From Chloroflexota bacterium (lineage in GTDB: Bacteria; Chloroflexota; Dehalococcoidia; UBA2247; RBG-13-53-26): a stretch of DNA of 64,000 nt. The notes beneath the pieces were generated by a model. The model was not told where the DNA came from. It was given only the letters and a program-made list of their open reading frames with translations, and did not search any database. The stretch spans positions 1-64,000 of the forward strand of contig PUNJ01000037.1 of the NCBI GenBank assembly GCA_003551705.1. Reading direction: 5' to 3'. Below are positions 1-64,000 of this stretch, piece after piece. Every line of letters begins with the position of its first letter. Positions within the stretch are counted from its first letter, which is position 1. The translations under genes were made by a program, and so were the position numbers.

Positions 1-92
1 CGAGCGATAGATTCGTTAAACTCTTCGGCGTGGATATGGCGGGCTAGGCCTGTTGCAGCAGGTCCGGCGACAAGAGGGGAGACGAGCAGAAA

Positions 93-2252
93 TCAAGGGT
101 TTACAAACTCGCTCACCGGTGTCCTCAGATCACCGAAATCAGCATGGTTAACCAGCCTCACGTGGGAACCAGCGACACGACGGTAAACGGTCAGGTAGAG
201 GTCCTCCAGCGTTATGTGTGGTTCCTTCATGGCCCCGATCAACTGCACCGTGAATTCGTCAGCCAGCCATTGCCGGATGCCGATATCATAATTCGTGCCA
301 AAGGATGACTCCATACGTGAAGCGCCGGTCAGGTACAAGACGCCCGGGGTATCGATATCCATGGCCAGGCTTTCACCATAACAGGCCTCCACTATCACCA
401 GCATCTGCCGGAACCTGTCAGCCGAAGACATCTCGTCAATGATCTCCGCCAGGCTCCCGGCGGCGAGCTGGTCTCTGTTGTGAAAGTTGAGCGCCCGCGG
501 CATTCCGTGTCCGGCTATGTATACCAGTACATTGGTCCTTTCGTTGCTGTCCAGTACCACCGGTGTTGCCGGCGACCGGTGCCCCAGCAGGACATTCCTG
601 AAGGTGTCCAGCGTGACCGCATCCCCGGAATAGTCGATAGTGGCGCCCTCTCGAAGGTTGGCGCCTTCAACCTCATGCCGCACATCCCCTTCACGCAGGT
701 TATCCGCCAGCCAGGGGACATCGTCAACGGAAAACAGGATGATGTCCTCATCAGCGACGCCATTTGCCCTCAACATGCCGTACACCGCCAGGGCATCGGC
801 CTGGTGCCGGTAGTCGTCCCAGCCGGCGCTCGTGGACATGATCACCGCCTTCAGGTTATCCCGCTCCCCCGGCTGGAAATCCACCAAGGTCTTTCTCAAG
901 TCAACGTGTGCCAGGCTTGCCCTCGTGCTGGCTACCGACATGTCATCGTCCAGCAGGCCGACCCCTTGCGATTCAATGGAACTGAACCTCCTGACAGTGA
1001 CGAAGTCCATCATGCCATCAATGGTCTCCACGCGATTCAGGGAGTAGAAGCTTACCGTCGGGTCCACCCCGAATTCCCTGTCGAACCTGAGAGGACCGGA
1101 GGCCCCTTCGATATCCGGTAGGTCTCCCTTCAGGATCAGGTCGACCGCCTCAGCATATTCATCCCACCCCAACGTGACCCCCGTTCCGCTTATTACCCTC
1201 TTGAATGATTCCTCCAGCGGCTCCCGCTGGCAGACGAATCGTATTCCATTTCGCGACTCCTGCCGGGCCAGAGCGTACACAGCCAGCAGGAAGGCATCCC
1301 CCGTCGCGGCGGCGTAGTCCCAGGGGTAATACCCGTATTCACTGTAGTAGGCTTCCTCGAAGTCGCTGCCGGGGTCCGCAGCCGGAGAAATCAACTCGAT
1401 ACCCTCCGCCGCGGGGCCAAGCGTCTCTATCAGATATGGGGTCGCTGCCGCGTCCGTCAGGAACAGCCTGGTCCCGGTGTCCCTTTCGTCCAGCAGCCCC
1501 TTGAGCGCCACAGCCTCCACGGAATAGACCGCCGCCAGGACGTACTCCGGAGCGCCGTCCAGCGCTCCTTCCAGAACATCTTCCAGGTCGGATGAACCGT
1601 CCAGACCGATTGCATCCAGCAGGTCGATCCCCAGCTCGGTGCAGAAGAACCCCGTCCATTCCAGGAAGGTCCTGCCATAGCTATAATCGCTGTACACCAG
1701 GGATATCCGGCTTACATCCCGCGTGGCCAGTTCGAACAGTATCGACCTCACCTGGGCGATATCTGACTGGCAGGTCCGCCAGATGAAGTCCCTTTTTCCG
1801 TAAGCCCGCATGATATCTCCCGCTGTCGCCATGGGGCTGATGAGCAGCTTCTTGCTTTCGATGAATAGAGGGGCCACCATATGCATCTCGCTGCTCTTCT
1901 GGGGGCCGATGACGACCCGAATCGTGGGGTCAGAGGTGAACTCCCGTGCAACGGCAATGATATCCTGACCGTAGGTGTCCTTATATACCAGCTCTACAGG
2001 CGTGCCTCCTATGCCCCCGGAGGAATTGAGCCCGGAAAGCATCCAGTCCAGGACCTCCTGCGATTCCAGGGAATCCGGCCCGGACAGAGGCAGCAGGACC
2101 CCGATGCGATGGGTGGTTCCATTAGGGGGCCAGGCGGAGATGCCGGCCAGCGCACCGGCTACAAACGCCAGCAACAGCAGAGGCAAGAGGATTTTCCATG
2201 CCCGGGGCATACGGAATCTTCCGGCTGCTGTCACCTTGCTATGATACGACAA
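93..2252 (-). CDS. Membrane-anchored fusion: N-terminal type I periplasmic ligand-binding domain (Peripla_BP_6/LivJ-like) plus C-terminal legumain-like C13 cysteine peptidase
   Basis: TM/signal segment WKILLPLLLLAFVAGALAG, then IGVLLPLSGP...GPQKSSEMHMVAPLF (LivJ-like). C-terminal part has AVIMSTSAGWDDYRHQADA, DYSGDAVT, NVLVYIAGHGMP and VIVEACYGES, matching legumain landmarks. Listed start is TTG; an ATG at about 2210 directly before the TM segment is an alternative. Confidence 0.9.
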   Translation of the reverse strand: MSYHSKVTAAGRFRMPRAWKILLPLLLLAFVAGALAGISAWPPNGTTHRIGVLLPLSGPDSLESQEVLDWMLSGLNSSGGIGGTPVELVYKDTYGQDIIAVAREFTSDPTIRVVIGPQKSSEMHMVAPLFIESKKLLISPMATAGDIMRAYGKRDFIWRTCQSDIAQVRSILFELATRDVSRISLVYSDYSYGRTFLEWTGFFCTELGIDLLDAIGLDGSSDLEDVLEGALDGAPEYVLAAVYSVEAVALKGLLDERDTGTRLFLTDAAATPYLIETLGPAAEGIELISPAADPGSDFEEAYYSEYGYYPWDYAAATGDAFLLAVYALARQESRNGIRFVCQREPLEESFKRVISGTGVTLGWDEYAEAVDLILKGDLPDIEGASGPLRFDREFGVDPTVSFYSLNRVETIDGMMDFVTVRRFSSIESQGVGLLDDDMSVASTRASLAHVDLRKTLVDFQPGERDNLKAVIMSTSAGWDDYRHQADALAVYGMLRANGVADEDIILFSVDDVPWLADNLREGDVRHEVEGANLREGATIDYSGDAVTLDTFRNVLLGHRSPATPVVLDSNERTNVLVYIAGHGMPRALNFHNRDQLAAGSLAEIIDEMSSADRFRQMLVIVEACYGESLAMDIDTPGVLYLTGASRMESSFGTNYDIGIRQWLADEFTVQLIGAMKEPHITLEDLYLTVYRRVAGSHVRLVNHADFGDLRTPVSEFVNP

Positions 2253-2555
2253 GCCGATTGGACAGACAAGCTCTGGTTCGTCTCTTCACAGCCCTCTATT
2301 ACTGCATCTGAAACTCGCTCTTCCTCTCGACTAAGAATATAACTGCCAGTAAGCCAGGCCCAATAGACAATACACTACAAAACGAATCAAGCAAAACGCT
2401 ACAACCCCAGTTGCTGCTGAAAGGATGATTCAGGGGGCGCGGCGGTAGGATAATATCTCGTCGGCCACGGCATCAGGCCTGGCGAGGGACTGTAGTTTGT
2501 CCACGATGTTCTGACACTGGCTGCTTGTGTCCATGCAATAAGAGGGGCCAGGTTT

Positions 2556-2951
2556 CTAGTTGCCCTCGCCCAGGGCCTTCTTGATCTCGGCCAGCAACTC
2601 TCTTGGTGTGAATGGTTTCGCCAGACAGCCTAGCGCGCCCATGTTTCGTGCCTTCTCTTCGTCGCCGGGAAGTATCGCTCCCGTCATGATCAGGACTTGA
2701 GTGTGGCGCAGTTCTTGGTTGGCTTTGATGGCAGCAAGAATATCCCATCCACAGATCTTTGGGATCTTTACATCCAACAGGACAAGATCAGGAAGTTCCT
2801 GGCTGGCAGATGCCAGAGCCTGTTCGCCGTCCTTGGCGACGACTACGTCATAACCTCTTGACACCAGGTCAGCCGTAACAAGTTTCTGTATCACGGGTTC
2901 ATCGTCGATAAGTAGTATGGTAGGCACAAGAGACCTCCATGGCACGGACAC
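2556..2951 (-). CDS. Single-domain response regulator receiver (CheY-like)
   Basis: ILLIDDEPVIQKL, LVLLDVKIP, CLAKPFT motifs; no output domain. Confidence 0.92.
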   Translation of the reverse strand: MSVPWRSLVPTILLIDDEPVIQKLVTADLVSRGYDVVVAKDGEQALASASQELPDLVLLDVKIPKICGWDILAAIKANQELRHTQVLIMTGAILPGDEEKARNMGALGCLAKPFTPRELLAEIKKALGEGN

Positions 2952-3074
2952 TTCTTTGCCGTTGCCCTGATATGCTAAAAGAGTGAATCATTATCGATAA
3001 TCTTATTTGCTGATCAGTTTATTTGTCAGCTACTAGAAGTTCAAAAAAGTGATACAAAAGGCTCAAGTTTCAGG

Positions 3075-6000
3075 TCAAGAGAGGGCTGCTTTCCCATCAT
3101 TGGGGTCCGGTCTCTTTCCCGCCAGCGCCCTATTGACTTCCTTTCTGAGTGAGATTGCATCGAATGGCTTGGTAATATGAGGTACGCCGATCTTTGCCAG
3201 GAAATCTCTGGTATCGGTGCCCATCACATCCCCGGTGATAAAGACTATCTGAGGCATATCCGGGCGTATGTTCCTGATCCTTTCGTGAAGCTCGGCACCA
3301 CCTATATCCGGCAACTTGATATCGAGCATAACAAGGGAGTAAGGGCATTCTTCGAGGCGCATAATAGCTTCCCAGGCTGTGGCTGCTGTATCAACCTTGT
3401 GTCCGTCAATAGCCAGAGCGCGACTCAGGAACTGCAACACAGACGGCTCGTCATCAACCACCAGGACTCTGGCAGGTTCCACCGATTCAGCACCGGCAGG
3501 GTGGGTCTCGATATTATCTACCTCTTCGGCAAGTGAGCAGACTGGCAGTTCTACGACGAAAGTCGTTCCTTTGCCTGGTTGACTGTCCGCATAGATCCTG
3601 CCGCTGTGTTGTGTCACTATGGTGTGGCAGATGCTCAGGCCGAGACCGGTGCCCTGGCCAACCTCCCTTGTTGTGAAAAATGGGTCGAAAATCCGGTACA
3701 GGTTTTCCTGGGGAATACCCGGCCCATCATCCTCTACGGTGACCTTGATCATGCCTTTCTTGCATCCGGTCTTGATTGAGAGGCGTCCCTTGCCATGAGC
3801 GAGCTTCATCTCCGTTTCAGCGTTAATCAGGATGTTTAGAAACAGTTGCTGTAGCTGGCTGCTATCGGCCATGGTGCTCGGAAGATCGGGAGCCAGATGT
3901 TTCTCGACTTCTATCTTGTTGGTTTCCATTTCGTAGGCACGCAGATTCAGGTTTGTCTTAATGATGTCATTGATGTCTACCTGACGACGTTCGGGCTTCT
4001 GTTGCCTGGCGAAAGTCAGCAGACCTCTGACAATGCCGGCCACCCTTTGCGCACTCTCATTGATAATTTCAACCTCGGTACGAACATCATCCGGGAGTTC
4101 TCGCTGCATCAGCAATTGGGTAAACCCTACTACTCCCGTCAGAGGATTATTGATCTCGTGAGCGATGCCAGCTGCCATCATGCCTACGGTAGCAAGCCTG
4201 CTGGCAAGATGTGCTTTCTGCTCAAGTTCCTTTCGTTCAGCTTCTGATCGTTTGCGCTCTGTGATGTCCTGTAGCTGTACAAGATAGCCCTTCAGGGGCC
4301 CGCCTTCATGCAAGGTTAGTGGCGTTATCAGGGCATCTATATATAACCCCGTAGCCCGATCTTCCGTCCCGGTAATCCGCCTGCTCTCAATGATCAGTTC
4401 CGACCTGGCTATCTCGCCTCGTTGAAGCTTGTTCTTGACCTGTTGCGGGATATTCGGGTCTTCAAAGAGTCCGTACCACTTGCCCAGGACTACACCGTCT
4501 TCTGCTTCCGAGAGGCCGAACATGCTGAAACAAGCCTTATTGGCGCCTATGAGCTTGCCTCGGGCATCTCGTATCTGAATCCCTATGGGAGACTCCGCAT
4601 AGATGCTCCGAAACCATCGCTCCTGTTCCTCCAAGGCCTTTTCCGTGTGCTTGAGTTCGGTTACGTCCATGAAGTTTCCAAGGGTGGCTCTTCTGCCCTG
4701 GTATAGGATGGAGGTGACCGTTTCCATCACCCATTTGACCTTGCCGCTCTTAGTGACATATCGAAATTCGTACGGTGCGGCTCTCTTGCCCTTCAGCATT
4801 CTGACGGCGTTTTTCTTGACCAGAGTTCGATCATCGGGGTAGACAACGCTCATGGACTCCATGCCGATAAGAGAACCATGGCGATAGCCCAGTAGTCTTT
4901 CGAAACTCGCGTTGATGAAACGGAACTTGCCATCCTGCAAGATGTAAAGGCCTATTGGTGAACTGGTGAAGGCTGTGCTCAAGAGACCCTCTGCTTGTTT
5001 TCGCTGGGTTATGTCCCGAGCTACGCCCACCATGCCCGCAGTCCGGCCTTCGCTGTCGCGCAAGAACGATACCCGGACCTCTGCCCAGACGGTGTGTCCG
5101 TCTTTGTGGTTCATTTCCAACTCAATGATCCGGCCCTTGAGATGCCCTGGATAGTTGGCGAGATCCGTGCCAGCAAGGCCTGCCCGAGCCATCTGGACAG
5201 AGGCAGGGGTCAGGCTCTCTTCCATGGTGCGGTCCATGGCTTCTTCAACGCTGTAGCCGAGAAGCCGTGTAATGGATGGACTCAGGTAAGTGGGGCGCAG
5301 GGTTTCCAAATCAATCACCCATAGTACGTCGCCAACATTATCAGCCAGCAAGCGGTATCGTCTCTCGCTTTCCTGCAGGGCCTCCTCAGCTTTCTTGAGT
5401 TCATGCACATCGATGAGGTTGCCGAGTGCAGCTCTTCTGCCCTGATACACTATTGACGTTACCGTTCCCATAGCCCACCTGAAGGAACCGTCCGCGGTCA
5501 GGTACCTGAATTCGTACGGCGACGATGCTTGGCCTTTCAGCATGCTTATCGCCGCATCCCTGACCCCCTTCCTGTCGCTTGCCATCACGAATCTGGTCGG
5601 GTCCTTGCCCAGCAATTCATGTTGTCTCAGACCCAGAAACCTCTCCAGGCTGGAATTGACGGCGCGCAATTTACCGTCTTGGACTATATACATGCCTATG
5701 GGAGAACTCAGAAATGACGTTCTTAGAAGCTCTTCAGCCTGGTGTCTCTCGGTGACATCGCGTACCAGACCCAATATGGCCGGTCGGTCATCGTAGTTAA
5801 TCAGGCCAGCGGAGACCTCAACCTCCTTAATGCTCTCATCTTTGCACAGTAACTGTGTTTCGAAGACAGGCGGCACCCTCTGTCCCGACATCCTTGTCTC
5901 GTAAAGCGTGGCTATCAGTTCTCTGCTGTCAGGGGCCACGAGTCCTGTAAAATTAGCGAGGCCGGTGATCTCTTCCGTTGAATAGCCTGAAATTTGAGCA

Positions 6001-6854
6001 AAAGCATTGTTTACAAACCTGTAGACCCCGTCCTGCACTATCAACAGACCGTCCCTGGCTTGTTCGACCAATGCCGCGTAATTGGCCTCCGATTTCCTAA
6101 GTTCTTCCTCTGTCCTCTTTCTGGCCCGGATCTCATTCCTTAGTTCACGATTGAGCTCTTTGAGCTGGGCCGTGCGGGTCTCGATTGTCTTCTCCATATT
6201 CGTTTGAACAGCACGTAGAGCTTCTTCGGCCTGGCGACGTTGAAGAGCTACAGCGGCTTGGCTCATGAATACTTCTACCATGCCTTTGTTCATGAGTTCC
6301 GTGCCCTTCTTCGTAAGAACGAATGCGCTTCCGAACACGCTGCCGTTGCAGGCGAATCCCATGGCGTACGTATTTCCTAGCTGCAATACGCTTTCCATCT
6401 CCATGCACGTCTGCTGAGGCAGGCTGCCCGAAAAAAGCTGAAACAGACCGCCCGGCAAGTGTTCGACCCGGCCGCTGCTCAGCCCTGAACGTGCTTCGTC
6501 GCAGATAGGGACGCTTAGTCCCAGCGGTTCCCTGCCCAAGATGGTCCTGAGCGTGTCTGAATGCTGATCAACGCCCAGCAGTCCCTGAAGGCAGAAGGAT
6601 TGACTGGTTTCGCTAAACGAAGAAACACCCACTATGTATCCTCCGGATACATCTTTGAGCCGTTGGGTGATAAATTGGTAGATATTACTGGTAGGGGGCA
6701 ACTGCACAAAATCTACGGCTATCTGAGCCAGAATGGCCAGGTCTTCCTGCGTTCCTGCTACGCATAATTCTAGGTCGGCAATACGCTGTTTCAGGGCCTC
6801 GTATTCAGATGACGCCTGATCCATTTCATCCTTTACCAGTCTCCTCTTTTCCAT
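3075..6854 (-). CDS. Hybrid sensor histidine kinase: GAF-like N-terminus, five PAS domains, HisKA, HATPase_c, C-terminal REC
   Basis: Repeated PAS/PAC blocks ([25 protein letters not shown]), H-box [17 protein letters not shown] boxes [10 protein letters not shown] and DDGPGIPQE...GTGLGLSI, terminal [16 protein letters not shown]...VMLDIKLPD...ITKPFD. Confidence 0.95.
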
Positions 6855-6925
6855 GCTTGAGGAGGAATTTACTATTGCTGGGCCGGTAAGTCAATATGGT
6901 CCGGCAACGGTCGTGATAATGGAAG

Positions 6926-7630
6926 TCATGCTTGCGCGCCGCGGCTGTTGCACCTGAACGTCCTTACCAGATGCATCAACTTGCCTCTGGCGCGTTCCGC
7001 ACTGATATGGTTTCTTGACAGGCTGCTCAGAATGGCGCTTATCTCGATCTGCAGTCCTAATGCATCCAGCCAGTCCTTCTCCAGTATTCTGACCACAGGC
7101 GATTGCCGCCCTGACTCCAGTCCTGAGTTATAGTGCAGGTAATCAGCCAGGTCCCCTGCAGGCCCATCGAGGATTTGCCGTTGTGATTCTGTAAGAAGAG
7201 GACTTTCCAGTACTTTCTCGCAGAAATACAGGCGGCACTTGGCCGGCCGGTAGGCATAGATGGGGCAGCGTTCAAATTCCGGATGATAGAAGCCGCAGGC
7301 GATTCTTCGACAGCATGCCCCACCGCAATCTACGCATACCTGGGCAGCAACGGACTCGAGGGCCTTTATGGTCCTGAAGACTCGGGGACCGAGCAGGTAT
7401 CGACTTTCCCTTGCAGTGACAAAGACGGCCTTTCCCCGAGCCCTCATGCCACAGCTTGAGGTATTCGTGGTGGTGTGTGCTTCGCAGTCGATTTGGCTTA
7501 TGCGCCCAGTATTGGGCCTCATGAGGGGAGTATAACAAGACTTCCTGCGGAGGGAAAGAAATCGGACTTCCTGGGACAAGTTCCAAGTATGCCGGCAGGA
7601 AGCAGCCTTCGTACAGTAGCTGGTGCTCAC
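6926..7630 (-). CDS. YkgJ-type putative Zn/Fe-chelating cysteine cluster protein
   Basis: CVDCGGACCRRIACGFYHPEFERCPIYAYRPAKCRLYFC Cys-rich pattern; true start may be an internal Met (about 7522). Confidence 0.7.
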   Translation of the reverse strand: MSTSYCTKAASCRHTWNLSQEVRFLSLRRKSCYTPLMRPNTGRISQIDCEAHTTTNTSSCGMRARGKAVFVTARESRYLLGPRVFRTIKALESVAAQVCVDCGGACCRRIACGFYHPEFERCPIYAYRPAKCRLYFCEKVLESPLLTESQRQILDGPAGDLADYLHYNSGLESGRQSPVVRILEKDWLDALGLQIEISAILSSLSRNHISAERARGKLMHLVRTFRCNSRGAQA

Positions 7631-7657
7631 TTCAAGCCCTTCCAGGTGGGACGCCGG

Positions 7658-8869
7658 CTATTTCTTCTTCTTGAGAGGACCGTCTGTATTACAGACGCAC
7701 CTGACACCGTCTTTGTCCATAGCGGCCACACAGCGGTTGCAGTGGTCGCAGTCTGATTGTGTCACCTCACCCCGCTGCATTTTATTAACGATATCCGGGT
7801 CCTTTATGATCGCTCTGCCGACCTGGACAAATTCGAAGCCCTCATTCATGGCCGTCTGCATGTTATCCAATGAGCAGATACCGCCAAGCAGGACCACGGG
7901 TATGTTGACGGCTGATAGTATCTGCCTGGCTCTATCCAGGAGAAACATGTCCTGATATTCATAATACTGGACCAGGAAGCTGCCGAAGAGGATAAGCCCG
8001 ATTATCTGTAAGGGGTTTTTCTGGTTGAAGGCCATCATCTTGATGGGCCGGTTGCCCCTTAGCATCATGAAGGGTGTCTTTGCGGTAAAACCGCAACTGG
8101 GTATCAGGGCGCTGGCTCCGGCCTCCTCGAAGGCTTTGGCAACAACGACAGCATCCTCAATCTCGAGGGCATTCTTTATTCCATCGGTGGTGTTCATTTT
8201 GACGAAGATCGGGAAGTCTGGACCAACGGCTTCGCGAACATGCTGGACGACGGATTTAGGGAATCTTATCCGGTTCTCTAATGAACCGCCGTACTGGTCC
8301 TTGCGTTTATTGGTGTATGGTGAGAGGAACTGGCTGAGCAGGTAGCCATGTCCTGCATGGATTTCTATGGCGTCGAAACCTGCCTGGATGGCCATCTTGG
8401 CCGACTGGCCGAACTGTTCTCTGACTTCGACGATATCCTGTTCATTCATCGGCCTGGGAAAGGACATCCGGTACGTGCAAAACTTGCGCGAGGCTCCTAT
8501 GGGTTGATGGCCGATGGCAGATCTTGAGGCGAAGAAGCCGCAGTGTCCTAGCTGGACGGAGGCTGCACCGCCCTCTGCATGGATGGCGTCAGTGAGTCTC
8601 TTGAGGTCTGGCAGCACTTCCTGTCGCATCCAGAGTTCGTGACCATAGGCCCGGCCATCCCTGGCTACGGAGCAGTAGGCCACCGTGGTCATAGCAGTGC
8701 CACCTGCTGCTACCGCCCGGTGGTGCTCTATGAGTTCATTGGATACGCAACCTTCAGGACACATGCCTTCAAAACAGCCTGCCCTGATGATACGATTACG
8801 AAGTTGCAGGCTGCCGATCTTGGCAGGCATGAAGACCTTGCCGGTTTTGGCTTCGGCCTTTTGTGTCAT
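7658..8869 (-). CDS. NADH:flavin oxidoreductase, Old Yellow Enzyme family, with C-terminal CxxCxxC-x10-C cluster
   Basis: KIGSLQLRNRIIRAG, DAIEIHAGHGYLLSQFLSPYTNKRKDQYGGSLENRIRFP, VGRAIIKDPD, CDHCNRC...C. Confidence 0.93.
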   Translation of the reverse strand: MTQKAEAKTGKVFMPAKIGSLQLRNRIIRAGCFEGMCPEGCVSNELIEHHRAVAAGGTAMTTVAYCSVARDGRAYGHELWMRQEVLPDLKRLTDAIHAEGGAASVQLGHCGFFASRSAIGHQPIGASRKFCTYRMSFPRPMNEQDIVEVREQFGQSAKMAIQAGFDAIEIHAGHGYLLSQFLSPYTNKRKDQYGGSLENRIRFPKSVVQHVREAVGPDFPIFVKMNTTDGIKNALEIEDAVVVAKAFEEAGASALIPSCGFTAKTPFMMLRGNRPIKMMAFNQKNPLQIIGLILFGSFLVQYYEYQDMFLLDRARQILSAVNIPVVLLGGICSLDNMQTAMNEGFEFVQVGRAIIKDPDIVNKMQRGEVTQSDCDHCNRCVAAMDKDGVRCVCNTDGPLKKKK

Positions 8870-9189
8870 ATCTCCCCCCGTTTGGGCGTCCCGAGCATAC
8901 TCAAGGCCTGGACGCTGACCACATTATATCGGATATCCGCAAGGGCCGCAAAAAGGGGAAACAGACCGGCAGGCCAGTCCTCCTCCATACTCGCCCATGG
9001 TTGACAGCAGTGACAGGCTGGTACTATGATTTTGGTAGCATTCGTATGCGAGTCTCGATGCGGTCGAGAAAGGGCCTTCCAGGCTGCATTGGTCGGAATA
9101 ATGTCCCCAGGGCTACCTAGGCGGATCCCACTCACGTCCAACGCTTGTAGCGTTCTGGGATAGCTTTGGCACCGGTTAAAGGAGGTCAT

Positions 9190-10668
9190 ATGGCACCCAA
9201 GTATGATGCGATAATCATCGGGGCGGGGTACGGGGGCATCGTGTGCGGAGCACTGCTCTCGAAATGGGGCGTGAAGGTCCTCGTTTTGGACAAGAACAAC
9301 CGGCCCGGCGGGAAGCAAATGCCATTCACCAAGAACGGTTTCAAGGGCGAGTGGTGGCCCACCTTCGGCATACCCCTGGAGCGAGGACCCTTCGTTGAAG
9401 CCTTTGCGGAGCTGGGGATCGAGTCCAATCTCAAGCTCATGCCAGGTTCTGCAGCCCTCATGTATAGACGACCCAGCGGGAAATGGGTTACCGCCGTCGA
9501 TTCACCCAAGTCCGAGATCGCCGACCCGACCGAAAACATGTTCAATGCCTGGCAGTTGAACGCAGAGGAACGCCAGACATCACTGCAAATCCTGGCCGAA
9601 CTGGCGCTGATGTCACCTCAGGAACTGGATCCGCTCGATGACGTGCCCATCAAGGACTGGGTCGACAGTCACACTAACGTTCCCCCAGCTCTTCGCGGCT
9701 TCTTCGCTGTTCACGCCAACCTCATGGCCACCAACCTGTATGAACTTGTAGCGGCATCTGAAATGGCCAGAATAATGCAGATTTTCGCAGGGACCACCAA
9801 GAGCTATCCCAAGGGTGGTTACGGGCGGCTGATTATGGACCTGGTCAATTTCATCAAAGCGCATGGCGGCGATGTACAACTGCGGAGTCGAGTTGAACGC
9901 ATCCTTGTCGAGGGTGGAAGAGCAGCAGGTGTAACTTGCAATGGCAAGGTTTTCAAAGCCCCCATCATTGTCAGCAATGCTGGAGTCCAGCCCACTGTCC
10001 TCAAGCTGCTGGGCGAAGAATACTTTGATAAGTTCTACGTGAATTATGTTAAGGAAATAGTGCCCAGCCTAGGTTTCACCTGTCAGAGATATGTCATGAG
10101 CAAGCCTGTACTGGAGCACGGGGTGTATATAGCCACTTCTGAGGACAGCTACATCGATGCCGCACGCCTCGACGATATGCATGCCGGCAAGTTCCCCGAT
10201 GTCATTTCGGTCTATGGCACCGTGCCTGCTCACTTCGATCCTGAAATGGCGCCTCCAGGCAAGCAGATGCTGCTCATAGGTACCTGGTGTTCTCCGGATC
10301 CTGCAGCCAGGGAGATCCGCGCACTGCAGAAGAAGGTGGATGAACAATTTGAGGAAATGCTTCCCGATGCTGCCCGGTTCGTGGAGACCAGGGAGGGTTA
10401 CGTGGGTCCGGCCCATGTAGCGGCCATGAGCAGGGACCAGGTATTACCCGGGCTAGGCGGGGAAGCGGTAGGCCTTGCCGTGACAGTAGGATACTGCGGT
10501 AAGAACAAGCCCAAGGCCAGGTCCCCGCTGCCCGGACTCTTTTTTGTCGGGCATGACGCAGGTGGTAGCGCTCTGGTTGGTACTCATCAGGCGGTCAGTT
10601 CGGGCATGAGAGTGGCACACCTGGTACGGAATTATTACTTCGAGCGAAAACTGGTTGAAAGGCTCTAG
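9190..10668 (+). CDS. NAD(P)/FAD-dependent oxidoreductase, phytoene desaturase-like
   Basis: YDAIIIGAGYGGIVCGALLSKWGVKVLVLDKNNRPGGK dinucleotide-binding motif; C-terminal GLFFVGHDAGGSALVGTHQAVSSG; SD ggagg before ATG. Confidence 0.9.
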   Translation: MAPKYDAIIIGAGYGGIVCGALLSKWGVKVLVLDKNNRPGGKQMPFTKNGFKGEWWPTFGIPLERGPFVEAFAELGIESNLKLMPGSAALMYRRPSGKWVTAVDSPKSEIADPTENMFNAWQLNAEERQTSLQILAELALMSPQELDPLDDVPIKDWVDSHTNVPPALRGFFAVHANLMATNLYELVAASEMARIMQIFAGTTKSYPKGGYGRLIMDLVNFIKAHGGDVQLRSRVERILVEGGRAAGVTCNGKVFKAPIIVSNAGVQPTVLKLLGEEYFDKFYVNYVKEIVPSLGFTCQRYVMSKPVLEHGVYIATSEDSYIDAARLDDMHAGKFPDVISVYGTVPAHFDPEMAPPGKQMLLIGTWCSPDPAAREIRALQKKVDEQFEEMLPDAARFVETREGYVGPAHVAAMSRDQVLPGLGGEAVGLAVTVGYCGKNKPKARSPLPGLFFVGHDAGGSALVGTHQAVSSGMRVAHLVRNYYFERKLVERL

Positions 10669-10830
10669 GCAGAGGCATATCCCTTTAAGCTTTGCTCTCA
10701 CCTTCTGGCAACTCCTTCGATACCGAAGGACAACCGCAAATGGTATGCGCGGTGCTAACCTTTATGTAATCAGACAATTGCATGCTATGCGCGGTTATAC
10801 TGCCGGAATAGGAAGAAGGAGACAGTTAAG

Positions 10831-12060
10831 ATGACTATTAATCCGCTATCAGAGAAGGGCAGGCCAATTGAACAGCAAGTTAGCGCCTGGCCCAAAGTGA
10901 ATGTTACCCCCTACAATAAGCGAGAAATTCACCCCTACACGAGGTCCCGGATCATCCTGATGAACGGGATCGAAGTTGAGGCCGTAATATTCAAGCATCA
11001 AGCGGCCAGACACACCAGTGACTTGGACATCAAAAGGGTTATTGCCCTAAGCCGGCACATAGAACAGCAACAGCAGAAGATGATCAACTGGCTGGTGCCT
11101 CACGATGAGACCAGCCTCGAGGTTACCATTGGCTACGAGCAGGTAGCGGTGGACCTCACTGCCTATCTGGCGAGAACGGAACCGGACCCAAACGTGAAAG
11201 CCGCACTCGACTTTGCTCTGCTGGAGGACTTTGACCATCTTTACCGCTATGCCAATTTGATGGAGATGACCGAAGGAAGGCAGGCTGAGGCTAACGTCCG
11301 TGAATTGACCGAGATTATGCCTGGAAGGCCGACAGCGCTGGAGCACCGTCACCCCATGGACCTGATACGCATGCCCTATGATAATAAGACTGCAAACATA
11401 CTGACGAAGCTGCATGTACTGACCATCATCTCGGGCGAGCAACAGACCATGAATCTGTACATGAATATCGGTAATCGCGCAGAAAGCCCGCTGGCAAGGG
11501 GTCTCTACCTGGAGATTGGCCAGGTAGAAGAGCAGCATGTCAGTCATTATGAATCGCTTGCAGACCCTACTACGTCATGGTTTGAGATGTTGCTCCTCCA
11601 TGAATACAACGAGTGTTACATGTACTACTCATGCATGGAAACGGAAACAGACCCGCGGTTCAAGGATATGTGGCGAAGACACTTGGAGGATGAGATAACT
11701 CATCTTCACATTGCTGCCGAGTTGATGAAGAAACACGAAAAAAGAGACCCGGCAGACATCCTGCCGTCGCAATTTCCGGAACTAACCGTCTTTCAATCTA
11801 ATCGTGACTATGTGCGACAGATACTGGGCACGCAGATCGACTTGACCTCACACAAGACTGACTTTATGCCTGTACAAGAACTCCCGGAAGATGCCCTGTA
11901 TCCCAGTTTCCAGAAAACGGTTAACAGAGAAGGGGCTTTCAGCCAGCAGGTAATTGAGGAACATATAGGCCGTTTCGGGGCCGACTACCGGCATGAGATT
12001 GAAGGACCTCATCCCGACCGGAGGCTGCGTACTCGTGAAAAGGTAGCCATGCCCGTCTAG
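10831..12060 (+). CDS. Ferritin-like (di-iron four-helix) superfamily protein, possibly two bundles
   Basis: Helical, with a carboxylate/His pattern: SGEQQTMNLY, VEEQHVSHYE, LLHEYNECYMYY, HLEDEITHLH (ExxH repeated); an earlier LLEDFDHLYRY half-pattern. Confidence 0.6.
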   Translation: MTINPLSEKGRPIEQQVSAWPKVNVTPYNKREIHPYTRSRIILMNGIEVEAVIFKHQAARHTSDLDIKRVIALSRHIEQQQQKMINWLVPHDETSLEVTIGYEQVAVDLTAYLARTEPDPNVKAALDFALLEDFDHLYRYANLMEMTEGRQAEANVRELTEIMPGRPTALEHRHPMDLIRMPYDNKTANILTKLHVLTIISGEQQTMNLYMNIGNRAESPLARGLYLEIGQVEEQHVSHYESLADPTTSWFEMLLLHEYNECYMYYSCMETETDPRFKDMWRRHLEDEITHLHIAAELMKKHEKRDPADILPSQFPELTVFQSNRDYVRQILGTQIDLTSHKTDFMPVQELPEDALYPSFQKTVNREGAFSQQVIEEHIGRFGADYRHEIEGPHPDRRLRTREKVAMPV

Positions 12061-12103
12061 GCTTGAGACTTTGCGAAGCCGGCGCCTGGCCGGTCTGAAT
12101 CGG

Positions 12104-12140
12104 AACACCCTCTCCCGGAGTCAGGAGAGGGTGTTTCTTT
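12104..12140 (+). terminator. Rho-independent terminator after the ferritin-like gene
   Basis: aacaccctctcc-cggagtca-ggagagggtgtt followed by tcttt; 12-bp perfect stem, 8-nt loop. Confidence 0.85.
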
Positions 12141-12183
12141 GCCGTGTTTGGACACACGCAGACGAAATGCGTACTCGAGTGTA

Positions 12184-12212
12184 TTGACATTTGTCACCCC
12201 AGGCCTTATATA
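12184..12212 (+). promoter_or_regulatory. Sigma-70 type promoter upstream of the orphan SBP
   Basis: TTGACA (12184-12189), 17-bp spacer, TATATA (12207-12212). Confidence 0.7.
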
Positions 12213-12336
12213 TGGTGAAAACCATATAAGGGCCGTAATCTCGACAACTGGCACATAAACAATTTCCATGCACAGGAGGACCTATTCGAGAAGTCTGATG
12301 TGGACCTAAGAGAAATGAAATGAAAGGAGAGTTGAC

Positions 12337-13584
12337 ATGCCCCGAAGAGCTGCCAAGGTCATTGGCCTGATATTTATGGCCCTGACTCTAGTTGCGCTAC
12401 CTGTTGTGGTGGGATGTGGGGACGATGCTGATGCCGACGCCCGGGTGACCATCGGCTTCCTGGGAGACTTTACCGGACCCGGTGCCGAGACTTGCATTCG
12501 CGTTGATAAGGGTATGCGAGACTTTCTGCGACATGCGAAAGAGCATGACCCTATTCCTGGCGTTGACCTAAGGGTGATCACTTACGATAGCCGTCTCGAA
12601 TATTCCAGGGTTGTGCCTGGATATCTATGGCTGAAGGGCCAAGGTTCGGACATTATTCTCAATTTCAACGCAATGTATACCCCGATGTTGGTGGACAATC
12701 ACCAAAGGGACGGTCTCGCGTCTTTCTGTTTCAACGCCATGCAAAGTACCATGGGTGAAGACTACATGTACAGCTTCAGTGTTGACTACATAACTGAAGG
12801 TGAGGCATCCATAGAATGGTTGGTACGGGACTGGGAAGAAAACGGAGAAGACCGGCCCATGAAATTGGGCTACGTGGGTTTAAGGGGTATGGTTTCTGAT
12901 ACGGAAATTGGAAACGTTATGAAGAACCTTGCAGAGACCACCTACAAAGGGCAGGTGGAATTCAACTGGCAGTCCGCCCCCTTGGGGACCACAACCTGGT
13001 CCAACGAGATCAACAGACTGCGAGGCTCCGATGTCATCTTTCTTAACCTGGTCGGGCCTTCGCTGGCGAGCTTCCTGAATGAAGCCGTGGCCAGGGGATA
13101 TGAAGGAGGATACCTCGGTAGCACCATATCGCTGATGGGCTTCTGGAGCTTGGTCAGGGGATCTGTGCCGCTGGACAAGATCGATGGAATCAGGGCCATT
13201 CACGCTCAGATGCTGTGGACTGACGGCACGGAGTTTATGGATGATGTGGAACATTGTCTGCAAACTTACCGGGCCCCTGCTGAGGCAGCAAATTTGAAGA
13301 TGTGTACAAGCTATCCTTCGGGCTATCTATTTGCCTGGATGCTATATGAGACCGTCAAACTTGCAGCAGATAAGGTCGGGCCGGAAAATGTGGACAGCGA
13401 GGCCCTGAACCAGGCTCTGCAAGAGCTTGAGATGGATGTGGACGGCTGGGGCGAACCTTGGAAGGCATGCGAAGATACTAACGTCATGCACAGGACTTAC
13501 CGTATAATTGAATACGTGCACGATCAAGATGACTGGTTTGAAGTAGACGGCGGCGGCTGGTTCCTACCCGAAAACTTCAAGTAG
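12337..13584 (+). CDS. ABC-type branched-chain amino-acid-like substrate-binding lipoprotein (orphan)
   Basis: Lipobox-like ALPVVVGC; VTIGFLGDFTGPGAETCIRVDKGMRDF; NLVGPSLASFLNEAVARGYEGGYLG. No permease or ATPase gene nearby. Confidence 0.88.
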   Translation: MPRRAAKVIGLIFMALTLVALPVVVGCGDDADADARVTIGFLGDFTGPGAETCIRVDKGMRDFLRHAKEHDPIPGVDLRVITYDSRLEYSRVVPGYLWLKGQGSDIILNFNAMYTPMLVDNHQRDGLASFCFNAMQSTMGEDYMYSFSVDYITEGEASIEWLVRDWEENGEDRPMKLGYVGLRGMVSDTEIGNVMKNLAETTYKGQVEFNWQSAPLGTTTWSNEINRLRGSDVIFLNLVGPSLASFLNEAVARGYEGGYLGSTISLMGFWSLVRGSVPLDKIDGIRAIHAQMLWTDGTEFMDDVEHCLQTYRAPAEAANLKMCTSYPSGYLFAWMLYETVKLAADKVGPENVDSEALNQALQELEMDVDGWGEPWKACEDTNVMHRTYRIIEYVHDQDDWFEVDGGGWFLPENFK

Positions 13585-13629
13585 TGTAGCAAGTGTGAAG
13601 GTCTGAAATCAGGCCATGGTATGATTTAG

Positions 13630-13660
13630 CCGGAAGCCTCTGCCGGACAGGGGCTTCCGG
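13630..13660 (+). terminator. Hairpin/terminator between convergent genes
   Basis: ccggaagcctctg-ccgga-caggggcttccgg; 13-bp stem with one G-U pair, 5-nt loop; only a weak T tract (tcatt). Confidence 0.6.
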
Positions 13661-13725
13661 TCATTGCCATGCAATGCCGGCCAGTGGCAACGGTTGGTGG
13701 AAGAAGATTACTGCAACTGCGGAAA

Positions 13726-14538
13726 CTAGTCCCCTGCCTTCAAGGCCCTGGCCTTGAACCAGGTATAGAAATAGCTTCCATCAGGCGGAATTCCCGTTAG
13801 AGCGAGGTCTCCAATCCCCTGCCGCCACGTTTCGGGGTCGACCAGGCCCAAGTCCATTGCCCGGTCTTTGGCGGTCTCTACCATGGGTACCATAATCTTG
13901 TTGACCAAGCCGTCCAAGAGTTTGGGATCTCCGCCATCTGCGTAGATCCATCTTGGCGCAACATACTCAACGTGATAACCGGCCGTGTTCAACAGGGAGT
14001 AAAGCCGGCGGCCTATGAGAGGATCATGCCCTAGTTCAGCCTGGGCTTGGACCAGGCTTCTCCACACCTTAAGGGATGCCGGTGTTTCAGGGTGCCAGAA
14101 CGCTGAAGCATGGTCGCCTTCAATGACGGTCAGGGTGCCCCCCACTCTTAGGACCTTCTTCAGGGATGCCAGGGCCTGGATTGGGCTGTCTATGTGTTCC
14201 AGTACAAAACAAACGAAGACATGATCGAACTCACCGGCTGCAAACGGCAGGTTCAAGATGTCACATTCGAGGAAATGCACGTTAGTGAGGCCGTTCTCTC
14301 TTGCCAGTATCCGGGCCTTCGCAACCGAGTCAGCACAGAAGTCTATCGAAGTAATCTGAGTGCCGGGATTTCTTCTGGACAGCACGATAGTTTGGGCACC
14401 CACACCGCAACCTGCTTCGAGGACTCTGCTCCCGGGTGGATAAGCGGTACCTCCATGCAGGAGTTCTTCCAGGATGTATGACTGGTCGTGCAGCCTTTGG
14501 TTTTCACGCGTGGTATATCCATGGACATACTTGGTCAT
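13726..14538 (-). CDS. Class I SAM-dependent methyltransferase
   Basis: VLEAGCGVGAQTIVLSRRNP, FVCFVLEHIDSP, LKKVLRVGGTLTVIE. Confidence 0.9.
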   Translation of the reverse strand: MTKYVHGYTTRENQRLHDQSYILEELLHGGTAYPPGSRVLEAGCGVGAQTIVLSRRNPGTQITSIDFCADSVAKARILARENGLTNVHFLECDILNLPFAAGEFDHVFVCFVLEHIDSPIQALASLKKVLRVGGTLTVIEGDHASAFWHPETPASLKVWRSLVQAQAELGHDPLIGRRLYSLLNTAGYHVEYVAPRWIYADGGDPKLLDGLVNKIMVPMVETAKDRAMDLGLVDPETWRQGIGDLALTGIPPDGSYFYTWFKARALKAGD

Positions 14539-14581
14539 TTAAGCGAAGTCCCAGCAGGAAAGTTGCACGCTCATTTTGATT

Positions 14582-15067
14582 TCAAGGTTTGTTCCCATTG
14601 TATCGGCGAACGAATTGAGCAAATTCATGTGCCAGGGAGGTAAGGTCACTGAATAATGACAGGCCTGCTTCGCAGACGCCCCAGACCATCAGGTTGGGCC
14701 GGTGCAGATCGCTGCCCGGAAGTGGTTGAGCACGCATATCTGTGATCAATCCGAACAGCTTCTTGCTCTTGGCAAAGGCGTATCCTAATTCAACGCTGGT
14801 TCCACTGTCTACGTCCTGTCCATCCAGCATGGCCACAACTACGGCGGCTGAGTCTACGCTTGCCATATCCGCGTCGAAGACTTCATGACGCGATGAATCT
14901 CCATCTAACTCAGGCGTGTCTCGGTGAGGCAGGAAGAAGTCATTCACCGGGTCAAGTCCAGCGGCGACGGCCAGAGTTTCCACCATACTTTCCAAGAAGG
15001 CTTGTTCCGCCTTGGAGAACAAGGGGCCTGCAATATAGACCAGTTTGGACATAATACACAACCGCAA
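14582..15067 (-). CDS. Nucleoside 2-deoxyribosyltransferase-like protein
   Basis: VYIAGPLFSKAEQAF, FDADMASVDSAAVVVAMLDGQDVDSGTSVELGYAFAKSKKLFGL. Confidence 0.85.
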   Translation of the reverse strand: MRLCIMSKLVYIAGPLFSKAEQAFLESMVETLAVAAGLDPVNDFFLPHRDTPELDGDSSRHEVFDADMASVDSAAVVVAMLDGQDVDSGTSVELGYAFAKSKKLFGLITDMRAQPLPGSDLHRPNLMVWGVCEAGLSLFSDLTSLAHEFAQFVRRYNGNKP

Positions 15068-15347
15068 GCAGCGCTGAAGCCATTATACCGTGCAAAGGTC
15101 TGGTCGACCAATAAACAGAGAAGCAGCCTTTGTTTTGTTTAAGAACTTTTCCTACATCTGCGAGGCGAGTCAGGGCATGGCTTGGTATCTATTTGGTTAT
15201 GCGCATATGGCTGTGCCAGCATAACTACAATTCTTATCTTGAATAACTACGTTGTGGTATTCCAACGAAGATATTCGTCCGATAGGATATGCACTAGCAG
15301 TTGGGCAATAATCTACCCGGTATAGCCAATGAGCTAGCACGGAAGTT

Positions 15348-16781
15348 GTGCTTCTGGACCAGGATGTGAGGTGTGGAATGATTTCAAGCAGCATTAAGAA
15401 CGAAGAAGTCCTTGCATTGGATGAAGAGGTGGAGGCTCCCGACAGTGTTGAAGAGGCCGACGAACCAACAGAGAGCGATGGCAAGACGGGCTCAGAGACC
15501 CTTGACGACCTCGTTGGGCTCTATTTTGCCGAATCGGGACGGACTCCCCTACTCACTGCCGAGGAAGAAAAATGGCTCGGCATCCAGATTGAGGAAGGCA
15601 AGTATTTGGAGCAGCACGAACGGACATGGGGCGACCTTCACGGCATCCCCGCAGCAGGTGGTTACCTCGTAAGAAGCATAGCTGAAGACTTCTGCCGGGA
15701 ACCATCGCTCTTTGATGCCTTGTGTCGCGACATCGAGCTGTCTGCTCAGGAAAACATTATCAACAAGACCAGCGATCCGGCCTTTCGTCAGGCCATTGAT
15801 GGGCTGATCGATCCACAGATGTCAGGTCGTCTTGCCGAGATTACAGGTTTGAGCGAAGAGGATGCCGTCAACGCCCTGGTGAGATTATCCCTAGCCAGCC
15901 GGTTACTGCCGTGGAGTTTGCTCCCTGGAGCGGGCGAATGCAGGTGCGTAAGAGATTTCTCCGAATTGCTGCATACTGAAACCATGGACCAGGTATTGCA
16001 GAACACGGCTGGCGAGCTTTGGCTGCATTTCGATCGGGTCAGAGAACGAGCCCATCGGGCGTCCAACCATCTGGTTGAGGCAAACCTTCGTTTGGTCATC
16101 AGCATGGTCAAGAAAAGATACAGGTCCTATGGTGTCTCGTTTCTTGATCTCATCCAGGAAGGAAATATGGGGCTGATCCATGCAGTAAGTAAATTCGACC
16201 ATCGGCGGGGTTACAAATTCAGTACTTATGCCACTTGGTGGATACGCCAGTCGATAAATCGGGCCATAGCCCAGCAATCACGAGTAGTGAGATTGCCTGT
16301 ACACATGGCTGAGATCATGACCAAGCTGGCACGCGCTACACAGGTTTTGGGCCAGGAATTCGGTCGCCGGCCGACCACGGAAGAGCTTGCTTCGGAAATG
16401 GGAGTTCCATCCGATAAAGTGGACTGGGCCATGAAAGCCAGTATCGGCGAGCCCGTATCTCTTGAGACCATCGTCGGCAAGGACGGTGAGGGCAGCAAGC
16501 TGGAAGACCTTATTGAGGACAGGACAAGACTCTCGCCTGAAGATGAAGTGGCCGAAGCCACTCTAAGGGAAGTGGTCAGAAATGCTGTGTCGTCGCTGCC
16601 GCCCCGTGAATCCAAGATTATCGAACTCAGGTTCGGACTTGTTGACGGCCACAGTCGAACTCTTGAAGAGATAGGCGATGAGTTTGGCATAACGAGAGAG
16701 AGGGCACGGCAGATAGAGCGAGAGGCTCTCCGGAAATTGCGGCATCCCAGTCGTAGTCAGAGTCTGCGCACTTACCTGTAG
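15348..16781 (+). CDS. RNA polymerase sigma-70 family factor (RpoD/SigA-like)
   Basis: NLRLVISMVKKRY, FLDLIQEGNMGLIHAVSKFDHRRGYKFSTYATWWIRQSINRAI, VRLPVHM, region 4 EIGDEFGITRERARQIEREALRKLR. Confidence 0.95.
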   Translation: MLLDQDVRCGMISSSIKNEEVLALDEEVEAPDSVEEADEPTESDGKTGSETLDDLVGLYFAESGRTPLLTAEEEKWLGIQIEEGKYLEQHERTWGDLHGIPAAGGYLVRSIAEDFCREPSLFDALCRDIELSAQENIINKTSDPAFRQAIDGLIDPQMSGRLAEITGLSEEDAVNALVRLSLASRLLPWSLLPGAGECRCVRDFSELLHTETMDQVLQNTAGELWLHFDRVRERAHRASNHLVEANLRLVISMVKKRYRSYGVSFLDLIQEGNMGLIHAVSKFDHRRGYKFSTYATWWIRQSINRAIAQQSRVVRLPVHMAEIMTKLARATQVLGQEFGRRPTTEELASEMGVPSDKVDWAMKASIGEPVSLETIVGKDGEGSKLEDLIEDRTRLSPEDEVAEATLREVVRNAVSSLPPRESKIIELRFGLVDGHSRTLEEIGDEFGITRERARQIEREALRKLRHPSRSQSLRTYL

Positions 16782-16817
16782 CAAGTTCGTCTTGGCTGGC
16801 TATAGAAAGGAGGACGA

Positions 16818-17267
16818 TTGTTTGAGACCATAATGGTCTGTCTCGACGGATCCAAACTATCAGAACAAGTATTACCCTACGCAAGTGAAATAGCTGCCCG
16901 GTTTGGCAGTAAGATCGTACTCTTTCGGGGTATTACCTATTTGCCCGGGATAACGGTTGAAACGGAGACTGAGGGAACTGCCACAGCGATAGAAGCATCA
17001 AGGCATGAAGAAGAAGAAGCGAGGGAGGACCTGGCCCAGAAAGCTGCGCAGCTAGGCAAGCGAGGTCTCGAAGTGGAGGTAAGTACGGTGCGTGGAATTC
17101 CGGAGGAGGTTATCGTCGAGTTTGTCGAGACTATGTCTATCGACCTGATAGCGATGACCACTCACGGTCGTACCGGTGTCGGCCGGGCGTTCTATGGCAG
17201 TGTTGCCGACCATGTGGTGAGGAACGCGGCGCGGCCGGTGCTGATAATAAGACCCGTCAGCGCTTAG
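16818..17267 (+). CDS. Universal stress protein (UspA family)
   Basis: MVCLDGSKLSEQVLPYA...IAMTTHGRTGVGRAFYGSVADHVVRNAARPVLIIRP; TTG start with upstream SD. Confidence 0.93.
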   Translation: MFETIMVCLDGSKLSEQVLPYASEIAARFGSKIVLFRGITYLPGITVETETEGTATAIEASRHEEEEAREDLAQKAAQLGKRGLEVEVSTVRGIPEEVIVEFVETMSIDLIAMTTHGRTGVGRAFYGSVADHVVRNAARPVLIIRPVSA

Positions 17268-17418
17268 TATTTTCCAAGCTTCTTGCAGATAGCTCTTTTT
17301 ACGTGTCCAAATACCAATTCCACGGTATTTGTTGGCAGGCGCCGTTAGGCTACCATCCAATCATCCAAGTTATAGGCTTCCGCCGGAGCTAACGTGTTCA
17401 GTGGAAAGCGAGAGGTAT

Positions 17419-19812
17419 ATGCAAACAAGAGCAGCGAGCATTAAATGGTTCGAAAAACTGGCAGTAAAGGACGTGCCCGATGTCGGGGGCAAGAACGCAG
17501 CTCTGGGTGAGATGATTCGAAGCTTGAAAAACAAGGGCATCCAAGTGCCTGACGGCTTTGCCACCACGGCTAGTGCTTACAGAGAGTTCGTGGAGGCCAA
17601 CAACCTGAAATCGCGCATGGAAGCGCTTCTTGAGGACCTGGAGCGGGGCAAGCAGCAATTAGCTTCTGTAGGCAGAGCGATACGACAACTCTTCCTGCAG
17701 TCCGAATTTCCCCACGAGACAGCGGAAGAGATTCGCCGTGCGTACCGTGAGTTGAGCAGGCAGTATGATGTCGATGAGGTTAGTGTAGCTGTCAGAAGCA
17801 GTGCTACGGCGGAAGACTTGCCCGATGCAAGCTTCGCCGGACAGCAAGAGACCTATTTGAACGTGATGGGGGAACAAGAACTACTGGAGGCTTGTCGAAA
17901 ATGTTATGCCTCCCTCTTCACCGATCGAGCTATAGCGTATCGTACCGATAAGGGGTTTGATCACCTGGCGATTGCTCTGTCTGTCGGTGTCCAAAAAATG
18001 GTTCGCTCCGACATAGCCAGTTCCGGAGTGATATTCACCATAGACCCTGATACAGGCTTCCCTCGGGTCATTGTCATCAATTCCTCTTGGGGTTTGGGCG
18101 AAAGCGTAGTCCAGGGAGTTGTCAACCCTGATGAGTTCGTGGTCTTCAAACCATTGCTTGGCAACAGGAGCATTAAACCCATATTGGGCAAGACCTTGGG
18201 CACAAAGGAAACTAAGCTGATATATGCCGAAGCTGATGGTGCCAGGACGGTAAGAGTTGATACGCCGGAGCGGGAGAGCCTGGTCTTTTCTCTGGAAGAT
18301 GACGAGGTAATGCAGTTGAGCCAATGGGCCTTTGACATAGAGGAGCACTTCAGCAGGCCGATGGATATCGAGTGGACCAAGGACGGTGAAACTGGAGAGT
18401 TGTTTATAGTGCAGGCTCGGCCTGAGACTGTCCAGTCTCGCAAGGGTTTGACCTCTCTCAAGACCTACGCGTTGAAAGAACGCGGGACAATCCTGGTAGA
18501 GGGCTTGAGCATTGGCAGCGCCATCACCGCCGCGAAGGCCAATGTTATAGAGAATGTCAAGGAAATCAACCGCTTTCAGGATGGAGCGATCTTGGTGACC
18601 AAGATGACGGACCCTGACTGGGTCCCGATCATGAAACGTGCAGCGGGCATTATCACCGACTTGGGCGGGCGTACCTCTCATGCGGCCATCGTTAGCCGAG
18701 AACTGGGAATACCTGCCGTGGTGGGCACAGGTAATGCCGTCGAGGTTATTCAAGATGGTCAGGAAATAACCCTTTCGTGTGCTGAAGATGATGTAGGTCA
18801 TGTCTATGATGGGATTCTGCCCTATCAGGAAACAGACGTGGACCTGACAGACTTGCCGGAAACACGGACCAAGATAATGCTGAACATAGCCAGTCCGGCA
18901 GGAGCCTTTGGTTGGTGGCGCCTGCCTGCAGAAGGTATAGGTTTGGCCCGCATGGAGTTCATAATCAATAACATCATCAAAGTCCATCCAATGGCGCTTA
19001 TACGGTACCCTGACCTTAAGGACCGTGAAGCGGTGGAGGCGATTCGAGAGTTAAGCAAGAGCTATGAGGACAAGTCAGAGTATTTTGTGCACCTTCTTTC
19101 CGACGGCATAGCCAAGATCGCGGCTGCCCAATATCCATATCCAGTTATCGTTCGTATGAGTGATTTCAAGACCAATGAGTATGCAAATCTTATTGGCGGA
19201 GAGGAGTTCGAACCCAAAGAGGAAAACCCCATGCTGGGCTTCCGTGGGGCCTCTCGTTATTACAGCGATCTCTACAAGGAAGGCTTTGCCCTGGAATGCA
19301 GGGCAATAAAGAGGGCTCGTGAAGAGATCGGTCTTAGCAACATACTGATCATGATTCCTTTTTGCAGGTCACCGGAGGAGGCCGACAAGGTCTTTGAAGT
19401 CTTGGAAGAAAATGGTCTAAGAAAGGGTGATAAGGGTCTGGAAGTATACGTAATGGCAGAAGTCCCGTCTAATATAACACTGGCGGACCAGTTCGCGACC
19501 AAGTTTGACGGCCTTTCCATTGGTTCCAACGATCTTACACAGTTGGTACTGGGAGTGGACAGAGATTCAGCACAACTTGCCGGGCTTTTCGACGAAAATC
19601 ATGAAGCGATCAGAAGGACCGTCAGTCATTTGATAAAGGAAGCGCGCCGGTACGGGCGCAAGGTTGGGATATGCGGACAGGCACCCAGTGATTTCCCCGA
19701 GTTTGCGGTCTTCTTGGTGAAAGAAGGGATAGATTCCATCTCGTTGAATCCGGACACGGTAGTAAGTGCCAAACAACGCATAGCCCAGGCTGAAAAGGAA
19801 ATGGGTAGGTGA
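17419..19812 (+). CDS. ppsA: Phosphoenolpyruvate synthase
   Basis: VGGKNAALGEMI, VAVRSSATAEDLPDASFAGQQETYLNV, GGRTSHAAIVSRELGIPAVVGT, GSNDLTQLVLGVDRDS. ATG at 17419 fits the family N-terminus. Confidence 0.95.
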   Translation: MQTRAASIKWFEKLAVKDVPDVGGKNAALGEMIRSLKNKGIQVPDGFATTASAYREFVEANNLKSRMEALLEDLERGKQQLASVGRAIRQLFLQSEFPHETAEEIRRAYRELSRQYDVDEVSVAVRSSATAEDLPDASFAGQQETYLNVMGEQELLEACRKCYASLFTDRAIAYRTDKGFDHLAIALSVGVQKMVRSDIASSGVIFTIDPDTGFPRVIVINSSWGLGESVVQGVVNPDEFVVFKPLLGNRSIKPILGKTLGTKETKLIYAEADGARTVRVDTPERESLVFSLEDDEVMQLSQWAFDIEEHFSRPMDIEWTKDGETGELFIVQARPETVQSRKGLTSLKTYALKERGTILVEGLSIGSAITAAKANVIENVKEINRFQDGAILVTKMTDPDWVPIMKRAAGIITDLGGRTSHAAIVSRELGIPAVVGTGNAVEVIQDGQEITLSCAEDDVGHVYDGILPYQETDVDLTDLPETRTKIMLNIASPAGAFGWWRLPAEGIGLARMEFIINNIIKVHPMALIRYPDLKDREAVEAIRELSKSYEDKSEYFVHLLSDGIAKIAAAQYPYPVIVRMSDFKTNEYANLIGGEEFEPKEENPMLGFRGASRYYSDLYKEGFALECRAIKRAREEIGLSNILIMIPFCRSPEEADKVFEVLEENGLRKGDKGLEVYVMAEVPSNITLADQFATKFDGLSIGSNDLTQLVLGVDRDSAQLAGLFDENHEAIRRTVSHLIKEARRYGRKVGICGQAPSDFPEFAVFLVKEGIDSISLNPDTVVSAKQRIAQAEKEMGR

Positions 19813-19847
19813 TCAGACAGACATCCCCGGTGCAGGAGGAGGACAAA

Positions 19848-20000
19848 ATGGATATCCAGGTAAGTGGTTTTGTTGCAGGAATAATAAGTGTGGTCGTGGG
19901 CATCGTAGTCATAATCTGGCCCAGATTTCTGGCCATAATCGTTGGTCTATACCTCATCGTTATCGGCGGCCTTGCCATCTGGAATTCAATTGGGGACTAA
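19848..20000 (+). CDS. Small two-TM membrane protein (DUF3096-like)
   Basis: MDIQVSGFVAGIISVVVGIVVIIWPRFLAIIVGLYLIVIGGLAIWNSIGD; SD aggaggac. Confidence 0.75.
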   Translation: MDIQVSGFVAGIISVVVGIVVIIWPRFLAIIVGLYLIVIGGLAIWNSIGD

Positions 20001-20026
20001 GGGACTGAAGGGGGAATGTATCTGTC

Positions 20027-20824
20027 ATGCCGAGGGCGTTCTGGAAAGGGGCTATTAGCTTTGGAATGGTGGTAATCCCGGTGAGGATGTACACGGCCAC
20101 GCAAAGAAGCACGCCCAGCTTTCGCATTCTGCATGCCAAATGTCATACCCGGCCCCGGCAAGTCTGGTATTGTCCCGTGGATGACGAGTATTTCACGGTT
20201 AGAGAGACCGTGCGTGGGTATGAGTATACGCGAGATAGGTACGTGGTTATGACAGACGAAGATTTTGAAAAAGTGAGTCTGCCTTCGACCCATGCCATCG
20301 ACATCAAGGGGTTCGTAAAGTTTGACGAGATAGACCCTATATACTACTACGATACCCACTACTTGGAACCGGAGAAGCTGGGAATTAAGCCGTTCTCACT
20401 TCTGAGACAGGCGCTGCTGAATACCGCGCGGGTTGGTATCGCTAAGGTGACCTTCCAGAGGCGGGAGCACTTGACCTGTCTCAGGCCGGCAAACGGGACC
20501 TTGTATTTACACACACTACATTACATAGATGAGTTACGCTCAAAAGTTGAATTAACCGAGGCAGCACAAGAGGCCGGCACGGAGGAATTGGAATTAGCCG
20601 CCTCGCTTGTAAACGCCATGGCCACAAGTTTTCGTCCCGAAGATCACAGGGATGAGTATAGTTTTGCCCTGCACCAGGTGATCGAAGCCAAGCTCAAGGG
20701 CGAGGAGTTCAAGGTGCCGCCGCCGGAAAAGGTTGAGATCCCAGACCTCATGAATGCCTTGCGGCGCAGCATAGAGGAAGCCGAGAAACGGGCTGCTGAT
20801 AGGGAAACCACGCCGGCGAAGTAA
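20027..20824 (+). CDS. ku: Ku protein, non-homologous end joining
   Basis: MPRAFWKGAISFGMVVIPVRMYTAT, FVKFDEIDPIYYYDTHYLEPEK, Ku family landmarks. Confidence 0.96.
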   Translation: MPRAFWKGAISFGMVVIPVRMYTATQRSTPSFRILHAKCHTRPRQVWYCPVDDEYFTVRETVRGYEYTRDRYVVMTDEDFEKVSLPSTHAIDIKGFVKFDEIDPIYYYDTHYLEPEKLGIKPFSLLRQALLNTARVGIAKVTFQRREHLTCLRPANGTLYLHTLHYIDELRSKVELTEAAQEAGTEELELAASLVNAMATSFRPEDHRDEYSFALHQVIEAKLKGEEFKVPPPEKVEIPDLMNALRRSIEEAEKRAADRETTPAK

Positions 20825-20850
20825 ATTGCTTCGAGTAAGGGAAGTGATCT

Positions 20851-22503
20851 ATGGGTCAAGAGCGTACCTCAGGTACAGAGCAGTACCGCGCCAGGCGTGA
20901 CTTCGATCGTACTCCCGAACCAGTTCCTGAAGGTTCCGGGAGTGACCAAGGCCCGCTGATGTTCGTAGTCCACAAACATGCAGCACGCCGCCTCCACTTT
21001 GACTTCCGGCTTGAGGTGGATGGTGTTCTCAAATCTTGGGCCGTTCCCAGCGGTCCATCACGCGACCCAAAGGTCAAACGATTGGCCGTGATGGTGGAGG
21101 ACCATCCCTTGGAGTATGGCTCCTTCGAGGGTGTAATACCACTTGGTGAATATGGGGCGGGCTCAGTCATTGTCTGGGATCGGGGTACCTATTTTCCGGA
21201 AGAGAAGGGCGAACTCTTTTCTGAAGACCGGGACGAAGCCGAGGAGAGGATGAGGCGTGGGCTGGCAGAAGGCAAACTGTCCTTCTATCTGCGCGGCTCG
21301 AGACTAAAGGGTTCCTGGACTCTGGTCCAAATGCGGACAAGGGGTGAGGCAAACTGGCTTCTCATAAAACACCATGACGATTTTGCCCGGGCAGGAGAAG
21401 ATGCTCCTTACGAAAATACCTCTGTGGTGTCCGGGATGGATACTAATGATCTCAAGGCTAAGGGGTCCTCAAATCCCAAACATGTCGGCCTTGGTGAGAT
21501 GAAAGGCGTGCGGCAAGCTGCCTTTCCTGGGACTGTTGCGCCGATGCGGGCAACACTGGTCGAGACACCGCCCTCGGGGCCAGGTTGGGCCATAGAACCC
21601 AAACTTGACGGTTATCGCACTCTGGCTTGCATCCGGCAAGGAAAGGTCAAGTTGCTATCCCGGCGAGGTTTGGACACAACCGGCGATTACCCCCATGTAG
21701 TTGAGCACCTTCACCAGCAGCCCGTTTCTCAAATGGTGCTGGATGGGGAAATGGTGGCCCTGGATGAAGAAGGTGTGCCCGACTTCCAGCTCTTGCAGAG
21801 AAGCGCCGGACTTGCTGCAACAGGCAGCGAAGAGGTCTCTGCGGCCATAGTCTACTATGTTTTCGATATCCTCTACCTTGATGGCTACGATCTTACTGGT
21901 GTCCAGCTACAGGAGAGGCGAGAGATACTGGAGGAAGTGTTAGCGCCAACGGAGCGGGTAAGGTTGGTCGAACAGTTTACAGGAGATCCCAGGGCGGTAT
22001 TTGACAGTTTCAGGCACTTTGGGCTGGAGGGCATAATAGTCAAGAAGCAGGACAGTGTATACGAGAGCGGGCGAAGGTCCAGAAAATGGACCAAGCTTAA
22101 ATCCACGCTTAGTGAAGATTTTGTCGTAGGCGGGTTCACCCACGGCCTGGGTACGCGTGCTCATACCTTCGGGGCATTGCTGCTTGGGTACCACGACGAT
22201 ACCGGACACTTGCGATATGCGGGCAGTGTGGGTAGCGGCTTTGACGACTGTACACTGGCAGGTCTCCGAAAACGGCTTGATACCCTTATTGAACCACAAC
22301 CGCCTTTCGGGCGAGTTCCCCCGGTACCGGGAGATAAGACCTGGGTGCGCCCTGAAATAGTCGTGGAAGTCAAATACAATCAGTGGACACGTGCCGGATA
22401 CCTGCGCGCCCCCGTTTTCCTGCGTGTTCGAGATGACAAACAAGCAAGCGAGGTCCGCTTCGAAACACCTTCATCTCCAGTATCTGCAGCGAGATTTTTC
22501 TAA
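20851..22503 (+). CDS. ligD: LigD-type protein: 3'-phosphoesterase plus ATP-dependent DNA ligase
   Basis: PE domain FVVHKHAARRLHFDFRLEVDGVLKSWAVPSGPS; ligase WAIEPKLDGYRTLACIRQG, LDGEMVALDEEG, EGIIVKKQDSVYESGRRSRKWTKLK. Confidence 0.95.
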   Translation: MGQERTSGTEQYRARRDFDRTPEPVPEGSGSDQGPLMFVVHKHAARRLHFDFRLEVDGVLKSWAVPSGPSRDPKVKRLAVMVEDHPLEYGSFEGVIPLGEYGAGSVIVWDRGTYFPEEKGELFSEDRDEAEERMRRGLAEGKLSFYLRGSRLKGSWTLVQMRTRGEANWLLIKHHDDFARAGEDAPYENTSVVSGMDTNDLKAKGSSNPKHVGLGEMKGVRQAAFPGTVAPMRATLVETPPSGPGWAIEPKLDGYRTLACIRQGKVKLLSRRGLDTTGDYPHVVEHLHQQPVSQMVLDGEMVALDEEGVPDFQLLQRSAGLAATGSEEVSAAIVYYVFDILYLDGYDLTGVQLQERREILEEVLAPTERVRLVEQFTGDPRAVFDSFRHFGLEGIIVKKQDSVYESGRRSRKWTKLKSTLSEDFVVGGFTHGLGTRAHTFGALLLGYHDDTGHLRYAGSVGSGFDDCTLAGLRKRLDTLIEPQPPFGRVPPVPGDKTWVRPEIVVEVKYNQWTRAGYLRAPVFLRVRDDKQASEVRFETPSSPVSAARFF

Positions 22504-22512
22504 GGAGGCGGA

Positions 22513-23616
22513 ATGAATCCCGACGACACTCAAGTTGCGTCTATTCTGGATCAGCTTGCAGAACCTAGACGGAATCTCTTGTTGGAAGTTGAGGGTTGCC
22601 AGATATCCCTGAGCAATCTCGACAAGGAGTTCTGGCCAGCCAGGCATGGACCTCGACCTCTTACCAAGCGAGACTTGCTGGTCTATTTGACCCGCACGTC
22701 TGGATGTCTTCTGCATCACCTTCGTGATCGCCCTTTGACGCTGACTCGCTATCCAGATGGTATGCACGGTGAGCACTTCTACCAAAAACATTGGAACCAC
22801 AGCATACCGGAGTTTGTAAATACTGTGGCTGTCTACTCAGAAAGCAAGGCCGAATTCCGGGACTATCTTCTCTGCAACAACCTGGCCACGCTGCTCTGGT
22901 TGGGACAAATTGCCAACCTGGAATTTCACACGTGGTACTCGCGTATTAAGTCTGGAGCTGATGTTGAGATGGTCCTTGGTAAGGATGCCGAAGCAAATGA
23001 TATTCTCAACTACCCAGATTTCATCGTGTTTGACCTGGACCCGTATATCTATTCCGGAGAAGAGGCTGAGGGGGATGAACCCCAGTTGAACCGCATTGCT
23101 TATGCCCGGACCTGCGAAGCTGCCCACCGGCTGAGACAGATACTCGACTCGTTAAGGATGTCTTCATTCGTGAAAACTTCGGGGCGCACCGGGCTCCACA
23201 TATACGTGCCCATAGTCAGGAGGTTTGATTTTGATGCGGTCCGGTCTGTTGCGGAGAACATTGGACGGGCACTCGTAGGGCTATACCCACAAGAAATCAC
23301 CATGGAATGGTCCGTGGTGAAGCGCACCGGCAAGGTTTTCTTTGACTACAATCAGAATGTTCGTGGCAAGACGCTGGCTTCGGTATATTCGCCCCGACCT
23401 GCCCCTGACGGGGCTGTCTCCATGCCCTTACGCTGGGAAGACCTGGATACCGTATATCCCACGGACTTCACATTGCTGACGGTACCGGCAAGGTTGGAGG
23501 AGGTGGGGGACATATGGAGATACATCCTGGAACATCGTTGCAACCTGCAAGATCTGGCTGAGGCAGGCAGCCTTGACCGGTCAGGTTCGACAGCCGGTAG
23601 CCTGATGAAGGAATAA
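22513..23616 (+). CDS. LigD polymerase/primase domain protein
   Basis: LSNLDKEFWPA, DLLVYL, RPLTLTRYPDGMHGEHFYQKH, FDLDP, VKTSGRTGLHIYVPI, DYNQNVRGKTLASVYSPRP. Confidence 0.94.
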   Translation: MNPDDTQVASILDQLAEPRRNLLLEVEGCQISLSNLDKEFWPARHGPRPLTKRDLLVYLTRTSGCLLHHLRDRPLTLTRYPDGMHGEHFYQKHWNHSIPEFVNTVAVYSESKAEFRDYLLCNNLATLLWLGQIANLEFHTWYSRIKSGADVEMVLGKDAEANDILNYPDFIVFDLDPYIYSGEEAEGDEPQLNRIAYARTCEAAHRLRQILDSLRMSSFVKTSGRTGLHIYVPIVRRFDFDAVRSVAENIGRALVGLYPQEITMEWSVVKRTGKVFFDYNQNVRGKTLASVYSPRPAPDGAVSMPLRWEDLDTVYPTDFTLLTVPARLEEVGDIWRYILEHRCNLQDLAEAGSLDRSGSTAGSLMKE

Positions 23617-23790
23617 CACTTTTCCCATATCATAATACCGCCATGTGGGTATACCGTTCAGGTCGGCCTGAGGAGTATTATTCCTGTGTCTGGGAATTCG
23701 TTTCCTATTTCACAAATGACTGGGCGTGGCAGTCTTATCACCCAACACCGGTGATTCGTGCACGTTGCCAGGCGAAGAAGGAGGCTATTC

Positions 23791-24219
23791 ATGGCGGAGA
23801 AAATTAGTGAGCAGCAGATCAAAGAGCGGGAAATGCAGACCAGATTGGAGGAGATCCAGAAGACCGGCGAGGTCACGATCGACGGAAGAACGCGGATAGA
23901 TGAAAAGGTAATAGGCGCCATTGCGGGATCGGCAGCCCGAGAAATAGAAGGCGTAGCAAAGTTGGGCAAGAGTTCCATACGCCGTACCATATCAGAGGCG
24001 GTTGGCGGAACAGAGAAGAGGGCTGAAGGCGTCCAGATCGAAGCGGGTGCCAAAGAGGCCATAATCGAACTCGATCTGCATGTGAAATATGGCTACAGTA
24101 TACCGGACATAATCGTGGCAGCGAGAAAGAAGATGGCCTCGCGCGTGCTCGAGTACACGGGACTTTTTGCCAAAGAGATAAACATCCGAGTTGTGGGCTT
24201 GGAGTTCTCTGAATCATAA
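23791..24219 (+). CDS. Asp23/Gls24 (DUF322) family envelope stress response protein
   Basis: VIGAIAGSAAREIEGVAKLG...GVQIEAGAKEAIIELDLHVKYGYSIPDIIVAARKKMASRVLEYTGLFAKEINIRVVGLEF. Confidence 0.9.
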   Translation: MAEKISEQQIKEREMQTRLEEIQKTGEVTIDGRTRIDEKVIGAIAGSAAREIEGVAKLGKSSIRRTISEAVGGTEKRAEGVQIEAGAKEAIIELDLHVKYGYSIPDIIVAARKKMASRVLEYTGLFAKEINIRVVGLEFSES

Positions 24220-24458
24220 CGGCGGTGAGACCATTTACATGGCAACACGAAGATGTCACCGTTTTGTAACCATTTGTACACCGATTTTATGATTTCGTCA
24301 CGCAAGATCGGCTAACATTTATATTAGCGGACAGGGCTATGTGGTGGTTTAACCTGGAGTTGGTTTTCATAGTATCCCTGTTGGCATTTGGTTCTCCGAC
24401 CGAGCCAGGCACTGCTCGCTGGGTCAGGAGGCTCAGAAAACGTAGAAGGAGGAGGGAA

Positions 24459-24899
24459 ATGGCTCAACAAAGATCCGAAGTGCGGTTTGAAGAAACTGAA
24501 ATGAAGCAGAGGCTGGAAGAGATTAGCAAAGCTGGTGAGATGGAGGTCGGCGGCGAGACTCATATAGAGGATGACGTAATCGCCTCCATTGCCAGTATAG
24601 CGGCTAGCCAGGTGGAAGGGGTCTCCAGTTTGGGGAGAAGTTCGATAACGAGAAGTATTTCGGAGCGATTTGGCGCGGAGGGCAGGTCCAAGGGGGTCGA
24701 AGTCGAGGCTGGTAAGAAAGAGGCCATTATAGATCTTACTCTCAGGGTCATCTACGGCTTTAGCATCCCACAGATCGTCATCGATGTCCGCAAGAAGGTC
24801 GCTCAGGCCCTGTGGGACTACACTGGTCTTGTCGCAAGGGAGATCAACATCGAGATTGCCGACATCGAATTTCCGGAACGCGTGTCCAGGGTGGAATAG
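24459..24899 (+). CDS. Asp23/Gls24 (DUF322) family protein, second copy
   Basis: Paralog of 23791-24219: IASIAASQVEGVSSLGRSSITRSISERFG...GVEVEAGKKEAIIDLTLRVIYGFSIPQIVIDVRKKVAQALWDYTGLVAREINIEI. Confidence 0.9.
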   Translation: MAQQRSEVRFEETEMKQRLEEISKAGEMEVGGETHIEDDVIASIASIAASQVEGVSSLGRSSITRSISERFGAEGRSKGVEVEAGKKEAIIDLTLRVIYGFSIPQIVIDVRKKVAQALWDYTGLVAREINIEIADIEFPERVSRVE

Positions 24900-24940
24900 C
24901 CCCCTCTCTAGTACAAGATGTTTCGGACCTCAATAGCTCC

Positions 24941-25003
24941 AAAGCTGCCAATGCCAGTAGGGTGAGGATGTGAACGGGCGGTAGAACTGGCACTGGCAGC
25001 TTT
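24941..25003 (+). repeat. Long inverted repeat (RNA hairpin) between Asp23 gene and RNR gene
   Basis: aaagctgccaatgccagt (24941-24958) and actggcactggcagcttt (24986-25003): 18-bp arms with one mismatch, 27-nt loop. Confidence 0.8.
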
Positions 25004-25085
25004 TGCTTGTTCCGGGAACAGCAAACTGCCCAAGATTTGGCAAAGGCCTGCTCATTCATGAACCCCTCGCGAATTTGGACGAACC

Positions 25086-27203
25086 ATGAAGGATCTTAGG
25101 GTGGACAAGATTCGAGATCGGGAAGGGAACCTTGTGCCGTTCGACTCTAGCAATGTTGAAAGGTCCATAAGACGCGCCCTTAAAGCAAATCGTATTTCCG
25201 GGGAAGAACTGGCAGCAAGCTTGACTCGACAGGTTGCCGGCATTTTGTCAGAGAGATTTCTTGACTCGCAACCGGGGATTGGCGATGTTCAGGAAGCCAT
25301 CGTGCACGTCCTCAAAACTGAAGGTTACCCAGCAGCTGCCAAGACTTACCGGCTGTTTCGTGAACAACAGAAAGAGATCAGACAAGTCAAGGACATGATA
25401 GGGGTCCAGGACGATTTGAACCTGACCCCAAATGCACTGAAGGTGCTGGATAGGCGATATTTGTTGAGGGATGAGGCAGGCAACATCGCCGAGACTCCGG
25501 CGCAGATGCTGCAGCGTGTGGCCAAGGCGGTTGCCTCCGCCGAGGCGAAATTCGACTCTGAAGCAGACGTTGCCCGGTTTGAAGACGACTTCTTCCGGAT
25601 GATGCGCGATTTTCATTTTCTTCCAAATTCGCCCACTTTGATGAATGCAGGCACGAGCATTGGCCAGCTCTCCGCTTGCTTCGTGCTCCCCATAGAAGAC
25701 GATATAGATGCCATCTTCGAGTCCATCAAGGATGCAGCCATCATCCACAAATCGGGGGGTGGAACAGGGTTTTCGTTCAGCCGGATCAGGCCGCGGGGGG
25801 ACCTGGTCCGTAGCACCATGGGTGTCGCATCCGGCCCTGTCTCATTCTTGAGAGTTTTCGATCTTGCAACAGGTGTTATGAAACAAGGCGGCAGGCGTCG
25901 TGGAGCAAACATGGGTATCCTCAATGCAGACCATCCGGACATTAAAGAGTTTGTGCTGGCCAAACAGGACGAGAGCCTGCTTCCCAACTTCAATCTTTCT
26001 GTCGGAGTGAGTGACGAGTTTGTGGAGGCAGTGTCCAGAAAGCAAGTCCTGCCGCTCATCAATCCCAGGAACGGGCTGGAATGGGGCAGCATTAATGCAG
26101 AGGAACTCATGAATCTAATTGTGACCAATACCTGGCACACTGGGGAACCAGGCTTGATTTTTCTCGACGCCTTGAACAGGCACAACCCGACGCCAAATCT
26201 TGGCAGATTGGAGGCAACCAATCCCTGTGGTGAGTTGCCACTCCTGCCATACGAGAGTTGTTGTCTTGGGTCTATAAATCTGGGCAGGATGACGCACGAC
26301 CGTACTATGGACTGGGACCGGTTCAAGAAGACTATACATCTCGGTGTCAGATTCCTTGACAACCTGATTGAAATAAACAACTATCCAATACCCAGCATAG
26401 GAGAGGCCACGCGAGCGAACAGGAAGATCGGCCTCGGAGTCATGGGTTTTGCGGATGCCTTGGTTGAAATGGGCATAGCTTACGGTTCGGAAGCCGGCCT
26501 TGAAATGGCTGACCGCATAATGTCTTTCATGCTCGAGGAGGCTAGGCGTGCATCGACTGAGCTGGCTACTGAGCGAGGCGTATTCCCGAATTTCTTGGGC
26601 AGTAGTTATGATATAGGTTCGGCGCCCGGAATGAGGAATGCTTCGCTTCTGGCCATAGCTCCTACAGGCACCATAAGTATTCTGGCCAGGTGTTCGAGTG
26701 GCATTGAACCCCTTTTCGCCCTGGTATTCTCACGCAAGGTCATGGATGGCACCACATTGATCGAGATCAATCCCCGTTTTCAGCAGACCGCCTGTGAGCG
26801 TGGGTTCTTCTCCAGGGATCTCATGGAAGAGGTAGCCAGACGTGGTACGGTAAAAGATATCGATGGAATTCCCGAGGATGTGCAACGTGTTTTTGTAACC
26901 GATTTTGATATAGCACGTGATTGGCACATCAGGATGCAGGCTGTGTTCCAGAAGTACGTGGATAATGCTGTAGCCAAGACAGTCAACCTACCGTCCGACG
27001 CGACGCCTGCCGACATCAGGCATGTCTACAACCTTGCACACCAATTGGGGTGCAAAGGCGTGACTGTTTATCGCTATGGTAGCCGTGCCGAGCAGGTATT
27101 GTATCTGGGAGGACATATTACCGATACGGGTGAGACCTACCCTTACGTTACAGCTGAGTCGGAATATGGGGGAGGTTTCCTTGCAGGTTGTTGCTATGCC
27201 TGA
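25086..27203 (+). CDS. Adenosylcobalamin-dependent (class II) ribonucleotide reductase with N-terminal ATP-cone
   Basis: ATP-cone VDKIRDREGNLVPFDSSNVERSIRRAL; PNSPTLMNAGTSIGQLSACFVLPIEDDIDAIFESIKDAAIIHKSGGGTGFSFSRIRP; NPCGELPLLPYESCCLGSINL; APTGTISILARCSSGIEPLFALVF. Confidence 0.93.
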   Translation: MKDLRVDKIRDREGNLVPFDSSNVERSIRRALKANRISGEELAASLTRQVAGILSERFLDSQPGIGDVQEAIVHVLKTEGYPAAAKTYRLFREQQKEIRQVKDMIGVQDDLNLTPNALKVLDRRYLLRDEAGNIAETPAQMLQRVAKAVASAEAKFDSEADVARFEDDFFRMMRDFHFLPNSPTLMNAGTSIGQLSACFVLPIEDDIDAIFESIKDAAIIHKSGGGTGFSFSRIRPRGDLVRSTMGVASGPVSFLRVFDLATGVMKQGGRRRGANMGILNADHPDIKEFVLAKQDESLLPNFNLSVGVSDEFVEAVSRKQVLPLINPRNGLEWGSINAEELMNLIVTNTWHTGEPGLIFLDALNRHNPTPNLGRLEATNPCGELPLLPYESCCLGSINLGRMTHDRTMDWDRFKKTIHLGVRFLDNLIEINNYPIPSIGEATRANRKIGLGVMGFADALVEMGIAYGSEAGLEMADRIMSFMLEEARRASTELATERGVFPNFLGSSYDIGSAPGMRNASLLAIAPTGTISILARCSSGIEPLFALVFSRKVMDGTTLIEINPRFQQTACERGFFSRDLMEEVARRGTVKDIDGIPEDVQRVFVTDFDIARDWHIRMQAVFQKYVDNAVAKTVNLPSDATPADIRHVYNLAHQLGCKGVTVYRYGSRAEQVLYLGGHITDTGETYPYVTAESEYGGGFLAGCCYA

Positions 27204-27217
27204 ATCACACCAGGAGG

Positions 27218-28384
27218 ATGAAGATGAAGACCTTTTCGATTGAAGAATTAAGAACGCTGGTTGAGAAAGGCACTGGGCTTTGCACCTCCATCTACATGCC
27301 CACGCATCGTACAGGAGCTGAGTCGCGGCAGGACCCGACCAGGTTAAAGAACCTCCTACGGGAAGCAGAGAAACACCTTGTCGATAGAGGATTGCGTACG
27401 ACCCAGGTCAGGGAGATGCTCGGTCCGGCTGAATCGCTGGTCAGGGACGACCTTTTCTGGCTGCACCAGTCGGACAGTCTTGCCGTTTTCATAGCTGAAG
27501 GGTTCTTCAGCTATTACCGGTTGCCGTTGGTCATTGATGAGCTGTCGCTGACTACAGATGGTTACTTTCACTTGAAGCCACTTTTGCCCATTTTTACCAA
27601 CGGCCAGTACTATGTGCTGGCATTGAGTATGAAGCACGTCCGTTTGCTCCAGGCAACGCGTTTTAGTGTTACTGAAGTCAAGCTTGAGGATGATGTGCCC
27701 TTGAGCTTGGAGGAAGCCCTGAAGTATGACGATCCGGAGCGTCAAACGCAATTTCACACACCTCAGCCAGTCGGGTATCGGGGGGCGGAACAGGCAGCGG
27801 CATTTCACGGCCATGGAGTCGGCATAGACGATCGCAAGCCTGACATCATGCGTTTCTTTACGCTAGTTGATGCCGGGGTACGCCAACGCCTGAAAGATGA
27901 AAAGGCGCCTCTAATACTGGCGTGCGTGGACTACCTATATCCCCTTTATGCCAAGGTCAATGACTATCCGGGCTTGCTGGAGAGGTGGGTGCCGGGTAAT
28001 CCCGATGGTATAGGTACCCCGGAGTTACAGAAACGGTCCTGGCCTTTGGTGGAGACGCATTTCCAGCAGGCGCGCCAGTGGGCCATGGAGCGTTACTGGG
28101 ACCTGGCTGGGACTGGGAGGACTTCCACGGACCTCGCGGAGATAGTGATAGCGGCTCATGGTGGCCGCATTGATGAACTCTTTGTGGCTCTGGAAGTAGA
28201 GCGATGGGGCACTTATGACCCGGATACAGCCTCAGTAGAGGTCCACGGCGAAGCTATGCCCGTCCATAGGGATTTGCTGGACCTGGCTGCCATACAGACA
28301 ATCCTTCACAACGGTAGTGTTTACGCCGTTTCTGGAGCAGGGATGCCGGACAAGTCGGACATGGTTGCCATATTCCGTTACTAA
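27218..28384 (+). CDS. Bacterial archaeo-eukaryotic release factor (baeRF)-like protein
   Basis: SIYMPTHRTGAESRQDPTRLKNLLREAEKHL, FFSYYRLPL, PLILACVDYLYPLYAKVNDYPGL, AAHGGRIDELFVALEVERWG, DLLDLAAIQTILHNGSVYAV. Confidence 0.7.
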   Translation: MKMKTFSIEELRTLVEKGTGLCTSIYMPTHRTGAESRQDPTRLKNLLREAEKHLVDRGLRTTQVREMLGPAESLVRDDLFWLHQSDSLAVFIAEGFFSYYRLPLVIDELSLTTDGYFHLKPLLPIFTNGQYYVLALSMKHVRLLQATRFSVTEVKLEDDVPLSLEEALKYDDPERQTQFHTPQPVGYRGAEQAAAFHGHGVGIDDRKPDIMRFFTLVDAGVRQRLKDEKAPLILACVDYLYPLYAKVNDYPGLLERWVPGNPDGIGTPELQKRSWPLVETHFQQARQWAMERYWDLAGTGRTSTDLAEIVIAAHGGRIDELFVALEVERWGTYDPDTASVEVHGEAMPVHRDLLDLAAIQTILHNGSVYAVSGAGMPDKSDMVAIFRY

Positions 28385-28598
28385 CTGTACCATTCAAGAG
28401 TGACTTCTTTGAACCTGCTTGCTCTTGATAACCACTTATTTCACGAGGAAATACCGATAACGGGCTATTTGATAATGGCGCGGCAAAGTTTATGATAACT
28501 TAGAAGTAAACCATTGTAATAACAGTAGTTTTGCTGGTGGTGGAAGAACCAGGAAAGGAAACTCCTGGTCAGGACTCTATAGCAGGGGGCGCGCAGGC

Positions 28599-28952
28599 AT
28601 GGTAGTTGTGACAAAGAAGGCAGCGGAGCTATTGAAACAGAAGCTGGTTGAGGTTTACATGCGAGCCGGAGGATTGGATAATATGGATATGGATCCTCAT
28701 ACTGCTCAGTCTGTCAAAGAGAAACTGGCCAAGAACTGGTCTGAAGCAGGGCTGGGTTTTCGCATGGTCCGTATTAGCAGTGACAATGGGGAACCTACTG
28801 TGATCATGAACGTGGACGTGGCTAGAGAGGGTGACGTTATTACGCAACGGGAAGGCATAAATCTCTTTCTGGACTCGGCTAGCGCTAGTAGCATCGGAGA
28901 CCGGGAACTGGACTATGTTGACGAACCGGAAGGTGATTTCGTTTTGCGGTAG
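28599..28952 (+). CDS. HesB/IscA-fold-like protein lacking all cysteines
   Basis: C-terminal NLFLDSASASSIGDRELDYVDEPEGDFVLR resembles the IscA terminal segment, but there is no Cys in the 117 aa. Confidence 0.55.
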   Translation: MVVVTKKAAELLKQKLVEVYMRAGGLDNMDMDPHTAQSVKEKLAKNWSEAGLGFRMVRISSDNGEPTVIMNVDVAREGDVITQREGINLFLDSASASSIGDRELDYVDEPEGDFVLR

Positions 28953-28972
28953 GTATTTTTTCAAGAGGTGTT

Positions 28973-29191
28973 ATGGACATACGTTTCGGAGCACAAGTTG
29001 AGGACAAAGAAGGACGGGGCCTTGGACCCGTCGGACACTTGGCGCGCAACCTGAGTACCGGTGAACTGAAGATGTTCATTGTGCGTAGAAGGGGAGAAAG
29101 CGACCTCTTCATCTCCCCGGATGACGTCTCGGAAGCCACCGAAGACCGTGTCAAACTCAAGACTTCGCTGGAAGAACTCGAGAACAGGTAA
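28973..29191 (+). CDS. PRC-barrel domain protein
   Basis: MDIRFGAQVEDKEGRGLGPVGHLARNLSTGELKMFIVRRRGESDLFISPDDVSEATEDRVKL. Confidence 0.7.
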   Translation: MDIRFGAQVEDKEGRGLGPVGHLARNLSTGELKMFIVRRRGESDLFISPDDVSEATEDRVKLKTSLEELENR

Positions 29192-29405
29192 CCAGGAAAG
29201 AAACAGAATACTGCTTCCTCCCCATTCATTGCTCCAGTGAAGCCCTCCCTTTCTGGGCTGGTGTTCATTTGACGGCTAGTCCGGTCAGGCCGGTGGTCCA
29301 TGCACACCCCTCACCTGATTAACCTCAGAGACGATGAAGGCACCGCAGGCTTGTTATGGTTCTCGTCCAGCAGCTATCATAGAAGCAGTTGCAGGGAGGG
29401 ACCAA

Positions 29406-30524
29406 ATGACAGATCCTCGAACAGAGAAGCTGGCCGAAGTTCTTGTGGACTATTCTCTGGCAATCAAGCCAGGCCACAAGGTGGTCATTGATGGAAGCGT
29501 AACAGCGGCACCCCTAATGAGGGCGGCTTATGCACGCGTGCTTAGAGCTGGCGGTCACCCACTTCTGGATGTTGATCTGCCTGGAACGGACGAGTTATTC
29601 TACAAACTTGCCTCCGAAGAGCAACTGCGCCATATTCCGGAACCGGCAAAGCTGATAGTTGAGACCTTTGACGCGCGCATTGCCGTTATCTCCGAGGATA
29701 ATACCAAGTCGTTGAGCAACGTCGATCCTCAACGAATGTTGATTCGCCGGCAGGCGCGAACCGGACTCATGAAGACCTTCATGAGGAGATCGGCGGCCCG
29801 AGAGTTGCGATGGGTTGTGGTCCTGTACCCAACCAATGCCCATGCCCAGGATGCCGAGATGAGTATAACGGAATATGAAGACTTCGTCTTTCGCTCGTGC
29901 CTGCCTGACCTGCAGGACCCGGTGGGCTACTGGCAACGGTTTTCGACCTGGCAGCAGGCTATCATCAACTGGTTTCGGGGCAAAGATCGTGTACATGTAA
30001 CCGCACCTGGTACGGAGATCAGGTTCAGTATCGCCGGCCGGACATTTGAGAACTGTGATGGGCATCATAACCTGCCGGATGGGGAGATCTATACAGGCCC
30101 CATTGAGGACAGTGTAGAAGGCGAGGTCCATTTTTCCTACCCGGCCATCTATAGTGGACGTGAGGTTACCGGTATTCGTCTCTGGTTCGAAAAAGGCAGG
30201 GTTATCCGGGCATCTGCCGACAAGAATGAGGAGTTCCTGCTAAGTGTGCTCGAAACGGATGAGGGGGCTCGCCGGGTGGGCGAATTTGCCCTAGGTACCA
30301 ATCCGGGTATAGACCGGTTCACGCGGGAAATACTGTTCGATGAAAAAATAAACGGGAGCTTCCACCTAGCGCTTGGCGCCGGCTATCCGGAGACCGGCAG
30401 CAAGAATGAATCGGCTGTTCACTGGGATATGATATGTGATTTGCGGCAGGGCGGCGAAATACGAGTAGACGACCAGGTACTCTACCGGGATGGCAGGTTC
30501 GTCATAGATTTGCCCGAGAGGTAG
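29406..30524 (+). CDS. Aminopeptidase, M29 family
   Basis: KLAEVLVDYSLAIKPGHKVVIDGS, GTEIRFSIAGRTFENCDGHHNLPDGEIYTGPIEDSVEGEVHFSYPAIYSGREVTGIRL, HLALGAGYPETGSKNESAVHWDMICDL. Confidence 0.9.
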   Translation: MTDPRTEKLAEVLVDYSLAIKPGHKVVIDGSVTAAPLMRAAYARVLRAGGHPLLDVDLPGTDELFYKLASEEQLRHIPEPAKLIVETFDARIAVISEDNTKSLSNVDPQRMLIRRQARTGLMKTFMRRSAARELRWVVVLYPTNAHAQDAEMSITEYEDFVFRSCLPDLQDPVGYWQRFSTWQQAIINWFRGKDRVHVTAPGTEIRFSIAGRTFENCDGHHNLPDGEIYTGPIEDSVEGEVHFSYPAIYSGREVTGIRLWFEKGRVIRASADKNEEFLLSVLETDEGARRVGEFALGTNPGIDRFTREILFDEKINGSFHLALGAGYPETGSKNESAVHWDMICDLRQGGEIRVDDQVLYRDGRFVIDLPER

Positions 30525-30654
30525 AACTCCAATGGTGCCGGAGCCTTTCCCGCCCAGGTATGCAATTTTTTCCATCCCTCTGCAGGTGGCTCATTTATGG
30601 CCGAGTTATTTGCCGTCCACATCAAGGTTCTCTATCTGCCGCCCATGGATACCA

Positions 30655-31293
30655 CTAAACTCTCCCAGGACCAATGGGCATGGGCTTTGCCAGTACCAGG
30701 GTTAGGGCATTGCCGAGGACCAGTTCCTGCTTGATCTCGTGAAGGTTTCCCATATCCAGTATGAACTTGAGTCCGCCTTTGCGTTGATAGTCCCGGAAAC
30801 AAAGGAAGTGTTGCCTGCCCGCGAGAAACTCTATGGTGACCGCCAGCCCTGCCGTCCACGTTTTGGGCATCGGAGCAGAATAGTCCATCAAGACCAGGAA
30901 ACCATCTTCACGGGTAACACGCCTGGCTTCAAGAACAAGTTGCTCCTGCAGCCATGGTGGTTTTTCGTGCAGTGCCAGGCAGATTGAAACAAAATCAAAA
31001 CTCTCGTCTCTGAAGGGAAGGTGCCCGGCATTTGCTCGGCAGACCAATGTGTTGCTGACTGCTCCTGGTTGAACGCGACTGCGGGCTATGCGCAGCATCT
31101 GGGCGTTGATGTCTATCCCGGCAGCGTGCATTCCATGTTTCGCAAAGAACGCTAACTGTCCGCCGGTAGCGCAGCATATATCTAAAACAGTGGCTCCGGC
31201 TCGCATGCCAGCAAAGCTGAGCAGGAAAGCCCGGATGCGCCGAAGGAGCCGGTCAATGACGGCAAAGTAGAATAGCGGGAACGGCGAAAGCAT
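30655..31293 (-). CDS. Class I SAM-dependent methyltransferase
   Basis: TVLDICCATGGQLAFFAKHG, CRANAGHLPFRDESFDFVSICLALHE. Confidence 0.85.
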   Translation of the reverse strand: MLSPFPLFYFAVIDRLLRRIRAFLLSFAGMRAGATVLDICCATGGQLAFFAKHGMHAAGIDINAQMLRIARSRVQPGAVSNTLVCRANAGHLPFRDESFDFVSICLALHEKPPWLQEQLVLEARRVTREDGFLVLMDYSAPMPKTWTAGLAVTIEFLAGRQHFLCFRDYQRKGGLKFILDMGNLHEIKQELVLGNALTLVLAKPMPIGPGRV

Positions 31294-31442
31294 GGGATGA
31301 CGCTACCATATAACAAGCACTACCTGCAAAGGGGTCTTACATGGCCAGCAATTGGATGAGCCAAAAGGTTCTTGCAGAAGATTCGAAAGACACAAGTCAA
31401 GAGCCGAAGGCCAATTGTGCCAGCTCATAGATTCGTGTCAAC

Positions 31443-31901
31443 ATGTGGATCAGGAAATGCAAATGGCGGTCTGGAATGAATGAGCCTGTAACTATAGTCT
31501 GCAATGATGATGCATGTACAGACAACAGCCGGGGGGACGTTGTGAAGGTACTGATGATTGAGGACGAGATGGAAATCATTGAAAGCCTTTCTCTCGTTTT
31601 CCAGTTGCGTTGGCCTGGTACCACGTTGCTGTTCACACATCAGGGAAGAAGGGGAGTGGAAATGGTGAACAGCGAGGATCCGGATGTGGTGATACTGGAC
31701 CTTGGTCTGCCTGATATTTGTGGATTGGAAGTTCTTCAACAGATTCGCTCCGTTTCATCCGTACCCGTTGTCATTCTGACGGCCATGTCAGAGGACTGGA
31801 CCCGAGTGAAAGGACTGGAATACGGGGCTGATGCCTTCATGACCAAACCCTTCAAACAGTCGGAGTTGATGAACCGGCTCCAAACCCTGGCCCGTGGCTA
31901 A
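31443..31901 (+). CDS. Single-domain response regulator receiver
   Basis: VLMIEDEMEIIESL, VVILDLGLPDICGLEVLQQIR, VVILTAMSEDWTRVKGLEYGADAFMTKPFKQSELMNRL. Confidence 0.92.
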   Translation: MWIRKCKWRSGMNEPVTIVCNDDACTDNSRGDVVKVLMIEDEMEIIESLSLVFQLRWPGTTLLFTHQGRRGVEMVNSEDPDVVILDLGLPDICGLEVLQQIRSVSSVPVVILTAMSEDWTRVKGLEYGADAFMTKPFKQSELMNRLQTLARG

Positions 31902-32067
31902 TCCCCATCTCAGTCCCCGGCTGCGTACCTCATTGGCTTGCGCTATATAATCGCCTCTTGATCTATGGCAAGACCGCAATGTATCATGAAGTACGGACAG
32001 TCGCGCTGAAGAAAGACTGTCACCTCCTCCTCCAACTTTTTGCGAATAATCCAGCAGGATATCCCTG

Positions 32068-34803
32068 ATGTACAGGCGAGTAAACGTGAAACAAACCTTG
32101 GATAGTATTCAGGATTACCGGACCACTGTTATTCTAAGAGATGGATCGACTGTTCAAATACGCAGTCTCCAGCCGGATGATGAGGCGAAGCTGCATGCCC
32201 TCTTTTACCGGCTCAGCCCTCAGACCATCTACTTCCGGTTCCGCCGCTACATCGAGCACATGACAAGGGAAGAAATCAGATCTTTTGCCAACGTCGACCA
32301 TTACAACGACTTCGCCCTTGTAGCCACCATTGTTGAGGAACAGGAAGAGCGCGTCGTCGGTGTCGGGCGCGGTCACCGGTTGCCGGTGGGTAACGCTGCA
32401 ACCGTCACGCTGCTGGTTGAGGATGCTCATCAGGGCAGGGGAATAGGTACTCACCTGCTTGAGCAACTGGCCTACCTTTCCATGAAGATGGGAATCCACC
32501 GGTTCGAAGCGGAGATACTGGCTGATAACGAGCAGGTCCTGAAGATGCTGAAATCGAGCGGCTTTCACATGGAACAGGAACTGGAATCCGGTATCTACCG
32601 GATAGTCATGCCTATTGGGGAGACTGCAGGTGTGGAGGAGCGGTCTGCCGAGCGCGAGAAGATCGCCACTATTGCCTCCCTCCGGGCCTTCTTGCGGCCC
32701 CGGTCAATAGCGGTCATCGGTGCCTCCAACAGGCAGGGCACTATTGGCAACAAGCTGTTTCGAAATATTTTGCAGCAAGGTTTCGGAGGCATAGTGTACC
32801 CGGTAAATCCCAGGACGGACGTGGTTGCTTCTGTGAGGACCTCCCCCTCCGTGCTGGACGTGCCTGGCGACGTTGACATGGCCGTGATCATTGTCCCTGC
32901 TCCGCTGGTCCATGACGTGGTCCAGCAATGCGGCCGGAAGGGCGTGCGGGCCCTTGTAGTCATTTCCGCAGGCTTTGCTGAGATTGGTGCTGAAGGCAAG
33001 GAAAGACAGGACATGGTCTTGGATACAGCTCGCAGCTATGGGATGAGAATAGTGGGCCCAAACTGTATGGGCATTATCAACACCGAACCCGATGTCAGTC
33101 TGAATGCGACTTTTTCTTCCGTATTTCCCCCCTCAGGGAGCCTGGCCTTTGCCAGCCAGAGCGGCGCTCTGGGACTGGCCATTCTCGAGTATGCTCGGAC
33201 CCTCAACATCGGCCTGTCCGCTTTCATAAGCATAGGCAACAGGGCTGACGTGTCCAGCAACGATTTGCTGCAGTACTGGGAAGAAGACCCGGCTACGAAG
33301 GTGATCCTGCTTTACCTGGAATCCTTCGGCAATCCTCGCAAATTCGGCCGTGTGGCCCGGCAGGTATCTCAATCCAAACCCATTGTAGCGGTGAAGAGCG
33401 GGCGGACGACCGCAGGTTCACGGGCTGCTGCCTCACACACTGGGGCGCTGGTGACCGGTGAGGCCGCTTCGGAAGCCCTGTTCAAGCAGGCGGGTGTGGT
33501 GCGTGTGAATACGCTTGAGGAGCTTTTCGATGTAAGCAACCTGCTTCAGAACCAGCCACTACCCCCGGGCAGGAGGGTGGCCATTCTGACCAACGGTGGC
33601 GGACCGGGCATCATGACCGCGGACGTCTGCGCCGCCAGGGGTCTGGAGGTGCCGCCGTTATCGGACGAGACTGTGGCAGCCATGCGCGAATTCCTTCCTG
33701 AGCAGGCCAGCACGGCGAACCCGGTGGATATGACGGCCGAAGCGACGGCCGAGCAATACCGGCGCTCGCTGGAAGTCCTGGCCGCCGACGATCATGTAGA
33801 CATCGCCATCGTCATATTCATACCACCCATAGTCATTCAACCCGAAGCAGTGGCCGGAGCCATAAGAGAAGTGGCGCCGTTGTTCAGAGAGAGGGGTAAA
33901 CCACTGGTCGCCTCCTTCATGAGTTCCAAGGGAGCACCAGCCGACCTGGGTTCGGAAAGAGATGGTTATGTACCCAGCTATACCTTTCCGGAGTCCACCG
34001 CCGATGCCCTCGCCGGCGCCTGTGAGTATAGTGAATGGCTCAGACGACCCAAGGGCACGATCCCTGAACTTCCGGATATCGACCGGGAGGCCGGTCGGGC
34101 CTTGATAGACAAGGCCCTGGAGGGTGCCGAGGAAAGGCCGGTGTGGATGGACAGTCTGGATGCCGGGACCTTGTTGGCCTGCTACGGTCTGCGACTGGCA
34201 CCAGCCAGGACGGCCGCCACCGCCTCCGAAGCATCCCGGGCGGCCAGTGAGATAGGTTTTCCCGTAGCTGTGAAACTGCTGTCGGAGTCCATTACCCACA
34301 AGACCGATTACGGCGGCGTTGTGCTTGATCTGAGATCTACCAGGGAGGTCGAGGAGGCTTTTAACGGGATAAGGGCAAATCTGGCCGCCTTGGGGCTCGC
34401 AGCAGAGATGCAGGGCGTATCCGTACAAAAGATGGTGGCTACTGGGGTCGAGGTGATAGTCGGTATAACCCAGGACCCTTCTTTCGGGCCGCTGGTCCTT
34501 TTCGGAACAGGCGGCATATACACGGAACTGTTCAAAGATGTTACGTTCCAGATACACCCGCTGACTGATATAGCAGCCAAAGACATGGTCCGATCTGTGA
34601 AGTCGTGTCAACTGCTGGAAGGCTGGCGCGGTTCCAAGAGGTCTGATATCGAAGCTCTTGAAGACCTGTTGTTGAGAATATCCGCGCTGGTGGAGGATGT
34701 CCCAGAGATATTGGAACTTGACCTAAATCCCGTCAAGGTACTGGAAGCTGGAAAGGGATGCATGGTTGTGGACGTGCGCATCCGGCTATCCAGGTTGTCT
34801 TGA
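32068..34803 (+). CDS. GNAT acetyltransferase fused to ADP-forming acyl-CoA synthetase (CoA-binding, succinyl-CoA ligase-like, ATP-grasp)
   Basis: GNAT VTLLVEDAHQGRGIGTHLLEQL; then RPRSIAVIGASNRQGTIGNKLFRNILQQGFGGIVYPVNP, GIINTEPDVSLNATF, SQSGALGLAIL, SHTGALVTGEAA, ATP-grasp FPVAVKLLSESITHKTDYGGVVLDL. Confidence 0.93.
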   Translation: MYRRVNVKQTLDSIQDYRTTVILRDGSTVQIRSLQPDDEAKLHALFYRLSPQTIYFRFRRYIEHMTREEIRSFANVDHYNDFALVATIVEEQEERVVGVGRGHRLPVGNAATVTLLVEDAHQGRGIGTHLLEQLAYLSMKMGIHRFEAEILADNEQVLKMLKSSGFHMEQELESGIYRIVMPIGETAGVEERSAEREKIATIASLRAFLRPRSIAVIGASNRQGTIGNKLFRNILQQGFGGIVYPVNPRTDVVASVRTSPSVLDVPGDVDMAVIIVPAPLVHDVVQQCGRKGVRALVVISAGFAEIGAEGKERQDMVLDTARSYGMRIVGPNCMGIINTEPDVSLNATFSSVFPPSGSLAFASQSGALGLAILEYARTLNIGLSAFISIGNRADVSSNDLLQYWEEDPATKVILLYLESFGNPRKFGRVARQVSQSKPIVAVKSGRTTAGSRAAASHTGALVTGEAASEALFKQAGVVRVNTLEELFDVSNLLQNQPLPPGRRVAILTNGGGPGIMTADVCAARGLEVPPLSDETVAAMREFLPEQASTANPVDMTAEATAEQYRRSLEVLAADDHVDIAIVIFIPPIVIQPEAVAGAIREVAPLFRERGKPLVASFMSSKGAPADLGSERDGYVPSYTFPESTADALAGACEYSEWLRRPKGTIPELPDIDREAGRALIDKALEGAEERPVWMDSLDAGTLLACYGLRLAPARTAATASEASRAASEIGFPVAVKLLSESITHKTDYGGVVLDLRSTREVEEAFNGIRANLAALGLAAEMQGVSVQKMVATGVEVIVGITQDPSFGPLVLFGTGGIYTELFKDVTFQIHPLTDIAAKDMVRSVKSCQLLEGWRGSKRSDIEALEDLLLRISALVEDVPEILELDLNPVKVLEAGKGCMVVDVRIRLSRLS

Positions 34804-34825
34804 GCACTGTGCCGAAACAAAGCAT

Positions 34826-35407
34826 ATGCCTTCCATAGTCGAGCAGACATTCACACAATGGACCGAAGGAAAGGGACCCCTGCAGGCCAGGATTCATGTT
34901 TACGAAGAGGTCAGGAACATACCGTACGCGGTCGTCCCTGGATTGAATAGCGCTGAGCATTACACCGGAATACTGGAGCATGGCAAAGGCTCCTGTATGC
35001 CCAAGCACCTGCTGCTCGGCCATATGTACGAAAGACTGGCCTTGATGGTTCTCTACGCGGTCTACCCTTTCAGATGGAGCGATGCTGGAGTGGACTATCC
35101 GCCATCCATTCGGCTTTTGGCGGAGGAATTGCCCACGAGCTATCACCTTGCCTGCCGGGTCGATATCGCTGGTCGACTTGTCTTGGTCGATGCCACGTTG
35201 GATCCGGCGCTGGAGAAACTGGGTCTGCCGGTGAACAGGACGTGGGATGGTGAAAGCGACACCATCTTACCGGTGCAGCCGTGCGGGGAGGAGCAGCTAT
35301 TTCACACTTCAGAAGCTCGTCTTGCTGAAGTACCCAAGACGGATGAAAAATCGATGAAGTTCTACAATGAGCTTAATCGCTGGCTTGATCAAATCAGGCG
35401 ACCTTGA
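34826..35407 (+). CDS. Transglutaminase-like protein
   Basis: Putative Cys/His/Asp order GKGSCMPKHLLLGHMYERL / SYHLACRVDI / RLVLVDATLDP. Confidence 0.65.
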   Translation: MPSIVEQTFTQWTEGKGPLQARIHVYEEVRNIPYAVVPGLNSAEHYTGILEHGKGSCMPKHLLLGHMYERLALMVLYAVYPFRWSDAGVDYPPSIRLLAEELPTSYHLACRVDIAGRLVLVDATLDPALEKLGLPVNRTWDGESDTILPVQPCGEEQLFHTSEARLAEVPKTDEKSMKFYNELNRWLDQIRRP

Positions 35408-35484
35408 GCGTGGTCGTGTTTGTGTGCGATTGACGTAACGTTTCTGGATAGCCGCGACATCGACAGGTTGAAAGGTAGAAAGCC

Positions 35485-35739
35485 TTGGCGAAGATAGTGC
35501 TGGACTTGCACGAGATCTATAATAGAGGGTATGCAATCGATACCGAGCTCAATCGGGTAATAGCTGAAGCGGTCGAGAAGCGCATTCGTCTAGTTGAGAT
35601 TATACCGGGCAAGGGTTCAGGCCAGCTAAAGAAACGGGTGCTGCGATTCCTCACGCAGCCGGAGATAAGGAACCAGTACCACAGGATCGAGAAGGACGAC
35701 AAGAACTTCGGGCGCATCTTTGTACATTTCCGGCACTAG
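35485..35739 (+). CDS. Stand-alone Smr domain protein
   Basis: IVLDLHEIYN...IRLVEIIPGKGSGQLKKRVLRFLTQPEIRNQYHRIEKDDKNFGRIFVHF; TTG start. Confidence 0.85.
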   Translation: MAKIVLDLHEIYNRGYAIDTELNRVIAEAVEKRIRLVEIIPGKGSGQLKKRVLRFLTQPEIRNQYHRIEKDDKNFGRIFVHFRH

Positions 35740-35785
35740 CCTGCCGGCACCCCGATATCGTGCAGGGAGCCTGTCTGGGGCTAGA

Positions 35786-36406
35786 ATGGCAAGCGTGACC
35801 ATGTACAGGAATTATGGCTCTGAACCTCAACATCTACGGCCCGCCGGGTTTCTGGTGGAGAACACCGGTCTTCTGCCGCGTGGCCGTGCTCTTGACGTTG
35901 CCATGGGCAGGGGGAGAAACGCCATTTATCTGGCCCATATCGGTTTTGATGTGGAGGGCGTAGACTGCTCGGCGGAGGCGGTGCAAGAGGCCCTGGCCCG
36001 CGCTGGACAGGAAGGTGTGTCCATCAAGGCCTGGGTGGATGACCTGGAGAAAATACCTTACTTTGATGAGGAGACGTACGACCTTGTCATCTGTTTCAAC
36101 TACCTCCAGAGATCCCTGATTCCCCAGATGAAGAACTGGGTAAGAACCGGGGGCATGGTAGTGTATGAAACCTACATCGTCGATCAGGCCCAGTTTGGCA
36201 GGCCGCGTAACCCAGACCACCTGCTCAGACACAATGAACTGCTGCACATGTTTTGTGACTTTCGCGTGCTGCGTTATCACGAAGGGGTCATCGACGGAAA
36301 GAGGGCTGTTGCGGGCATCGCAGCACAGAAGGTCCGGCTGCAGGCATCTCCAACCCCGCCTTGGGTTGATTGCCAGGTCCAGAACGGCGGTGGTCTCGAG
36401 ATGTGA
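35786..36406 (+). CDS. Class I SAM methyltransferase (TehB-like)
   Basis: RALDVAMGRGRNAIYLAHIGFDVEGVDCSAEAVQEA, YDLVICFNYLQRSLIPQMKNWVRTGGMVVYETY. Confidence 0.85.
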   Translation: MASVTMYRNYGSEPQHLRPAGFLVENTGLLPRGRALDVAMGRGRNAIYLAHIGFDVEGVDCSAEAVQEALARAGQEGVSIKAWVDDLEKIPYFDEETYDLVICFNYLQRSLIPQMKNWVRTGGMVVYETYIVDQAQFGRPRNPDHLLRHNELLHMFCDFRVLRYHEGVIDGKRAVAGIAAQKVRLQASPTPPWVDCQVQNGGGLEM

Positions 36407-36603
36407 GACAGGCCCCTCCCTGGTATTTTGAGCAGGTTCATGCATGTCTCAAATGGTGTTACAATGGGGCGGGCGGCCTGTGCAGCCAGGATGGAGAAAG
36501 ATTTAAGGAACTGACCTTGGGCACCGGCCAGTGTAGCAGCCAGCCGTCGGGATGGTATCCGAGTGGAGCAAATGTGAAAGGAACAACCCAAAGGAGGTAA
36601 CAA

Positions 36604-37452
36604 ATGTGGGATTGGTTCATGGAAACCGGTATTCGGGTGGTCGCCATCATTGCGGTGGCCGTCATTCTCTATATTCTTCTTGGGTTCCTGATACCCAATC
36701 TTGTCAAGCGAGTGGTGTCGCGGCGAATGGTTGGCGAACTGGAGGCCGAGATCAAGAAGAGAACGGAGACCCTGGCGGCCATCCTGGTCACCATGGCAGG
36801 GATCGTTCTATTTATTGTGGCTGTCTTGACCATTCTTCCGGAATTCGGCGTCAACATAACAACGCTGATAGCTGCCATCGGCGTCGGCGGTCTGGCCATC
36901 GCCTTTGCAGCACAGAATCTGGTCAGGGACTTCATCACCGGTTTCTTCATCCTGTTTGAGGACCAGTACAGGGTGGGCGACGTTGTAACCATTGCGGATA
37001 CTACCGGGACCGTGGAGGAGATCGGCCTGAGGCGTACGATTCTCAGGGACATAGATGCCAGAGTGCATTCCGTGCCCAATGGGAAGGTGGAAATCGCCAC
37101 CAACCTGACCAGAAAATTCGGACGGGTTAACTTGGACGTATCGGTTGCCCATGGAGAGAACCTGGACAGGGTGATTCCCGTGATCAATCGCGTCTGCCAG
37201 GAGATGGCCGAGGATCCACTGTGGAAGGATGACTTCATATCTGTCCCTGCAGTCTTAAGAGTAGACAACCTGGGTGATTCTGGTATAGACATCAAGGTCC
37301 TCGGGGACACCAAACCGGTGCGCCAGTGGGCGGTAATGGGAGAACTGCGCTTGCGAATCAAACGGACCTTTGACAGCGAGGGCATAGAGATTCCCTGGCC
37401 GCATACCAAGGTGTTCTTCGGTAACCCGGTTTCCGTGTCGAGCATGAACTAG
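36604..37452 (+). CDS. MscS-type mechanosensitive channel
   Basis: TLIAAIGVGGLAIAFAAQNLVRDFITGFFILFEDQYRVGDVVTI, LRRTILRDIDARVHSVPNGKV. Confidence 0.93.
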   Translation: MWDWFMETGIRVVAIIAVAVILYILLGFLIPNLVKRVVSRRMVGELEAEIKKRTETLAAILVTMAGIVLFIVAVLTILPEFGVNITTLIAAIGVGGLAIAFAAQNLVRDFITGFFILFEDQYRVGDVVTIADTTGTVEEIGLRRTILRDIDARVHSVPNGKVEIATNLTRKFGRVNLDVSVAHGENLDRVIPVINRVCQEMAEDPLWKDDFISVPAVLRVDNLGDSGIDIKVLGDTKPVRQWAVMGELRLRIKRTFDSEGIEIPWPHTKVFFGNPVSVSSMN

Positions 37453-37507
37453 GGTCGGGCAGCCGTAGCCTGGTGGGATCGGGCACTCCGTATCGCACCA
37501 CCGAATA

Positions 37508-37888
37508 CTAATGCCCATCATCGTCGACGGGTTCCGGAGTGCCCCTTTCCAGCTTCCTCTGAGCGCGCCTGCGCTTTGCCTTCAATCGCTTAATCTTTGC
37601 AGCCGGTGGCGGCTCCGTCTCAATGCGCGGCCTTTCAGGACGTGCCATTTCTTGAAGCTTCTCCCTCAACCTCTGAAAGGCTATTTCCCGGTTGAGGGCC
37701 TGAGAACGCCTTTCCGAAGCCACAACGGTGATGCCAGTGGGTACATGAGTGATACGTACTGCTGTATCCTTTTTGTCCCGCCTCTGCCCGCCTGGCCCGG
37801 AGGCGCGATATGTCTCGACGATAACCTCTTTGTCCAGCGCATTCGTTCCTGCCTGCGACTCGCCCTGATCAGGATGATCGTCACTCAT
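37508..37888 (-). CDS. RF-1 (GGQ) domain peptide-chain-release-factor-like protein
   Basis: YRASGPGGQRRDKKDTAVRITHVPTGITVVASERRSQALNREIAFQRLREKL with basic tail; no codon-recognition domain. Confidence 0.85.
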   Translation of the reverse strand: MSDDHPDQGESQAGTNALDKEVIVETYRASGPGGQRRDKKDTAVRITHVPTGITVVASERRSQALNREIAFQRLREKLQEMARPERPRIETEPPPAAKIKRLKAKRRRAQRKLERGTPEPVDDDGH

Positions 37889-37903
37889 TCCCGTGTCTTG
37901 CTC

Positions 37904-38854
37904 CTAATGCCTGCGCTTCCTGCTCGGTTTCCTGGGCTGAGGAGGGTACCCAAGCTCGCAATAGAGTGCATGCGGCTCGCAGCCGGCGCACTCAAGCTGC
38001 ACGGTCATATGACAGATATTGTAGCGCTTCATCAGATTATCCTGAAGGTCCATTAATACCTGACTATGTTGGCTAAGCAAGGCATCGTCCACCAGCAGGT
38101 GGCAGCTTAACGCGTGCAGTTGCGGGGTCAGGCTCCATACGTGCAGATCATGCACATTTTGCGCCCGGCTCAAGTTCAGAATCGTTTTTACAAGCTCGTC
38201 AAGGTCAAGGTGCTTGGGGGTGGCTTCGAGCATGACATCTATGGCCTCCCTGGCTATGTGCCAGGCAGCAGCCAGGATTATCACCACGATGATCAGGCTG
38301 ATAACGGGGTCCAGCCAGAAGGCGTCTGTGAAGAATATGATAAGGCCTCCGGTTATAACACCGACTGAGGCCAGGGCATCACCGGCAGCGTGAAAGAAGG
38401 CGCTTCTTATGTTGAGGCTGTGCCTGGCCTGGGCCCGCAACCAGAAGATGACTACCATGTTGGCCAGAAGACCAGCCGATGCTGTAGCGAACATGATCAG
38501 GCTGTCTACTTCCCTGGGATCACGCAGCCGGTGATAGGCTTCATACAGGATCACGATCGCAATCAGGGCAATAAGCGCGGCATTTATGAGGGCGACCATG
38601 ATGCCGATGCGATGGTAGCCATAGGTCATCCGGGCATCGGCGGGACGGCTGGCCTGTCTGATACCGTACCAACTCAGGGACAGTGCCAGCACATCTGTGA
38701 AGGCATGCCCGGCATCGCTCAGAAGTGCCAAGCTGTTGGCTATCAGGCCGGCGATCAGCTCGGCCACCATGATACCGGCGCTGATGATGATGGCCAGCAC
38801 CAGGCGGCGCGGCGATATGCGCCCTACATGACTGTGACCGTGCGGCTTATGCAT
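37904..38854 (-). CDS. Cation diffusion facilitator (CDF/ZitB-like) efflux transporter
   Basis: SLALLSDAGHAFTDVLALSLSWYGIRQASRPADARMTYGYHRIGIMVALINA; His-rich N-terminus MHKPHGHSHV; start set at ATG 38854. Confidence 0.93.
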   Translation of the reverse strand: MHKPHGHSHVGRISPRRLVLAIIISAGIMVAELIAGLIANSLALLSDAGHAFTDVLALSLSWYGIRQASRPADARMTYGYHRIGIMVALINAALIALIAIVILYEAYHRLRDPREVDSLIMFATASAGLLANMVVIFWLRAQARHSLNIRSAFFHAAGDALASVGVITGGLIIFFTDAFWLDPVISLIIVVIILAAAWHIAREAIDVMLEATPKHLDLDELVKTILNLSRAQNVHDLHVWSLTPQLHALSCHLLVDDALLSQHSQVLMDLQDNLMKRYNICHMTVQLECAGCEPHALYCELGYPPQPRKPSRKRRH

Positions 38855-38949
38855 TGTTTTAAAAAGGTTTTGAATCAGGACCAAATATCCTAAACAATTA
38901 TATAACCGCCGAAATCGTGACGAGGTGCGCCGAGTTCCTCTCCGCCGGG

Positions 38950-38979
38950 TTGTGTTAACTCGTATCCAACGAATATAAT
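38950..38979 (+). promoter_or_regulatory. Sigma-70 type promoter upstream of dcd
   Basis: TTGTGT (38950-38955), 18-bp spacer, TATAAT (38974-38979). Confidence 0.6.
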
Positions 38980-39033
38980 CTTGGTAATGGTGCGCATCCG
39001 CCCCGCGCTTTTTCCGTCTCACCAAGGAGTGAA

Positions 39034-39591
39034 ATGCTTTCAAATGTGGACATCTGGCGACGGCTCAAGGAAGGAAGCATTGTGATCAAGCCCCTGCCGC
39101 GCAGGTCGAGCTTCGGCGGGGCATCCGTCGATCTGACCCTGGACAGTAACATAGCATTCTTCAACCCGTCGAAATGCGCCTATATAGACTATCGGCTGGT
39201 CAAAGAGGACCTCAACTACTTATCCAGCGTAACGGATCCTGTGCGGCTGTCTCCCGATGTCCCTCTGATACTGCATCCTGGAAGGGTTGTCATCTGCTCC
39301 ACTATTGAGTGGGTGGAGATACCCTCCGACCTTTGTGGGGAGCTGCAGGGAAGAAGCAGCCTGGCACGGGTGGGTGTATTGCCTCACACAGCAGGCAAGA
39401 TAGACCCCGGATGGAAGGGGAAGCTCATATTGGAAGTCAGCAATGTTGGAGAGATGCCAGTATCGGTTTATCCTGGTGAGGCGATATGCCAGATCATGTT
39501 CCACGAACTGAGCACGCCGGCGGACCTGTCCTACGCCGGAGCCCGGTCAAGATATCAAGGCCAGATGGGCCCGGGGGTGGGGCAACAGTAG
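39034..39591 (+). CDS. dcd: dCTP deaminase
   Basis: SFGGASVDLTLDSNIAFF, LHPGRVVICSTIEWVEIPSDLCGELQGRSSLARVGVLPHTAGKIDPGWKGKLILEVSN. Confidence 0.92.
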   Translation: MLSNVDIWRRLKEGSIVIKPLPRRSSFGGASVDLTLDSNIAFFNPSKCAYIDYRLVKEDLNYLSSVTDPVRLSPDVPLILHPGRVVICSTIEWVEIPSDLCGELQGRSSLARVGVLPHTAGKIDPGWKGKLILEVSNVGEMPVSVYPGEAICQIMFHELSTPADLSYAGARSRYQGQMGPGVGQQ

Positions 39592-39621
39592 TGATTCGAC
39601 CATTTTGGCTTAGGCAGAGGC

Positions 39622-40080
39622 ATGGGTGAGTTGAGAGTTAAGCTGGTTCGCCCAGAAGCAAAACCGCCCGCCAGGATGACACCGGGGAGCGCCGGGCTGG
39701 ACCTCTATTCGGCAGAGGACGTAGAAGTACCGCCCTGTCGCAGCCAGCCCGATGGCTGCGTAGATGTGGGCAGAGCTCTGGTACCGACCGGTATTGCCAT
39801 CGAGGTGCCCGCCGGCACCGTAGGCCGCATTGGTTCTCGCTCAGGGCTATCGACAAAAATGAACATTGAGGTAGGCGCCGGCTGGATAGATTCTGATTAC
39901 CGCGGAGAGGTGATGGTGGAGATCAAGAACCTCAGTTCAAAACCCTTTTCAGTTAAGCCGGGCGAGCGCATAGCCCAGCTTGTCATTATTCCTGTTGTGG
40001 ACGTCGAAGTCAGGGTATTCTCCAGACTCGAGGATACCTCTCGCAGAGACGGCGGTTTTGGTTCCACCGGGATGCAATAG
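39622..40080 (+). CDS. dut: dUTP diphosphatase
   Basis: PGSAGLDLYSAEDVEVP, GRIGSRSGLSTKMNIEVGAGWIDSDYRGEVMVEIKNLS, KPGERIAQLVIIPV, DTSRRDGGFGSTGMQ. Confidence 0.95.
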   Translation: MGELRVKLVRPEAKPPARMTPGSAGLDLYSAEDVEVPPCRSQPDGCVDVGRALVPTGIAIEVPAGTVGRIGSRSGLSTKMNIEVGAGWIDSDYRGEVMVEIKNLSSKPFSVKPGERIAQLVIIPVVDVEVRVFSRLEDTSRRDGGFGSTGMQ

Positions 40081-40113
40081 TGTCAAATACGAATCGATAG
40101 AAGGTCTGCAATC

Positions 40114-40761
40114 ATGAAAATGACGATGCTTGACGCCAGGGATATTCAAGAGGCATGGTTCCGAGCACTGCGAGCCGTGATGGAAGACGGTTACGAGTAC
40201 ATTATCGACCGCGGGAGCTTCGAGGGGCAGAAACGCAAGGAGCTTGACCTGGCGGTTATACAGATACACCAGCCCTATATCAGACCGCTGGTACCGGATA
40301 CGCCCCGGGGCATAGCCCCGCCCACCACCATCGAGTATGTAGAGGCGTATCTGCCCTACCTGATGACCTCTCATAAGGAAGAGCACGAGGAATACACATA
40401 TGGCGAGGACCTGGAGTCCCAGATACCCGAGGTTATCAGGATGTACAAGGAGGAGGGCGCCAATACAAACCAGGCCTACATGGCTGTTGGCAGCCGCGAT
40501 TCCATATTTCTGGAGGATCCCCCTTGCCTGAGAGGGATTCATACCAGGGTGCGCTATGGCAGATTGCATTTCGTGGTTTACTTCCGCTCATGGGACCTGT
40601 GGGGCGGCTTCCCCTCAAATCTGGCGGCCATACAGCTCTTGAAGGAGTACATGGCGGAGGAGATTGGGGTTGAGGACGGCGAATTGCTGTGCCTCAGCAG
40701 CGGCCTCCACCTTTATGAGCACACGTGGGAATGGGCCAAATCGGTCGTCCGTATGGACTAG
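40114..40761 (+). CDS. thyA: Thymidylate synthase, short (archaeal-like) ThyA family
   Basis: DPPCLRGIHTRVRYGRLHFVVYFRSWDLWGGFPSNLAAIQLLKEYMAEEIGVEDGELLCLSSGLHLYEHTWEWAK: PPC, RS.D, N, SG.H.Y layout. Confidence 0.85.
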   Translation: MKMTMLDARDIQEAWFRALRAVMEDGYEYIIDRGSFEGQKRKELDLAVIQIHQPYIRPLVPDTPRGIAPPTTIEYVEAYLPYLMTSHKEEHEEYTYGEDLESQIPEVIRMYKEEGANTNQAYMAVGSRDSIFLEDPPCLRGIHTRVRYGRLHFVVYFRSWDLWGGFPSNLAAIQLLKEYMAEEIGVEDGELLCLSSGLHLYEHTWEWAKSVVRMD

Positions 40762-40762
40762 C

Positions 40763-40826
40763 CCGGAGAGACCGCCCTCCGGCGGTCCATCCGGTGTATG
40801 CTAAAAGATGCTGCTCCGGAGGGCGG
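40763..40826 (+). repeat. Overlapping, mutually exclusive inverted repeats directly after thyA
   Basis: CCGGAG(40763-68):CTCCGG(40777-82); ACCGCC(40771-76):GGCGGT(40781-86); CCGCCCTCCGG(40772-82):CCGGAGGGCGG(40816-26). Confidence 0.75.
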
Positions 40827-41226
40827 AACCACCCCACTCGGTGCCGCTTGGCGACATGTCTGCTGGAATGACAGTGCAAGCCACGCCGAAGTTTCTTGCG
40901 CCATTCCGGTTCATGGTTCTGTGACAACGCCTCCTACTACGTACTCCAGCGAAACCTGTCTTTCTCCAAGATGGAGGGCCGGAGGGTAGTCTCCTGGGCA
41001 AGCATATCTGGTGTTGGCCCTCGCTGTCACGGCATGCTGGGGGCACTTTCGGGAAGAGCGTTGTCCATCCATGCTGCGTTGACATGCAACCCAGCCCCCA
41101 AGTCTGCGCGGGTAACATTATTCACAGATCGCAGGAATAACGCCAAAATGAGCGTGCTGCCGGGCCGGACCGGCGTCTGGTTGGCAGCGTTACGTCGTAT
41201 AATCAAAAGGGGAGGAGGTGGATGTT

Positions 41227-41478
41227 ATGGCAGGGATAAACGGTGAAGAGCTTGGTCCGGGTGACTACTTCGGTGACCTGTTATATTTGAATTTTGTCCC
41301 GGCTCCTGTTCATAGCCAGGAGCCGGTTGAGTGCCTGTACTGCCAGGCAAGGTTGTACGGGCCCACAGTGAGCCTTCAGTTGGAGAATACACGTTTCGGC
41401 CTGCATTTGGACTGTGCCGAAGTCTTCGCAACTCATATCATTACAGCGGCACGCCAGGGCCGGGAACTCACATCGTGA
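41227..41478 (+). CDS. Small protein with CxxC...HxxxC putative zinc-binding motif
   Basis: VECLYCQARLYGPTVSLQLENTRFGLHLDCAEVF; SD ggaggagg before ATG; TATAAT at 41198-41203. Confidence 0.6.
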   Translation: MAGINGEELGPGDYFGDLLYLNFVPAPVHSQEPVECLYCQARLYGPTVSLQLENTRFGLHLDCAEVFATHIITAARQGRELTS

Positions 41479-41555
41479 ATGGCCTAGTAAGACATAGATA
41501 TGGGACTGCAGGCGGTCCCCGTTCCAAATGGAGACCTCGAACGATGGTGTATCCT

Positions 41556-41993
41556 TTACCTGGATGTTCTCAAGAGAAGGACGTGTATACTGACACTCAT
41601 GGCGATGAGAAACAGGACAGCCCTGACCGGGACGTTGTCAATTACCACCAGGGCCGAATACGAAATGGTCGCCCAAAGCAAAAGAAGGGTGAAAAGTTTT
41701 AATCTCAAGGGGACTTCCCGTTTCTCAATATAATTGTCCAAATAGCGTCCAAATACTCGATTCGTCAGCAACCATCTATGGAACCTGTCAGAGCTGCGAG
41801 CATAGCAGGCAGCAGCTAGAAGCAGAAAGGGCGTGGTAGGTAGCAAGGGCAGGAATACGCCCAGAAGGCCAAGCCCCACGCAAGAGGTACCTGCAGCGAT
41901 GAGCCCACCTCGTTTCAGCTTTCCCAGTGTTGCTTCCCTGCGGGTTGCGGTCCTGCCCGAGTTAACCCTGGACACATCCGTTGAAGTATTCAT
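41556..41993 (-). CDS. DUF454/YbaN family membrane protein
   Basis: LGLLGVFLPLLPTTPFLLLAAACYARSSDRFHRWLLTNRVFGRYLDNY. Confidence 0.88.
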   Translation of the reverse strand: MNTSTDVSRVNSGRTATRREATLGKLKRGGLIAAGTSCVGLGLLGVFLPLLPTTPFLLLAAACYARSSDRFHRWLLTNRVFGRYLDNYIEKREVPLRLKLFTLLLLWATISYSALVVIDNVPVRAVLFLIAMSVSIHVLLLRTSR

Positions 41994-42049
41994 CTTGTCC
42001 GAAATCCCAGCAATACGGCAGATAGACCTGGGGCATCCTGCCCGCCGGT

Positions 42050-42664
42050 CTAGGCCATTTCCAAGTGACAGGTATCGTTAAAGGTTATCAGCCGGTTTTC
42101 CTTTGGAGTCAGTTCAAGTATGCTGATGGAGCCGGGGTCCTGCCTAACACGCATAAGCTGTCCGGCTTCAATACTGAGAGCCCTGCAGATGATCATAAGG
42201 CAAACAAACAGGTGTGACACGACAATGACCGTTTGATCGCCGTGCTTCTTCATGATCTCCTCGATCTGGGCCCAGGCCCGCGATTGCACTTTCTCCAGTG
42301 ATTCCCCTCCGGGCAAGCAAAGTGTAACGTCGCCGGCGGCCCATTTATTCCAGAAGTCTCCATGCTTCTGGATGGTCTCGGTTCCCGTCAAGCCTTCCAG
42401 GTCACCGGCATCTATCTCCACAAATTCCGGAACGATGAACAAGTCGATGCCGCAGTGGCGTGAAATGGGCTCGGCTGTGGCCAGGGCACGTTTGAGCGGA
42501 CTGGAGTATACCGCGCTGGCTCCCAGGCCGGTAAGAGCTCGGGCTATAAGCTCAGCCTGGTCAAGGCCTGCCTGGCTCAGTATGATATCGCTGCGAGATC
42601 CCTGAATGATACCATCACGGTTGTAGCTGGTTTCACCGTGTCTTATCAGAACGAGTTTCATCAT
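42050..42664 (-). CDS. Histidine phosphatase (phosphoglycerate mutase-like)
   Basis: LVLIRHGETSYNRDGIIQGSRSDIILSQAGLDQAELIA; VYSSPLKRALATAEPI. Confidence 0.92.
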   Translation of the reverse strand: MMKLVLIRHGETSYNRDGIIQGSRSDIILSQAGLDQAELIARALTGLGASAVYSSPLKRALATAEPISRHCGIDLFIVPEFVEIDAGDLEGLTGTETIQKHGDFWNKWAAGDVTLCLPGGESLEKVQSRAWAQIEEIMKKHGDQTVIVVSHLFVCLMIICRALSIEAGQLMRVRQDPGSISILELTPKENRLITFNDTCHLEMA

Positions 42665-43305
42665 GCTCCAGCCAGTACCAGTCCGGTACGGTGAATTCTT
42701 GCACTTCCCTCTAGACCAAGAGCGGATATTACCTGTTCCGGCCTTCCTGTGCCTCCAGGATCACAGCGTAAACGCATGCCGATCACGGCCAGGGAGGCTG
42801 TCTGGCTTATGTGGACGATATTCTTAATCTGGGCTCGCAAGTCATAGAAACGCGGGCCCGTGTCTCTGATATGTTGCCAAGGCAGGGACTCCTCCTGCAG
42901 CAGTTTGTTTATCACTGCTTCCAAATCTATCGGGCTTAAGCTGGTTTCGACCTCCACCCGGTAGTCGGCGAAGCGCAATAGCGACTGCAGAGACGGTCCG
43001 GTCAAGGCTACTTGTTCTACCTTTAGTATAGCCACACCGGCAGGCAAGTTGACGGTAACGGATTTCATGAAGAAGTGAGGGGAGACCGTTCTTCGCAAAT
43101 GAACGTCCATCAATTCGGCCTCACTGGTTACTCCGACAGGTAACGGGGCGCCCATAGATATTCGGGGATGAGGAGTAAATCCTTCAGAATGGGCGATAAG
43201 TATACCGGCCCGTCGCAGGGTACGATCCCACATTCTCATCATGTCCAGGTGAGAAGTGAACTTGAGTTCGCTTGATCGGGAGAAGGTGACACGTAAGCGC
43301 TGCAT
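42661..43305 (-). CDS. TIGR03936/DUF2344 radical-SAM-linked protein
   Basis: MQRLRVTFSRSSELKFTSHLDMMRMWDRTLRRAGILIAHSEGFTPHPRISMGAPLPVGVTSEAELMDVHL; ATGA overlap with the downstream phosphatase. Confidence 0.85.
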   Translation of the reverse strand: MQRLRVTFSRSSELKFTSHLDMMRMWDRTLRRAGILIAHSEGFTPHPRISMGAPLPVGVTSEAELMDVHLRRTVSPHFFMKSVTVNLPAGVAILKVEQVALTGPSLQSLLRFADYRVEVETSLSPIDLEAVINKLLQEESLPWQHIRDTGPRFYDLRAQIKNIVHISQTASLAVIGMRLRCDPGGTGRPEQVISALGLEGSARIHRTGLVLAGA

Positions 43306-43351
43306 TTCTTGATAATACCTTCGATTTCTTCTTACGGTCAACATAAGTCAC

Positions 43352-43379
43352 TTGACTCCGGTTATTGTGGTAGTATACT
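43352..43379 (+). promoter_or_regulatory. Sigma-70 type promoter of rel
   Basis: TTGACT (43352-43357), 16-bp spacer, TATACT (43374-43379), only 9 nt before the ATG. Confidence 0.65.
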
Positions 43380-43388
43380 CGTAAGACG

Positions 43389-45527
43389 ATGGAAATCGCA
43401 GAATTACTCGAGAAAGCGGCTACCTATCTGCCGAGCGAGAAGCTGGCCCTTGTGGAGGAAGCGCACAAATTTGCTTTGGAGGCGCACAAAGACCAGGTGC
43501 GGCAGTCTGGAGAACCCTATTTGCAGCATCCCTTGGAAGCTGCCTCGATTTTGACTGACCTTCGCCTGGATGTTACGTCACTGGCGGCTGCTTTGCTTCA
43601 TGACGTCTCTGAAGACTGCCATGTGACACAGGAACAAATATCCGAAAGCTTTGGGCCGGAGGTAGCTAAACTCGTAGATGGGGTAACCAAACTCGAGTAC
43701 GTTTCATCACAGGTATCGGAAAGACCGGATGGTGTAGACCTGCAGTCGGAGAGTATGAGGAAGATGCTGGTCGCGATGGCGGAGGACCTGAGAGTGGTCT
43801 TCATCAAGCTGGCCGATCGCCTGCATAATATGCGTACGCTGGACGCCCTTCCTCCGGCGAAAAGGCGGGCTATAGCTAAAGAGACCATGGAAGTATATGC
43901 GCCATTGGCCCATCGTCTTGGCATCGTCAAGATACGTTCTCAGTTGGAAGATCTGGCGTTCCTGCATCTTGACCCCGTCAAGTTCCGCCATACGAGGCAC
44001 CTGCTTGACAAGCAGCAACTGGAGTATGAGAAGCTCATTAACCTGGTCAGTAATAAGCTGGGTGTCGAACTTGAAAAGGCCAAACTGAAGACTACCATCT
44101 CGGGCCGGGCAAAGAGTATATTCAGCCTGTATCGCAAGATGTTGAAGTACAATGCTGAGGGCAAAGACCTGGGCGATATCCATGATATAATCGCGATCCG
44201 CGTAATCACCGAGCACGAGGAAGACTGTTACCACGTGCTGGGAACTGTGCACAGCCTCTGGCATCCGCTCAGTGGTGAATTCAATGACTATATAGCTACA
44301 CCCAAGCGAAACGGTTACCGGTCTCTTCACACGACGATAATCTGCAACGGTACTCCTATTGAGGTCCAGATACGGACCCAGGAAATGCATTATTCCTCTG
44401 AATACGGCGTAGCTGCCCACTGGCGTTATAAGGAGGGCGTTAAGCAAGACCCATTCGAGCAGCGGATATCAGGTCTGCGGCAATTGCTGGAGTGGCACGA
44501 AGAAATCAGCGGGACTCGCGAGTTTCTCGATTCCGTGCGCACTGATATCCTCCGTGACCAGGTCTTTGTTTACACACCCAAAGGTGAGATTAGGGATCTT
44601 CCCGCTGGCTCAACTGTGCTGGACTTTGCCTATAACATTCACACGGACCTGGGACATCGCTGTATTGGGGCCAAGGTCAATGGCAAACTGGTCCCGCTGG
44701 TGTACCGGCTTCGAAATGGCGATACAGTATCTATCATGACTACTAAGGCGGAAAGGGGACCCAGCCGGGACTGGCTCAATCCAAACCTGGGCTACGTCAA
44801 TACCTCACGGGCTCGCACCAGGATCCAACAGTGGTTCAGGAAGCAGGCCAAGTCCGAAAATATTGAGAAAGGCAAAGAGGTCTTTGAGAAGGAAGCTCGC
44901 AGGTTGGGCCTAAGCTTGACCAACCGGGAAGAGATTGCCGCTCTATTCGGTTACTCTGATCTGGATGATTTCTATGCTGCAATAGGCTATGGTGAGATAA
45001 GTGCCAGCCAGATCGTTACAAGGCTGGCCACACGGGAGGAGCAGCCCAAGGTTACCGGTCCTGTGCCGGCGAAGCCAGCAACGCCCTTGAGTATCAAAGT
45101 ACTGGGTACAGGTGATCTTTTGACCCAACTGGCGCATTGTTGCAAGCCTTTGCCTGGAGACGAGATCATTGGCTATATAACTCGCAGCAGGGGTGTTACT
45201 GTACACCGCACTGACTGTCCCAACATTGCACGCGTCCAGCAAAAGGAGAGGCTGGTAAGTGTTGACTGGGGCCGGGTTGACCACCTATATCCTGTCACGG
45301 TCCGCATAGATGCATGGGACAGGGTGGGACTGCTGCGCGATATTAGCAGCACGGTGGCCGAAGAAGGGGTAAATATCAATCTGGTAAGGTCTGAACAGAA
45401 TAGTGATAGCAGCAGTTGTGTTGTGCTTACATTACTGGTGAGGAGCATAAGCCAGCTTTCACGACTGCTGTACAAGCTGGAAGCCATAAACGGCGTGACA
45501 AACGTTATGCGGGGAGACACCGGCTAA
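43389..45527 (+). CDS. rel: Bifunctional (p)ppGpp synthetase/hydrolase, RelA/SpoT family
   Basis: HD domain YLQHPLEAASILTDLRLDVTSLAAALLHDVSED; synthetase GRAKSIFSLYRKM, GYRSLHTTIICNGTPIEVQIRTQEMHYSSEYGVAAHWRYK; TGS and ACT domains. Confidence 0.97.
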   Translation: MEIAELLEKAATYLPSEKLALVEEAHKFALEAHKDQVRQSGEPYLQHPLEAASILTDLRLDVTSLAAALLHDVSEDCHVTQEQISESFGPEVAKLVDGVTKLEYVSSQVSERPDGVDLQSESMRKMLVAMAEDLRVVFIKLADRLHNMRTLDALPPAKRRAIAKETMEVYAPLAHRLGIVKIRSQLEDLAFLHLDPVKFRHTRHLLDKQQLEYEKLINLVSNKLGVELEKAKLKTTISGRAKSIFSLYRKMLKYNAEGKDLGDIHDIIAIRVITEHEEDCYHVLGTVHSLWHPLSGEFNDYIATPKRNGYRSLHTTIICNGTPIEVQIRTQEMHYSSEYGVAAHWRYKEGVKQDPFEQRISGLRQLLEWHEEISGTREFLDSVRTDILRDQVFVYTPKGEIRDLPAGSTVLDFAYNIHTDLGHRCIGAKVNGKLVPLVYRLRNGDTVSIMTTKAERGPSRDWLNPNLGYVNTSRARTRIQQWFRKQAKSENIEKGKEVFEKEARRLGLSLTNREEIAALFGYSDLDDFYAAIGYGEISASQIVTRLATREEQPKVTGPVPAKPATPLSIKVLGTGDLLTQLAHCCKPLPGDEIIGYITRSRGVTVHRTDCPNIARVQQKERLVSVDWGRVDHLYPVTVRIDAWDRVGLLRDISSTVAEEGVNINLVRSEQNSDSSSCVVLTLLVRSISQLSRLLYKLEAINGVTNVMRGDTG

Positions 45528-45571
45528 TAGTCTGGATGGCTCGTTATTTGTGCAAACCAGGCGAAACAGGT

Positions 45572-45609
45572 TAGAATGGTAAGCAATCCGGATCCCCAAG
45601 ACTGGGGAT
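45572..45609 (+). promoter_or_regulatory. rpsT promoter -10 (TAGAAT) plus leader hairpin
   Basis: TTGTGC-18-TAGAAT (45548-45577); hairpin atcccca-agac-tggggat (45592-45609) just before the SD. Confidence 0.55.
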
Positions 45610-45629
45610 TGCCGGTATAAGGAGGCAGG

Positions 45630-45878
45630 TTGGCTAAGCTAGCAAATGTGGAAAAGAGGCGATTGCGTAACAAGTCTGTGCGCAGCTACGTCAAGACGAC
45701 ATCGACCAGGGCCTTGGATACCATAAAGAAGAACGAATTGGACCAGGCGAGTGAAGCTGTCACTTTGGCTGCTAGTGCTCTAGACAGAGCGGTCAAGAAG
45801 GGTGTCATACATCCCAATAAGGCAGCGCGCCGCAAGTCCCGCCTTATGAAGAAGCTGAACGAAGCTGCAAAGGGCTAA
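45630..45878 (+). CDS. rpsT: Ribosomal protein S20
   Basis: AKLANVEKRRLRNKSVRSYVKTTSTRALDTI...VKKGVIHPNKAARRKSRLMKKL; TTG start, SD aaggagg. Confidence 0.95.
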   Translation: MAKLANVEKRRLRNKSVRSYVKTTSTRALDTIKKNELDQASEAVTLAASALDRAVKKGVIHPNKAARRKSRLMKKLNEAAKG

Positions 45879-46288
45879 GAAGTCGTGGAGCCCCGCAGTG
45901 TTCCCAAAATAACTATGGCCTTATTCAGGCCATAGGTTGGCATTTATGGATCTCTTCACCGGATACAATTTTACCGTAACGATTTCTTCATCGTATCAAT
46001 TCTGGTCGTGTTCCGTCTCACGTAGTTTTCACGTTTGTCCCGTACTACAGTGACAACCACAGGCGTACTTTCCATTCTCTGCGATTACCGCTCCCCACAC
46101 CTGGCGACCCAAGATTGGTAAGGTAAGCCTTTTGCCAAATGTGCCCCAAGCACTGTTGAATCTGATAGCTCTCAGACCTCATAATTCCCGGTCGGCCTGG
46201 GTCTGCTTTCACAGCCATGACATGGTGTCCGGAATTTCCCGAAATTATTGAGATGTTGCATGCTCCCTGGGTTGAGATGGCCATGAGC

Positions 46289-46317
46289 TTGACATACACT
46301 TGGGGTGGCCTTATATT
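46289..46317 (+). promoter_or_regulatory. Sigma-70 type promoter upstream of MBL hydrolase
   Basis: TTGACA (46289-46294), 17-bp spacer, TATATT (46312-46317). Confidence 0.7.
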
Positions 46318-46361
46318 GGCCGGGAAATGAAAGGACCAATCTTGCTGGTAAGGTATAACAA

Positions 46362-46976
46362 ATGCAGGTAAAGCGAGTGGAAACCGCGCCTTTCGGCACA
46401 AACGCCTATGTGATTATTTGTGAAGAGGAACATGAAAGCATTCTGATCGACGCTCCGGGCGAACCAGAGTTGCTCATGGCTGCTCTTGAAGGCACCAGGC
46501 CCAAGTATATCGTTATGACCCACGGACATGTAGACCATACTTTGGCTTTGAAGGATATAGCGACGACCTTGTCATTGCCGGTGGCCGTGCATTCCTCGGA
46601 TGCACCTTCATTGTCGGTGCCCGCCGCAGTCATGCTTGAAGACGGCGATATACTGGAGTTGGGAAAGGTCGATATCAGGGTCCTTCATACCCCGGGACAC
46701 ACACCGGGCAGCATTTGTCTGCTGGCTGGAGGGCATTTGATCGCCGGCGACACCCTATTCCCCGGCGGGCCGGGCAAGACTGGTTCACCTTCAGATCTGC
46801 GGCTTTTGATTGATTCGCTGCGGTCGAAGATCATGGACCTGCCCGACGACACGGTAGTGCACCCCGGGCATGGAGAAGGCACCATTCTGGGCAAAGAGAA
46901 AGAGCAGTTCGCTAACTTCTTGTCGAGATCGCACGCTTCCGATCTCTGTGGTGATGTCCTCTGGCTGGAGCATTGA
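46362..46976 (+). CDS. MBL-fold metallohydrolase (glyoxalase II-like)
   Basis: MTHGHVDHTLALKDIA, VLHTPGHTPGSICLL, IAGDTLFPGGPGKT, VHPGHGEGTILGKEKE. Confidence 0.93.
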   Translation: MQVKRVETAPFGTNAYVIICEEEHESILIDAPGEPELLMAALEGTRPKYIVMTHGHVDHTLALKDIATTLSLPVAVHSSDAPSLSVPAAVMLEDGDILELGKVDIRVLHTPGHTPGSICLLAGGHLIAGDTLFPGGPGKTGSPSDLRLLIDSLRSKIMDLPDDTVVHPGHGEGTILGKEKEQFANFLSRSHASDLCGDVLWLEH

Positions 46977-46985
46977 ACGGAATCC

Positions 46986-47792
46986 CTACCACAGGTACTC
47001 TACCCGGTGAAACGCTTCACCGAATTCAAAGCCCTTGTTGCTAGCCATTTGCCTGTGCCGGTCTTCCAACCACTGCTGCATTTGATAGCCGTGAAACTCT
47101 GTATCAAGGTTGCCCACCTGGCTCTTATGGCAGCGCAAGGCAGCCAGTTTGACTTCGAAGGTCTTGGTGATATCAATGCAGAAGTCGGGATCCTCAGAGG
47201 CCCAAAGCAGCGCCTCATCTACTTTGTGGGGTTGTAGCCCCTCCTCCAGCAGATCGGGGTAGGCCAGATGGTCTCTGGCAAAGGGGAAGATGGCGTCGAG
47301 GACCACGGTCCCGGTTATGCGGTGATCGCGATGCCATAAATAGCGCCGGTACGGGTCTGCCGTGACTACCACAGTGGGCCGGTAGGTCCTTATCAGGCGG
47401 ACAAGCAGTTTTCGGAAATCGGGAGTATCCTCCAGGGACTGGTCAGCATAGCCCAGAAAGACCACTTCCCTGACACCCAACATCCGGGCGGCTTGCAGCT
47501 GCTCCTCCTCGCGGATCCGGGCCAGATCATGAGGCTCAAGAGTCAGGTCCCTCGTTCCTTTGTCGCCGTTCGTACAGACCACATAGACAACCTGCCGGGC
47601 TTCACGAGACCATTTGGCTACCGTGCCAGCGGCCCCGAACTCTGAATCGTCGGGGTGGGGGCTTATAACCATGGCGTAAAACGGTTCAGGAGGAGAGGGG
47701 GGCAGTCCTTCCGAGGCCGCGACCGTAAATGGTTCATTGGGTGTTTCTAAACCTTCTCCGGGAGATGGGCTGTACAATTTATAAGAACGCAC
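46986..47792 (-). CDS. PIG-L/LmbE family deacetylase (MshB/BshB superfamily)
   Basis: AMVISPHPDDSEFGAAGTVAKWSREARQVVYVVCTNGDKGT, AARMLGVREVVFLGYADQSL. Confidence 0.92.
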   Translation of the reverse strand: MRSYKLYSPSPGEGLETPNEPFTVAASEGLPPSPPEPFYAMVISPHPDDSEFGAAGTVAKWSREARQVVYVVCTNGDKGTRDLTLEPHDLARIREEEQLQAARMLGVREVVFLGYADQSLEDTPDFRKLLVRLIRTYRPTVVVTADPYRRYLWHRDHRITGTVVLDAIFPFARDHLAYPDLLEEGLQPHKVDEALLWASEDPDFCIDITKTFEVKLAALRCHKSQVGNLDTEFHGYQMQQWLEDRHRQMASNKGFEFGEAFHRVEYLW

Positions 47793-47835
47793 CGTGGCAG
47801 GCCTCCTGATCCATCATTTATTATCTCTGGCCAAA

Positions 47836-47864
47836 TTGTATTGCATGGAGCAAGCTGTTACAAT
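47836..47864 (+). promoter_or_regulatory. Sigma-70 type promoter upstream of the tandem GNAT gene
   Basis: TTGTAT (47836-47841), 17-bp spacer, TACAAT (47859-47864). Confidence 0.6.
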
Positions 47865-47888
47865 TCCTTGCCGTTGACAGGTCTAATC

Positions 47889-48854
47889 ATGAACGAATCG
47901 ATATACTTAGTCCGCAACTATCATAATAGTGATTTTGACGAGTATGTACGTTTGCAGGAGGAAGCCGAGCACCACGACAGAGTAGGCAGGTGTCTGGGCC
48001 GGAGATTCCTGCTCGAACAGCTACATCGCCCCGGTTTCGTTCCCGAAGAACATTTGCTGGTAGCCGCCGGTAGCCAGCGGCTACTAGCCTATATTGATAT
48101 TACTCTGGAAGAGGGCGTATCCAGGGTCGTTTTGGACTGCCTTGTGCACCCGGCCCATCGTAGAATGGGCCTGGGCACCAGACTTTTCAATCATGCCCTC
48201 GATTTTGCCAGGAAACTTGAGATTGGGTGGGCACAGGCAAATGTAGCCGATACCAATCACGGAGCCAGGATGTTCCTGGAGAACCTGGATTTCACTCCCG
48301 TCCGTGTCTATCTGGATATGCTACTGGGACCAGGTAGCGAAGTCTCTGTTCTCGGCGATACAGTAAATATTACGTTGCAGCATTTGCAGCCAGGGCAGGA
48401 AGAAGTCCTGATGCAAGTTCAGAATTGCGCTTTTCAAGAAAGCTGGGGATATAACCCGAATACCGTAATGACCATTTCACGCAGGCTGGAAATGAGTGAC
48501 ACTTCTCCGGAGCATGTGATACTGGCCGTATCAGGCGCGGAGGTGATGGGCTATTGCTGGACCACCGAAGTGACTGAGGAAATCGCCGACAAGAAAGGGC
48601 GGATCTACATGCTAGGGGTGTGCCCGCGTTTCCGGGATAAGGGTCTCGGACGACATCTCCTCTTGGCCGGGCTCAGATATCTCAATAAGAGAGGTGTCAA
48701 GTCCGTTGAATTGACGGTCGATAGCCAGAACACGTCCGCGCGAAGGCTATATGATTCGGCAGGTTTCAAAATCGTCTCGGCAAGTTTGTGGTTTGAGAGG
48801 GATTTGAGAGGAGACGGGGTGCCTACACCGGCAAACCACTCGCCGGGCCGATGA
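47889..48854 (+). CDS. Tandem (double) GNAT acetyltransferase, MshD-like architecture
   Basis: First GNAT VVLDCLVHPAHRRMGLGTRLFNHALDFA; second GRIYMLGVCPRFRDKGLGRHLLLAGLRYLNKRGVKSVELTVDSQNTSARRLYDSAGF. Confidence 0.8.
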   Translation: MNESIYLVRNYHNSDFDEYVRLQEEAEHHDRVGRCLGRRFLLEQLHRPGFVPEEHLLVAAGSQRLLAYIDITLEEGVSRVVLDCLVHPAHRRMGLGTRLFNHALDFARKLEIGWAQANVADTNHGARMFLENLDFTPVRVYLDMLLGPGSEVSVLGDTVNITLQHLQPGQEEVLMQVQNCAFQESWGYNPNTVMTISRRLEMSDTSPEHVILAVSGAEVMGYCWTTEVTEEIADKKGRIYMLGVCPRFRDKGLGRHLLLAGLRYLNKRGVKSVELTVDSQNTSARRLYDSAGFKIVSASLWFERDLRGDGVPTPANHSPGR

Positions 48855-50043
48855 AAAGCATCTGCGTGTATAGCTGTTCCACAGACCTGGCGACGTTAGG
48901 CCATCCAAACCTGGTGACCGAATCTCGAATCGAAGGTTCAAAGCCAGGCGACGACAATATGCGGTCGATGCCATCGGCAATCTCCGCCGGGTCATGGCCC
49001 ACAATGTAGCCGGTCCCTGGGGCGATGATATCCTCCATTCCACCCACTCTGGTGGCCACCACCGGTGTACCGCAGGCCAGGGACTCGAGGGCTACCAGGC
49101 CGAAGCTCTCATATAACGATGGCACGACACAGACGTCAGCGACTGCGTAGTACTGCGGTAAGTCCTCCTGCTTGACTCTGCCGCAGAAGTGTACTCTGTC
49201 CCCGATTCCCAATTGCTCCGAAAGCTTGCCCAATCTTTGCATTTCCGGCTGACTTTGATCATCTCCACCCACAACCAGCAGGCAAATATCCCGGTTGCCC
49301 CGCAACTGGGCGATCGCCTGGAAAAGATGGTCTATACCTTTAAGCCGTTCGATACGGCCCACGTAAAGGGCCACGCGGCGCCCGTTCAGCTCCAATTGTG
49401 TTTTGGCAGCCTGCTTGTTTGCCGGCATGAAAAGGTCCAGATTAACCCCGCAGGGAATGACACTGATGCGTCCGGGTGATGCTTCGTAGTAATCTTCCAG
49501 TTGCTGCTTCTCCCGTGCCGTTGCAGCTATTATGCGGTTGCATTCCTTCGCTAAACCCCGCTCTGTCTCTGTACGCAGTTCCGGCTCATCGTCGCATGCA
49601 GCCACGGCGTTCTTGACGGCGCCCAGGGTGTGGAACATCGTTACGTGTGGCACCCGCCACCAGGGCCTAATAAGGTGTGCTGCCCAACCCGAGAGCCAGT
49701 AGTGGCTGTGGACAAGATCATACTCGAGGTCATTCGCCTTGCGAAATGATTCCAGTGCACATGTGAAATCGGCCAGGTACGAATAGACCACCAGCTTGTG
49801 TATGGCGCCCACCTCTCCTGCTCTCAGGTGGATGAGACGGGCTCCTTCGCCAATATGGACCACTTCCGGGTCGCGGGCGTCATGTGCGCGTGTATAAACG
49901 TCTATCGTGTGCCCAAGGCGGCCCAACTGGGCTGCAAGCTCCCTGATATACACGTTCATTCCACCGGTATCACGGCTGCCCAGATCCCCCATGGGGCAGC
50001 TATGAGCGCTTATCATGGCTATTCGCAATTGCATGTCGGGCAT
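48823..50043 (-). CDS. GT4 glycosyltransferase, MshA/sucrose-phosphate-synthase-like
   Basis: GSRDTGGMNVYIRELAAQL, YDLVHSHYWLSGWAAHLI, HTLGAVKNAVA, YVGRIERLKGIDHLFQA, PSLYESFGLVALESLACGTPVVATRVGG. Confidence 0.88.
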   Translation of the reverse strand: MPDMQLRIAMISAHSCPMGDLGSRDTGGMNVYIRELAAQLGRLGHTIDVYTRAHDARDPEVVHIGEGARLIHLRAGEVGAIHKLVVYSYLADFTCALESFRKANDLEYDLVHSHYWLSGWAAHLIRPWWRVPHVTMFHTLGAVKNAVAACDDEPELRTETERGLAKECNRIIAATAREKQQLEDYYEASPGRISVIPCGVNLDLFMPANKQAAKTQLELNGRRVALYVGRIERLKGIDHLFQAIAQLRGNRDICLLVVGGDDQSQPEMQRLGKLSEQLGIGDRVHFCGRVKQEDLPQYYAVADVCVVPSLYESFGLVALESLACGTPVVATRVGGMEDIIAPGTGYIVGHDPAEIADGIDRILSSPGFEPSIRDSVTRFGWPNVARSVEQLYTQMLFIGPASGLPV

Positions 50044-50046
50044 GAT

Positions 50047-51141
50047 TCAGATGCCTCTCAGGCCTATGTGGCAACTGAAGATTGGAATCTCCATGGCGCC
50101 AAGCCTATATTTGTATATCTCGTCCCCCTTAAGGAAATCGAACGCCTTCTTGCCGCCCAGAATACTCTCCCTGATGCACAGTATCTTCGAAATCAGACCA
50201 ACGCTGAGAGCGCTGTAACCAGGATCATACCCGCTGTTATACAAGTAGGTGGTATCCCCGTATTCGAAAAACATCACCGCGGCTACCGGCACTTCGTCTA
50301 GATTGAGCAGGCCAAAACGCACCAGGCCCATCTCGGACATGTTACATGTGAGACTCCGGAAGAAGGACTCCATTTGGGCTGTCATGAAGGCGTACTTTTG
50401 TGGGCGGCTCCGGCGGTGCAATTCCAGAAACAGATCAAGGGCTTCTGCCAGGTCGTCGCTTTTGGACGCTACGCGATAGTCAAGGCTGCCTGCCTCCTTA
50501 ATGCGCCGCAACTTCCTTCTTACCTCACGACACTGTTTTGGTTCAAGACCGTCCAGGTATTCTTCCCACGAGGACGGCAAATCAAGGGGGAGAGATACGT
50601 CATCGATCCGGCAAGAACCGGTCACACCGGGTGTCTTGCATATACCGGCAAAGTTTTGCATCAGGGTTGAGTCCGGCCGGAGGCTTTCCATACGCAAGCT
50701 GTTCACTTCTGTGGACATGAGATACTGGACCAGGATCTCGAAGAAGATACCTTCTTTGCCGGGCTCAATGACGAAATCCAGATAATCACAGACATCCGCG
50801 TCGCCCAGAAAAAGGGCATGAGCCCCTGACATTCGTAGAGGGGCGATGCCGATAATGTCTTCGTCTTCTCTGATGGCCAGGAGACGGATCTCGGCAGGTT
50901 TCGTGAAATGTCTGCACCAGGCGTCAATCCAGCCGGGAAGAATGAACACGTGTGCCCAGTTAAGGTCCTGCCGGGCTCCATATATGGTGTGAAGACCAGA
51001 CAGGCTTTCCGCTGTGACGGAGTAGCTGGTACCGCAAAGTGTAGTCCGGTACAGGGTGCCGGTCTGTAGGGGGTACAGGGGACTAACCAATAATGATTTC
51101 CTCCAAGGAGCGTTTAGGCACATGATGTACGTCCGATTCAT
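50047..51141 (-). CDS. FemAB/CelD-like GNAT-fold acyltransferase
   Basis: WIDAWCRHFTKPAEIRLLAIREDEDIIGIAPL, GLEPKQCREVRRKLRRIKEAG, YLYNSGYDPGYSALSVGLISKILCIRESILGGKKAFDFLKGDEIYKYRLGA. Confidence 0.8.
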   Translation of the reverse strand: MNRTYIMCLNAPWRKSLLVSPLYPLQTGTLYRTTLCGTSYSVTAESLSGLHTIYGARQDLNWAHVFILPGWIDAWCRHFTKPAEIRLLAIREDEDIIGIAPLRMSGAHALFLGDADVCDYLDFVIEPGKEGIFFEILVQYLMSTEVNSLRMESLRPDSTLMQNFAGICKTPGVTGSCRIDDVSLPLDLPSSWEEYLDGLEPKQCREVRRKLRRIKEAGSLDYRVASKSDDLAEALDLFLELHRRSRPQKYAFMTAQMESFFRSLTCNMSEMGLVRFGLLNLDEVPVAAVMFFEYGDTTYLYNSGYDPGYSALSVGLISKILCIRESILGGKKAFDFLKGDEIYKYRLGAMEIPIFSCHIGLRGI

Positions 51142-51673
51142 CTCGCCAATATTTCACATCATGCGACGGCTCGACCGCATCGATAACCACGGTTTCCTTG
51201 GGCTTACCTAACGCCAAGACCAGGAGTATTTCGAAACGGTCTGGGATCTGCAGAGCGCGACGGAGGCCTTCCCTGTCTATGGATGCCATAACGCAGCCTC
51301 CAAGGCCGGCTTCCACCGCGCCAAGGAGAATGCTCTGGCAGGCAATACCGTGATCACAAGCGAAGCTGGGAGATATTTCTTTGTCACCAAGGATGATGAT
51401 ATAAGCCGATGGCCTTTCTCCCGCCTCGGGTCCCGCCCAGTCTTCCAGGTAAGCTGCCCAAGATAGATGAGAAAAAATGGAATTATTCTTTTCGGGCTCG
51501 CAACTGAGGATATATTTCAAAGGCTGTCTATTGCCTGCGGAGGCCGATAATCTGGCAAGGTCCACCATGTCTCGGAGGACTTCTATCTCCACAGGACTCT
51601 CCTGGTGGAACCGTCTGTAACTACGGTTGCGTACCACCAAGTGCCTGACGATACTCCCTCTTTCACTATACAT
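51083..51673 (-). CDS. Nitroreductase family protein
   Basis: VVRNRSYRRFHQESPVEIEVLRDMVDLARLSASAGNRQPLKYILS, ILLGAVEAGLGGCVMASIDREGLRRALQIPDRFEILLVLALGKP. Confidence 0.92.
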   Translation of the reverse strand: MYSERGSIVRHLVVRNRSYRRFHQESPVEIEVLRDMVDLARLSASAGNRQPLKYILSCEPEKNNSIFSHLSWAAYLEDWAGPEAGERPSAYIIILGDKEISPSFACDHGIACQSILLGAVEAGLGGCVMASIDREGLRRALQIPDRFEILLVLALGKPKETVVIDAVEPSHDVKYWRDESDVHHVPKRSLEEIIIG

Positions 51674-51952
51674 TCACCTGCTCCTTCTTTTGTTTGAGCT
51701 TGGCACCATCTCATAATTGCCGCTTCTACAATATTAACTGTTACTTGGCGTCTTGTGTCACAAATTGGAATAACCGGTTTGAGAGACGCTAACCTTGCCA
51801 GCCACAATCATGACACGCCTATGTTCAGCGTATACCGGCGAAGCAACCAGCGATCGTTCCAATTGGCCATGTTGTTGCTCTGCGCTATTCTACCAGTTAT
51901 GATTAGCTCTTGCATAACCGCGATATGTGGAAGGTAGGAACGCCGTGTCAAC

Positions 51953-51982
51953 TTGACATCTGCATGACCGCATCCGTACTAT
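51953..51982 (+). promoter_or_regulatory. Sigma-70 type promoter upstream of the OYE/FAD pair
   Basis: TTGACA (51953-51958), 18-bp spacer, TACTAT (51977-51982). Confidence 0.55.
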
Positions 51983-52057
51983 TCCTCTAGCGTCTTCCGG
52001 GGGTGAGGCGGTGTCGGTACAGCATAGCGGTCCGGGCAAGAAGGAGGTTCGTGTCCC

Positions 52058-54118
52058 ATGCCATCAGCCAAGAAGTTACTCAGTCCTGTGAGAATAGGCA
52101 ACATGGAGCTACGGAATCGTACTGTAATGTCTCCCATGACAACGCAGTATGCCAATCAGGACGAGAGCGTATCGGATAAGCTCAGGGAATACTACGTAGC
52201 TCGTTCCAGGGGTGGGGTCGGACTCATTACAGTTGAGGTCTGCACTGTAGACAAACCTCACCGTTATCAACCGCTATCTGTCGGCCTATGGGATGATAGC
52301 TTCATCAGTGGCCATAAGGAATTGACCAAGGCCATACATGCTCATGGTGCTAAAGCAGTGCCACAGATATCCCATCCTGGGCCGGAATCGCTGGCTCCAT
52401 TCTACTATAAGGTTCCCAGCGTAGGCCCTTCAGAGGTCAAGTCCTGCATGACGCAGCAAGTCTGCCGGGAATTGAGCCTGGAGGAAATTCAGACGGTCAT
52501 CGAGCAATACGGAGAGGCTGCCCGGAGGGCCAGGGAGGCCGGATATGACGGCATGGAATTACATGCAGCACACAGCTACATGCTGGCCGGGTCTTTTCTT
52601 TCGCCCCTTCGAAACAAGCGTACCGATGCTTACAATGGTTCTACCTTGGAAGGCCGTCTGAAGTTTGTATTGGAAGTTGTCCGGAGGATGAAGGCCAAGG
52701 CGGGTGAAGATTTTCCTCTTATCATTCGTATCTCCGGTGATGAAAGGGAGCCGGGTGGTCGCGACGTTGTTGATTCGCAGAAGATGGCCCCGATATTGGT
52801 TGAGGCGGGCGTTGACGCTTTTCATGTCTCGGGTGGTGTTATCGACCGGTACACCTCGGAAATCATCGCCGGTTCAAGCCATCCCAACGGGCTCAATGTT
52901 CCCGCTGCGGCTGCTATCAAGAAGGTCGTAAACGTACCGGTAATGGTGGTCGGCCGTATACATGACCCTTTGTACGCTGAAGAGATACTTCAGAAGGAAG
53001 AAGCTGATCTGATAGTGATGGGAAGACCAATGCTGGCTGATCCCGACCTTCCCCGTAAGGTGGCTGAGGGAAGCTTCGAGGATATACGCCAGTGCATTTC
53101 CTGTCAAAACTGCTTTGATTCATTGAATGATTTTGAGATGATGAGCTGTGCCGTCAACGCCATTACCGGACGCGAAGATGAATATAAGATGGACAAGACG
53201 GCCAAGCCCAAAAAAGTCATGGTAGTAGGCGCAGGTCCAGCGGGTATGGAAGCTGCCAGAGTGGCCGCCCTGCGCGGTCATCATGTATGGCTATATGACA
53301 GACAGCCCCTTTTGGGTGGTTCCCTCATGTTTGCCACAACGGTGCATCCTGACAATGACCCCTTCCTGGCTTACATAACTACCGCAGTCAGAAAGTTGCC
53401 CATTACCCGCAGGCTGGGTACGGCGGTCACTCCTGCCATCGTCGAGGAGGCAAAACCTGACGCTGTCATAGTGGCGGTCGGTCCTGAATTGACCACTCCC
53501 CGCATACCAGGGGACCAGCAACGGAATGTGTTCAGTGCTGCCGATTTCAAGCAGATGCTGGGCGGACGCTTGCAAGGTCCTGCGGCGGCAAAGCTGCCTA
53601 TCTGGCAGAGACTGGGGTTGAGGCTGGGTATGCCGATTATTCGGCGTTTTCTGACCCCTGCACGTATCCGCCGTTTGACGCGGTACTGGATGCCGCTAGG
53701 AAAGAATGTAACCGTCATTGGCGGCGACTTGGCGGCCAGTGAGTTGGCTCTATTCGTTGGCGAAAGAGGCCGCAAGGTTACGCTGCTTACTCATGAAGCA
53801 AAACTTGCTCCCGAGATAGGTTCCAAGCGCCGTAGTGAAATGTTGAAACATCTTGATCAGGCAGGAGTGATTGTACACAAGGAGGCGAAGTGTGAGGGAA
53901 TAACCCCTGAAGGTGTCACGTTAGTGAACAAAGAGGGTGCAAGAGAGACAGTCAGGTCCGATACGGTGGTAATTGCGGGCGAAGTCTCCCCGAATCTGGA
54001 CCTGTACCATGCAATCGAGGAGAAAGTGCCCGAGGTGTACCTGGCTGGCGATTGTCGCGAACTAGGATTGATACGCAAAGCAACGGCCAATGCCATGGAA
54101 GTTGCTCACAAAATCTAA
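52058..54118 (+). CDS. NADH:flavin oxidoreductase / 2,4-dienoyl-CoA reductase-like (OYE + FeS + FAD/NAD domains)
   Basis: PVRIGNMELRNRTVMSPMTTQYAN, DGMELHAAHSYMLAGSFLSPLRNKRTDAYNGSTLEGRLKF, CISCQNCFDSLNDFEMMSC, VMVVGAGPAGMEAARVAALRGHHVWLYDR. Confidence 0.93.
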   Translation: MPSAKKLLSPVRIGNMELRNRTVMSPMTTQYANQDESVSDKLREYYVARSRGGVGLITVEVCTVDKPHRYQPLSVGLWDDSFISGHKELTKAIHAHGAKAVPQISHPGPESLAPFYYKVPSVGPSEVKSCMTQQVCRELSLEEIQTVIEQYGEAARRAREAGYDGMELHAAHSYMLAGSFLSPLRNKRTDAYNGSTLEGRLKFVLEVVRRMKAKAGEDFPLIIRISGDEREPGGRDVVDSQKMAPILVEAGVDAFHVSGGVIDRYTSEIIAGSSHPNGLNVPAAAAIKKVVNVPVMVVGRIHDPLYAEEILQKEEADLIVMGRPMLADPDLPRKVAEGSFEDIRQCISCQNCFDSLNDFEMMSCAVNAITGREDEYKMDKTAKPKKVMVVGAGPAGMEAARVAALRGHHVWLYDRQPLLGGSLMFATTVHPDNDPFLAYITTAVRKLPITRRLGTAVTPAIVEEAKPDAVIVAVGPELTTPRIPGDQQRNVFSAADFKQMLGGRLQGPAAAKLPIWQRLGLRLGMPIIRRFLTPARIRRLTRYWMPLGKNVTVIGGDLAASELALFVGERGRKVTLLTHEAKLAPEIGSKRRSEMLKHLDQAGVIVHKEAKCEGITPEGVTLVNKEGARETVRSDTVVIAGEVSPNLDLYHAIEEKVPEVYLAGDCRELGLIRKATANAMEVAHKI

Positions 54119-54223
54119 GTTTAGATGTGCCAGATTCCTAAACTACCTGGTGCCATTCGGGCTTGTCCTGGCAGGACCTTCCGACGAGCTTGGGGTGGAA
54201 CGGGGGGATTACCAAGGAGGTTT

Positions 54224-56227
54224 ATGAAATCATTGGAGAAGCTTTTCAGCCCCATCAGAATCGGCTCCATGGAAATGCGTAACCGGATTGCCATGGCGCC
54301 GATGGCTACGAATTACACGAACGAAGATGGCTCAATCTCAGACCAGATAAGAGATTATCTTGTCGCTCGTGCCAAGGGTGGTGCGGGACTTATCATACTT
54401 GAGGTCACCACAATAGATGGTACCTTCCCCTACGTGCCAAATACCATTGGGCTCTGGGACGACAAGCTGATTCCCAGCATGAAGGGGCTTGCTGATGCAA
54501 TACATGCCCAAGGGGCTAGAGTGGTCCCCCAGGTATCACACCCGGGACCTGAATCCGTTTGCTTCCTCTATGGCGTACAGGCAGTAGGACCTTCGATTAT
54601 CATGTGTCCCAGCCACAAGCAGTCTTGCCGTGAACTTGATATCGGCGAGATCAAGGGCATCGTGGACCAGTTTGCCGAGGCCGCCCGAAGGGCCAAGGAG
54701 GCCGGTTGTGATGGGATCGAGCTTCATGCAGCGCACAGCTATATGCTGCTAGGCTCATTCTTATCGTCACTTAGGAACAGGAGAGGTGACGCTTATGGCG
54801 GCTCAATTGAGAACAGGCTCCGGCTGCCCATAGAGGTTTTAGAGGCCATTCGTGCCAAAGTCGGTCCTGAATTTCCCATTATCATGCGACTTTCCGGTGA
54901 CGAATTGACGCCCGGGGGTCGCGACATTGACGAAACGCTCTACATTGCTCCCATCCTGGCCGGGGCAGGCGTCAGCGCGTTTCACATCTCCAGTGGTACC
55001 TTTCCCTTCATGTCATGGCGTATTCTGCCGCCGACGGGGACACCCAGGGGCCTCAATGTGCGCTACGCGGCTGCAATCAAGGAGGTTGTGGATGTACCGG
55101 TACTTGCCGTGGGCAGGATAAACGATCCCAGATATGCGGAGCACGTACTGCAGCGTAATCACGCCGATGTCATTGTCATGGGAAGAGCACTATTGGCCGA
55201 TCCCGAGTTGCCCAACAAGGCGGCTGAGGGCAGGTTCGATGATATAACCCCCTGCATTGGTTGCGGCCTCGGCTGCATAGCTGGCAGGGAGGGCGGCAGG
55301 CCCATGACTTGCGTGATGAACCCGAGCGTAGGCCGCGAAGCAGAAATGGTCCTCAAACCGGCGGCCAAGGCCAAGAAGGTCATGGTAGCCGGCGGCGGGC
55401 CGGCCGGATTGGAGGCTGCCAGGGTGGCCTGCCAGCGTGGCCATCAGGTAACCCTGTTTGAAAAGAGCGGTAAACTGGGAGGTCAGTTGAACCTTGCTGC
55501 GGTCCCGCCCATGAAACAGGAGATTACCAAGGCTACGTGCTTTCTCTCCATGCAGGCCGAGAGAAATGGAGTCGAGCTCAGGCTAAATACGGCGGTCACA
55601 CCGGAGCTTGTAAGAGAGATAAAACCCGATGCACTGATTATAGCCACGGGCGGTGAGGCCCTGGTTCCCAATATCCCTGGCATTAGTGGGTCCAAGGTGG
55701 TATCGGCGCACGATATCCTGTCAGGGAATGTGGTCGTGGATTCCTGCAAAGTGCTGGTACTGGGTGGCGGCATGGTTGGGCTGGAAGTCGCCGAGTTCCT
55801 GGCTGATCGAGGCGATAATCCCACGGTGGGCTGTACTGACGTAACCGTCCTGGAAATGCTGGACAACGTGGGCATGGACATGGTACCGGAGGGACGGTTC
55901 CTGCTCATGCAAAGGCTGCGAGAGAACGGTGTCAAGATACACACTTCCACGAAGGTCAAAGAGGTGCTGGAAGACGGTGTGCGTACAGTGAATACCATCA
56001 AGGAACTGCAGCCCGACTGGACCATAATTTATAAGGAAGGGGACCAAGTGGGCGAGATCCGGGGTATGGACTCCATAGTTGTCGCCCTGGGGGCGAGTTC
56101 GGTTGAGGAATTGAGCAGCAAGCTGGATGGCAGTGTGGCTGAGGTTTACGTAATTGGTGATGCCAAACAGCCGAGAAAGGCATTGGAGGCAGTGGCTGAA
56201 GGCGCTGAAGCGGGCAGGCATATCTAG
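54224..56227 (+). CDS. NADH:flavin oxidoreductase / 2,4-dienoyl-CoA reductase-like, second paralog
   Basis: PIRIGSMEMRNRIAMAPMATNYTNEDGSISDQIRDY, CIGCGLGCIAGREGGRPMTCVMNPSVGRE, VMVAGGGPAGLEAARVACQRGHQVTLFEKSGKLGGQLNLA. Confidence 0.94.
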   Translation: MKSLEKLFSPIRIGSMEMRNRIAMAPMATNYTNEDGSISDQIRDYLVARAKGGAGLIILEVTTIDGTFPYVPNTIGLWDDKLIPSMKGLADAIHAQGARVVPQVSHPGPESVCFLYGVQAVGPSIIMCPSHKQSCRELDIGEIKGIVDQFAEAARRAKEAGCDGIELHAAHSYMLLGSFLSSLRNRRGDAYGGSIENRLRLPIEVLEAIRAKVGPEFPIIMRLSGDELTPGGRDIDETLYIAPILAGAGVSAFHISSGTFPFMSWRILPPTGTPRGLNVRYAAAIKEVVDVPVLAVGRINDPRYAEHVLQRNHADVIVMGRALLADPELPNKAAEGRFDDITPCIGCGLGCIAGREGGRPMTCVMNPSVGREAEMVLKPAAKAKKVMVAGGGPAGLEAARVACQRGHQVTLFEKSGKLGGQLNLAAVPPMKQEITKATCFLSMQAERNGVELRLNTAVTPELVREIKPDALIIATGGEALVPNIPGISGSKVVSAHDILSGNVVVDSCKVLVLGGGMVGLEVAEFLADRGDNPTVGCTDVTVLEMLDNVGMDMVPEGRFLLMQRLRENGVKIHTSTKVKEVLEDGVRTVNTIKELQPDWTIIYKEGDQVGEIRGMDSIVVALGASSVEELSSKLDGSVAEVYVIGDAKQPRKALEAVAEGAEAGRHI

Positions 56228-56281
56228 CTTGGTAATTGACAGTAATTCAGGTAAGAGGGCGTCTGACGGCGCCTCCTTGCT

Positions 56282-56761
56282 TTATATGGCCTTCGATGAA
56301 ACCCTATTCTGACCGGACCAGATTAGCTCGATCATGATACCGCCCACCTTGTCCGTGTCCATGTAAGCGAAGGCGAATCCATCCTGGTTCCGGTATAAGA
56401 CCGGCTGAAAACCTGCCCCGGCCATGCCTGCCAAGGCAGCCTCGAAGTCGTCAACCTGTATGCCCAGGTGATGAATCCCCTCTCCTTTGGCATCCAGGAA
56501 CTCTGCATAGAGGTTGTTATCTCCCTCAAGAGGCTGGATCATTTCTATCTGCATTGCACCCGATTGCGCAAACCCAACCTTGATCTTCATATTGCCAGGT
56601 TTTCCCCGCAGGATGACACCATCCAGGTTCACGTCCAACATGGTAAAAGGTCCAATGCCAAAAGTGGAAGTGTAGTAGTCAGCCGTCTTCTGCAAGTCCC
56701 TGACAACAATGCCTATCTGGCTCACGGGCGGCAAGTCCGTCTTCTCCAAGCCCGCCATCAT
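56282..56761 (-). CDS. VOC (glyoxalase/methylmalonyl-CoA epimerase-like) protein
   Basis: SQIGIVVRDLQKTADYYTSTFGIGPF, GIHHLGIQVDDFEAALAGMAGAGF, GGIMIELI. Confidence 0.88.
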   Translation of the reverse strand: MMAGLEKTDLPPVSQIGIVVRDLQKTADYYTSTFGIGPFTMLDVNLDGVILRGKPGNMKIKVGFAQSGAMQIEMIQPLEGDNNLYAEFLDAKGEGIHHLGIQVDDFEAALAGMAGAGFQPVLYRNQDGFAFAYMDTDKVGGIMIELIWSGQNRVSSKAI

Positions 56762-56819
56762 GTCTCCTCCTTGTGCCGATTAGCGGTGGTCCACAGTTCA
56801 TTCGCCGCTTCTGCGGGAA

Positions 56820-59030
56820 CTAGGCTTTCTCTACTTGGACCAGAGTTGTATTGGAACAGAAGGCCCCTCCAGGGGAGTGTTCATCACGAGTCAGGATGTT
56901 GCAGCATCCACCCCTGTCCACCCCATTTTCGTCGAGATTGAACCAGGCACCCTGGGGAATATCGACAACCCCGGGCATCAAGCGGTTCGTTACTCTGGCA
57001 GGAATGATCATCCTCCCTCGTCGATTGAAGACACTGACCATGTTCCCGTCGGCGATGCCCCTGGTCTGGGCGTCGATCGCGTTCATATAGATGGCTTGAG
57101 GTGTCACCTCCTGCAGCCAGGGTACGTTGTCGTACTGGGAGTGAGCGCGCCTTTTAGTATGGGTGGTTATGAGTTGCAGCGGGAACATGTGGGCCAGGGG
57201 ATCGTTGCGGCTCTCCCAGGCCTCCAAATACTTGGGTACCGGCGGAATTTCCGGCTCCTGCATATCAGCCAATCGCTGGGAATATATCTCTATCTTGCCA
57301 CTGGGCGTAGGGAATGGGTTATTGGCCGGGTCTTCTATCTGCTTGCTGAAGGCCACATGTGACTCAGGAAGCCTGAGCTTGTATATGCCATCGCGCTTGA
57401 AGGCATCGTAGTCCTTTACATCCCGGCTCCCACCGACAATTTCCCGCAACAATTCGTCCTCGGTCCTGTCATTATATCCGTCCAAACCCATGTGCTGCGC
57501 CAGTTCCATGCAGAAATGTAGGTGGGACCTGGCCTCGCCCAGCGGTTCGCAGGCTTGGTTCATGTAACCATAGAAGGGAGTAGCGCCGTCCAGTGCAATG
57601 TCGTTTTTCTCCAGGGAGGTGACCGCCGGGAGCACGAGGTCGGCAAACCGGGCTCCCGGTGTCATGAATTGTTCGAAACAAACAATAAATTCCAGTTTCT
57701 GCAGTGCCTCGATACCCTTGTTCAGGTTCAGATACTGGTTGGGGTAGTGAGTATCCACTAAGTAGAGCAGCTTATAGTCCGTTGGATAGCCGCCGGCTTT
57801 GCCTCTGATTATGGCATCCGACATTTTAGCCGTGTTGATTTGCCCTCTTCGCATGGCGATACCGGGGCCGGGGAGGGAGTTCTTCCGGGTGGGGGCATCA
57901 ATCTCCACGGGATTGCGAGGAGACTTCAAGCCGCGTCCCAGGCTGAAGTGAGAAGTGGGTCCTGCCGTCGGCCATGACCTGCCTCCGGAAGTGCCGCCGG
58001 GCCGGCCGATATTCCCTGTCATGGCCGCCAGGGTTATGGCAGCGCGATGGTACTGTTCCCCGTAGGCCGTTCTACCCGGCCCAATACCCGTTATCAAGGC
58101 AGCGGGCTTGGTGGTGGCATACTCTCTGGCCAGTCCAGCGATAACGGCAGCAGGCACCGATGTAATGGCCTCGGCCCAGGCAGGCGTTTTGGCGATGCCG
58201 TCCTCATTTCCGAGCACGTATTTCCTGAAACGGTCGAAGCCGAGGGTATAGTTATCCAGGAATTGTTGGTCCTGCAGACCGTCACTTATCATAACGTAAG
58301 CCATGGCTATGAGCATAGCGGCGTCTGTGCCTGGCACTATTGGATGCCATTCATGAGCGAAGGTCGCCGCGGAGTCGGTGTAACGCGGATCAACGGAGAT
58401 GATTCTTGCGCCTGCCTCCCTCGCTTGTGCCAGATACCAGGCAGTGTTCGTGTTTTGCACCGTGTTTGCCGGGTCCCAGCCCCACATTATGATCATCTTT
58501 GAGCTTAGGAAGTCGTCTCTGGTATTTCCAGTATCCACGGTGCCGAGGGTGGCCAGCTCAGCAAATAGACCGCCGTCGAAGGAAAAGGTACCCCACACAT
58601 CTGAGCAACCGCCCAGCATGTTCAGGAGCCGGTAGTGGCATGTAGCGTTATGCAAGACAGAGGTATCGCCCCCGGACCATTTGAAGAGTATGGACTGTGG
58701 TCCATAAGTGTCCCTGACACGGACCAGTTGTCCGGCCATGATATCGAGGGCTTCGTCCCAGCTAACCCTTTCAAATCGCCCGTCGCCCCTGGCACCGGCG
58801 CGTTTTACTGGATGGAGAAGCCGATCTGGTGAATACAGCCTTTGGCGGAAGGCGCGGCCACGGGCACACGCTCTGAATTGCGGTTCATCACCGTCGTCTG
58901 TCTCGATCCTAGAGACAGTCCCGTCCTTGACATGGACCTTCAGGAGACAACCGCCACCGCAGTGGCTCGCGTGTGTGGAGTATATGGCCCTGGAAATCGC
59001 CTTGTCCTGCTTTTGCTGGTTATTGCTCAT
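56820..59030 (-). CDS. Molybdopterin-dependent oxidoreductase catalytic subunit (DMSO reductase superfamily), no Tat signal
   Basis: HASHCGGGCLLKVHVKDGTVSRIETDDG...ACARGRAFRQRLYSPDRLLHPVKRAG, FERVSWDEALDIMAG, MIIMWGWDPANT, LVDTHYPNQYLNLNKGIEAL, GMVSVFNRRGRMIIPARVTNRLMPGVVDIPQGAWF. Confidence 0.94.
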   Translation of the reverse strand: MSNNQQKQDKAISRAIYSTHASHCGGGCLLKVHVKDGTVSRIETDDGDEPQFRACARGRAFRQRLYSPDRLLHPVKRAGARGDGRFERVSWDEALDIMAGQLVRVRDTYGPQSILFKWSGGDTSVLHNATCHYRLLNMLGGCSDVWGTFSFDGGLFAELATLGTVDTGNTRDDFLSSKMIIMWGWDPANTVQNTNTAWYLAQAREAGARIISVDPRYTDSAATFAHEWHPIVPGTDAAMLIAMAYVMISDGLQDQQFLDNYTLGFDRFRKYVLGNEDGIAKTPAWAEAITSVPAAVIAGLAREYATTKPAALITGIGPGRTAYGEQYHRAAITLAAMTGNIGRPGGTSGGRSWPTAGPTSHFSLGRGLKSPRNPVEIDAPTRKNSLPGPGIAMRRGQINTAKMSDAIIRGKAGGYPTDYKLLYLVDTHYPNQYLNLNKGIEALQKLEFIVCFEQFMTPGARFADLVLPAVTSLEKNDIALDGATPFYGYMNQACEPLGEARSHLHFCMELAQHMGLDGYNDRTEDELLREIVGGSRDVKDYDAFKRDGIYKLRLPESHVAFSKQIEDPANNPFPTPSGKIEIYSQRLADMQEPEIPPVPKYLEAWESRNDPLAHMFPLQLITTHTKRRAHSQYDNVPWLQEVTPQAIYMNAIDAQTRGIADGNMVSVFNRRGRMIIPARVTNRLMPGVVDIPQGAWFNLDENGVDRGGCCNILTRDEHSPGGAFCSNTTLVQVEKA

Positions 59031-59138
59031 ATCCCCTCCTGCAGCGAAACCGCAGCGTTCGCTGCCCGGTTGAGTAGTACATGCATAACCGGGTGACTGC
59101 TCCGGGCCCAGGCTTCAGACTCCTGTCCGGGGACCGGG

Positions 59139-59711
59139 CTATGCTTCTACAGACTGGGGTACGGACTTGGGTTTGGTTATCACTGCAGGTTGTACTTTGG
59201 AGTCATAAACAAGCCCCACGGCGTGGTGCAGCTTGCCGTATTTGGTCTCCATTTCCTCCAAAGGTCCCGCATCCAGAGCACGCATTGGGCAGCCGGTGAC
59301 GCAAATCGGTTTCTTGCCTTCCGTCCAGCGTTCGAGGCAGAAATCGCATTTCTGCATGGTCGCAGCCTCTTCGGCACCGAACTGCGGGGCTTGGTATGGG
59401 CACGCTTCCAGGCATGACTGGCAGGAGTCCTTGCCCAGACATGCCTCTCGATTGACGATGACTATACCGTCCTCGGGGCGCTTGACTATGGCGTCGACCG
59501 GACATGCGGTCACGCAGGCAGGCTCGGCGCAGTGATAGCAGGGAGCGGCCAGGAAAGCAACGAAGGGATTGGGGTACTTGCCTTTTTCGATGGTGGATAC
59601 CCGGACCCAATTAGCCGGCCCCGCTGGGATATCATGCCAGTCCTTGCAGGCTACGGCACAGGTGAAACAACCGGTACAACGGGTCTGATCGAAGTAGAAG
59701 GCTAGTTGCAT
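59139..59711 (-). CDS. 4Fe-4S electron-transfer subunit (DmsB/TtrB-like)
   Basis: RCTGCFTCAVACKDWHD, CYHCAEPACVTACPVDAI, CQSCLEACPYQAPQF, KCDFCLERWTEGKKPICVTGCPMRAL. Confidence 0.95.
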   Translation of the reverse strand: MQLAFYFDQTRCTGCFTCAVACKDWHDIPAGPANWVRVSTIEKGKYPNPFVAFLAAPCYHCAEPACVTACPVDAIVKRPEDGIVIVNREACLGKDSCQSCLEACPYQAPQFGAEEAATMQKCDFCLERWTEGKKPICVTGCPMRALDAGPLEEMETKYGKLHHAVGLVYDSKVQPAVITKPKSVPQSVEA

Positions 59712-59817
59712 GTTGTCCCTCCTTTTGGATACGCAATTCTATAGGAGTGGGCCTGACTTTTCAAATCTGGCCCAAGGCTGGAGACAAGTGTCATATTCTG
59801 GCAATTTTCATTCGGTT

Positions 59818-60408
59818 TTACTCGAACCAGATTTCGGTAACGCCCCGGCGGATCATGTTAATGGCTATTGCGGCCAGCAGGAGGCTTATTATCTTGCCCA
59901 AGGCATGTAGTCCGGGGGTACCCAGCAAACGGGCAATTCGGTTCGCCTGGGAGAACCCGGCCCAGGCAATCAGAAGGTTCAGGAGGTAAGCTATGATCAC
60001 TACAAAGACGCCATAGAGTTCTATAAGCACAAGAATGGTTGTGAGGGTGGCGGGACCTGCTACGAGTGGCGTACCAATGGGGACTACACCCATTACATCG
60101 CCGGGTCCAACGTCGACTACGGATCCGGTTATGATATGCTTTATGGACAGAACGAGCAGGATGATGCCTCCGCCTACCAGGAAGTCAGCTGGCTCTATTC
60201 CAAGTACCGAAAAGATGAAAGAACCGAGTGCCAGAAAGCCCAGTCCCAAAGCGAAGGCAGTGATGAGAGCCAGGCGCAGAGTTCTTGCTCTCTCTCGCTC
60301 TTCTTCGTCCTTGGTCAGGGCAAGGATGAAGGGGATATTGCCAGGCACGTCCATGGCAACGAAAAGGGGTATAAAGGACAGTCCGATGTTGATAAAAAAC
60401 TCGGTCAT
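59818..60408 (-). CDS. MarC family membrane protein
   Basis: FIPLFVAMDVPGNIPFILALT, VVPIGTPLVAGPATLTTILVL. Confidence 0.92.
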   Translation of the reverse strand: MTEFFINIGLSFIPLFVAMDVPGNIPFILALTKDEEERERARTLRLALITAFALGLGFLALGSFIFSVLGIEPADFLVGGGIILLVLSIKHIITGSVVDVGPGDVMGVVPIGTPLVAGPATLTTILVLIELYGVFVVIIAYLLNLLIAWAGFSQANRIARLLGTPGLHALGKIISLLLAAIAINMIRRGVTEIWFE

Positions 60409-60535
60409 GGTAGCACCGGTTCCGGGGGGACTACAGTGTTATCTGGCTGGAAAACCCCCGGCTTACATGTGGAAATGTCCCCGTTTGTCCAGCAGCCTTG
60501 AGGAAGACGTTATTGAATCAACGCTGGCAGGGGTC

Positions 60536-61282
60536 TTATTGGTATTCGCCAGCCTCTTCCATCTGGGAGCGGGCTATTTCGATCCATTGCAGGTATTCGG
60601 TTAGAACACCTACCTCTCGAGATGCCTCGCAATCAACTGCGTACGGTTCCCCTATAAAGATTTTACCATAGTCTTCGACGGACCCCTCGGCAGGCTCGTT
60701 GATACCCATGAACTTTTGCCGGCCGTCTATTATGCCCAGATCGAAGGGTAGCGTGAAATAGAGATCGGCGATGACCTTGTCCATCCCAAGGTTAATGAGA
60801 GGTTCCCAGGGAGTCCCATTATCTCCTCTATATTTGCTGATCGGGAGGAGGCCCAAGAGGTTTCTGACGGAAAAATTGCCTTGTCGTGAGAAGACCTTGA
60901 AAGGGGCGACCGATATCAGATAATCGCAGTAAAGCAGAACGTTTGGCAACCAGAACGTGGACATGGCAAAAGGCCGGGGCAAAGGGTTCTCTACTTCCAC
61001 CAGAACGCTGTCGTTACAGTCCAAGGTCAGGACCCTTGGAAAGTCATAGCTGAGGGCCCGGTAGAGCGGTTTCATCGGCTCCTGAAGGGGATTGCCTTCA
61101 AGGAGGATGATATCTGCCTCGCTGACTTTCCTTATCGAGGATATGACTCTCTGGAGGATATCCTTGCTAGTGGTAACTGGATAAGGATAAGCGTAACTGG
61201 CACATGGCTTAATCAGAATACGTCTCGCCCATTTAATACGGGGGGGTGGTTCAAAAGTGAAATCTTCGGACCTGTAGATCAA
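60536..61282 (-). CDS. DUF362-like protein
   Basis: RILIKPCASYAYPYPVTTSKDILQRVISSIRKVSEADIILLEGNP, YLISVAPFKVF, LLGLLPISKYRGDN; TTG start overlapping the mobB stop codon. Confidence 0.6.
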   Translation of the reverse strand: MIYRSEDFTFEPPPRIKWARRILIKPCASYAYPYPVTTSKDILQRVISSIRKVSEADIILLEGNPLQEPMKPLYRALSYDFPRVLTLDCNDSVLVEVENPLPRPFAMSTFWLPNVLLYCDYLISVAPFKVFSRQGNFSVRNLLGLLPISKYRGDNGTPWEPLINLGMDKVIADLYFTLPFDLGIIDGRQKFMGINEPAEGSVEDYGKIFIGEPYAVDCEASREVGVLTEYLQWIEIARSQMEEAGEYQ

Positions 61283-61929
61283 CCTCTGCCTCTCTGTAGC
61301 GAAATATGCATACTTTCAACTTCTTCGATGCCCGGCAATGAATAAACCAGGTCCAGCAGGGTATCGCGCAGTCTAAGCTGGGCATGCTCATCGATTGACA
61401 CCGGGACACTGTTGACAGTCAGTTCCAATCGGTCAGCGCTAGGCCACAAAAGAGCGTTCTCCAACATGAAATCGACCAGGGCCTTCGTCTGATCAAAAGA
61501 AAACTCGGGTACAGCCATGTTAAGAGGTTCGTCAGTAACGACTGCGAGCAATTCCTGGGAAGAGCAGGCAAGGCTGCCCGATTCCTTACGGTGGACCTCG
61601 ATCTTAGGGAACCTGCCCTCCTTGTATCCCTCAAGAAGGACGAAGTCTGTGTCGTTGCAGGCGACATTTATTAGTTCTTCGAGATCGGTCTCGCGTGTCA
61701 ATTGCTTAATGAGGGCCAGTTTATGGGGCGAACTCAAGAAAATTGTATCACTACCGGCTTCAGCAAATCGCCAGCTGTCTTTGCCAGCCTGGTCAATATC
61801 GAACGTATGCCTGGTATGTTTAATAGTGGCTAGCCTGTAGCCCCTGCTCTTCAGTTCTTTGATTACTCTTTCGAGAAGTGTAGTCTTACCTGAATTGGAA
61901 TGACCGACAAAGGAAATAACGAGGGGCAA
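61279..61929 (-). CDS. mobB: Molybdopterin-guanine dinucleotide biosynthesis adapter MobB
   Basis: LVISFVGHSNSGKTTLLERVIKELKSRGYRLATIKHTRHTFDIDQAGKDSWRFAEAGSD, DFVLLEGYKEGRFPKIEVHR; TTG start at 61929 with SD AAGGAGG. Confidence 0.9.
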   Translation of the reverse strand: MPLVISFVGHSNSGKTTLLERVIKELKSRGYRLATIKHTRHTFDIDQAGKDSWRFAEAGSDTIFLSSPHKLALIKQLTRETDLEELINVACNDTDFVLLEGYKEGRFPKIEVHRKESGSLACSSQELLAVVTDEPLNMAVPEFSFDQTKALVDFMLENALLWPSADRLELTVNSVPVSIDEHAQLRLRDTLLDLVYSLPGIEEVESMHISLQRGRG

Positions 61930-62311
61930 GAATACCTCCTTAAAGTATATTCTACCATCCCAGTCAATACGAATAAACGCCAACTATACTGCTGGGTACT
62001 GCCGTGGAGGCGCTAGCGTTAGAGCCGTATTGGGGCCTGCCTCAATGGACTGGGCGTGTTAGTACCTTGGAGTATGTCGGGCTTTCAGATAGCGACGTTT
62101 GACCTCAAGAGTATTGCTTGATAATCTTACTCGCAGCCACGACGAAGCATGTAAACGAATCTTGAAGGTACAGGGGCCTTGCCGGCAAATGCTCCGCATC
62201 TGTCCAGGTTTAGGTTCTCGGCCGGAATTCGTACACGGCAAAAGATCTTAATCAGGCTGGATGCGGTACAGATAGAACAGCGCATATTTCCGGCAGAAGA
62301 ATGTAGGAGGA

Positions 62312-63112
62312 ATGCACATGGTTCTCGATAGGTTTTCGCTCCATGGCAAGGTGGCTGTTGTCACTGGCGCTGGCAGGGGAATAGGAAAGGGAATAGCTCT
62401 GGCGTTTGCCGATGCCGGGGCCGATGTTGTATGTGTCTCGCGAACTACCAGCGAGATCGAGGCTGTGGCGGCTGAGATAAAGGACAGGGGGAGGAGGTCC
62501 CTAGCCGTAACGTGTGATGTTACAGATGGAGATCATGTGGAAAATATGGTGAAAGCTGCCGTACACGAGTTTGCTCGCATCGATATTTTGGTCAATAACG
62601 CGGGTGGTGCTTCCTACCGGCCGTCGATGCAATTGAGCCAGCGGGCCTTCGAGGCCATATTCCGTATCAATCTCCTGAGCGTGTTTCTTTGCTGCAAGGC
62701 GACGGCCAAGGTGATGATCGAGCAGAAATCCGGTGCCATAGTGAACATCTCTACTCGCGACTCGATCATACCCTGTCCCGGAATGCTGGCCTATGGTGCC
62801 GCTAAAGCAGGAGTTAATTCCCTTACCAGGACACTGGCCTGGGAACTCGCCCCTTATGTACGGGTGAACTGCATCTTACCCGGTGGCGTCCTGACGGAGG
62901 CCAGTGCTCCCCTGCTGGAGCCGGTGAAGGACAAGCTCATAGCCGGCACGCCGCGTGGTCGCATGGGAATCCCTCAGGACATCGCCTTGGCGGCATTATA
63001 TCTGGCATCCCCGGCATCCGACTGGGTAACCGGCCGGATTTTTGAGATAGACGGCGGTATAGAGTTCGTTCACCTGGATGTCCAAGATATGATGAGTCCC
63101 CGGCAGACTTGA
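62312..63112 (+). CDS. SDR family oxidoreductase
   Basis: GKVAVVTGAGRGIGKGIALAFADAGADVVCVSRT, ILVNNAGG, YGAAKAGVNSLTRTLAWELAPYVRVNCILPG. Confidence 0.95.
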   Translation: MHMVLDRFSLHGKVAVVTGAGRGIGKGIALAFADAGADVVCVSRTTSEIEAVAAEIKDRGRRSLAVTCDVTDGDHVENMVKAAVHEFARIDILVNNAGGASYRPSMQLSQRAFEAIFRINLLSVFLCCKATAKVMIEQKSGAIVNISTRDSIIPCPGMLAYGAAKAGVNSLTRTLAWELAPYVRVNCILPGGVLTEASAPLLEPVKDKLIAGTPRGRMGIPQDIALAALYLASPASDWVTGRIFEIDGGIEFVHLDVQDMMSPRQT

Positions 63113-63187
63113 GGTGCGTGATACGCTTGCCCCTTACATGGCCCTCTCTCCAACAGGAAGTTGACAGGTACGAACATGTGTCGCAAA

Positions 63188-63216
63188 TTTACTGTTAATT
63201 GGCCTTATGTTACAAT
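63188..63216 (+). promoter_or_regulatory. Sigma-70 type promoter upstream of the 3'-truncated FAD enzyme
   Basis: TTTACT (63188-63193), 17-bp spacer, TACAAT (63211-63216). Confidence 0.5.
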
Positions 63217-63245
63217 CGGACGATAGGCAGCAACGAGGACCAGCT

Positions 63246-64000
63246 TTGACCGGGTTAAGAGAAAGCTATGATGCTATTGTAGTAGGTGCGGGTATAGGTG
63301 GGCTCACCGCCGCCTCCCTGCTGGCCAAGAACAAGAAGAGTGTTCTCGTATTGGAGCAGGGAAGCAGGCCGGGAGGTTATTGCAGTTCCTTTGAAGACCG
63401 TGGTTGCACCTTCGACGTCGGCCTTAGTTACCTGCTCGGATGCGAGCTGGGTGGGGGCATCTATGAGATACTGGACGAATTGGGCCTAAGGGACTGCATA
63501 GAGTTTGTCCGCCTGCGCCCGGCCATTCGTATCATCGGCAACAACTACGATGTGAGTGTGGGCTCTGCTTCGGACCTGGCTGACACTCTGGTAGGCCTCT
63601 TTCCCATGGAGACGCCGTCCATACGGCAGTTCATGGGTGAATGCCGGGCCGTAGCTGATGAAACCAACTCGCTATCGAAGAAACTGCCTGACGCCATGGA
63701 CCCGGGCTCAAGGACAGCCTTCAAGCTCTTCTCTTTTCTTCGTTACAGGCGGACCTGGCTATACGGCAGAAAATCTAGGCAGGAGGTAGTGGAGGGCTTC
63801 TTCAGGGATCCGACGTTGCGGGTTATAGTCCTCTCCATGCTGACCCATTTCGATCCGGGCGTCATGGCTCGCCTGTCAATGGCGGAACTGGGCACCAAGG
63901 AGGATTTCTATTATCCGAAGGGCGGCGCCCAGAGTCTGGCAGAAGTGCTGGTTGATGGACTCAGGCGGTTCAAGGGCGAATTGGCCCTGGGAACCAGGGT
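63246..64000 (+). CDS. NAD(P)/FAD-dependent oxidoreductase, phytoene desaturase-like (truncated by window edge; absent from ORF track)
   Basis: TTG start; reads MTGLRESYDAIVVGAGIGGLTAASLLAKNKKSVLVLEQGSRPGGYCSSFEDRGCTFDVG and stays open to 64000. Confidence 0.88.
   Translation, partial: MTGLRESYDAIVVGAGIGGLTAASLLAKNKKSVLVLEQGSRPGGYCSSFEDRGCTFDVGLSYLLGCELGGGIYEILDELGLRDCIEFVRLRPAIRIIGNNYDVSVGSASDLADTLVGLFPMETPSIRQFMGECRAVADETNSLSKKLPDAMDPGSRTAFKLFSFLRYRRTWLYGRKSRQEVVEGFFRDPTLRVIVLSMLTHFDPGVMARLSMAELGTKEDFYYPKGGAQSLAEVLVDGLRRFKGELALGTR

Follow-up and report, generated by a model that had tools for sequence, protein, structure and literature searches.

To our knowledge, research on legumain-type enzymes (asparaginyl endopeptidases, MEROPS family C13) has dealt almost wholly with eukaryotes. 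The Asn/Asp pocket of legumain consists of R44, H45, S216 and D231 (PMC4357240). Among bacteria, surface-lipoprotein proteases of another clan CD family, C11, activate CDCL pore-forming toxins (PMC11169675), and a C11 surface protease activates the bacteriocin protoxin Fab1 (PMC8406203); C11 proteases are the sole activators of such pore-formers named in these papers. These activating C11 enzymes of Bacteroidales, fragipain and DpnB, are Arg/Lys-specific, and no sensor domain is described for them in the cited papers. The fusion protein analysed here shares with them the trait of a clan CD protease carried as a surface lipoprotein, but belongs to family C13, bears a sensor and is encoded in some lineages beside MACPF genes.

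Both domains of this protein, an exported LivJ-type binding domain and a legumain domain, are of known kinds. An earlier reading made from the DNA letters (hereafter the sequence-only reading) knew of no described system with this architecture, and none was found in open-access full text, most subscription journals lying outside the search; in the same literature, no description of the pairing, of its partner gene or of the MACPF clusters seems to exist. Beyond that reading, we found that the protein belongs to a family spread over several phyla, that a PnrA/BMP-like gene is its conserved partner, and that MACPF genes join it in some lineages. The fusion seems to be a genuine cell-surface protease system that has apparently not been described before, and we hold with moderate confidence that it is an envelope-anchored, ligand-sensing protease of the Asn/Asp type that would process neighbouring surface proteins.

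Architecture and active site of the fusion protein

The fusion gene occupies positions 93-2252 of the window (the whole 64,000-nucleotide stretch of DNA that was analysed) on the reverse strand, with its stop codon at 93-95; it lies 93 bp from the contig end and is flanked on the other side by upstream genes of the same strand. The uninterrupted reading frame has 719 codons from a TTG start, but an ATG at 2208-2210 with GGAAG before it is a likelier start and would give 705 residues. As the sequence-only reading had proposed, a single ORF carries a TM/signal helix, a LivJ-like domain and a C13 region, and it contains all four peptide blocks quoted there. The N-terminal hydrophobic helix (residues 17-39, positions 2136-2204, reverse strand like all features of the gene), a signal or anchor without a lipobox Cys, is followed by a LivJ-like type I periplasmic-binding domain (residues 49-332, positions 1257-2108; Peripla_BP_6, PF13458, 6.6e-21), the fold of which extends by secondary structure to about residue 424, past the Pfam span. 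The legumain domain (residues 469-702, positions 147-848; Peptidase_C13, PF01650, 5.2e-47) covers model positions 3-243 of 258, and a conserved tail behind it reaches the C-terminus. Sequence matches in the PDB include human legumain (2.8e-26) and the extracellular ligand-binding receptor 4mlc (about 1e-15 to 2e-15), and we estimate both domain assignments to be far beyond chance.

An AlphaFold2 model built from a 17-sequence alignment had a mean pLDDT of 85.9 and a pTM of 0.83. In Foldseek searches its C13 half matched human legumain (7fqh) with a TM-score of 0.91 (by target), and its sensor half, a two-lobe fold, matched LivK TM1135 (3td9) with a TM-score of 0.79. These computations show a protein with a predicted membrane anchor, composed of a LivJ-type sensor and a C13 protease with a clan CD fold, in agreement with the fold expected by the sequence-only reading. 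The protease resembles legumain in fold, His/Cys dyad, S1 pocket residues and the conservation of its C-terminal end, but differs from the animal and plant enzymes in lacking a C-terminal activation peptide/LSAM prodomain, the ORF stopping at the end of the protease domain, and in possessing an N-terminal sensor domain and an envelope anchor.

Residue conservation was counted in 17 aligned family members, comprising the window copy and 16 relatives. The catalytic His582 (legumain H148; CAC, codon 507-509) and Cys624 (legumain C189; TGT, codon 381-383) are invariant in all 17; the sequence-only reading had placed the dyad at exactly these codons, 42 residues apart, and had rightly likened this spacing to that of human legumain (41 residues between H148 and C189). 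Equally invariant are Arg482 (codon 807-809), equivalent to R44 of the legumain S1 pocket, Glu622 (legumain E187) and Ser650 (legumain S216), and the column of Asp665 (legumain D231) holds 11 Asp, five Asn and one gap. The zwitterionic S1 pocket R44/H45/S216/D231 is present in the window copy as R482, H483, S650 and D665, from which we infer an Asn/Asp-specific cysteine protease that would cleave after Asn or Asp in neighbouring cell-surface or extracellular proteins.

The same fold and membrane anchoring are found in the GPI transamidase GPI8/PIG-K, which acts within a multi-subunit eukaryotic complex. A transamidase or peptide ligase of this kind would join surface proteins to an anchor rather than hydrolyse them, and would be consistent with matches to plant peptide ligases and to subunit K of the GPI transamidase that are nearly as good as those to legumain. 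The top structural match, however, is the endopeptidase legumain, and among the neighbouring genes none stood out as coding for a partner subunit or an acceptor; we regard this alternative as quite improbable.

A feature beyond the sequence-only reading is Asp480 (codon 813-815), at the position of legumain Asn42: the residue is Asn in all 16 relatives, and the window copy alone among the 17 has Asp in place of the Asn expected of an orthologue of the animal and plant legumains. We take Asn42 to be a supporting residue and not a defining trait of family C13. The unique Asp480 might mark the window copy as a catalytically impaired member acting solely as a receptor or decoy; yet the catalytic dyad is intact, as is the S1 pocket, no stop or frameshift is seen in the frame, and we consider impairment unlikely.

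Distribution and history of the fusion

The single protein, used as a query against the species genome collection, gave no match. A query with the C13 alignment across about 85,000 species genomes retrieved 15 relatives, from Patescibacteria, Bacteroidota including Prevotella, Fibrobacterota, Spirochaetota (Treponema) and Myxococcota, and from one further MAG that turned up in the phylum draw of the Myxococcota; in all 15 ORFs the binding domain stands ahead of C13. The pairing was then tested outside this model-building set, on C13 genes found only through PF01650 in whole genomes. There, 18 of 19 strong C13 genes carry the binding domain (E 1e-48 to 1e-92), the remaining one (L077) ending at a contig end and hence being undecidable, and six more, all fused, came from 266 newly drawn Bacteroidales genomes. 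Outside the model-building set, all 24 decidable strong bacterial C13 genes thus have the sensor ahead of the protease, and with that set included the fusion spans at least six bacterial phyla. The pairing looks obligate, and the presence of an extracellular small-molecule-binding domain on the strong bacterial C13 members examined suggests receptor-controlled proteolysis outside the cell.

This distribution also bears on the possibility that assembly or a frameshift united two separate genes, a concern raised by the proximity of the gene to the contig end. The same fusion recurs in dozens of unrelated assemblies from six phyla, and the C-terminus aligns with the relatives through to its end; the artefact is refuted by these fused relatives, its probability being negligible, and the conservation of the fusion that the sequence-only reading had proposed to look for is borne out in many genomes.

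The only partial case (L023) comes from genome G162 of the window's own class, with sensor lobe 2 only, and represents either a truncation or a sensor-less variant. This gene without the first sensor lobe (L121:8963-10489) lies directly behind an aminotransferase class IV gene. Weak PF01650 matches (20-40 bits) in the window's class and other phyla were left out of the counts; they lack the sensor domain and have partial spans, mostly positions 100-240 or so, which suggests that they may be other caspase-like proteins.

Strong C13 genes were found in two of 393 genomes of the window's class. In the C13-domain tree, the window protein is sister to a Patescibacteria protein (support 100/99), and the G162 copy falls beside a sequence from the Myxococcota draw, with support (86/77) that is not strong. 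This patchy presence, together with the discordant tree placement, suggests that the fusion gene may have spread by horizontal transfer. No fusion match was found in phage, plasmid and viral collections, and the PADLOC anti-phage defence models matched neither the fusion nor a MACPF neighbour.

Predicted envelope location and ligand site

A lipobox is present in nearly all Gram-negative fusion copies and their cluster partners, and acidic residues often come next to its Cys (e.g., CSDDD, CKTEDD). Such ends resemble the signal by which surface lipoproteins are exported in Bacteroidales (PMC12853789), and the Gram-negative fusion copies are probably surface-exposed. In contrast to most of these relatives, the window protein lacks the lipobox Cys, as does that of L046; both keep the hydrophobic helix, as expected for single-membrane cells. 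The predicted topology is one of export, with the anchored protein facing outward, and the fusion would be TM-anchored in the window's probably single-membrane lineage and a lipoprotein in most Gram-negative relatives.

The sensor was aligned with E. coli LivJ and LivK from the K-12 genome. S79, T102 and E226 of LivJ, which we take to be its contacts with the amino-acid ligand, align with S120, T143 and D267 of the window protein. Thr143 (codon 1824-1826) is Thr in 16 of 16 rows with letters at that position, and the S120 column is Ser or Thr in 16 of 16 such rows; the D267 column has Asp in 8 of 17 members, with Pro in the Prevotella group and Ser in Fibrobacter. Because the three contacts are kept, an amino-acid-type ligand is likely for the window copy, and because the D267 equivalent varies, ligands probably differ among the relatives, an amino-acid-type ligand being less sure for the Prevotella group. 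The small ligand of the LivJ-like domain would accordingly most likely be an amino acid or a compound derived from one, and closing of the sensor may alter how accessible the fused legumain domain is or how it is oriented; we put forward this gating, which the sequence-only reading had also suggested, with less confidence than the ligand class.

The partial conservation of the ligand residues would also be consistent with a targeting or exosite module without gating, in which the binding domain holds peptides, glycans or a partner near a constitutively active legumain domain. PBP folds serve as docking modules, and throughout the whole-genome C13 set the domain is N-terminal, between anchor and protease. 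Two contacts of the amino-acid site, one Ser/Thr and one Thr, are each kept in 16 of 16; this and the co-encoded PnrA/BMP-like protein, which suggests sensing, argue against this alternative, and we regard it as possible but doubtful.

The sensor shares its fold and some amino-acid contact residues with LivJ/LivK-type substrate-binding proteins, but is covalently tied to a protease and lacks flanking ABC transporter genes. Since both sensor-type domains derive from substrate-binding-protein families, the system might instead scavenge nutrients, the protease freeing amino acids or peptides that the binding domain passes to an ABC importer. This is rather improbable: the neighbour survey found no recurrent permease or ATPase genes beside the fusions, the window fusion adjoining a kinase and a regulator instead, the binding protein is covalently bound to the protease, and its partners in the cluster are lipoproteins, MACPF proteins among them. 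We retain the ligand-sensing protease as our working reading; a ligand-switchable Asn-specific protease or ligase, if real, would be a useful tool.

Partner gene and neighbouring surface proteins

Upstream of the window fusion, on the same strand, are a response-regulator receiver gene (2556-2951; PF00072, 6e-24), separated from it by a 303-nt gap, and a gene for a hybrid multi-PAS histidine kinase of 1259 residues (3075-6854); co-regulation of the fusion with both is possible. Promoter and terminator scans gave nothing clearly exceeding shuffled sequence, and an Rfam scan of the window gave no match. About 10 kb from the fusion, the window also encodes a separate LivJ-like binding lipoprotein with a lipobox (12337-13584, forward strand; PF13458, 7e-16), near an amine-oxidase-type gene (9166-10668). 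As the window fusion lies next to a contig end in a genome without PF02608 (PnrA/BMP) or MACPF matches, the evidence on operons comes from the relatives.

In 17 distinct loci of the first set, the fusion is immediately preceded by a lipoprotein gene of about 330-390 codons; L053 and a portion of L123 are one locus and count once. These loci belong to Bacteroidota, Fibrobacterota, Spirochaetota and one genome of the Myxococcota draw (L112), and the two genes mostly overlap by 4 to about 100 nt, with one pair 13 nt apart. The fresh Bacteroidales draw had the partner in five of six fusion loci, bringing the total to 22 distinct loci. Single sequences matched PF02608 in 8 of 14 partner members, and a profile of the members retrieved the TmpC, BmpD and BmpA structures. 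By sequence, the partner thus probably belongs to the PnrA/TmpC/BMP lipoproteins, from the known members of which it differs in being encoded as an overlapping pair with a sensor-legumain gene. It may act as a second sensor or co-receptor.

In one Treponema (G742) and two Bacteroidales genomes (G743, G745), all nine whole-genome MACPF matches are on the fusion contigs within about 10 kb of the fusion, mostly in one same-strand run. Since this clustering had been noticed before it could be tested, it was checked on an independent draw, where two of four new fusion-bearing Bacteroidales genomes (G1421, G1476) have MACPF genes, all five of them inside the fusion cluster, where the genes run MACPF, BMP partner, fusion; in L162 a single 416-aa gene is interposed. 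The chance of both independent clusters lying within 10 kb is about 1e-4. One of 36 genomes without strong C13 has a MACPF match (Fisher p = 0.02), and in these five fusion-bearing genomes from Bacteroidales and Treponema every MACPF gene found sits in a fusion cluster. MACPF is absent, however, from 8 of the 12 genomes searched in the first set (the window's aside), and the match in G739 lies elsewhere; Fibrobacter, most Myxococcota, Prevotella G744 and G746 and Patescibacteria have none. With so many fusion-bearing genomes lacking it, MACPF cannot be a universal client, and other fusion clusters contain BspA-type leucine-rich-repeat proteins or families without a Pfam match.

The MACPF neighbours share with the BSAP-type toxins of Bacteroidales the MACPF domain and a lipoprotein signal with acidic residues after the Cys, but C13 partners go unmentioned in the available excerpts of the BSAP literature. 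The activation of CDCL toxins and Fab1 by C11 lipoproteases makes it plausible, by analogy, that the C13 fusion processes MACPF proteins. Likely clients in Bacteroidales and Treponema would be surface lipoproteins of the protease's own cluster, including MACPF pore-formers, an assignment weaker than that of the ligand class. The MACPF genes of these rumen- and gut-type bacteria provide a directly testable client and tie a C13 protease to bacterial pore-formers. More tentatively, two binding-protein-type sensors, one of them fused to legumain, might govern whether co-encoded surface proteins, in some lineages MACPF pore-formers, are activated or set free by proteolysis; bacteria would then have a ligand-controlled counterpart of the pore-forming cascades that proteases trigger. 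This is possible, and we hold it clearly less firmly than the ligand-sensing protease itself.

Four clusters (L122, L124, L159, L162) have tandem MACPF lipoprotein genes, three or more per cluster, and in L159 two MACPF proteins carry a C-terminal Fib_succ_major domain; this may point to a repertoire of pore-formers with different targets. For a 757-aa neighbour of the fusion in a Myxococcota MAG (L055), a MACPF fold was suspected but dropped, its only Pfam matches being to C-type lectin and, weakly, to GON. The fusion of this MAG comes after two long genes (L055:2-4768) that match C-type lectin and GON-type families, the last of them overlapping the fusion start. A recurrent lipoprotein family of about 560-610 aa with no Pfam match (cluster 8; L122:543-2225, L125:15860-19438, L123:230-1777), possibly a partner or immunity protein, adjoins MACPF genes in both Bacteroidales and Treponema.
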